A DNA stretch of 34,215 nucleotides from Terriglobia bacterium (GTDB lineage Bacteria > Acidobacteriota > Terriglobia > UBA7540): NCBI GenBank assembly GCA_020073545.1, contig JAIQEZ010000047.1, forward strand, positions 1 to 34,215. The letters run 5' to 3'. Positions 1 through 34,215 of the stretch are shown here, piece by piece. The notes beneath the pieces were generated by a model, which saw only the letters and a program-made list of their open reading frames with translations, did no database searches and was not told where the DNA came from. The translations under genes and the position numbers were made by a program. The first letter of the stretch is position 1, and the number at the start of each line of letters is the position of its first letter.

Positions 1-256
1 ATTCTTCCCGGCGATTGCGCACCAGCCGGCAAACCCGCCCTCCGGTAACAGATTGATTTACAGGGGCTTAACCAGAGTTGCAACGGAAGGGAACTCTGGC
101 AACACAGATGCCTCTGCAGAGGCTGGAAGGCAATCGTGAGGCGTGCAGGCCACCGAGATCAGGGCCAGGCTTTCGGTCTGGATGAATGGGTGGGCTGCTT
201 GTCCAGGCTGCCAAGCGAAGCAACGACCTCGCGATACTCACGCTCCACCACGCGCG

Positions 257-326
257 CCAGCACAGCGCCCAAGCTGTGCTGGACCCCCAGTCACTGCGGC
301 TGCCCTTGACACGGGGGCAGCCGCAG
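257..326. repeat. Two adjacent perfect hairpins
   Basis: Two stem-loops lie back to back. The first has a perfect 10-bp stem (257-266 with 273-282, 6-nt loop). The second has a perfect 12-bp stem (294-305 with 315-326, 9-nt loop). There is no T-run after either, so they do not look like simple intrinsic terminators. They could be REP-type palindromes or part of a structured transcript. Confidence 0.55.
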
Positions 327-391
327 CCCCCCTTCAACTCTGGCGACCACGCCGGCAACCTAAGCTGAATTTCTCACCACGAACGGGGAAG

Positions 392-537
392 GGCGGGGTT
401 TTAACCCCGCCGTTAGAGGACCTTCCTAAATATTCCCATGTCTCGCGGCCCGCGCAGCCTGTCGGAACGAGCCGCGCGGGGCGCGAGACAAACAGAGAGT
501 TAGAAGCCGCTTTTTCGGCGGGGTTAAAAGCCCGCCC
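392..537. repeat. Composite palindromic repeat (BIME-like)
   Basis: Two closely related short palindromes bracket a larger hairpin. The left unit (392-411) is a perfect 20-nt palindrome, a GGCGGGG arm meeting a CCCCGCC arm across a TTTTAA centre. The right unit (about 517-537) has the same arm with a TTAAAA centre. Between them, 440-455 pairs with 474-489 with one mismatch over 16 bp. The layout resembles a mosaic of REP-type elements. No mobile-element gene is nearby. Confidence 0.5.
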
Positions 538-629
538 GCCCTCCCGCCGGATCAAAAGCAGCACAGCGTGGTCAGAAACTCAGCCTGAGGGTATTTCCTT
601 TGGAGGGAGTCGTGAATCTGAGGGCAAAT

Positions 630-704
630 TGGTGAGCCGGCTGGGACTCGAACCCAGAACCCCTGCCTTAAAAGGGCAGTGCTCTACCATTGAGCTACCG
701 GCCC
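630..704 (-). tRNA. tRNA-Lys (anticodon TTT)
   Basis: Read on the minus strand, the segment folds as a 75-nt cloverleaf. The 7-bp acceptor stem is complete with one G-U pair. The D-arm is GCTC/GAGC, the anticodon stem CTGCC/GGCAG has loop CTTTTAA (anticodon TTT), and the T-arm has TTCGAGT in its loop. The CCA end is encoded (630-632). It should decode lysine AAA/AAG codons. Confidence 0.97.
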
Positions 705-980
705 GGCAATTCATCACGTGCGGGCTTCAGCACCGCGACGCATCAGCGCGAACTTCCTCTCACGCCTCAAGCCAACCATGCGGAGTCCATCGTTACAAAG
801 CTACATCACCCCGCCCCTTTTCGTAAACCCCAAAAAGTGCGCGAGGAGGAAGTTCAGAGCCCGTCGCCACCCTCTGCGTTGATTCTTGCTGGAGCCGAGT
901 TGGGCAACCCAAAGCGGAGGGTTCCTTCCGTCGACGCCTCAGGGCGCGGCTTGAATCCCTCAGGGTCGTGCCCTGCTAGC

Positions 981-1886
981 TCAGGCGATCAACTTTTCGA
1001 GGTAAGCTTTTTCCTTCTTGAGGTCCTCAAGCTGCTTGGGCCCGGAAATCTCCCGCTCGATGGTGAGCGCCCCGGTGTATCCCATTTGCTTCAGGCGTGG
1101 AATCAGCCTGGGGAAATTCGCTTTGCCCTGCCCGATGGGTACCTCTTCGCCGAGTCTCTTGGGATCGGTCGGAAACAGTCCGTCCTTGGCGTGGACGCCG
1201 CGCACCAGTTTTCCCAGTACATCGAGCGCATCCAGAGGATTGCCCTTGCCGTAAAGGATCAAGTTGGCGGTATCCAGGTTCACGAACTGGTTGTCGAGGC
1301 CCACGTCCGTGATGGCGCGGAGCATGGTGATGGGTGTTTCCTGCCCAGTCTCGTAGAGCATCATCTGGCCATTGCCCTTGAGGTGAGTTGCCACTTGGCG
1401 GAGCGCCTCCACCACTCCTGGATATTCGGGGTCGTTGGGATTTTCAGGAATGAACCCGTAATGCGTGTGGAAGGCGGGAACGCCCAGCCGCTTGGCGAAA
1501 TCGGAGGCGCGTCGGAAGTTGTCGATGCGCTGCTGGCGATACTTTCTGGGTACCACGCCGATGGTCAGGGGGCCTTGGTAGAAATCATACACATTGGGCG
1601 GGCCGCCCGAGGAATTAATGGCCGTGACCTCGATGCCGTACTTTTCGATGGCGTCCTTGAGGGCCGTGTACACCCGATCCGAGAAGTCGTCGGTGGAAGC
1701 TTGACACGTTGGGATGCCCAGATCGTGGACAAGCTTGAGGGCCTTGTCGGCGTCCTCTTCGACGCTGACGATTAATCCCAGGCGCAGCCGCTGCCCGGCA
1801 GGCGCGGCCGGCATACCCGCCATGAGTCCCGCTGCACCAGCGGCCGCAGAAACTTGCAGAAAGCGACGACGACTAAAGTCTTCCAT
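981..1886 (-). CDS. Tat-exported sugar phosphate isomerase/epimerase-like TIM barrel
   Basis: A 301-residue protein of the xylose-isomerase-like TIM-barrel superfamily (AP endonuclease family 2 fold). Residues 5-10 (SRRRFL) followed by an Ala/Gly-rich hydrophobic stretch to about residue 31 form a twin-arginine signal, so the mature protein should act outside the cytoplasm. Likely metal ligands of the fold are visible: E179 (LYE), D205 (NLD), H232 (VHAKDG) and E277 (TIERE). The substrate cannot be read from sequence; relatives handle keto-sugars or inositol derivatives. The chosen ATG has a GGGGG-containing ribosome binding site just upstream on the minus strand. The gene diverges from the Sir2 operon. 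A TatA gene occurs later in the window, consistent with Tat export. Confidence 0.85.
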   Translation of the reverse strand: MEDFSRRRFLQVSAAAGAAGLMAGMPAAPAGQRLRLGLIVSVEEDADKALKLVHDLGIPTCQASTDDFSDRVYTALKDAIEKYGIEVTAINSSGGPPNVYDFYQGPLTIGVVPRKYRQQRIDNFRRASDFAKRLGVPAFHTHYGFIPENPNDPEYPGVVEALRQVATHLKGNGQMMLYETGQETPITMLRAITDVGLDNQFVNLDTANLILYGKGNPLDALDVLGKLVRGVHAKDGLFPTDPKRLGEEVPIGQGKANFPRLIPRLKQMGYTGALTIEREISGPKQLEDLKKEKAYLEKLIA

Positions 1887-1985
1887 TGACTGCCCCCTTT
1901 TTGCAGAAATGCCGTACGGCTTGGCGCCGCACGCACCGATCCTGCTTCAACACATTGACAACCTTTTGCGCTAGAGCATAGTATC

Positions 1986-2017
1986 CAATTCTCGGCTGAA
2001 TTTCTCGCCGAGAATTG
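1986..2017. promoter_or_regulatory. 11-bp inverted repeat in the divergent intergenic region
   Basis: CAATTCTCGGC at 1986-1996 is repeated in perfect inverse at 2007-2017 with a 10-bp spacer. It lies between the divergent TIM-barrel and Sir2 genes and touches the possible Sir2 start codons. It could be an operator for a dimeric regulator or, as RNA, a hairpin over the Sir2 translation start. Function is inferred from position only. Confidence 0.5.
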
Positions 2018-2026
2018 CCAAATCTT

Positions 2027-2746
2027 GTGGACAACTCGCCGGGGACGTTGCGGACAATTCTGGAGGCCGCGCGGATTGTGGCCTTCACGGGAGCGGGCAT
2101 CTCCGCCGAGAGCGGCATTCCGACGTTTCGCGGACCCAACGGACTCTGGCGGAGTTTTTCACCTGAGAAGCTCGCGTCCCCGGAGGCCTTCGCCGACGAT
2201 CCTCGCTTGGTCTGGGAATGGTACGACTGGCGGCGACAGATCATCCACAAAGCGCAGCCGAATCCCGGGCATCGAGCCCTGGCGGAGATGGAAGGGCGAG
2301 CGGTGGGACGCTTCACTCTCGTAACCCAGAACGTGGACGGGCTTCATGACCGCGCCGGCAGCCGCAACATCGTGAAGTTGCACGGGGACATCTGGCAGGT
2401 GCGGTGCACCGCGTGTGCTGTGCAAGAACAGAATGACCAGGTGCCGATGGACCCGCTGCCCCCGCGCTGCCGGTGTGGAGCGCTGCTGCGTCCAGCCGTC
2501 GTTTGGTTTGGTGAAGCCCTTCCGGCAGACGCGTGGGGACGAGCCTTGGAGGCCGCCGCGCAGGCGCAGGTTTTTCTGGTCATCGGGACCTCTGCAACCG
2601 TCTACCCTGCCGCCGGGCTCGTGCAGGTTGCTCGCAAGTCCGGCGCCCGGGTGGCGGTTGTGAATCCTGATCCGACTCCCGCCGATCAGCTCGCGGAATG
2701 GGTACTCCGCGGTGCGGCCGGAGACATTCTACCGAGGTTACTATGA
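2027..2746 (+). CDS. cobB: Sir2-family NAD-dependent protein deacylase (CobB-like)
   Basis: A sirtuin that removes acyl groups from lysines using NAD+, probably cytoplasmic. The Rossmann signature GAGISAESGIPTFRG is near the N-terminus, followed by TQNVDGLH and the catalytic His in KLHGDIW. A zinc site is formed by C-x2-C (CTAC) and C-x-C (RCRC). A Y-x-x-R motif (YDWR) matches the pair that lets SIRT5/CobB-type enzymes accept succinyl or malonyl lysine, so desuccinylase activity is plausible. I prefer the GTG at 2027; a TTG at 2015 in the same frame is possible but lies inside the inverted repeat. Its stop overlaps the larC start (ATGA), implying translational coupling. Confidence 0.93.
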   Translation: MDNSPGTLRTILEAARIVAFTGAGISAESGIPTFRGPNGLWRSFSPEKLASPEAFADDPRLVWEWYDWRRQIIHKAQPNPGHRALAEMEGRAVGRFTLVTQNVDGLHDRAGSRNIVKLHGDIWQVRCTACAVQEQNDQVPMDPLPPRCRCGALLRPAVVWFGEALPADAWGRALEAAAQAQVFLVIGTSATVYPAAGLVQVARKSGARVAVVNPDPTPADQLAEWVLRGAAGDILPRLL

Positions 2747-3951
2747 GACAAGCCTACCTGGATTGCTCTTCGGGCATTAGCGGCGACATGTTTCTGGCGG
2801 CGTTGATCGACGCGGGCGCACCGGTCGATCGGCTGTTCGCCGAGATGAAGAAGCTCCCCTTGGGTTTTTACGAACTCAAACGAACGCGCGCGGTGCGCGG
2901 CGGGTTGGTCGGCACGCGCCTGGAAATCCGGGTACCGGCCGAGCAGCCGCACCGCACCCTTGGCGATATCCAGAATCTGCTGGAGAAGGCGTCGCTCCCT
3001 GAGAAGGCAGCGGGCCAGGCTCTGAAGGTTTTCAACCGTCTGGCCGAGGTGGAAGGAAGACTGCACAACATTCCTCCCGGGGAAGTCCACTTCCACGAGG
3101 TCGGGGCGGTCGATGCCATCATCGATATCGTTGGAACGTGCCTGGGCTTGGAATTGCTGGAGGTTTCGGACCTCGTCTGCTCGCCCTTAAACGTCGGCAG
3201 CGGGCGAGTCGAGGCGGCGCACGGCACTCTGCCCGTGCCCGCTCCGGCCACGGCGGAGTTGTTGAAAGACATTCCGGTTTACGCTACGGGCGTGGAAGGC
3301 GAGTTGGTCACGCCGACGGGAGCCGCGCTGGTTTCCACCCTGGCTTCCGGATTCGGTCCCCTGCCGCCCATGAAGGTGGGTTGGATCGGTTATGGCGCGG
3401 GGGAGAAAGATTTCTTGGACCACCCCAACCTGGCACGTATTTTCATTGGCGAGCGGGTGGAGGCCGTCGAAGGCCGGCCCGGCGCCCCCGGGGACGAGAT
3501 TGTTTCCGTTATCGAGGCCAATGTAGATGATATGAGCCCGCAGCTTTACGGATACTTCCTGGAGCAGGCGCTGGCCGCGGGTGCGCTGGATGTGACGTGT
3601 AGCTCGACGCAGATGAAGAAGAATCGGCCCGGGCTGACGATCAGTATTCTCTGTGAGCCGGACCGGAGCGACGCGCTCTCCCAGCTTCTCTTCGAACAGA
3701 CCACCACCATTGGAGTAAGAATTCACGAGGCGCGGCGGAAAGTGCTGGAGCGCGAGTTGGTCACCGTGGAAACACCCTACGGTCCGGTCAAAGTAAAAGT
3801 CGCGCGGCGCGAGGGGAAGGTGGTTAACGTGGCGCCGGAATTCGACGATTGCCATCGCCTGGCGACGGAAAAATCTGTACCGCTCAAGCAGGTGATGGCA
3901 GCAGCCGAGGCCGCTTACCAGCGCGGGAGTGAGAAGGCGACGGGGGCATGA
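2743..3951 (+). CDS. larC: LarC, nickel pincer cofactor biosynthesis protein
   Basis: A 402-residue protein of the LarC (DUF111) family. LarC is the CTP-dependent cyclometallase that inserts nickel into the pyridinium dithiocarboxylate precursor to make the nickel-pincer nucleotide of lactate racemase and related LarA enzymes. The diagnostic N-terminal DCSSGISGDMFLAALIDAGA, the HFHEVGAVDAIIDI segment and the EANVDDMSPQ block are all present. It is one uninterrupted frame, unlike the lactobacillal larC, which is split by a programmed frameshift. The start at 2743 overlaps the Sir2 stop and gives the usual N-terminus; the frame is open further upstream but lacks family sequence. The stop overlaps metG (ATGA). 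No larA, larB or larE is in the window. Confidence 0.93.
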   Translation: MRQAYLDCSSGISGDMFLAALIDAGAPVDRLFAEMKKLPLGFYELKRTRAVRGGLVGTRLEIRVPAEQPHRTLGDIQNLLEKASLPEKAAGQALKVFNRLAEVEGRLHNIPPGEVHFHEVGAVDAIIDIVGTCLGLELLEVSDLVCSPLNVGSGRVEAAHGTLPVPAPATAELLKDIPVYATGVEGELVTPTGAALVSTLASGFGPLPPMKVGWIGYGAGEKDFLDHPNLARIFIGERVEAVEGRPGAPGDEIVSVIEANVDDMSPQLYGYFLEQALAAGALDVTCSSTQMKKNRPGLTISILCEPDRSDALSQLLFEQTTTIGVRIHEARRKVLERELVTVETPYGPVKVKVARREGKVVNVAPEFDDCHRLATEKSVPLKQVMAAAEAAYQRGSEKATGA

Positions 3952-6131
3952 AGAAGTTCTTCATCACCACACCTATTTACTATCCCAACGCCCGGCCGCA
4001 CGTCGGCTCAGCCTATACCACGATTGTCTGCGACGTGCTGGCACGTTACAAGCGGATGTGCGGTTACGACGTGGCTTTTCTTACCGGAACGGACGAGCAC
4101 GGTGAGAAGCTCGAACGCGCCGCCGCCGCGGCGGGCCTTTCACCCCGCGAGTTTGTCGCCGAGAAGCGCGAGCTGTTTATCGAACTCTGGAAGAAGCTCG
4201 GCATCGACAACCTGCGGTTCGTTTACACGGATCAGCCCGACCACATCACCTCCGTGCAGCGCATGTTGAAGCTCGCGCAGAAGAACGCGCCTGGAATCAT
4301 CTACAAGGGCCAATACCAAGGCCGCTACTGCGTCTCCGACGAGCGTTACATTTCTGATGGTTCCGAACCGGCCGATTGCGATATCTGCGGCCGGCCCGCC
4401 GAGCTGATCAGCGAAGAGAACTACTTTTTCCGGCTCTCCGCCTTCCAGGAGCGGCTGCTCAAACTCTACGAGGATCATCCAGAATTCGTGCAGCCGAGCT
4501 ATCGAATGAACGAAGTGAAGAGCTTCGTGAAGGGTGGACTGCGCGACATCTCCGTAAGCCGCAGGCGCATCAAGTGGGGCATCCCTTGGCCGGACGACCC
4601 CGAACAGGTGTTCTACGTTTGGTACGACGCGCTCACCAGCTACCTTACCGGCATCGGCTACGCTCAGGGCGAAAACGGCGGCCCGGACTTTCAAAAGTAC
4701 TGGCTGCACACTGACGGGCCCGGCGAAGTCGTGCACATGATCGGCAAAGACATCCTGCGTTTCCACGCCGTCTACTGGCCGGCGTTTCTGTTGGCCGCGG
4801 GGCTTCCACTGCCCAAGACCATCTTCGCGCACGGATGGATTTACTACGAGCAAGATAAGATGTCGAAGTCGAAAGGCAATGTCGTCTACCCCGAGCCCAT
4901 CATCAGAGCGCTCGAGTCATTCGGCGCGCCGGGCAACGACGCCTTGCGTTACTACCTGCTGCGCGAAGCGCCGTTCGGCCAGGATACGAGCTTTTCGTAC
5001 GATGGGCTGATTCAGCGTTACAACTCCGACCTTGCCAATGACTTAGGAAACCTGGCAAACCGCACTACAACGATGCTCAACCGCTACTGTGGTGGGGCAG
5101 TGCCCCTTTTGCGGCGAGAAGAACGGTTCGAGCAAGACCAACGCGTCACCGAGAGTGCCAAAAGTCATACAGTGGCATGTCGAGATTTCTTTGATCGGTA
5201 TGACCTTTCTCGTTCGCTTGACCAGTGGTGGGAGTTTATCGGCGAACTGAACAAATACCTCGTTGTGAATGAGCCGTGGGCGGTTGCCGCTGCGCAAAGG
5301 TCGCTAGACCAGTCAGCGCCCGCAAGGTTAGCAAGCCACCGCCGTGACGCGATCCTTTATACTGCCGCTGAGGCCCTTCGGTTCAGTGCAGTTATGCTCT
5401 ATCCCGTCCTGCCGCGCAGCGCCGAGTCCCTTTGGACACAACTCGGTTGTGAGGAATATCTCGGAAAGATCGAAAATCAGCGTTTTGATCAGCTCAAATG
5501 GGGAGACCTGAAGTCTGGCACAAGGGTCGGCAAACCGGAACCCATCTTTCCCCGTCTCGACAAGGCGGCGACGCTCGCCAAGCTAGAAGAACTCGCCGAG
5601 GCTGAGCGCGAACGCGACAAGCCAATGGTAGGGGCGCTTCGCGAAGCGCCCCTACAGGCCAACCTTGCCGAGGCCGACCGCGAACGTGATAAACCCAAGG
5701 AGGCATTGAAATCCGTGCAAACAGAGAAAAAACCCGAAGCGGTGCCCACGCCCGCACCCGAATCCCGAACCCCGAATCCCGAATCCCGCGTCCCGACCCC
5801 CGCGCAGATTTCCATCGAGGATTTCGCCAAGGTGGAGATGCGCACGGGCGAAATCAAAGCCGCGGAGCGCGTTCCCGGCGCGACCAAGCTGCTGAAGCTG
5901 CAAGTGGATATTGGCAGCGAAGTCCGCCAGGTGGTGGCGGGAATCGCGGAGCATTACGAGCCGGACAAACTGATTGGCATGAAAGTGGTGGTCGTGGTGA
6001 ACCTGCAGCCCCGGAAGCTCCGCGGGGTGGAATCAAACGGCATGATTGTGGCGGCCTCCATTGGCGAAGAGGGCCGTCCCGTGCTGGTCACCTTCGAGGA
6101 GGATGTGCCGAATGGAGCGAGGCTGAAGTAG
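3948..6131 (+). CDS. metG: Methionyl-tRNA synthetase with C-terminal tRNA-binding domain
   Basis: A 727-residue class I synthetase charging tRNA-Met. The HIGH-type motif is HVGS at 18-21 and KMSKS is at 304-308. The zinc-knuckle region has C128, D131, C144 and C147, so the second ligand position of the usual C-x2-C is Asp. The anticodon-binding helical domain ends near residue 545. A low-complexity linker (about 545-620) carries repeated AEA/AEAD-RERDKP segments and a proline-rich ESRTPNPESRVP stretch. A Trbp111-like EMAP/OB-fold domain (IEDFAKVEMRTGEI onward, about 622-727) ends the protein. It is coupled to larC by an ATGA overlap. The linker contains a perfect palindrome described separately. 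Confidence 0.96.
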   Translation: MKKFFITTPIYYPNARPHVGSAYTTIVCDVLARYKRMCGYDVAFLTGTDEHGEKLERAAAAAGLSPREFVAEKRELFIELWKKLGIDNLRFVYTDQPDHITSVQRMLKLAQKNAPGIIYKGQYQGRYCVSDERYISDGSEPADCDICGRPAELISEENYFFRLSAFQERLLKLYEDHPEFVQPSYRMNEVKSFVKGGLRDISVSRRRIKWGIPWPDDPEQVFYVWYDALTSYLTGIGYAQGENGGPDFQKYWLHTDGPGEVVHMIGKDILRFHAVYWPAFLLAAGLPLPKTIFAHGWIYYEQDKMSKSKGNVVYPEPIIRALESFGAPGNDALRYYLLREAPFGQDTSFSYDGLIQRYNSDLANDLGNLANRTTTMLNRYCGGAVPLLRREERFEQDQRVTESAKSHTVACRDFFDRYDLSRSLDQWWEFIGELNKYLVVNEPWAVAAAQRSLDQSAPARLASHRRDAILYTAAEALRFSAVMLYPVLPRSAESLWTQLGCEEYLGKIENQRFDQLKWGDLKSGTRVGKPEPIFPRLDKAATLAKLEELAEAERERDKPMVGALREAPLQANLAEADRERDKPKEALKSVQTEKKPEAVPTPAPESRTPNPESRVPTPAQISIEDFAKVEMRTGEIKAAERVPGATKLLKLQVDIGSEVRQVVAGIAEHYEPDKLIGMKVVVVVNLQPRKLRGVESNGMIVAASIGEEGRPVLVTFEEDVPNGARLK
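5595..5695 (+). repeat. In-frame direct repeat with embedded 28-nt perfect palindrome inside metG
   Basis: Two similar 29-nt segments, 5595-5623 and 5667-5695, are offset by 72 nt (24 codons) and encode AEAERERDKP and AEADRERDKP. Between them, 5628-5655 is a perfect 28-nt palindrome (GTAGGGGCGCTTCG and its complement), translated as VGALREAPL. This looks like a dispersed REP-type element that was captured in a coding linker without breaking the frame. Confidence 0.8.
5755..5795 (+). repeat. Short CCCGAATCCCGAACC-type word repeats in the metG linker
   Basis: A run of near-identical words (CCCGAATC, CCCGAACC, CCCGAATC, CCCGAATC, CCCGCGTC) encodes PESRTPNPESRVP. It joins the synthetase body to the tRNA-binding domain. 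The repeated wording suggests slippage or repeat capture rather than selected sequence. Confidence 0.6.
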
Positions 6132-6164
6132 ACGGCAGGGACGTGATTAGGGGGTTCTCTCTCT

Positions 6165-6182
6165 GTCAGTTGTCCGTGGTCC
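6165..6182. repeat. Left copy of a GTCAGTTGTCCGTGGTCC word repeat
   Basis: Its GTCCGTGGTCC part (6172-6182) is the exact reverse complement of GGACCACGGAC at 6634-6644, and the remaining words (TTGTC, GTCAG) also recur in inverse near the right copy. The two copies bracket the four-helix-bundle gene. Confidence 0.6.
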
Positions 6183-6218
6183 TTTGCCCGTTGCATCCGG
6201 ATGGGAGGGTGTTCTGCC

Positions 6219-6629
6219 ATGGCGGCGAGGACCAGCTTTGAGAATCTGCAAGTTTACAGACTGGGTGAAAAACTGGCGGACGAAGTATGGACAGTCGTAA
6301 TTGGCTGGGAACAATTCGCAAAAACCACTGTCGGAAGGCAGATGGTTCGTGCTGCGGACAGCGTCGGGGCCAACATCGCTGAAGGCTCGGGGAAAAGAAG
6401 TTTCCAAGACAACCGACGTTTTGTAAGAATGGCCCGAGGCTCACTTAATGAGACGAAGCACTGGCTGAGACGGGCGTATAGCCGAGGCCTGCTGAGTACG
6501 GAGGATGTAAAACGGATTAGGCCTATCATCGACGAACTCGCGCCCAAGCTGAACGCATACCTGCAGTCCATAGGGAGCATGGAGACCATCCGAGTTGACG
6601 AGAACGGGGATAGAACAACTGACCACTGA
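6219..6629 (+). CDS. Four-helix-bundle protein (23S rRNA intervening-sequence/S23 family)
   Basis: About 136 residues, matching the family first found encoded in 23S rRNA intervening sequences and now common as free-standing genes of unknown function. The hallmark SVGANIAEGSGKRS segment and the FENLQVYRLGEKLADEVW N-terminus are clear, as is the K-HWLRRAYSRGLL helix. I chose the ATG at 6219, which has GGGAGGG about 8 nt upstream; an in-frame ATG at 6201 is possible. The last codons (DRTTDH) and stop come from a flanking word repeat, and the TatD frame begins within this gene's 3' end. Not part of an rRNA here. Molecular role unknown; relatives form pentameric bundles. Confidence 0.85.
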   Translation: MAARTSFENLQVYRLGEKLADEVWTVVIGWEQFAKTTVGRQMVRAADSVGANIAEGSGKRSFQDNRRFVRMARGSLNETKHWLRRAYSRGLLSTEDVKRIRPIIDELAPKLNAYLQSIGSMETIRVDENGDRTTDH

Positions 6630-7434
6630 CAACGGACCACGGACCGTTCTTCTCGATTCCCACGCGCATTTGGACGACGCGGCCTTTGACGCCGACCGCG
6701 AGGCGGTCATCGAGCGGGCCCGGGCGGCGGGGCTTCGGTACCTGCTCGTGGCGGCCGGGGGCACGGGTCCCGACCATCTGGACTCGCCGCTCGCCATCGC
6801 CGAGCGCTACGATTGGGTTTACGCCTCCGTGGGTGTTCACCCGCACGAAGCCCGGCATTTCACGGACTCACACGCCGCGAGAATCCTCAAACTCGCGCAA
6901 AATCCCAAAGTGGTTGCGGTGGGGGAGATCGGGCTGGACTATTACCGTGACCACTCGCCGCGCGACATCCAGAGACAGGTCCTGATTCAGCAGATGGAAC
7001 TGGCTCGCGGGCTCGGGCTTCCCATCATCATTCATTGCCGGGACGCCTGGGCGGACCTTGGCGAGACGGCCCGGACCTGCTGGAAGCCGGCGGGTCTGGG
7101 TGGGATTCTCCACTGTTTTACGGGAAGCCGCGAGGATGCCCGCAGGTTTCTGGACTGGGGTTTCCTGATTTCTTTTGCGGGGAATCTGACGTTCCCGACG
7201 GCCGTGGACCTGCGGGAAGTTGCTCGCCAGATTCCTTTGGACCGCCTGCTGATCGAAACGGATTGTCCTTATTTGGCGCCGGCGCCTTATCGCGGCAAGC
7301 GCAATGAGCCTGCCTACGTGCGCGGAGTCGCCCAGGAGCTCGCCAAGCTTCGCAAACTCACCGAGGAAGAGATCGGACATCAGGTGGTTCAGAATTTTGA
7401 GAAGTTTTTGCCAGGGGGGCAGGTTCGGGCTTGA
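6595..7434 (+). CDS. tatD: TatD family metal-dependent hydrolase/DNase
   Basis: A 279-residue TatD-type amidohydrolase-fold nuclease. Visible metal-site motifs are DSHAHLD (H23, H25), GVHPHEA, VGEIGLDYY, the IIHC strand, LHCFTGS and LLIETDCPYLAP with the RGKRNEP segment. TatD proteins are cytoplasmic 3'-5' DNases or RNases in quality control and repair. The only start in frame before the first motif is TTG at 6595, which adds about 16 residues encoded by the word repeat at 6614-6646. This overlaps the previous gene by 35 nt. The family normally starts just before the DSHAH strand, so the extension is unusual. Alternatives are an atypical CTG start at 6619 or a start lost to the repeat. Confidence 0.93.
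   Translation: MTRTGIEQLTTDNGPRTVLLDSHAHLDDAAFDADREAVIERARAAGLRYLLVAAGGTGPDHLDSPLAIAERYDWVYASVGVHPHEARHFTDSHAARILKLAQNPKVVAVGEIGLDYYRDHSPRDIQRQVLIQQMELARGLGLPIIIHCRDAWADLGETARTCWKPAGLGGILHCFTGSREDARRFLDWGFLISFAGNLTFPTAVDLREVARQIPLDRLLIETDCPYLAPAPYRGKRNEPAYVRGVAQELAKLRKLTEEEIGHQVVQNFEKFLPGGQVRA
6614..6646. repeat. Right copy of the GACAAC/GACCAC word repeat
   Basis: Short words AACTGACC, ACTGACAAC, GGACCAC, GGACC follow one another. GGACCACGGAC at 6634-6644 is the inverse of the left copy at 6172-6182. The stretch contains the stop codon of the four-helix-bundle gene and is read through in the TatD frame. Confidence 0.6.
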
Positions 7435-7470
7435 CCCGCAGGTGCCGGGAGGCCTCCGCAGGGCGAACCT

Positions 7471-9852
<2,382 letters not shown>

Positions 9853-10369
9853 CTTGTTCCTAACCAGTGCATTAAGACCCGCTGGAGGCACTGCCCAAAC
9901 AGTCTATCGGCGGTTGTCGCGCTGCACTTGAGAGCAGAACAAGGGGGATCGCAGCCGGCTTTGGGGGACCCCAGTGCCGGGCGGAGTATTTTCGTGTGCA
10001 CGAAGAGGCAGGCGAATTGCACTCATAACCGTACGAGCGCACCGCAGGCGGTTTGGGGCGGCAACGCTTGGGACCCGCCGAATGCACCGTCTGCACACGG
10101 CGGGCAGGTGCCCAGGTCGTCCTGCCCACGGGGCAACTAATCAGGGATGAACAGCCGGTGGCCAGCCGGCCCGAGAGCATCCGAGTAACTCTAGCCAGTC
10201 AGCCGGAGGCCGCCACGGAGATTCCTGCTTCAGCCCGCCCGGGGGATCACTTCGCGCTTCCCTTCATGGGTATTTTATGGGAGTATCTAAATTTCCTGTA
10301 TCGTCCGCAGGTCTGTCTATCACAATCGATTCAGCTCAGCTCACGGACGGGGCGACGGAGAATTGACGC
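9853..10369. other. Divergent intergenic region without a recognised gene
   Basis: About 500 bp separate the histidine kinase (minus) and the polyprenyl synthase (plus). I see no convincing coding frame. A GC-rich hairpin has a 7-bp stem at 10102-10108/10121-10127, and a more AT-rich patch at about 10266-10300 could contain the synthase promoter, but no clean -35/-10 pair stands out. Confidence 0.4.
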
Positions 10370-11362
10370 TTGGCGTCCATCAAGAATCTGACCGTCAGGG
10401 AAGTCTTCGAGTTGGTCCGGCCCGAGCTGCAACGGGTTGAAGAGGAATTTGTCCTACAGACCGCCTCGGGGGTTCACCCGATTACGGAGATCGGGCAGTA
10501 TTTGCAGGAAGGCGGGGGAAAGCGGCTGCGTCCTGCTTTGGTCCTGTTGTCCTCAAAGTTGTGTGAGTACGAGGGTCTGTCTTCCATCCGCCTGGGCGCA
10601 GTGGTGGAAATGATACATACCGCAACCCTCGTCCACGACGATGTGATCGATCAAGCCGATACCCGGCGCGGACGCCCCTCCACGAATTCCCGTTGGGGAA
10701 ATCACATGAGCGTGCTGGCGGGCGATTGGCTTTACATGCAAGCCTTCCACATCGCTCTGGCCGAGCGAAATTTCCGAATTCTGGATGTCCTGGTTCGGCT
10801 CACGCAAGTCATGGTGGAAGGCGAGTTGCTCCAACTGACTTGCCTGCGGAAACTCACGGTCACCGAAGAGGAATATCTGGAACTGGCCTACCGCAAGACG
10901 GCTTGCTTGTTTTCGGCCTGCCTGCGGGTGGGTGCGCTGCTCGGTGGCAAGAGTGAAAGCGAAGAGACGCAGCTGGGTCTCTACGGGATCAACCTGGGCT
11001 TGGCTTTCCAACTGATCGACGACGTGCTGGACTTCACCTCCTCGGAGGAGGTTCTGGGCAAGCCCATTGGCAGTGACCTGCGGGAAGGGAAGCTGACGTT
11101 GCCCTTGATCTATCTCCTGCGAAGGTGCACACCGGAGGAGGCGCGCAAAGTCTCTCAGGTGCTGGAGGAGGGCGGATTTCATTCCGTGCGGTTTGCTGAA
11201 ATCCTGGATCTGATCGAACATTACGGAACCCTGCGGGCGGCACGCGAAAGAGCCCAGGATTTTTCCAACAAGGCCCGGAGTTTTCTGGAAGGCTTCCCGA
11301 ATTCGCCTTTCAAAGACGCGTTGCACTCTCTCCCTGATTTTATTCTGGAACGTGAATCCTGA
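10370..11362 (+). CDS. Long-chain all-trans polyprenyl diphosphate synthase
   Basis: A 330-residue trans-prenyltransferase that extends an allylic diphosphate with isopentenyl diphosphate. GGGKRLRP (48-55) is the IPP/diphosphate-binding segment. The first Asp-rich motif is DDVID (D90, D91, D94) with TRRG after it, and the second is LIDDVLDF (D217, D218, D221). The residues four and five before the first motif are T86 and A85. Small residues there are typical of enzymes making long products (for example C35-C50 for quinones) rather than FPP/GGPP synthases. The start is a TTG, with GGAG about 10 nt upstream. The exact chain length and gene name (ispB, hepT type) cannot be assigned from sequence alone. 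Confidence 0.92.
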   Translation: MASIKNLTVREVFELVRPELQRVEEEFVLQTASGVHPITEIGQYLQEGGGKRLRPALVLLSSKLCEYEGLSSIRLGAVVEMIHTATLVHDDVIDQADTRRGRPSTNSRWGNHMSVLAGDWLYMQAFHIALAERNFRILDVLVRLTQVMVEGELLQLTCLRKLTVTEEEYLELAYRKTACLFSACLRVGALLGGKSESEETQLGLYGINLGLAFQLIDDVLDFTSSEEVLGKPIGSDLREGKLTLPLIYLLRRCTPEEARKVSQVLEEGGFHSVRFAEILDLIEHYGTLRAARERAQDFSNKARSFLEGFPNSPFKDALHSLPDFILERES

Positions 11363-11382
11363 AGTCGAGCCCGCCCCCCGGC

Positions 11383-11970
11383 ATGAAACATCGCCACGAA
11401 ACCGAAATCAAGCTGGTGGTCAGGAATCCGAAAGAAGTCCGCTGGCAACTCGCGGAACTGGGCTTTCGGCCGGTCCACGCGCGCCACTTCGAAAGCAACT
11501 ACCTCTTCGATTTTTCCGACCAGCGACTGCGGAAATCGCGGTGCCTGCTTCGCCTGCGCTTTGCCGGCGACCGAGGTCTGCTGACTTTCAAGGGAGCGCC
11601 GGTTCGGTCGCGCGACTATAAGATCCGGCGGGAAATCGAGACGACGGTGGAAGACGGGCACCGCCTGGGCGAGATCCTGCGCAACCTGGGAATGCGCGAG
11701 GTTTTCTACTACGAGAAGTTTCGTACGATCTACGCGCCCCGTGGGAAGCGGGAGGTTTCGGAAGCGCCCCACCTCGTATATGACGAGACGCCGGTGGGCA
11801 ATTTTCTGGAACTGGAAGGCCCGCAACGCTGGATCGATGAAGTAGCTCGCCAGCTCGGCTACTCCCGTCAGGAGTACATCACGGAAAGTTATGCAGCGCT
11901 CTATCGAAAGAAATGTCTGCAAGGGGGGAAGAAACCCGGAAACATGATCTTCTCGACGCGCGAATCGTGA
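11383..11970 (+). CDS. CYTH domain protein (class IV adenylate cyclase/thiamine triphosphatase fold)
   Basis: About 195 residues, starting with the diagnostic ExExK signature (E6-T-E8-I-K10). Alternating charged strands of a triphosphate tunnel enzyme follow: NYLFDF, RLRF, LLTFKG, KIRREIE, YYEKFRTIY and FLELEGP. Members hydrolyse or cyclise nucleoside or inorganic triphosphates with divalent metal; CyaB-like AC2 cyclases are the closest pattern. Whether this makes cAMP or is a phosphatase cannot be decided by eye. It lies 20 bp after the polyprenyl synthase and may be co-transcribed with it. Confidence 0.85.
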   Translation: MKHRHETEIKLVVRNPKEVRWQLAELGFRPVHARHFESNYLFDFSDQRLRKSRCLLRLRFAGDRGLLTFKGAPVRSRDYKIRREIETTVEDGHRLGEILRNLGMREVFYYEKFRTIYAPRGKREVSEAPHLVYDETPVGNFLELEGPQRWIDEVARQLGYSRQEYITESYAALYRKKCLQGGKKPGNMIFSTRES

Positions 11971-11999
11971 TTGGGTTCTATCGCGGCCTGGGCTATAAT
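11971..11999 (+). promoter_or_regulatory. Sigma-70-type promoter for tatA
   Basis: TTGGGT at 11971-11976 and a perfect TATAAT at 11994-11999 are separated by 17 bp. The predicted start point is around 12006, about 45 nt before the tatA ATG, which has a GGGGAGGAG ribosome binding site. Confidence 0.75.
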
Positions 12000-12050
12000 G
12001 CTCGTGAGTGTTCCGTCGGCGGCCACGCCGGCCGGGGAGGAGAATAACTA

Positions 12051-12257
12051 ATGGAAGGGTTATTACAGCCGGTTCACCTATTCTTCATCTTGCTGATCGT
12101 TCTGATCCTGTTCGGGCCCGGTAAATTGCCCGAGCTGGGGAAGGGCCTGGGGAAGGGTATTCGTGAGTTCAAGGACGCCCTCCGCGGCGGGTTGGCGGGC
12201 TCGCCCGACAGAAATGACAAAGACGAAGAGAAAAAAGACGAAGGCAAGAAGGCGTAA
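12051..12257 (+). CDS. tatA: Twin-arginine translocase subunit TatA/TatE
   Basis: A 68-residue TatA-family protein, the pore-forming or membrane-destabilising subunit of the Tat export system. It has one N-terminal transmembrane segment (about 9-21, [13 protein letters not shown]), the [21 protein letters not shown] hinge and amphipathic helix, and a charged Asp/Lys-rich tail. There is no adjacent tatB or tatC, so this is an orphan tatA. The Tat-signal TIM-barrel protein at 981-1886 would be a local client of the system. It has its own strong promoter and a good ribosome binding site. Confidence 0.95.
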
Positions 12258-12563
12258 GCCTCCTCTGATCACCGGTACCGCGGAAGGCCCGTCGTATCCC
12301 TCATCGCTGCTCCCTCCACGATGGCATCATCGAGGGCGTCCCTGCTTTAGCCCGATCGCGCCCCTTGTGCCGTCCCAACCCAATTTGCCAATCTGTGACG
12401 CCTTCATTCTGCTCGGCCCGAAAGATGGCCCTTCGTAGAAAGGCAAGGTAAGACAAGTTGGAACGGCACTGGTTTCTGGCTGGTGCGTTTTTGGCGACGG
12501 GGGACGGTCCCCGCGCTCGAAATGCGCTGCGCACTGTGGCCAGCGTGCAAAAGCATCAGTTGG
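12258..12563. other. Non-coding interval between tatA and tRNA-Asn
   Basis: No supported gene. One compact hairpin is present (GGGGAC/GTCCCC around 12500-12512, single-base centre), of the type also seen as a dispersed palindrome in GC-rich genomes. There is no clear T-run terminator after tatA. Confidence 0.4.
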
Positions 12564-12593
12564 TTGACGAGGTTTTTCGGCCTGTGGTATAAA
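12564..12593 (+). promoter_or_regulatory. Sigma-70-type promoter for tRNA-Asn
   Basis: TTGACG at 12564-12569 and TATAAA at 12588-12593 with an 18-bp spacer. The predicted start lies about 35 nt upstream of the mature tRNA 5' end. Confidence 0.7.
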
Positions 12594-12635
12594 CTCAGAG
12601 ATTGGGTTCAGTCGCAGTCGTTCGTCGGCGCTTGC

Positions 12636-12710
12636 TCCTCAGTAGCTCAATGGTAGAGCATTCGGCTGTTAACCGAAGGGTTCCAGGTTCGAGTCCTGGC
12701 TGAGGAGCCA
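12636..12710 (+). tRNA. tRNA-Asn (anticodon GTT)
   Basis: A 75-nt cloverleaf with acceptor stem TCCTCAG/CTGAGGA, D-arm GCTC/GAGC, anticodon stem TTCGG/CCGAA with loop CTGTTAA, T-arm CCAGG/CCTGG with TTCGAGT loop, and an encoded CCA end (12708-12710). Confidence 0.97.
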
Positions 12711-12735
12711 AACTTCCAGATTCGGCTTTTCCTTA

Positions 12736-13188
12736 CGGTGCGCGGGATCTAAGCCGGCGGGGTGTTTAGGAATTCGAGCCCGGCGAGGAACCCGCGGCTG
12801 GACCCTGGTCCCTGTACCCACACCACACGAGTTGGGATGGCCTGCCCGGAGTCCCCCCAGGGGACGATTCCAACCATATCCCCGGGGATCAGCATGAAAC
12901 TAGTTCGAACCCGTACACCTTCGCGCGAGAGGTCAACCGTGTACGCGTCGTGCTCCGTCTGGGAGGCTTCCCACTTCACCAAGAGACTAATCGGAATTGT
13001 CGCTGATACCCGTTCTGACCGGCGAAGGTAAGCAGAGGAAACAGTTTGCATCGGCAACCTCTCAACCCGGCGTCTGGTGACAACTATATAGAGAGCCTAC
13101 AACACCCAAGGGTGAAAGTCAAGCCGTCCCTGCGAGGCGCATGGAGTGGCGCGCAGTGCGGGGTAGGAAAGTCGCAGTGCCACGATCG
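12736..13188. repeat. Direct repeat block, copy A (PilZ gene plus upstream sequence)
   Basis: This segment of about 453 bp aligns throughout with 13871-14335, in the same orientation. It covers the PilZ gene and about 130 bp upstream of it. The copies differ by substitutions and small indels, so the duplication is not recent. Confidence 0.85.
12749..13057 (-). CDS. PilZ domain protein, copy A
   Basis: A 102-residue stand-alone PilZ domain. The c-di-GMP-binding signature is complete: R-x3-R in RRSER near residue 12 and D-x-S-x2-G in DLSREG near residue 43. PilZ proteins bind cyclic di-GMP and alter motility, polysaccharide export or similar processes by protein contact. This copy is about 85-90% identical by eye to the PilZ protein at 13884-14192. 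The promoter-like sequence seen upstream of copy B is degenerate here, so copy A may be poorly expressed. Confidence 0.85.
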   Translation of the reverse strand: MPMQTVSSAYLRRSERVSATIPISLLVKWEASQTEHDAYTVDLSREGVRVRTSFMLIPGDMVGIVPWGDSGQAIPTRVVWVQGPGSSRGFLAGLEFLNTPPA

Positions 13189-13260
13189 GCCGCCGGATGG
13201 AGACCTTGAGTGGCAGGCTTCGGGAGATTGCGCCAGCCCGCATCACTCCGTCACAGAAGG

Positions 13261-13518
13261 TCACTCCGTGGAATGTACCGAGTCAACGGTGAACAGCGTG
13301 AAATCGCAGCCCAAGTTGCCTCCGGTGCACACCAGCACGCCGCGACGCACGAGCTTGACTGGCCCGTCGTCGGGAAGCGGAGCTTTGAACTTGAGCGACG
13401 CCACCACCTTGCTCAAGGAGCGAACATGCTCGGCGCCGCCGATAAATCTCACGTCCTCGACCCGGCCACCCGGCGCCAGCAACACAGAGAACTCCGGACT
13501 GCCCGGTGTGCAGTTCTT
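13261..13518 (-). pseudogene. C-terminal remnant of a hypothetical protein
   Basis: The minus-strand frame reads NCTPGSPEFSVLLAPGG, then RVEDVRFIGGAEHVRSL and KLVRRGVLVCTGGNLGCDF, ending SVHSTE. It has the texture of a real C-terminal domain with VEDVRF and RRGVLVC strands. A stop codon lies immediately before it and there is no plausible start with a ribosome binding site, so it looks like a decayed 3' fragment. I do not recognise the family with certainty. It lies between the two PilZ repeat copies. Confidence 0.45.
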
Positions 13519-13560
13519 CCCTCACCAAACAAGAACACCGTAGCCTAGATTCCGTTTCCA

Positions 13561-13850
13561 CCCCCAGCCCTGGGCAAAGCCCAGGGGATTGAGAACTCGT
13601 CACCAGGGGTCAGCCCCAAAGGGGCAACCTCCCTCAGCCCAGGGCAACCCTCTGGGGATCAAGGAGCGGTCACAGCCGCAACCCCTGAAAGGGCGGGCCA
13701 CTCTATCGCCCCTTCAGGGATTGCGCGCTGAAATGGATTGGGCCTCTTAACCCGGGCCGATGGCCCACCATTAACATCGGCGGGCCTTCGGCCTGGGCCG
13801 GGATGGATTGTCCCCTTCGGGGCTCAACTCCCGGCAGCGCACGAGATTTG
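13561..13850. repeat. Cluster of REP-like short hairpins
   Basis: At least five small palindromes with 3-nt centres follow one another: CCCTGGGC-AAA-GCCCAGGG (13568-13586), GCCCC-AAA-GGGGC (13613-13625), CCCT-GAA-AGGG near 13683, GGCC-TTC-GGCC (13783-13793) and CCCC-TTC-GGGG near 13811. No protein frame is supported. The set resembles dispersed REP/BIME arrays. No REP-associated transposase gene is nearby. Confidence 0.6.
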
Positions 13851-13883
13851 GTTTAGGATGTGCGTGGTAGCGGTGCGTGGGAT

Positions 13884-14192
13884 CTAAGCTGGCAAGGTGC
13901 CTAAGAATTCGAGCCCGGCGAGGGACCCGCGGCCGGACTCTGGTCGCTGCACCCACACTACACGAGTTGGGATGGCCTGCCCGGAGTCCCCCCAGCGGAC
14001 GATTCGAACCATGTCCCCGGGGAACAGCATGAAAGTAGTTCGAACCCGTACACCTTCGCGCGAGAGGTCAACCGTGTACGCGTCGTGCTCCGTCTGGGAG
14101 GCTTCCCACTCCACCAAGAGACTAATTGGAATTGTCGCTGATACTCGTTCTGACCGGCGAAGGTGAGCATAGGAAACAGTTTCCATCGGCAA
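13884..14192 (-). CDS. PilZ domain protein, copy B
   Basis: A 102-residue PilZ protein with the same signature residues as copy A (RRSER and DLSREG). It differs at scattered positions, such as VEW for VKW and RIVRW for GIVPW. The first residues (MPMETVSYAHL) are conserved between copies, supporting this start. A good extended -10 element (TGTTATAAT) lies upstream on the minus strand, suggesting this is the better expressed paralogue. A c-di-GMP receptor role is inferred from the family; the partner is unknown. Confidence 0.87.
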   Translation of the reverse strand: MPMETVSYAHLRRSERVSATIPISLLVEWEASQTEHDAYTVDLSREGVRVRTTFMLFPGDMVRIVRWGDSGQAIPTRVVWVQRPESGRGSLAGLEFLGTLPA

Positions 14193-14242
14193 TCTCTCAG
14201 CCCTGCCTCACGTGACCGCCACTAACATAGACTATAACACAG

Positions 14243-14269
14243 ATTATAACACCGAAGAGTGAAAGTCAA
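14243..14269 (-). promoter_or_regulatory. Candidate promoter for PilZ copy B
   Basis: On the minus strand TTGACT (14264-14269) is followed after 15 bp by TATAAT (14243-14248) with an upstream TG, giving an extended -10. The spacer is short, but the -10 is perfect. In copy A the equivalent -10 is changed to TGTAGG. Confidence 0.5.
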
Positions 14270-14335
14270 GCCGTCCCTGCGAGTTGCATGGAGTGGCCCG
14301 CAATGCGGAGGAGGAAAGTCGCAGTGCCACGATCG

Positions 14336-14673
14336 CCTGGCGGAGTTGGCTGCCGACTGGCCTTCGCGGCAGGCGAAGCAGGCGACGCTGCGGTGGCGCC
14401 GGTAGCTGCGGGAGACGCCAGCTCGACCCTGTGCGTGCCGAAGGGACCAGGAAACAGAGTCACGCAACCGTGGAGCGCACTTCATCCCTTCGACCAAGCA
14501 AAATCGGAATTCGGTCGGGGGCGAGGGGCCTCTATCGAGTCCATGACCTTCAAGGTAGAATGCACTTTGCAGGGGGCATGGCAACTCCGGCGGCAGTGCG
14601 GAATCTGTGCCGCTCCCGATGGTTCCACTCGCCGGGTGATCAAGCGTTACACTACTGCACGGAGGAAGAGTGC
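14336..14673. other. Interval without a recognised gene
   Basis: About 340 bp between the repeat block and the next ORF chain. Frames are open in several directions but none shows conserved motifs. A ribosome-binding-site-like GGAGGAAGAG ends the interval just before the ATG at 14674. Confidence 0.4.
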
Positions 14674-14943
14674 ATGAGGTCGAGCCGGTTCCTCGCCATA
14701 AGCTTTCCACACATCGTCCTCATCCTGCTCGGCGCGGCAATCACCCTGCCCCTGAATGCGCAGGACGAAGCACAGAAGTCCACACACTTCGTTGGGGAAT
14801 CGGACCCCGCAAGAATTCACAGGCGCCGGGGCGGCTCTCCCCCCCGAGCCGCCCCGGAGAGAAGAACAAAAGCAGACACCTACCCTGGAACTCGCATTAT
14901 GATTGGTACAGGAAACGGGGGCAGGTCACGGTGCATATTATGA
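14674..14943 (+). CDS. Small predicted secreted protein, unknown function
   Basis: An 89-residue frame starting at an ATG with a strong GGAGGA eight bases upstream. The N-terminus (MRSSRFLAISFPHIVLILL...LNAQ) is a good signal peptide of about 30 residues. The rest is Arg/Pro/Gly-rich and not recognisable. The stop overlaps the next ATG (ATGA at 14940-14943), which suggests translational coupling. It may equally be the truncated 5' end of a decayed gene, because its C-terminal half has no protein-like pattern. Confidence 0.45.
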   Translation: MRSSRFLAISFPHIVLILLGAAITLPLNAQDEAQKSTHFVGESDPARIHRRRGGSPPRAAPERRTKADTYPGTRIMIGTGNGGRSRCIL

Positions 14944-15095
14944 AAATCAGCCGTGATCCAAGACTGGTAGAACTCTTAGGAGATGTTGCAAGCAATCCTC
15001 CTTTTAGCCAAAAGGGACGGATAGCTGCATTCTCGCTCGCCTACGCACTATCTCGCATTACAGATGAATTTTCTAGTAATGGGGGGAAACAGTGA
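14940..15095 (+). CDS. 51-residue hypothetical protein
   Basis: A short frame (MKISRDPRLVELLGDVASN...) of ordinary, soluble composition. It overlaps the previous frame by ATGA and the following gene by GTGA. Such double overlap is hard to explain unless it is translated. No known family recognised. Base composition drops in GC from here onward, matching the next two genes. Confidence 0.5.
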   Translation: MKISRDPRLVELLGDVASNPPFSQKGRIAAFSLAYALSRITDEFSSNGGKQ

Positions 15096-16738
15096 AAAGA
15101 TGGTTTTGGCTATTTTGGCTCCTGATCCCCTGTCTCACCCACGCGCAAAACGTCCGCTTCGATGTTGATTGCTCGCAAGGCGGAAAGCTTTTGTACTCTC
15201 CGCAGGTCATTTCCCCAACTCCGAACCATCCTGTAAATGTCGTCGGCTCTTTCCCCAGTTGCTCGATTACCGTCTACCTCACGGGAAGCAGTCCATACAC
15301 GAAGGCAACGCTCTATGATGCGAATGGAATTGGAATGAGCAACCCCTTCACGGCTGACACCACAGGTCATGGGTATTTCTACGCTGACGGTACGAAGCAC
15401 TATGACTGGGCCATTTCAGGAACAGGGATCACATCTCCCTTTGGCCTTTCAGATCAAATCAAATTTCCATTAGGGCTTGGCAACGGTGGACCAGTCATCG
15501 ACGCCACCACAATGCCGGGAGCCGATCCTTCAATACAGGTAAGCAATGCGATGACTGCGGTTCTGGCTGCGGGCGGCGGGGAGGTCCATGCAGAGGGCTT
15601 CAACTGTCCGTATCCTGGCTGTGCATGGTCGCAAACTGTTACGGTTGGTGATGTTTCCCATCCTGTTGTGCTTTTTCTGCCCCCGTCAGGCTGGTTTAAT
15701 CGAGGATCGGGAGTAACAGCTTTTCTATATCACAGCAGCGCAACCATCATCGGGTATCAGACACTATTCTACGGCAACGACAGTGTTGCCGCAATTGGAC
15801 CTGCATACGAAGTTTCAGGAAGGCTTCAGAATGTAAAAATTTACGGCCTACAACTCTTCAATGCGGCTTTTACTGGCATCGGCTTGCAAGTCGGCAGCAC
15901 CGCGCTAGGCGTTGACGTGGCCTATAGCATCTTTGAGGATATTCTAGCTGAAGACATGGACATTGGCTTTTCGCTACAGGCCCCGAACGTCTGCACCTGC
16001 TACAACAAGTTCTATAACAATAGTGCGCTATACAATGCAACCTACGATGTCCAGTCGCTCGCTGGCACAAACAAAAATGAGTGGTACAGCCTGACCGCCC
16101 AGCACACTCCTACAGGGATATACGATCATGGCACTGCTAACAGTTATTACAGCTCCGATCTTGAGAACCTCCCAACACACGCTTGGGAGTTTTCCGGAAA
16201 TGACATAACGATGCGGGACAATTATGAAGAGGCTGCTGCCGCCGGGATATTCGACTCCGGGGCAGCCAACGACAACGTAAAAGATAGCCGGGGAAGCGTT
16301 GCACCAACGGACAGCTCTGGCAACGGGACAAACTTCTGGTCTGACGTAGCGAACTGGGGGAAATCCAGCCAAATTAACTTTCATGCTGTCGTAAACTCAA
16401 CCAACATCGTAGCCTCGACGACTCCCGCAGCTTGGACGCTTTTCAAGGTTGGCTATAGCCTCTTCCAAACTGCCAGTGGCAGCGGAGGAACATGTGCGAC
16501 AAGCGCTACAGTAACCGTCACTCTTGCATGGACCGACCCATCGGGTACAGCGCAGACAAAAGTGGAAAGCGCCTTGAATCTTCCACCGGTACTCGCCGCC
16601 GGTGCAACGCAGCAAGATGAAATCCGCGTTCCGGTGCAGACCGCTAGTGCGCTCTCATATTCAATCGCTTGGGCAGATGGGAATTGTACGACTCAGCCAA
16701 GGGCGAGCATTTATCTGTATGCACAGCCTGTGAATTGA
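15092..16738 (+). CDS. Secreted tail-spike/beta-helix-like protein
   Basis: A 548-residue protein with a clear signal peptide (MKRWFWLFWLLIPCLTHAQ, cleavage near residue 19). The N-terminal 120 residues (VDCSQGGKLLYSP... YTKATLYDANGIGMSNP... YDWAISG) form a beta-rich module like those at the base of phage tail fibres. Residues about 140-400 are Gly/Asn/Tyr-rich with irregular strand repeats typical of a right-handed beta-helix (IYGLQLFNAAFTGIGLQVG, DNYEEAAAAGIFDSG). The last about 110 residues form a separate beta domain (TVTLAWTDPSGTAQT). The GTG start has GGGGGG upstream. GC content and codon use are unlike the flanking chromosome. Likely a surface or tail-spike-like protein of mobile origin; no catalytic residues can be assigned. 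Confidence 0.65.
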   Translation: MKRWFWLFWLLIPCLTHAQNVRFDVDCSQGGKLLYSPQVISPTPNHPVNVVGSFPSCSITVYLTGSSPYTKATLYDANGIGMSNPFTADTTGHGYFYADGTKHYDWAISGTGITSPFGLSDQIKFPLGLGNGGPVIDATTMPGADPSIQVSNAMTAVLAAGGGEVHAEGFNCPYPGCAWSQTVTVGDVSHPVVLFLPPSGWFNRGSGVTAFLYHSSATIIGYQTLFYGNDSVAAIGPAYEVSGRLQNVKIYGLQLFNAAFTGIGLQVGSTALGVDVAYSIFEDILAEDMDIGFSLQAPNVCTCYNKFYNNSALYNATYDVQSLAGTNKNEWYSLTAQHTPTGIYDHGTANSYYSSDLENLPTHAWEFSGNDITMRDNYEEAAAAGIFDSGAANDNVKDSRGSVAPTDSSGNGTNFWSDVANWGKSSQINFHAVVNSTNIVASTTPAAWTLFKVGYSLFQTASGSGGTCATSATVTVTLAWTDPSGTAQTKVESALNLPPVLAAGATQQDEIRVPVQTASALSYSIAWADGNCTTQPRASIYLYAQPVN

Positions 16739-16744
16739 GGAACC

Positions 16745-17284
16745 GTGACTACTCAGACTAGCGGGATCACATTCAGCGTGCTCATGGGAATTCTAGGAGT
16801 CGTGGTAGGAATCGGCACTGTACTCTACTCGGATCGCCTGAAAGTCGAGCATGACACGGCGGCGTTATCTACAGAGATTGCAGATCATGGAAGCCGCATC
16901 AGCACGTTGGAATTGAACTCAGCGACGCATCGGGAAATCCGCGACCTCAAGGACACGATTCAGGACCAGCACAAAGAAACGCTCGAAGAACTTCGCAACT
17001 TGTATCAGATGATGGGAAGTCGCCGTTCGCGAATCCCTAATGGTGCGATACCTGCTGATCCGATAGCACCCGCCGAGGCTAGTCCGCCTGACCTGCCAAA
17101 GGGGTATTTGCGCAGGCATGTTCCATCGAGCTGTTGCGCGTCTAACCCCTATGGAATTAAGAGCCGCTATGAGCTTATTGTCGATGTCGTTTCTTTCGTC
17201 TTCGGACAAAGCAGTCCAGCGTCGCACGGCTTGGAGTATCACACGGCTCGGGGCTGCGCGCAATGGGCAAGAAATCCAAACTGA
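16745..17284 (+). CDS. Membrane-anchored coiled-coil protein, unknown function
   Basis: A 179-residue frame beginning 6 nt after the previous stop with GAGG upstream of its GTG. An N-terminal transmembrane helix (about 8-28, FSVLMGILGVVVGIGTVLY) is followed by a charged helix likely to form a coiled coil (about 32-92, ending HKETLEELRNLYQMM). The remaining tail is Pro/Ser-rich and of uncertain reality. The shape recalls phage holin- or spanin-like accessory proteins, but no family is recognised. It ends 4 bp before the IS left inverted repeat, so the 3' end could have been altered by the insertion. Confidence 0.5.
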   Translation: MTTQTSGITFSVLMGILGVVVGIGTVLYSDRLKVEHDTAALSTEIADHGSRISTLELNSATHREIRDLKDTIQDQHKETLEELRNLYQMMGSRRSRIPNGAIPADPIAPAEASPPDLPKGYLRRHVPSSCCASNPYGIKSRYELIVDVVSFVFGQSSPASHGLEYHTARGCAQWARNPN

Positions 17285-17343
17285 TTTCATGAAAGCGTCG
17301 GCTCCCTCGACCTGAGTAGACTTGGTGGTGCCAAACGACCAAG

Positions 17344-17365
17344 GCTCGGGAGGAAGGAGCCGAGC
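17344..17365 (+). promoter_or_regulatory. Transposase ribosome binding site inside a hairpin loop
   Basis: GCTCGG (17344-17349) pairs with CCGAGC (17360-17365), which abuts the ATG. The 10-nt loop GAGGAAGGAG is the Shine-Dalgarno sequence. This placement could limit or time transposase translation. The effect is inferred from structure only. Confidence 0.5.
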
Positions 17366-18421
17366 ATGTTGATTATAGGATGCGATTATCACCCGAGCTT
17401 TCAGCAAATCGCTTGGGTCGACACGGAAACGGGAGAATGCGGGGAACAGCAACTGCAGCACAGCAATGGAGAAGCGGAGAAGTTTTACCGCGCCCTGAAG
17501 CTTCGGGAAGTACAGGTGCGGGTGGGGATGGAAGCGACCGGGCATGCCCGCTGGTTCGAGCGCTTGCTCGCGGAGATGAAGTACGAGCTGTGGGTGGGCG
17601 ACCCGGCGCAGATCAGGGCCAGCCGCGTGCGCAAGCAGAAGACCGACCGGCGCGATGCCGCCCACATCCTGAAGTTGATGGTGGAAGATCGCTTTCCGCG
17701 GGTGTGGGTGCCGAGTGCGGAGAATCGGGATCTGCGCCAACTGCTCTGGCACCGCCATCGGCTGGTGCAGATGCGGACGCGTGTCATGAATCAGTTGCAA
17801 GCGATCGCCATGCATGAAGGCGTGAGGCGCAAAAAGGGACTGTGGAGCAAGTTGGGGCGGGAGCAATTGGAGTCGTTCCCGCTGGCTCCTTGGGCGCAGC
17901 GGCGCCGGCAGGATCTGCTGGAGTTGCTGGACCGCCTCAACCCGCGCATTGGGGAGCTAACCACCGCCATCGAGCAGGAAGCTGAGCGGCGGCCCGAGGC
18001 GCGACGGCTCATGACCCACCCGGGCGTCGGACCCCTTACGGCCCTGGCCTTTGGGCTGATGGTCGGCCCGGCGGAACGGTTTGGTTGTGGTAAGCAGGTC
18101 AGCAGCTACCTGGGTCTGGTGCCCTGCGAGGACTCCAGCGCTAATCATCAGCGGCTGGGACACCTCAGCAAGCCAGGCAACACGCTGCTGCGTTTCTTGC
18201 GGGTGGAGGCGGGGCAAGCCGTGGTCCGATCGGACCCGGAGTGGCGAGGTCGTTTCCTGCACCTGGCCATGCGTCGGGGACGGTCGGTTGCCGTGGTGGC
18301 GATGGCGCGCAAACTGGCGGTGCGCCTGTACTGGATGTTGCGCCAGGGAACCGAATACCGGCCAAGCCCCGGTTCGGTTCGCACATGGGGTAGCTCGAAG
18401 CTGGGTCATGGTGTGAAGTAG
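17366..18421 (+). CDS. IS110-family transposase (DEDD/serine recombinase)
   Basis: 351 residues, full length. The N-terminal RuvC-like domain has the DEDD set: D7 (GCDYH), E56 (GMEATG), D94 and D97 (TDRRDA). A coiled linker (about 120-210) leads to the C-terminal Tnp domain, where THPGVGPLTA precedes the nucleophile S268 in HLSKPGN. In IS110 enzymes the DEDD and serine sites act together, guided by an element-encoded RNA that pairs with donor and target DNA. No disruption is seen. Another pattern to consider would be a decayed copy, but all catalytic positions are kept. Confidence 0.95.
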   Translation: MLIIGCDYHPSFQQIAWVDTETGECGEQQLQHSNGEAEKFYRALKLREVQVRVGMEATGHARWFERLLAEMKYELWVGDPAQIRASRVRKQKTDRRDAAHILKLMVEDRFPRVWVPSAENRDLRQLLWHRHRLVQMRTRVMNQLQAIAMHEGVRRKKGLWSKLGREQLESFPLAPWAQRRRQDLLELLDRLNPRIGELTTAIEQEAERRPEARRLMTHPGVGPLTALAFGLMVGPAERFGCGKQVSSYLGLVPCEDSSANHQRLGHLSKPGNTLLRFLRVEAGQAVVRSDPEWRGRFLHLAMRRGRSVAVVAMARKLAVRLYWMLRQGTEYRPSPGSVRTWGSSKLGHGVK

Positions 18422-18752
18422 ATCACCGTCAAACTGATGGGGCGCCCCGCTCCCTCGCAGGAGGGAGTTCGAATTCGATAATCAGGGTCGAGGTTAGATC
18501 GAATAGATGGCGGGGTCGGACCGAATCCACCTGGAAAGATTAGCGGCGAGCCTTGGTCGAGGCAGCAGGGAGAGAGTTCGAAGCAAGAACGCCTACTAGG
18601 GAACGAAGCTCAAAAGCACTTCGTTTCGCTTCGTTCCCAACTCCAGGATGAGGACGGGAGGGCTGTCAAGGGTCCAGATGAACGCCCTGCGGGCGCCCTT
18701 GACAGCCCTCCCCGTCCACTAGGCGGAGTCTTTGTCTTTTCTGCTTGACGGC
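18422..18752 (+). ncRNA. Candidate IS1111 guide (bridge/seek) RNA region
   Basis: The 330-bp segment between transposase stop and right inverted repeat has no ORF of note but is rich in structure. A hairpin from CTCCCT/AGGGAG lies near 18450-18467. A 10-bp stem pairs 18599-18608 with 18629-18638 across a 20-nt loop. A 21-bp stem with a single-base bulge pairs 18652-18672 with 18696-18717, and its loop contains a further small stem (18683-18687/18691-18695). In IS1111 elements the guide RNA is encoded in this position. CAAACTGAT at 18430-18438 repeats the sequence just outside the left end (17277-17285). RNA boundaries and guide loops are not determined. Confidence 0.5.
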
Positions 18753-18791
18753 GCCGACGCTTTCATAGATGCACCACTACCGGACGAGCGT

Positions 18792-18820
18792 TTGACAAGG
18801 CAGTGGGCGGGACCTATACT
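18792..18820 (+). promoter_or_regulatory. Strong sigma-70-type promoter upstream of the exopolysaccharide cluster
   Basis: A perfect TTGACA (18792-18797) and TATACT (18815-18820) lie 17 bp apart, giving a start near 18827. The first export gene starts at about 19282, so the leader would be about 450 nt. The promoter begins only about 25 bp after the IS right end. It could be native to the cluster or coincidental to the insertion. Confidence 0.6.
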
Positions 18821-19281
18821 AGGTCGGGATGTCCTTGGTTTGATCAACATGCCGGATCTCTACTAGCTGCGCCGGTTCCTTGCCACGGCATCCGAGCTGG
18901 TCGTCGCTAATGCTTGAGTACGCCAGTGCCCGCGAACACGCAGGGTGTCACTTATCTTCACACGAGCTGTGAACAACAGCCGTTTGAGATTGCACATAAG
19001 TTAAGAGCGAGTTGGTTGTTTTCGTGACAGGTTCGTGCGATATTTGTCTTTCGAGAGGTGTTGGGAAGAAAAGACAAGGGGGATAGACGCGGCCGTACGC
19101 GGATTCAGTTTGCGGTATGAACCGGCCGCTCCGCAGCCGGAGGGATCTTTCACTATTCGGGAACGGGAACCAAGCGAGCCTGGCGTATGACAGGACCCCA
19201 GGTCGAAGCGCTGTTCGCCCGAGATCCGAGCCGCGACCGTGGGGGTTATGGGACGTTGGGGGTTGCACAGAGGTAGGGCCT
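18821..19281 (+). other. Long untranslated leader before the exopolysaccharide genes
   Basis: About 460 bp with no supported gene. The plus frame open from 19117 to the export gene has no recognisable sequence before the signal peptide, so I treat it as leader. No known riboswitch motif recognised. Confidence 0.4.
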
Positions 19282-20385
19282 ATGGTCGGTGAAGCCGCAA
19301 AGCGTCGAAAAACCCGGAGAGCAGTAAAGGCGCGTTGGTTTGGGCTCATAGTTTGTCTTCTCGCCGGTTGGATCCCAGCCCTGGCACAGGAGCCACCCGT
19401 CGCGGCTGGGGTGGAGTCGGTCTCAGCCTCGAAAGAGCCCGCAGCCCCAGCGATGCCGACTGAGGCACTGGGGCGCCATGCAGTGGATTACACCGTGAGC
19501 CCGGAAGACCTCTTGGACATCTATCTCTTAGACGTGCCGGAAGTTACGCGGACGTACCGGGTCAGTTCCAATGGATTTCTGACCTTGCCTTTGCTTCCCG
19601 AACCCATCGCCGTGGCAGGGTTAACCCTGAACGAGTTGTCAAGCTTGATTGCTAAGAAATTCCGTGACGCCGGCATGCTCAACAATGCGCAAGTGACGGT
19701 TTCGCTCAAGGAGACAAGGTTACATACGGTGATCGTCTCCGGGTCGGTAAAACGCCCGCAGGTGTATCCGGTCTACGGCCCAACCCGTCTTCTCGACATC
19801 CTGATCCAGGCTGGGGGGCTTGCCGATGAAGCCGGGAACGAGGCCATCATCGCCCGCGGTTTGGTGGGCGCGCGCGCCCAAGCCGGGGAAGGTGGTCAGG
19901 CGGTTGAAGCGGATCCGTCCGCGAGAGAACAGACACTTACTGTCAACGTCAGAAAACTCGTCGAAGCGGGTGACGACAAGACAAACATTCTTCTCTATCC
20001 GGGGGATCGAGTTACGGTGCAGCGGGCAGAGCTGGTTTATGTTCTCGGCGCGGTCGCGCGCCCGGGCGGATACACAATCAAAGATCCGCGAGAGCAGATC
20101 ACCGTGCTTAAGGCGCTGGCCATGGCCGGCGATATGACGGGGGTCGCCAAGAGGAGCCGGGTCGCCGTTCTGCGCAAGGACCCTGCGGTTCCTGAGGGAA
20201 AGCGTCAAGAGATTGCCGTGAATATCAAAGCCATGCTGCATGGCCAGCTTGCCGATGTGAAACTGCAGGCCGACGATATCCTTTACGTGCCCGAAAGTAG
20301 CAGTCTCAAGGCCATGCGGCAGGCCCTTGCAACGGGCATTGGGGCAGGCACGGCCATCACAACGGGCCTGATCGTTTACCACTGA
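19282..20385 (+). CDS. Polysaccharide export protein, Wza-like (Poly_export/SLBB)
   Basis: About 367 residues from the ATG at 19282, which has AGAGGTAGGG upstream and begins a proper signal peptide (ARWFGLIVCLLAGWIPALAQ). The Poly_export domain starts at VDYTVSPEDLLDIYLLDVPEVTRTYRVSSNGFLTLPLL. Two SLBB units follow (HTVIVSGSVKRPQVYPVYGPTRLLDILIQAGG and VYVLGAVARPGGYTIKDPREQITVLKALAMAGD). Members form the outer-membrane or periplasmic channel for capsule or exopolysaccharide. There is no lipobox Cys after the signal, unlike E. coli Wza. The C-terminus has a hydrophobic Gly/Thr-rich helix (ATGIGAGTAITTGLIV). First gene of the export set. Confidence 0.92.
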   Translation: MVGEAAKRRKTRRAVKARWFGLIVCLLAGWIPALAQEPPVAAGVESVSASKEPAAPAMPTEALGRHAVDYTVSPEDLLDIYLLDVPEVTRTYRVSSNGFLTLPLLPEPIAVAGLTLNELSSLIAKKFRDAGMLNNAQVTVSLKETRLHTVIVSGSVKRPQVYPVYGPTRLLDILIQAGGLADEAGNEAIIARGLVGARAQAGEGGQAVEADPSAREQTLTVNVRKLVEAGDDKTNILLYPGDRVTVQRAELVYVLGAVARPGGYTIKDPREQITVLKALAMAGDMTGVAKRSRVAVLRKDPAVPEGKRQEIAVNIKAMLHGQLADVKLQADDILYVPESSSLKAMRQALATGIGAGTAITTGLIVYH

Positions 20386-20442
20386 TGAGCGGATTCAACT
20401 CGCATCCGCGAACGTGCATTCAGTAGCAGGGAGAGTCCTAAC

Positions 20443-22737
20443 GTGGCTGGCAACGAGTCTCTATCGCCCATCGAACCGAACATTCCACAGCCAATCAGCA
20501 GCCTCATGCCAACTACCGTCGAGTTGGAGGCGCAAGGGACTGAAGGTCTCTTCACCTTGAGCACTTTCTGGCACATCATCGTGAAGCGGGGGTGGACGAT
20601 CACTACCGCTACCCTCATCGTGGTGGCGCTGACGGCAGTATACACGTATAGGATGGTGCCCGTTTACCGGGCCACGACCAGCATTGAGGTGGAACCCGAT
20701 TTACCTCAACTCCAATCCATTAACGACCTCTATCGTCAAGTCCCCCCAGACGACTACTCCTTCATCGTGACCCAGATGCAGGTCCTCCAAAGTGACAACC
20801 TGGCTTGGCAAACGATTGAACAGCTTGGGCTGGACCGCAGCCAGGCCTCCACTGTGCCGAAAGGTGCCTCCCAGCCATCGGCAACGCAGATAGCGGCGGC
20901 ACAGAAGGCCGCCATGATTGGGGACTTGAAGGGGGGACTGCACATCGAGCCGCTTAAGGACAGCCGCATCGTCGAGGTGAGCTTCGAGGGCAGTGATCCG
21001 GAAGGTGCGGCGCGAATAGTCAACGCGCTAGTCAGCAATTACATCGAGTTCAGTTTTCGGGCAAGGTACGACTTCACACGCCATGCGTCTGGCTGGATGG
21101 AGCAGCAAATAGAGGACTTGCGGGCGAAGGTTGAGAAATCCCAGCAGGCCTTGGTCGACTACGAGCGCCAGAACCTGATTATCACCGTCGGGGACAAACA
21201 GAACATCACCGAGCAAAGGCTGCAGGATTTGAGCCGGGATTACACGGCCGCCCAGAGTGACCGGGTTCAGAAGGAATCCATTTACGACCTCGCCAAATCC
21301 AACGAAGGGCAGATCGGAATCGTTGTCCAGAACGAGTTGCTGCTGCGACTGGAGGAGAAGTACACTGACCTGAAGACCGCGTACGCTGATGCGAGCGCCC
21401 AATATGGACCGAACTTCCCCAAGGTCGTTCGCTTGCGTGACCAGCTTAATGAGATGCAATCCTTAATTGAGAAGCAAAGGAAGCAAGCGATTCAAAAGGT
21501 CCGCAATGACTACCTGGCGGCCGTCGGCCGGGAAAACCTTCTGGCTGCAGCTATGGGGAAACAGAGGGGAGAGGTCGGCCAGTTGAATCAGCGCATGATT
21601 GAACACAACATCCTGAAGCGTGAGTTCGAAACGAACCAGCAGCTTTACGAGAACATTCTACAGCGGCTAAAGGACGCCACCATCTCGGCGGGCTTGCAGG
21701 CCACGAACATTCACGTTATTGATCAGGCGACCCCACCCACGAGTCCCATCCGGCCGAACAAGACGCGCAACATCCTCGCCAGCCTGTTGGTGGGTCTGAT
21801 TTTCGGGGTCACGCTGGCCTTCGTGCGGGAGGCCCTGGACAGTTCGGTGCGATCGACGGAAGAAGCGGAAAGACTCATCAACGCCCCGGCTTTGGCCATC
21901 ATCCCCGTAGACCGCGATGGTTACCGGCGGAAGCAGTTGCCCACGGATCGCCCGGGGAGTTCCTCGGGGTCGGACGGAGTGGGGCTGGCCGTTCTCAAAA
22001 GGCCGTCTTCGCACATGGCGGAATCCTTCCGGAGCCTGCGGACCTCCGTTCTGCTCTCAACGGCTCCTCGCCCGCCCCAAACCCTGCTCGTGACCAGTGC
22101 GCAGATGGGGGAAGGAAAGACATCCACGGCATTGAACTTGGCGATTGCCTTCTCCCAGCGGGGAGGAACCGTTCTGATCGTTGATGCTGACCTGCGCCGG
22201 CCCAATGTCGCGAAAGCACTGGGTGTCGCGAACGAAAAAGGCCTGAGTAGCTTCCTGACAGGTGCGCACACCTTGCAGGAGGTTTTGATCCAGTCCGAAC
22301 GCGTCAAGAATCTCTGGGTTTTGCCGGCTGGCCCCCGGCCTCCCGACCCGGCGGAACTCCTCTCCTCGCACATGATGGGGGCAACCCTGAAAGGGCTGTC
22401 GAAGCACTTCACGCAGATTATCATCGACTCCCCTCCGGTTTTGGCCGTCACCGACGGGGTGGTCCTTTCGGCGCTCGTGGACGGGGTCATTCTGGTGGTC
22501 GCCAGCGGAGTGACGGCAAGGGGAGCGCTCGCCAGGACTCATAGAATCCTCGAGAATGCAAGAGCGAGGGTTCTAGGCATCGTGCTCAACAAAGTCGACT
22601 TGCGTTTCGACACTTATTACGGGTCCTACTACGGCCCGTATTCCCAGTCCTATTATGATGACGCCTCTGTGTCGAGTCCTTCACATGCGTCCGGAGGTGG
22701 TCACTCGAGGTCCACGGATTCACCCCGCGGGGCATGA
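20443..22737 (+). CDS. Wzc-like tyrosine autokinase/chain-length regulator
   Basis: 764 residues. An N-terminal cytoplasmic tail leads to a Wzz domain with transmembrane helices near 50-70 and 445-465, and a long periplasmic coiled coil between them (GNVR-type). The C-terminal BY-kinase domain has Walker A SAQMGEGKTS (K559), Walker A' VLIVDADLRRP (about 577-587) and Walker B IIIDSPPVLAVTD (about 660). The C-terminus has the tyrosine cluster YYGSYYGPYSQSYYDD, which is the autophosphorylation site in this family. Phosphorylation cycles control polymer length and export through the Wza partner encoded just upstream. The start is a GTG with GGGAGAG 8 nt upstream. Confidence 0.94.
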   Translation: MAGNESLSPIEPNIPQPISSLMPTTVELEAQGTEGLFTLSTFWHIIVKRGWTITTATLIVVALTAVYTYRMVPVYRATTSIEVEPDLPQLQSINDLYRQVPPDDYSFIVTQMQVLQSDNLAWQTIEQLGLDRSQASTVPKGASQPSATQIAAAQKAAMIGDLKGGLHIEPLKDSRIVEVSFEGSDPEGAARIVNALVSNYIEFSFRARYDFTRHASGWMEQQIEDLRAKVEKSQQALVDYERQNLIITVGDKQNITEQRLQDLSRDYTAAQSDRVQKESIYDLAKSNEGQIGIVVQNELLLRLEEKYTDLKTAYADASAQYGPNFPKVVRLRDQLNEMQSLIEKQRKQAIQKVRNDYLAAVGRENLLAAAMGKQRGEVGQLNQRMIEHNILKREFETNQQLYENILQRLKDATISAGLQATNIHVIDQATPPTSPIRPNKTRNILASLLVGLIFGVTLAFVREALDSSVRSTEEAERLINAPALAIIPVDRDGYRRKQLPTDRPGSSSGSDGVGLAVLKRPSSHMAESFRSLRTSVLLSTAPRPPQTLLVTSAQMGEGKTSTALNLAIAFSQRGGTVLIVDADLRRPNVAKALGVANEKGLSSFLTGAHTLQEVLIQSERVKNLWVLPAGPRPPDPAELLSSHMMGATLKGLSKHFTQIIIDSPPVLAVTDGVVLSALVDGVILVVASGVTARGALARTHRILENARARVLGIVLNKVDLRFDTYYGSYYGPYSQSYYDDASVSSPSHASGGGHSRSTDSPRGA

Positions 22738-22841
22738 GCTTTCCTTGCTGTGTGGATGAACGAGATGGGTAGCACGTCCAGGCGGGGCTGGCTGGGGCCT
22801 AAAGACGTTTGCCGATTGTCTGTTCGAGGATCACTCTCGCA

Positions 22842-24233
22842 ATGACTCAATTCCCGAACCCTGACCTTGCCGCCGGAAGGTCTTCGTCTCGACGCCGATC
22901 CAAGTACTTCTTCGAATGGTCCCTGCGCCCATGGTGGCGAGCGTGGGTTTTCCTAACGGGGGTGATTGCAGTCAGCATTGTGCTGACCTACGAAACAACT
23001 CGAGTGGCGCTGGCCACGGACCCCATAAATTCCATTTCCATTCCGGCAGTCCAAGAAGGGTTGGCACATGATCCGGGCAATGCGGACTTATTGCATCAGC
23101 TCGGGTTACTTTATTCATCCTCCCCTACGGAAATGAGTTCCGCGGAGTCGTTGAAATACCTTCGTCAAGCTGTGGCCTCTAACCCTCACCGCTGGGATTT
23201 TTGGGCGGATCTGGCGATAACCTGTGATTCTGCCGGAGACACGGCATGCTCTGACGAGGCCTTCGAGCGGGCGCGGGTACTCAATCCCCTGACACCTCGT
23301 TTGCAGTGGGCGATTGGGAACCACTACGTTTTGACCAATCGCATGCAAACAGGTTTCCCCTACTTTCGGAGACTCTTGGAAATGACGCCGCAGTATCTGG
23401 GCCCCACGTTTCGGTTGTGCCTCCGCGCCACTGGGGATCCGCAACAGGTTTACGCGGAGGTTGTCCCCCAGGGTAAAGATCCCACCCTGCGGTTCGCCTT
23501 CCTGACCTTCTTGAGCGCCGTGGGAGACTACGAAAGCGCCATGAGGATTTGGGGGCAGATGATTACCGGGCCTGATCGATCACCGGAGTTGCTTTCGGTG
23601 AAGCCCTTCTTGGACTTTCTGATTGACCACAATCAGATTCGCAACGCGAGCACCGTCTGGGAAGACCTGGAGCGGACAGGCTTAATTCCAAAGGAAACGA
23701 CCCCGGAGTCCGACAATCTTGTTTACAGCGGAAGCTTTGAGCGTAAGCCCCTCAACACTGGATTTGACTGGCGCTATAACGAAGGATCGGATTTGCTGTT
23801 CGATTTCTCGGATCCTTATGCCTACAAGGGCAAAAGGTGCCTCAGGATCGAATTCCCGGTGGGCCGAAACGAAGATTATGATTTGTTGAGTCAGGTCGTT
23901 CCGGTAAAGCCCAGCACCCGCTATCAGTTGACAGCCTATGTGCGATCGGAGGGCCTCACTTCCGACAGCGGTCCCCGGTTGCGCGTGATCGAATTGGGTT
24001 GCCCGAATTGCGTGGTGTCCACCAGTGACCAAACCCTGGGGACAACGAAATGGCATCCCGTCGAGGCGATGCTCACGACCCAGCCTCAGACGCAAGCCGT
24101 GCGCGTTTCCTTCTGGCGGCCGCCGGGTCGACTTGCCCCGCGCGGCATCTCCGGCACGGTCTGGCTGGATGAGATTACTCTACGAGCTGCAGAAATTCCC
24201 GGGCGCAGTGGGGCCCAAGACAGGTCTCGGTGA
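22842..24233 (+). CDS. Membrane-anchored TPR protein of the exopolysaccharide cluster
   Basis: About 463 residues from the ATG at 22842 (GAGGA upstream). A basic N-terminus and one transmembrane segment (VFLTGVIAVSIVLTY, about 36-50) precede tetratricopeptide repeats (IPAVQEGLAHDPGNADLLHQLGLLY, SLKYLRQAVASNPHRWDFWADLAITCD and following). The C-terminal about 160 residues (NLVYSGSFERKP... FDWRYNEGSD... CLRIEFPV... TKWHPVEAML... VWLDEITL) have the strand order of a carbohydrate-binding-like beta sandwich. This arrangement is common next to Wzy-type polymerases and may hold the nascent chain. Its exact role is not known. The stop overlaps the next start (GTGA). Confidence 0.8.
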   Translation: MTQFPNPDLAAGRSSSRRRSKYFFEWSLRPWWRAWVFLTGVIAVSIVLTYETTRVALATDPINSISIPAVQEGLAHDPGNADLLHQLGLLYSSSPTEMSSAESLKYLRQAVASNPHRWDFWADLAITCDSAGDTACSDEAFERARVLNPLTPRLQWAIGNHYVLTNRMQTGFPYFRRLLEMTPQYLGPTFRLCLRATGDPQQVYAEVVPQGKDPTLRFAFLTFLSAVGDYESAMRIWGQMITGPDRSPELLSVKPFLDFLIDHNQIRNASTVWEDLERTGLIPKETTPESDNLVYSGSFERKPLNTGFDWRYNEGSDLLFDFSDPYAYKGKRCLRIEFPVGRNEDYDLLSQVVPVKPSTRYQLTAYVRSEGLTSDSGPRLRVIELGCPNCVVSTSDQTLGTTKWHPVEAMLTTQPQTQAVRVSFWRPPGRLAPRGISGTVWLDEITLRAAEIPGRSGAQDRSR

Positions 24234-25630
24234 GAATGTCTACCGCGTCAACGTCTTCCGGTGTGCACGCCGGCGGCTTCCCGCATCGGGAGCAGGACGG
24301 AGTTGCCTCTCGCTTTCAGGTGATCGCACGAGTTCTTCTCGTCGCAACGCTTTTCGCCGCCCCATGGGCGTATGGAGCCGTTTTGCCATGGAGTTGGGGG
24401 GCCATGACGGCCTCGGCTTTTCTGGCGTTGATTCTCTGGGCGCTGGGTTGTGCCCAACGCGGCGTTCTCAAGATTGCTTGGTCCCCACTCTATTGGCCTT
24501 TCCTGGCTTTTCTCCTCCTGGCAGTTGTCCAGTTCTTCGCCGGTCTGACAATTGATCGCCTGGCCACACGGGAATCTCTCCTGAAGATTGTCGCCGACCT
24601 CGTGTTCTTCTTCCTGGCAGGCCAGCTCCTGAATGCGCAGCCGGAGAATGGAAATGCGTTGGGTCGCCTGGGGCTTGTGGTGATGCTGCTGGCTTTTGCT
24701 TTGAGTGTGCTGGCACTGGCGCAGTTCTTTACCTCTCCGCACGCGATTTACTGGCGGGTGAAACCCGCCGTGGGCTGGGTTTTCGGCCCTTATGTGAACC
24801 ATAATCACTATGGGGGCTTGATGGAGATGCTCATTCCCGTTTCGGCGGGATATATTCTGTCCCGGCCTTCTCACACGCTTCCTCGGCTGTTGCTATGGGT
24901 CGCGGTTGTCCTTGCCCTCATCTCAGTATGGGCCTGTGGTTCCAGAGGCGCAAGTGCCGCTATGCTGGCCGAGGGGCTGCTTTTGGGAGTCATTCTCATG
25001 TGGAAAAGGCCTCAGGCTGTCGGGCGTCGTGCACTTTTTTTCGTTGCAGGGATTGTCGCTATTTCCGCAGGCGTTTTCGCATGGATGGTAGATACGGGGC
25101 GTGCGTCCAACCGCTCTTGGTCAATTCTCACTACCGACGCGTCCTTCCTAGAAGCAAAATTGGCAGGCCGAATTCAGGTAGGGAAAACTGCGATTCGCAT
25201 CGCCAAAAGGCATCCCGGGATTGGGGTGGGGCTGGGCTGTTTTGAATATGTCTTTCCTCAGTATACGACCTTCACCACCGACATGCACTGGACGCACGTC
25301 CATGATGACTATCTGGAGATTGTGGCAGAGACAGGGTTGCCAGGAGGCTTGGTGCTCGTGGTTGCGCTGTTGTTTTTCTTTCGATTGGCCTTTCGGCACT
25401 TGGGGGAACGCCTGCGGCATGAATCGGGTTGGATTCAACTCGGTGCGGCTGTGGGGTGCGTTGGATTGTTGGTTCACAGTTTTGTGGATTTCAATCTGCG
25501 GATACCCGCGAATGCTGCTTGGTTCGTGGTGTGTCTTGCCATTGTGGTACACCCGCGTTCTTCGCCGGGAAACATCCGGAAGGTGGTTCGCGTTTCGAAC
25601 CCAGAACGAAACGGGGGATTCCTCACTTAG
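24230..25630 (+). CDS. O-antigen ligase/Wzy-type polymerase-like membrane protein
   Basis: About 466 residues with roughly ten to twelve transmembrane helices. The signature periplasmic segment is present: NHNHYGGLMEMLIPVS in the middle, then RHPGIGVGLGCFEYVFPQYTT with WTHVHDDYLEIVAETGLPGG, which matches the Wzy_C/O-antigen-ligase pattern with conserved His and Arg-x-Pro-x-x-Gly. It should polymerise lipid-linked repeat units or ligate chains at the outer face of the inner membrane. The GTG at 24230 overlaps the previous stop; an ATG at 24236 is the alternative. The four genes from Wza to here form one likely transcript. Confidence 0.9.
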   Translation: MRMSTASTSSGVHAGGFPHREQDGVASRFQVIARVLLVATLFAAPWAYGAVLPWSWGAMTASAFLALILWALGCAQRGVLKIAWSPLYWPFLAFLLLAVVQFFAGLTIDRLATRESLLKIVADLVFFFLAGQLLNAQPENGNALGRLGLVVMLLAFALSVLALAQFFTSPHAIYWRVKPAVGWVFGPYVNHNHYGGLMEMLIPVSAGYILSRPSHTLPRLLLWVAVVLALISVWACGSRGASAAMLAEGLLLGVILMWKRPQAVGRRALFFVAGIVAISAGVFAWMVDTGRASNRSWSILTTDASFLEAKLAGRIQVGKTAIRIAKRHPGIGVGLGCFEYVFPQYTTFTTDMHWTHVHDDYLEIVAETGLPGGLVLVVALLFFFRLAFRHLGERLRHESGWIQLGAAVGCVGLLVHSFVDFNLRIPANAAWFVVCLAIVVHPRSSPGNIRKVVRVSNPERNGGFLT

Positions 25631-25762
25631 AGGACTCTGACCGGGGTAGCATCGCCTGCGGCCTCCTCCCGCGACTCGATCGTGGCATGGGGAAAGGCGA
25701 GGAGGCACGCCGGCGGCGGTGGTGGGAATTTCTGGCACCTATAGAGCCAAGACGAATGTGAA

Positions 25763-26488
25763 ATGAAAGGTATAATCCTGGCAGGCGGAACGGGGTCGCG
25801 TTTGTTCCCTTTGACGAAGGTTACGAATAAGCACTTGTTGCCTGTCTACAACGCGCCGATGATCTACTATCCTCTGTGGACGCTGGTGAATTCGGGGATT
25901 CAGCAGATCCTTGTTGTTACGGGCGGGCGCAATGCCGGAGACTTCTTGCGGCTCCTGAGCAATGGAAAGGAATTTGGCCTGAAGCATTTGAATTACACCT
26001 ATCAGGAAGGTGAAGGCGGGATCGCGGATGCCCTCCGCCTGGCGGAGAATTTCGCAGAAGGTGAGAAGATCTGCGTGGTTCTCGGCGACAACATCCTGCA
26101 AGGGAGCATCAAGCAAGCCGCCGAAGATTTCGAGAGGCAACCGAAGGGGGCCCACATCCTCTTGAAAGAGGTGGCCAACCCTGAGCGGTTTGGAGTGCCC
26201 GTCTTTGAGGGAGATCGGATTGTCCGCATCGAGGAGAAGCCTTCCCGCCCAGCGAGCCGTTTCGCCGTGACCGGGGTTTACTTCTATGACGCAACGGTCT
26301 TCGAAAAGGCCAACCAGCTCAAGCCTTCCGGTCGGGGAGAGCTGGAGATCACCGATGTGAATAACGCTTACTTGCAGGAAGGCACCCTGACCTACAGCGT
26401 CCTGGAAGGGTGGTGGACCGACGCGGGGACCTTCGAGTCGTTGCGATCGGCCGCCAATCTCGTGGCTGAAACCTTGGCAAAGAAATAG
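25763..26488 (+). CDS. rfbA: Glucose-1-phosphate thymidylyltransferase (short RmlA type)
   Basis: 241 residues. Sugar-nucleotidyltransferase signature GGTGSRLFPLTKVTNKHLLPVYNAPMIYYPL at the N-terminus, then YQEGEGGIADALRLAE, the VVLGDNI metal/sugar site, EEKPSRPASRFAVTGVYFYD, and WTDAGTFESL near the end. It makes dTDP-glucose from dTTP and glucose-1-phosphate, the first step to dTDP-rhamnose. The length is that of the shorter RmlA-like subfamily (about 240) rather than the 290-residue tetrameric enzyme, so loss of the C-terminal allosteric region is expected. Followed by rmlB, rmlD and rmlC homologues. Confidence 0.92.
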   Translation: MKGIILAGGTGSRLFPLTKVTNKHLLPVYNAPMIYYPLWTLVNSGIQQILVVTGGRNAGDFLRLLSNGKEFGLKHLNYTYQEGEGGIADALRLAENFAEGEKICVVLGDNILQGSIKQAAEDFERQPKGAHILLKEVANPERFGVPVFEGDRIVRIEEKPSRPASRFAVTGVYFYDATVFEKANQLKPSGRGELEITDVNNAYLQEGTLTYSVLEGWWTDAGTFESLRSAANLVAETLAKK

Positions 26489-26561
26489 ACTCCTGAGCCT
26501 CCCGGGGTTTCGGCGGGGCTGCCGGCAGTGCCCTACCTCCAAAGGAGATGGAGCGTTCCAA

Positions 26562-27611
26562 ATGAAGCTCGTGGTCACAGGGGGAGCAGGTTTCATCGGC
26601 TCGAACTTCATCCGTTACGTCCTGGCCAAGCACCCCCCTTACTCGATCCTGAACCTGGATAAGCTGACCTATTCCGGGAACTTACACACCCTGCGAGATG
26701 TGGGGGCGGACGCACGCCACACTTTTGTCCGCGGGGACATCTGTGATCGCCGCAAAGTCCAGGAAGTGTTCTCCACCGGTGTCGAGGCGGTTGTTCATTT
26801 CGCGGCCGAATCGCACGTGGACCGTAGCATCATGGACAGCGCGGCATTTGTGAAGACCAACGTCCTTGGAACCCAGTGCTTGCTGGACGTCGCCCGACAA
26901 GCTGGAATCAAGCGCTTCGTTTTGGTCAGCACCGATGAGGTTTATGGAAGCGCCCCGGCCGGCGAAAAGTTCACGGAGGAATCCCCTCTGGCTCCCAACA
27001 GCCCCTATGCGGCCAGCAAAGCCGGCGCGGACCTCCTCGCACGTGCCTACTTCCGAACTTATCGATTCCCGGTTATCATCACTCGATGCACCAACAACTA
27101 CGGCCCTTACCAGTATCCGGAGAAGTTCATTCCGCTCATCATCACGCGTGCTTTGGAGGGACAGGATATTCCTGTGTACGGTGACGGGCTGCAGGTGAGA
27201 GATTGGATTTACGTCATGGATCATTGCACGGCCCTGGGTGCGATCCTGCACAATGGCCGAGAGGGGCAGGTTTACAACCTGGGAGCCGGGAACGAGTGGC
27301 CCAATGTCGAGATTGCACGACGGATCTTGCAGCTCTTGGGGAAGCCCGAGTCCCTTCTGACTTTTGTCCAAGACCGGCCGGGGCATGACCGCCGGTATGC
27401 TCTCAACAGCGAAAAGGCAGAGAAGGAATTGGGCTGGGTCCCCTCAACACCCTTCGAGGAAGGGCTGAAGAAAACCGTGGATTGGTACCTGTCCAACGGC
27501 GACTGGCTGCAGCGCGTGGCGGCCCGGGGGTACCGCTCGTATTATCGAAAGCAGTATGGCCGCCGAGAGGCAACGCTGGCGGAGATCCTTGACCAGGGAG
27601 GAAAGAAGTAG
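26562..27611 (+). CDS. rfbB: dTDP-glucose 4,6-dehydratase
   Basis: 349-residue extended SDR. NAD-binding TGGAGFIGSNF is at 6-16. FAAESHVDRSI and VSTDEVYGS carry the catalytic Thr-Asp-Glu, and YAASKAGAD gives the YxxxK pair. NNYGPYQYPEKFIPL and RDWIYVMDHC fit substrate-binding segments. It converts dTDP-glucose to dTDP-4-keto-6-deoxyglucose. AAAGGAG lies about 11 nt before the ATG. The stop codon shares its last base with the next GTG start. Confidence 0.96.
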   Translation: MKLVVTGGAGFIGSNFIRYVLAKHPPYSILNLDKLTYSGNLHTLRDVGADARHTFVRGDICDRRKVQEVFSTGVEAVVHFAAESHVDRSIMDSAAFVKTNVLGTQCLLDVARQAGIKRFVLVSTDEVYGSAPAGEKFTEESPLAPNSPYAASKAGADLLARAYFRTYRFPVIITRCTNNYGPYQYPEKFIPLIITRALEGQDIPVYGDGLQVRDWIYVMDHCTALGAILHNGREGQVYNLGAGNEWPNVEIARRILQLLGKPESLLTFVQDRPGHDRRYALNSEKAEKELGWVPSTPFEEGLKKTVDWYLSNGDWLQRVAARGYRSYYRKQYGRREATLAEILDQGGKK

Positions 27612-28525
27612 TGCGAGTCCTGGTGACCGGAGCCAAGGGCATGCTCGGGTCTGCCCTGCTTCCATCCCTCCTGCCGGAACACCAAGCAGTCGGAGTTGAT
27701 CTCACGGACTTCGACATCGGTGAGGGAGCCGCGGTGCAGAAGGCTTTTCTCGAACTGCGGCCAGATTTTGTGGCTCATCTCGCCGCCTATACTGACGTTG
27801 ATGGCAGTGAAGCGAACCCGCAGAGAGCCGAGGCGATCAATGCGGTGGGAACGTGGAATGTGGCAGGGGCTTGTGCGGACATCGGCGCCGCTATGCTATA
27901 TGTTAGCACCGATTACGTTTTTGATGGGCGTCAGGAGAGAGCCTACCGGGAGGATGATTGTCCTCATCCGGTCAGCGTCTACGGGCGCACGAAGTTGAGG
28001 GGGGAGCAGCACGTGCAATCGCTGGTGGCGCGGCACTTCATTGTCAGAACATCTTGGCTTTACGGTCCGCAGGGCAAGAATTTTGTGGCGACCATCCTCA
28101 AGCTGGCGCGAGAGCGTGAAGAGCTTCGTGTGGTTTCCGACCAGAGGGGTTCACCGACGTACACGCGTCACCTGGCCTTGAAGCTTGCACAACTGTTGTG
28201 GACCGAAGCGTATGGAATCTATCACGTAACCGGCACAGGCGAGTGCAGTTGGTTTGAATTTGCCCAGGCCATCGTGAGATCAGGGGGATACGAACGGGTC
28301 CGTGTCGCTCCCATCGCTTCCCACGATTCCGGGCGGCTGGCCACACGTCCCGTAAATTCCGTGTTGGAGAATCGCCGTTTGCTCCAGATTAATCTGGGCA
28401 CTCTCCCTCATTGGACTGAAGGCCTGGCGCAGTACATTGAGGAAGGTCGGCGTTCGGGCGAATTCGCCATACTGGAACCTGATCATCCGGAGGGTTCGCT
28501 CAAGTCGGAGGTTACCGGACTATGA
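27611..28525 (+). CDS. rfbD: dTDP-4-dehydrorhamnose reductase
   Basis: 304-residue SDR of the RmlD family. TGAKGMLGS (N-terminal nucleotide site), HLAAYTDVDGSE, VSTDYVFDG and YGRTKLRGE (YxxxK) are all present, as is the TSWLYGPQGKNFVATIL segment. It performs the last, NAD(P)H-dependent step of dTDP-L-rhamnose synthesis. The GTG start overlaps the rfbB stop by one base and the stop overlaps the next start (ATGA), so the rml genes are tightly coupled. Confidence 0.95.
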   Translation: MRVLVTGAKGMLGSALLPSLLPEHQAVGVDLTDFDIGEGAAVQKAFLELRPDFVAHLAAYTDVDGSEANPQRAEAINAVGTWNVAGACADIGAAMLYVSTDYVFDGRQERAYREDDCPHPVSVYGRTKLRGEQHVQSLVARHFIVRTSWLYGPQGKNFVATILKLAREREELRVVSDQRGSPTYTRHLALKLAQLLWTEAYGIYHVTGTGECSWFEFAQAIVRSGGYERVRVAPIASHDSGRLATRPVNSVLENRRLLQINLGTLPHWTEGLAQYIEEGRRSGEFAILEPDHPEGSLKSEVTGL

Positions 28526-29109
28526 CTTCGCAGGCTCCGAGGTTGGTCGCCGAACGCGGCGGCGTTCGCTTGGTCATTGCGGCCCGCTCCGAACCGAGCT
28601 GTGGGGACATCATCGGTGACCCTCGATCACCGCAACTGATTCAGGGGGTCGAAGTGGAGGCACTTACACAATTTCCGGATGATCGAGGTTGCTTCGCTGA
28701 GCTATTTCGATTCGGGGAACCCGGGATCGCCAGGGACTTCAACCCGGCGAATGGCAGCCAAATCCAGGTTTCCTTCACCATTTCGTACCCCGGAGTCATC
28801 AAGGCGATTCATTACCACTTCGAACAGACGGATCTTTGGGCTCCGCTAAGCGGGATGTTTCAAGTCTTTTTATGCGATCTTCGGGACTCCTCGCCTACTT
28901 GCGGGAGACTGAACACCCTGTTTGTGGGCAGCTTGCGCCCCTGGAAACTGCGAATCCCGCCCGGCGTTGCTCACGGGTACAAGGTGGTGGGGACGGAAGC
29001 GAGTCTGCTGGTTTATGCCACCAACAGGTTCTATAACCCGGAAGACGAGGGCCGCATACCCTTTGATGATCCAGGCATAAACTACGATTGGATGACTCGG
29101 CCTAGGTAG
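28522..29109 (+). CDS. rfbC: dTDP-4-dehydrorhamnose 3,5-epimerase-like cupin
   Basis: 195 residues. The cupin core contains KAIHYHFEQTDLWAPLSGMFQVFLCDLRDSSPT, matching the LRGLH-type catalytic His strand and the DLR-x-SPT turn. WKLRIPPGVAHGYKV and the LLVYATNRFYNPEDEGRIPFDDPGI end segment also match. It should make the 3,5-epimer consumed by the reductase encoded just upstream. The sequence is divergent from classical RmlC, with about 45 extra N-terminal residues before the family start, so a different 3- or 5-epimerase specificity is possible. Its place after rmlA, rmlB and rmlD supports the rhamnose role. Confidence 0.85.
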   Translation: MTSQAPRLVAERGGVRLVIAARSEPSCGDIIGDPRSPQLIQGVEVEALTQFPDDRGCFAELFRFGEPGIARDFNPANGSQIQVSFTISYPGVIKAIHYHFEQTDLWAPLSGMFQVFLCDLRDSSPTCGRLNTLFVGSLRPWKLRIPPGVAHGYKVVGTEASLLVYATNRFYNPEDEGRIPFDDPGINYDWMTRPR

Positions 29110-29173
29110 CCGCGAGCAGATCGAGTTGCGGGGTTAACACCAAGGCAAAGGGCTTGCGGAGGGAGGAAGCCGT

Positions 29174-30331
29174 TTGAGGGACGTCGTCGTTGTCGGAGCT
29201 GGTCCTGCAGGTATACACGCTGCCTCTTTGCTGGCGCAGGCCGGGCTGGACGTCGTTCTCTTCGAGGCCCAGAACCGGGTTGGGGAGCGGGCAATCTGCT
29301 CTGGGGTTCTTGGCGACGAGGCTTTCGGGCGCTTCGATCTCCCCACGCATCCCATTCTGGCGGACATCCGGTGTATCCAAGCCGTCTCGCCCGGGGGAAG
29401 GACGTTGGAGCATCGCACCGATGTTCCGCTCGCCCGGGTGTTGGACAAGGGTGAGTTCAACCGAGCGATGGCCCAGCAGGCGATTTGCGCCGGGGTCGAA
29501 ATGCAGCTCGGCTGCTGGGTGAACTCTCTGGAAGTTGAAAAGCACTCGGTGGTCATCAATTTCCGGTCTACTGGGGCAGGGCCCTCACGCTTGCGGGCTC
29601 AAGTGGCAGTTATCACGACCGGTGTGAATGGTTCTCTGAATCGCGCGCTGGGATTGGCACGTCCCCGGCAATTCCTTCGGGCCCTTCAGACGGAATTAAC
29701 CCTGCCTCCCAACGGCAACGGTGGGGCTACTCGCGTCTATGTCGGTCAAGGTGTTGCCCCTGGTGCCTTCGGATGGGAAATCCCGCTCGGCAATGGAAAG
29801 TGGAGGGTGGGGCTGATGACCGAGCAGGACCCGGAGCCCTACCTCGCGAAACTTGTCCGGAGAATTGCGCCCCATACGGACATCTCAACCTTGCGCGTGG
29901 ATCGGAAAGGGATTGCTCAAGCGCCTGTGGGTCGTAGCGTAACCGAACGTGTCGTGGCAGCGGGCGAGGCTGCCGGGCATATCAAAACCACGACGGGTGG
30001 GGGAATTTACTACGGCCTGCTCTCGGCGGAGTTGGTCGCCGATGTTGTGACACGTGCTTTTCGGAAGAAAAGCTTCACCTTGGGGACGCTGGGGGAGTTC
30101 GAACGGTACTGGCGGTCGACTTTTGGTAATGAGTTGATGGTCGGCTACTTTGCCCGGAAACTCGCCAGCCACTTCACCGACCGGCAGATTGACAGTTTCT
30201 TCGAAGTGGCTCGAGCCACGGACTTGCTGGTCCGGTTGAACGGCAGGTTGAAGTTTGACTGGCACCATCGCGCGCTGCTGGCAACCTTGAGGGCCTTGCT
30301 GACGCTGCCGGGCGGGGTAGGAGCTAGTTGA
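29174..30331 (+). CDS. FAD-dependent oxidoreductase, geranylgeranyl reductase family
   Basis: 385 residues. An FAD-binding GxGxxG is at the extreme N-terminus (VVVVGAGPAGIHAASLLAQAGLDVVLFEAQ). GERAICSGVLGDEAF resembles the Cys-containing CSG loop of geranylgeranyl reductases. VAAGEAAGHIKTTTGGGIYYGL is the second FAD-contact motif (GD/GEA-x2-TGGGI). Relatives reduce isoprenoid chains or oxidise other substrates. Within an exopolysaccharide cluster it might act on the polyprenyl carrier or on a sugar precursor, but this is speculation. The TTG start has a strong GGAGGGAGG. It begins 64 bp after the epimerase. Confidence 0.8.
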   Translation: MRDVVVVGAGPAGIHAASLLAQAGLDVVLFEAQNRVGERAICSGVLGDEAFGRFDLPTHPILADIRCIQAVSPGGRTLEHRTDVPLARVLDKGEFNRAMAQQAICAGVEMQLGCWVNSLEVEKHSVVINFRSTGAGPSRLRAQVAVITTGVNGSLNRALGLARPRQFLRALQTELTLPPNGNGGATRVYVGQGVAPGAFGWEIPLGNGKWRVGLMTEQDPEPYLAKLVRRIAPHTDISTLRVDRKGIAQAPVGRSVTERVVAAGEAAGHIKTTTGGGIYYGLLSAELVADVVTRAFRKKSFTLGTLGEFERYWRSTFGNELMVGYFARKLASHFTDRQIDSFFEVARATDLLVRLNGRLKFDWHHRALLATLRALLTLPGGVGAS

Positions 30332-30362
30332 AATATAGGAGTCTGAATAAGGGCGAAAGCGA

Positions 30363-30490
30363 GTTGAAAAAGTCAAAGTCGAAGAGTCGAAAAGTTGAGA
30401 CTTTAACTTCTTAGCTCTTCCACTTCTTCAACCTGGTCAAATGGCCCTTCTGACTTCTGTCTTCTAACTTCTGACTCCTGGCTGTTGGTT
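30363..30490. repeat. Word repeats with a partial inverted repeat
   Basis: GTTGAA...GAAGAG (30363-30386) is matched in inverse by CTCTTC...TTCAAC (30415-30432), built of short words such as AAGTC and GTCGAA. It is followed by repeated CTTCTGACTTCTG-like words up to about 30482. No gene. It resembles the word repeats around the four-helix-bundle gene in style but not in sequence. Confidence 0.5.
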
Positions 30491-30512
30491 CCGGACTTTT
30501 GTCTACTCGCAT

Positions 30513-31184
30513 ATGCTTAAGCGCCTCTTCGATATTGCGCTTTCCGGATTGGGATTGATTCTGTCTTCCCCGCTTTGGGCTTTGATTGCTGCGGCCATCA
30601 AACTGGAAGACGGGGGTCCCATCTTCTACCGGCAGCCGCGGGTGGGGAAGAACTGTCAGGAATTCACGAGTGTCAAGTTTCGTTCGATGGTGGCGGACTC
30701 GGATGTGAAATGGGGGGTGATTCCCGCCCAGGAAGGCGATCCGCGCATCACACGCGTGGGCCGGATGCTGCGCGCCACGGCCATGGACGAGCTCCCGCAG
30801 CTCTGGAACATCTTCCGAGGCGACATGAGCTTTGTGGGGCCGCGCCCAGAGTGGGTGGAACTGGTGAAGAGATTTCGTCAGGAAATACCGGGATTTGACG
30901 GGCGCCACGCGGTCACACCTGGACTCACGGGCATAGCTCAAATCTATGGCCACAGCGAGCTGCCACGCCGCCAGAAGCTTCGCTACGATCTCCTGTACAT
31001 CAAAAGGCAGAGCTTCTGGCTCGATGTCAAGCTGGTCATGGTTTCGTTCCTCGTGACCTTTACGGGCAAGTGGGAACATCGATCTGCCAAGCTGCCCCGG
31101 GTGCTCGGAGCGCGGGGCGCCGCCGAAACGCGCCGGGCGCCGGTCTCAAAGGATTCCCGTGGGGTGTCCGTCACACGGAATTAG
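30513..31184 (+). CDS. Phosphoglycosyl transferase (bacterial sugar transferase)
   Basis: 223-residue monotopic phosphoglycosyl transferase of the PglC/WcaJ C-domain type. The N-terminal re-entrant hydrophobic helix (FDIALSGLGLILSSPLWALIAAAIK) precedes GGPIFYRQPRVGKN, FTSVKFRSM, the catalytic Asp-Glu dyad in MDELPQLWN, MSFVGPRPE and TPGLTGIAQI. It transfers a sugar phosphate to undecaprenyl phosphate, starting repeat-unit assembly. It lacks the extra transmembrane domain of WbaP/WcaJ. The sugar is not predictable from sequence. Confidence 0.94.
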   Translation: MLKRLFDIALSGLGLILSSPLWALIAAAIKLEDGGPIFYRQPRVGKNCQEFTSVKFRSMVADSDVKWGVIPAQEGDPRITRVGRMLRATAMDELPQLWNIFRGDMSFVGPRPEWVELVKRFRQEIPGFDGRHAVTPGLTGIAQIYGHSELPRRQKLRYDLLYIKRQSFWLDVKLVMVSFLVTFTGKWEHRSAKLPRVLGARGAAETRRAPVSKDSRGVSVTRN

Positions 31185-31233
31185 CTTCAGGCCATGGTGG
31201 TTTCAACCGACTTCCTCATGGCGCGGACTTGAC

Positions 31234-32028
31234 ATGGAAGCACATCCTGAGACTCAACAGGTGGGTCAGCCCCTTTGTGCGGAGGTTCTGGGAGCGCCCG
31301 TTCATATCATCGGCATCGAAGGTGTCCTGCAAGTGATGGAACGATGGATCCAAGAACGTCAGCAGCCGCGGTGGATTGCCGTGACAGGGTCACACGGGCT
31401 GGTGGAGGCGCACAAGCATCCGGACTTCCGGGCAGTTCTTCGATCTGCGGATCTTTCCGTTCCAGATGGTAATTGGGCGGCTCGGGTGGCGGCTAAGAAA
31501 TTGTCCTGCGAAACCAAGCAAGTGCGCGGGGCGGATTTGTTAGCGGCCTTTTGTGAATTGGCCAGCCGGAAGGGATACACGAGCTATTTCTACGGTGATA
31601 CCGGGGAAACCCTCGCACTGGCCAGTGACCGCCTGAGAAAGAAGTATCCGGGATTGAAGATTGTCGGCGCTTACTCCCCACCCTTTCGGGAGCTCGCTCC
31701 CGACGAAGACGTGCAAATCGTGGAGGCGATCAATTGGGCGAACCCGGATGTGCTTTGGGTGGCATTGGGCCTCCCGAAACAGGAAAAATGGATTTTTGGC
31801 CACCGCGACCGGCTAAAGGCACCCGTCATCGTGGCGGTGGGGGCGGCGATCAAGTTTCATAGCGGCAAGGTCAAGCCCGCGCCGCCCTGGGCCAGCCAAT
31901 CCGGTCTGGAATGGCTCTGGCGCTTCTTCCATGAGCCGCGCCGCACGTGGCGGCGGGCTTTTGTGTACGGGCCGCAGTTCGCCGGACTTTCTCTGTTGGA
32001 GCTGGCGGGGCTCAAGAAGTTCCGGTGA
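31234..32028 (+). CDS. WecG/TagA/CpsF family glycosyltransferase
   Basis: About 264 residues from the ATG at 31234; a GTG at 31159 is possible but adds sequence atypical for the family and lies inside the previous gene. Conserved features are VTGSHGLVEAHKHPDFRAVL, SVPDGNWAARVA (the Asp of the active site), YFYGDTGETLALASDRL, VALGLPKQEKWI and WLWRFFHEPRRTWRR. Members add the second sugar, often ManNAc or ManNAcA, to the lipid-linked intermediate at the membrane surface. It follows the phosphoglycosyl transferase that makes its likely acceptor. Confidence 0.93.
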   Translation: MEAHPETQQVGQPLCAEVLGAPVHIIGIEGVLQVMERWIQERQQPRWIAVTGSHGLVEAHKHPDFRAVLRSADLSVPDGNWAARVAAKKLSCETKQVRGADLLAAFCELASRKGYTSYFYGDTGETLALASDRLRKKYPGLKIVGAYSPPFRELAPDEDVQIVEAINWANPDVLWVALGLPKQEKWIFGHRDRLKAPVIVAVGAAIKFHSGKVKPAPPWASQSGLEWLWRFFHEPRRTWRRAFVYGPQFAGLSLLELAGLKKFR

Positions 32029-32320
32029 GGAAGAGACCCCACATCGACGTGGAGCGGAAAGGGAAGGAGGTTGCCGTTGACTGACGATGTCTAATTCCAA
32101 CACCATCCGCCTGTAGCTAGAGTTCCAGCTCTTAGATTCCTGTGTCAACCGCAAGCGCACGCGAGGGTGCGGGAGAAAACAGGGATCAAAAGTCGGATGC
32201 CTTTGACCCACGTCGCTTGACCCGAGAATGGTGTGACTGAGTATGGCTATCGGAAGCGCATTAAGATTCTCTAGACGTAGCTCGACCTGACCACGAAGCT
32301 TTCTGGGACACCTATTAAGG
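32029..32320. other. Interval without a recognised gene
   Basis: About 290 bp between the WecG-type gene and a gene fragment. No supported frame; probably decayed sequence belonging to the same break-up zone as the fragments that follow. Confidence 0.4.
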
Positions 32321-32572
32321 GTGCTTTATAGAGAGGGCTATCTGCGGGTTTTTGGAACGCCAGACTTGCATACCCATGTTCGATGGCGGGCCGTGCGCAA
32401 GGCGTTAAACAATGGCGCCGATTCGTACTTGGGAAACGAAATTGGCACGAATCCTTCGCCGTTTAACCGATCGCCCTGGGTCAGGGAATTCCACGGATTG
32501 GTTATGTTTACGACCCAGCGGCAACGCCGACCCGTGTATCAAATTGAGCAGACCAGCATAATTGAAAGTTAG
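32321..32572 (+). pseudogene. N-terminal fragment, probably of a class I methyltransferase
   Basis: The frame starts GYLRVFGTPDLHTHVRWRAVRKAL, which resembles the segment that precedes the SAM-binding domain in some polysaccharide-cluster methyltransferases (FGTPDxHxHxRWRA). The expected GxGxG motif does not follow; after about residue 33 the sequence becomes unrelated. Most likely a truncated relic. Family assignment is from memory of the motif and is uncertain. Confidence 0.4.
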
Positions 32573-32588
32573 GCGGAAAGAGGTTGCG

Positions 32589-33326
32589 ATGATTCAGGTA
32601 TTGCGTGCGATGAAACGGCTGTTGAGGGGGCGCCTTGCCCCGCCGATACCTGTGCAAGCCAGGCATGTGGAGTTATCTGCCATCGTTTCCGCTGACGACG
32701 ACCATTCAAAACCGTCGGATCGTCTGCTCGCCGTTGCGTTGCAGGCCGCAGGGCAAGCCCGCTCAATATCCATGTCTGCAGTAGTTGAAAAGATGACTCG
32801 GCCGCCCTACTACCCGAATGTCTGGCCCGGTGAGCACTACAAGTTGCTCGCCGGACTGGTTTCGGTGTGCCAGCCACGAGTCGTTGTTGAAATCGGAACT
32901 GCGACCGGTCTGTCGGCCCTTGCAATGCGAGAGGCTCTACCGACGGGGGCTCGCTTGGTGACCTTCGACATCATTTCGTGGAACGAATTCCCAGACACCT
33001 GTCTGCGGGGTGGAGACTTCACGAACGGGACCCTCACGCAGGTTATCGGGGATGTTAGCGACCCGAGTGTCATGCGTCAGCACGCGGGGGTGTTTCAAGC
33101 TGCCGACATCATTTTTGCGGATGGGCCGAAGGATGGGCGGTTCGAGCGCGTGCTTCTCAACCAGTTGGCGGAGATCGACTTGCCCAAAGGCCCGCTCCTC
33201 ATCCTCGACGATATCCGGGTCTGGAATATGCTCGCGATCTGGCGGGAAATCCGAAGGCCGAAGCTGGACATCACATCGTTTGGTCATTGGTCGGGGACTG
33301 GACTTGTTGACTGGGCCGGGGCTTAG
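32589..33326 (+). CDS. Class I SAM-dependent methyltransferase-like protein
   Basis: About 245 residues from the ATG at 32589, which has GGAAAGAGG upstream; the in-frame TTG at 32562 is less likely. VVEIGTATGLSALAMREAL is motif I. ARLVTFDI supplies the acidic residue at the end of the next strand. DIIFADGPKDGRFE and GPLLILDDIRVWNMLAIW fit the later strands of a Methyltransf_24/CmcI-like fold. Substrate unknown; O-methylation of a polysaccharide sugar is plausible from context. It stands intact between two gene fragments. Confidence 0.78.
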   Translation: MIQVLRAMKRLLRGRLAPPIPVQARHVELSAIVSADDDHSKPSDRLLAVALQAAGQARSISMSAVVEKMTRPPYYPNVWPGEHYKLLAGLVSVCQPRVVVEIGTATGLSALAMREALPTGARLVTFDIISWNEFPDTCLRGGDFTNGTLTQVIGDVSDPSVMRQHAGVFQAADIIFADGPKDGRFERVLLNQLAEIDLPKGPLLILDDIRVWNMLAIWREIRRPKLDITSFGHWSGTGLVDWAGA

Positions 33327-33345
33327 CCTCGCCTAACCAGTCGTT

Positions 33346-33734
33346 GCAGCTGACCTAGCTTTCCGCTGACGCTGCGATTTGGCATCAATATCGTCCGCAG
33401 AGCTTTAAGGTTGCCGACACAAAATCTAGGCTTCGAGGATTTGCCCGCTATTGGGCGTGTGACGATCAGCAGTCCCGCCGTCCTGCGACCTGTAGAAAGG
33501 CTTAACGGAGGGAAGCAGTACGGCGACCAAATTAAACCCTTGAACTTCTTATTGACGCGTCACGTGAAGCAACTCGGCCATCCCATCGGGGTCGACGCGG
33601 AGCACTTCCACCTTATCGCGCCGTACGAATCTGATCCGAGAAAATGGATTAAGTCTGTCTCGGCCAGTCCCTCGCACCGTGGTTTGGTGTATACTATTGC
33701 CCGTCGGAAAACTCAAAGTGGAAATTCCGGCTAA
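33346..33734 (+). pseudogene. Internal fragment of a conserved hypothetical protein
   Basis: The frame is open from just after a stop at about 33345 and reads LRFGINIVRRALRLPTQ, GRVTISSPAVLRPVERL, then KPLNFLLTRHVKQLGHP and FHLIAPYESDPRKWIKS. The block from KPLNFLLTRHVK to DPRKW matches a conserved hypothetical family as I recall it, in which more C-terminal sequence (a WIDQYSG-like segment) normally follows. Here that sequence is missing after SVSASPSHRG, and no start codon with a ribosome binding site is visible at the N-terminus. Probably a remnant; function unknown. Confidence 0.45.
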
Positions 33735-33759
33735 CCCGCTTAGCATCAGGGGCCAAGTG

Positions 33760-34215
33760 ATGAGCGACAAAAGTAGCCTTGACAAGGTCAGTCTTCACGA
33801 TGTACCTATCACGGTTCTAGGTTTGGGTCACATCGGGCTTCCCACCGCTTTGGGCTTTGCAGAGTTCGGGCGGATGGTGATTGGGGCCGACAGTGATCCT
33901 GCCAAGGTGGCGCTCATCCGGGCGGGCCAGCCGCCTTTCTACGAACCGGGCCTCAGCAACCTGCTGGCAAAACACCTCCAGAGTGGGAAATTCCAGCCCA
34001 TCGACGACGTGGAAGCCGCGGTTCAGCGGGGTTCCATCATCTTCATCTGTGTCGGCACACCGCAGCGAGAAAACGGCCAAGCCGATCTGGCGCAGGTGGA
34101 AGCCGTGGCCCAGGTTGTGGCACGCAACTTGAATGGCTACAAGCTCATCGTCGAAAAGAGTACGGTGCCGGCCATAACCGGGCAGTGGCTCAAGAGGACC
34201 ATTTCGCGCTATAGC
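33760..34215 (+). CDS. UDP-glucose/nucleotide-sugar dehydrogenase, N-terminal part (cut by window end)
   Basis: The first 152 codons run in frame to the window edge. The NAD-binding Rossmann motif is VLGLGHIGLPTALGFAEFG (about 19-37), followed by IGADSDPAKVALIRAGQPPFYEPGLSNLL, IIFICVGTPQ and LIVEKSTVPAITG. The EPGL and EKSTVP segments fit UDP-glucose 6-dehydrogenase type enzymes, though UDP-ManNAc dehydrogenase cannot be excluded without the C-terminal catalytic Cys domain. It would supply a uronic acid for the polymer. The ATG at 33760 is preceded by a weak ribosome binding site (CAGGGGCC). Confidence 0.88.
   Translation, partial: MSDKSSLDKVSLHDVPITVLGLGHIGLPTALGFAEFGRMVIGADSDPAKVALIRAGQPPFYEPGLSNLLAKHLQSGKFQPIDDVEAAVQRGSIIFICVGTPQRENGQADLAQVEAVAQVVARNLNGYKLIVEKSTVPAITGQWLKRTISRYS

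What the first reader, a model, noticed from the sequence alone, without database searches (positions are those of the whole stretch)
17289..18766. Intact IS1111-type IS110 element with a large structured 3' segment likely to encode a guide RNA
The sequence shows a full DEDD plus serine transposase, 14-bp perfect subterminal inverted repeats and a 330-bp non-coding 3' end with several strong hairpins, one with a 21-bp stem. IS110-family enzymes are known to use an element-encoded bridge/seek RNA to choose target and donor DNA, located 3' of the gene in IS1111 members. That this element makes such an RNA is inference.
Basis: partly seen in the sequence, partly recalled or inferred. Interest (0 to 1): 0.6.

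Follow-up and report, generated by a model that had tools for sequence, protein, structure and literature searches.

The report
RNA-guided jumping gene with leader-pairing guide region
This is an intact mobile DNA element of a known kind that uses its own small RNA to choose where it inserts; comparison with about 40 relatives also shows an apparently unreported second feature, a base-pairing partnership between that RNA region and the start of the element's own transposase message.

Summary
The element is 17282-18769 (1488 bp): 14-bp perfect subterminal repeats with 7-bp and 3-bp extensions, an intact DEDD/Ser IS110-family transposase and a 3' non-coding region (NCR). A paralogous locus in the same genome shows the empty site (ATTCAAAC|TGCACC). 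The guide-RNA reading is supported by covariation in Acidobacteriota relatives: five NCR nucleotides track the left target flank (3.42 against 1.46 of 5 matches, 0/20,000 permutations), and an NCR hairpin covaries (z=10.6). The guide core is 18422-18560. In the window, 8 nt of NCR (TCAAACTG) match the empty site exactly.
Unexpected: the NCR segment at the 3' end of the core (18547-18559) is perfectly complementary over 13 nt to the transposase leader (17336-17348). This complementarity covaries across 42 relatives (z=11.2; 8.4 within subgroups), control pairings show none, and it is absent from 51 classical IS1111 elements (z=0.01). The leader is predicted to fold into a -45 kcal/mol hairpin that buries the ribosome-binding site. 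I infer that the guide-RNA region also regulates its own transposase mRNA; the direction is untested. Known kind of element, new clade-specific variant.

The parts
17282..18769 (+). whole insertion sequence, 1488 bp
   Evidence: conserved ends in relatives; empty site in paralogous locus L207 reads across LF|RF with nothing extra
17282..17288 (+). 7-bp left extension TGATTTC
   Evidence: TGATTNN conserved in relatives
17289..17302 (+). left subterminal inverted repeat ATGAAAGCGTCGGC
   Evidence: perfect match to 18753-18766
17297..17305 (+). leader stem P1, 5' strand (GTCGGCTCC), overlapping the left repeat
   Evidence: covaries with the SD-side strand, z=8.1; fold
17311..17325 (+). leader stem P2, 5' strand (CCTGAGTAGACTTGG)
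   Evidence: covaries, z=6.2; fold
17336..17348 (+). leader segment CGACCAAGGCTCG complementary to NCR 18547-18559; also the loop edge and 3' strand of P2
17356..17363 (+). P1 3' strand GGAGCCGA, containing the Shine-Dalgarno sequence just before ATG
17366..18421 (+). transposase gene (351 aa, DEDD plus Ser)
18422..18560 (+). conserved guide-RNA-like core of the NCR
   Evidence: alignment of relatives
18429..18436 (+). left-target guide TCAAACTG (5-nt variable part plus TG)
   Evidence: tracks target flank in relatives; 8/8 match to the empty site in L207
18449..18468 (+). covarying NCR hairpin GCTCCCTCGCAGGAGGGAGT
   Evidence: z=10.6
18547..18559 (+). anti-leader segment CGAGCCTTGGTCG
18599..18717 (+). 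two strong accessory hairpins (18599-18638; 18652-18717) present only in a subset of relatives
18745..18750 (+). -35-like box TTGACG; with GATGAT across the RE|LE junction (17-bp spacer) would form a circle-junction promoter
   Evidence: TTGAC present near the right end in 38 of 39 relatives; promoter activity inferred
18753..18766 (+). right subterminal inverted repeat GCCGACGCTTTCAT
18767..18769 (+). 3-bp right extension AGA
17274..17281 (+). left target flank ATCCAAAC
18770..18781 (+). right target flank TGCACCACTACC

Best explanation
This is an intact IS110-family insertion sequence with IS1111-type layout. The first ~140 nt of its 3' NCR encode a bridge/seekRNA that selects the target by base pairing; the left-target guide is shown by covariation, the rest is inferred from the family. 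In this Acidobacteriota clade the 3' end of that RNA region also base-pairs with the 5' leader of the transposase mRNA. The leader is predicted to fold into a long hairpin that buries the ribosome-binding site: P1 joins the inner left repeat to the SD region, and P2 sits on top. The NCR segment is complementary to the P2 loop and 3' strand, so it can displace the P2 5' strand. The pairing itself is shown by covariation and best read as RNA-RNA. The inferred function is that the guide-RNA region acts as a riboregulator tying transposase synthesis, or mRNA processing, to guide RNA. I lean towards opening of a default-off leader, as in ISPpu9, but the sign of the effect is not shown.
For: Guide. 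Layout and ends. Leader-NCR covariation: own 26.2 against swapped 18.6, z=11.2; z=8.4 when swaps stay within subgroups; controls (CDS x NCR, leader x CDS, direct repeats) within noise, |z| at most 1.8. Sequences differ widely while staying complementary, e.g. GTTTAGGAACCAGGG/CCCTGGTTCCTAAAC in L072 and TGAGGTCTGAAG/CTTCAGACCTCA in L045. P1 and P2 covary. Leader fold z=-4.2. The sense strand pairs better than the antisense strand (p=0.009), and GU exceeds AC 31 to 17 (p=0.06), which fits RNA pairing. Precedents: PMC8450116 (ISPpu9 leader buries the RBS; an sRNA opens it) and PMC3868564 (5'-3' UTR pairing controls translation).
Against: No transcript data. In a simple fold model, occupying the P2 region does not expose the SD (0.26 free, 0.26 bound). 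Strand asymmetry is modest, and a first count of GU against AC at helix ends was not significant (17 against 13). A small side branch (L003, L009, L023) lacks a clear pairing. The right-target guide was not found.
Confidence: 0.7

Rival explanations
1. Ordinary IS1111-type element with an RNA guide; the leader-NCR complementarity is a DNA feature, for example an internal transposase-binding inverted repeat that coevolves like the terminal repeats.
For: Inverted repeats recognised by one protein also covary; the terminal repeats of these elements do so. Strand asymmetry is only moderate.
Against: The segment lies 55-67 bp from the left end and at a variable distance from the right end (NCR length about 190-450), but at a steadier distance from the stop codon (roughly +110 to +150 in most). 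It is embedded in covarying RNA hairpins. Sense pairing is better than antisense (p=0.009). Classical IS1111 elements have none.
Confidence: 0.15
2. The pairing represses rather than activates: a leader-NCR duplex on the tnp transcript blocks ribosome loading and is cut by RNase III, as in icaR, which may also trim the 3' end of the guide RNA.
For: The duplex lies at the 3' edge of the conserved guide core and ends next to the SD; pairings reach about 24 bp in some relatives. icaR precedent (PMC3868564).
Against: The SD is already buried in P1, so extra repression seems redundant. In the window the uninterrupted duplex is only 13 bp.
Confidence: 0.3
3. The complementarity is a shared-ancestry artefact or chance.
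For: Related elements share sequence; a 13-nt match alone could arise by chance in 1.5 kb.
Against: Own against swapped partners within subgroups z=8.4, 0/4000; controls within noise.
Confidence: 0.02

Closest known systems
IS1111-group seekRNA elements (ISEc11, ISKpn4, ISPa11; PMC11187229)
   Same: DEDD/Ser transposase, subterminal repeats with 7/3-bp extensions, NCR downstream of tnp, target-matching guide in the NCR, likely circle-junction promoter
   Different: Transposase forms a separate, well-supported Acidobacteriota clade; covarying leader-NCR pairing, absent from 51 classical IS1111-type elements; SD-burying leader hairpin
IS621 bridge RNA (PMC11208160, PMC11208158)
   Same: IS110-family recombinase guided by an element-encoded RNA; the clade's transposase profile matches the IS621 and ISCro4 structures through the C-terminal domain
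   Different: IS621 RNA lies 5' of the gene; here it lies 3'; leader pairing not described there
ISPpu9 Asr9/Ssr9 regulation (PMC8450116)
   Same: IS110-family element; tnp leader hairpin buries the RBS; an RNA complementary to the leader changes translation
   Different: In ISPpu9 the activator is an antisense-strand RNA, and the downstream sense RNA opposes it; here the complementary segment is on the sense strand, at the edge of the guide core
icaR 5'-3' UTR pairing (PMC3868564)
   Same: 3' segment of an mRNA pairs with its own 5' leader near the SD
   Different: Host gene, not mobile; pairing covers the SD directly; no guide RNA

Membership tests
IS110 family (DEDD transposase) | RuvC-like DEDD domain plus Transposase_20 C-terminal domain | tested here: met
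   PF01548, PF02371, NF033542 over cut-off; residues conserved
IS110 family (DEDD transposase) | G--P----S(G/T/A) motif | tested here: met
   GLVPCEDSSA; A instead of G after the Ser, shared with L029 and L047
IS1111 group | subterminal inverted repeats of 11 bp or more with 7-bp and 3-bp extensions | tested here: met
   14 bp, 7/3
IS1111 group | long NCR downstream of tnp | tested here: met
   348 bp downstream against 84 bp upstream
IS1111 group | transposase groups with classical IS1111 members | tested here: inconclusive
   separate clade, 100/99 support, nearer to haloarchaeal and alphaproteobacterial IS110s in a small midpoint-rooted tree with one long-branch outgroup
bridge/seekRNA-guided element | NCR guide covaries with target | tested here: met
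   left flank z=10.9 and z=12.7; right flank not resolved
bridge/seekRNA-guided element | conserved, covarying NCR RNA structure | tested here: met
   hairpin z=10.6; most other predicted pairs invariant
bridge/seekRNA-guided element | RNA transcribed and bound by transposase; circular intermediate | not testable with these tools
   needs RNA-seq, co-purification and PCR

The most novel reading that the evidence does not exclude
In this clade the guide RNA has two jobs: it directs insertion, and its 3' segment invades a switch-like leader hairpin of its own transposase mRNA by loop-first strand displacement, so that transposase is made or destroyed according to guide-RNA supply.
Probability: 0.4. 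Interest if true: 0.72.

Novelty: new variant of a known kind. Interest (0 to 1): 0.5.

Why it matters
How IS110/IS1111 elements balance guide RNA against transposase is not addressed in the two founding papers that were searched. A covarying leader-NCR pairing, strong in one clade and absent from classical relatives, makes that question testable with compensatory mutants, and offers a possible built-in control for programmable recombinases. The clade also supplies dozens of sets of guide, target and ends from a little-sampled phylum.

Tried and rejected
Rfam found only two tRNAs in the window. The strong hairpins at 18599-18717 were considered as the guide and rejected, being absent from most relatives. 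A right-target guide was sought by column-wise covariation: no signal above background, partly because the right flank hardly varies in one subgroup. A stem flanking the anti-leader segment shows no covariation (z=0.6 in group B), although a conserved hairpin is predicted there. Opening of the SD by NCR binding is not predicted by a simple constrained fold. Generality in classical IS1111: weak SD-overlapping complementarities in three plasmid elements did not survive the 51-element test. Haloarchaeal elements (L085, L197, L198) have long subterminal repeats but no comparable leader-NCR helix; one 10-bp match in L197 lies beyond its right end. The transposase was not found in viral contigs. ISEc11's record is not in the collections.

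Full report
What is there. The window carries one complete IS110-family element. The transposase ORF 17366-18421 (351 aa) matches both Pfam domains and the NCBIfam model 'IS110 family RNA-guided transposase' well above cut-off. The 14-bp repeats at 17289-17302 and 18753-18766 are perfect. In relatives the sequence outside the repeats is nearly always TGAT[TG]NN on the left and usually AGA or CGA on the right, so the element is 17282-18769, 1488 bp. A paralogous locus in the same genome (L207, contig C107) reads AAATTCAAACTGCACCGCTACC straight across the joined flanks: an empty site with no extra bases, as reported for IS1111 elements (PMC11187229).

Relatives. This copy is the only full one of its kind in its genome; more diverged relatives sit on other contigs. 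Named relatives are Acidobacteriota/Terriglobia metagenome assemblies, and surveys of the class, the phylum and three families gave about 60 distinct elements, mostly at 53-77% protein identity to the window's transposase or, in the second family, to L047. They form a clade with 100/99 support, separate from classical IS1111 elements. The nearest plasmid transposases are about 33% identical. By profile, the clade's transposases match the IS621 and ISCro4 structures.

The guide. Relatives share a conserved NCR core of about 140 nt. The five nucleotides just 5' of its TGATTGG block follow the last five bases of each element's left flank: 3.42 of 5 against 1.46 for swapped partners, 0 of 20,000 permutations (z=12.7 in the column scan). 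In the window the NCR reads GTCAAACTGATGGGG; TCAAACTG is identical to the paralogous empty site. The hairpin at 18449-18468 keeps pairing while its sequence changes (z=10.6). The right-target guide was not resolved. The two strong hairpins at 18599-18717 (z=-6.5) are missing from most relatives, while the guide core itself is not unusually stable (z=-0.13). Fold strength therefore pointed to the wrong segment.

The unexpected pairing. Leader 17336-17348 (CGACCAAGGCTCG) and NCR 18547-18559 (CGAGCCTTGGTCG) are perfectly complementary. Each relative's leader tends to pair best with its own NCR: in the 42-element test, own score 26.2, swapped 18.6, z=11.2, and z=8.4 when swaps stay within subgroups. 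Four control pairings are within noise (largest z=1.8) (first seen with 44 elements). The leader also folds on itself: P1 joins the inner left repeat to the SD region (z=8.1), P2 sits above it (z=6.2), and the whole leader has a fold z of -4.2. The complementary leader segment covers the P2 loop edge and 3' strand, so NCR pairing competes with P2. Sense pairing is stronger than antisense pairing (p=0.009), and GU exceeds AC mismatches 31 to 17 (p=0.06); an earlier count at helix ends gave 17 to 13 (not significant). Together this favours RNA over DNA, not decisively. Fifty-one classical IS1111-type elements show nothing (own 16.92, swapped 16.92).

Transcription. In 38 of 39 relatives a TTGAC box lies just inside the right end, placed so that joining the ends would set it 17 bp from GATGAT. 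In the window it is TTGACG at 18745-18750. By analogy with ISEc11 (PMC11187229) this would be a circle-junction promoter whose transcript starts just before P1; that is inference.

How it probably works. Shown: element borders, target-tracking guide, covarying hairpins, covarying leader-NCR complementarity. Inferred: a guide RNA is made and bound by the transposase; the leader is off by default; the NCR segment acts on it. ISPpu9 offers a precedent for an RNA opening a tnp leader (PMC8450116), and icaR for 5'-3' UTR pairing that blocks translation and invites RNase III (PMC3868564). My fold model did not show SD opening, so the sign stays open. I give activation the edge only because the SD is already buried without the NCR.

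Novelty. RNA-guided IS110/IS1111 elements are known. In the papers found I saw no report of the NCR pairing with the tnp leader; the library lacks preprints and most subscription journals, so this is not proof of novelty.

Noticed in passing
window 18599-18717; L002, L020, L022, L049, L014, L019: Accessory double-hairpin domain with the motif TCAAGGGTC..GATGAACG, found in only a subset of the clade, always near the right end; function unknown.
   Followed up: partly
L202 1430-1596 (G000 contig C207): A right end (accessory hairpins, TTGACAACGCCGACGCCGTTATAGA) with no IS110-family transposase match listed on that contig in the own-genome search: probably an IS remnant.
   Followed up: partly
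window 16745-17284: The upstream ORF takes its stop codon TGA from the first three bases of the IS, so the insertion may have truncated it; a 74% similar uninterrupted stretch is on contig C107 (L207).
   Followed up: partly
L003, L009, L023: Side branch whose elements have the leader hairpin and, in L003 and L023, target-matching guide nucleotides but no clear leader-NCR pairing: lost or never gained.
   Followed up: partly
L067, L078, L080-L083 (G148): Seven transposase copies in one single-contig genome, six examined, mostly with the same right flank GGGGCACCC but different left flanks; a good system for mapping the target rule.
   Followed up: partly
L085, L197, L198: Haloarchaeal IS110-family elements with 14-15 bp subterminal repeats about 220 bp upstream and 190-200 bp downstream of the gene, that is NCRs on both sides.
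   Followed up: no
window 19117-22737: Polysaccharide export (Poly_export/SLBB) and Wzz/GNVR/AAA_31 tyrosine-kinase-like genes directly downstream of the IS.
   Followed up: no
window 633-704 (-) and 12636-12707 (+): Two tRNA genes.
   Followed up: no
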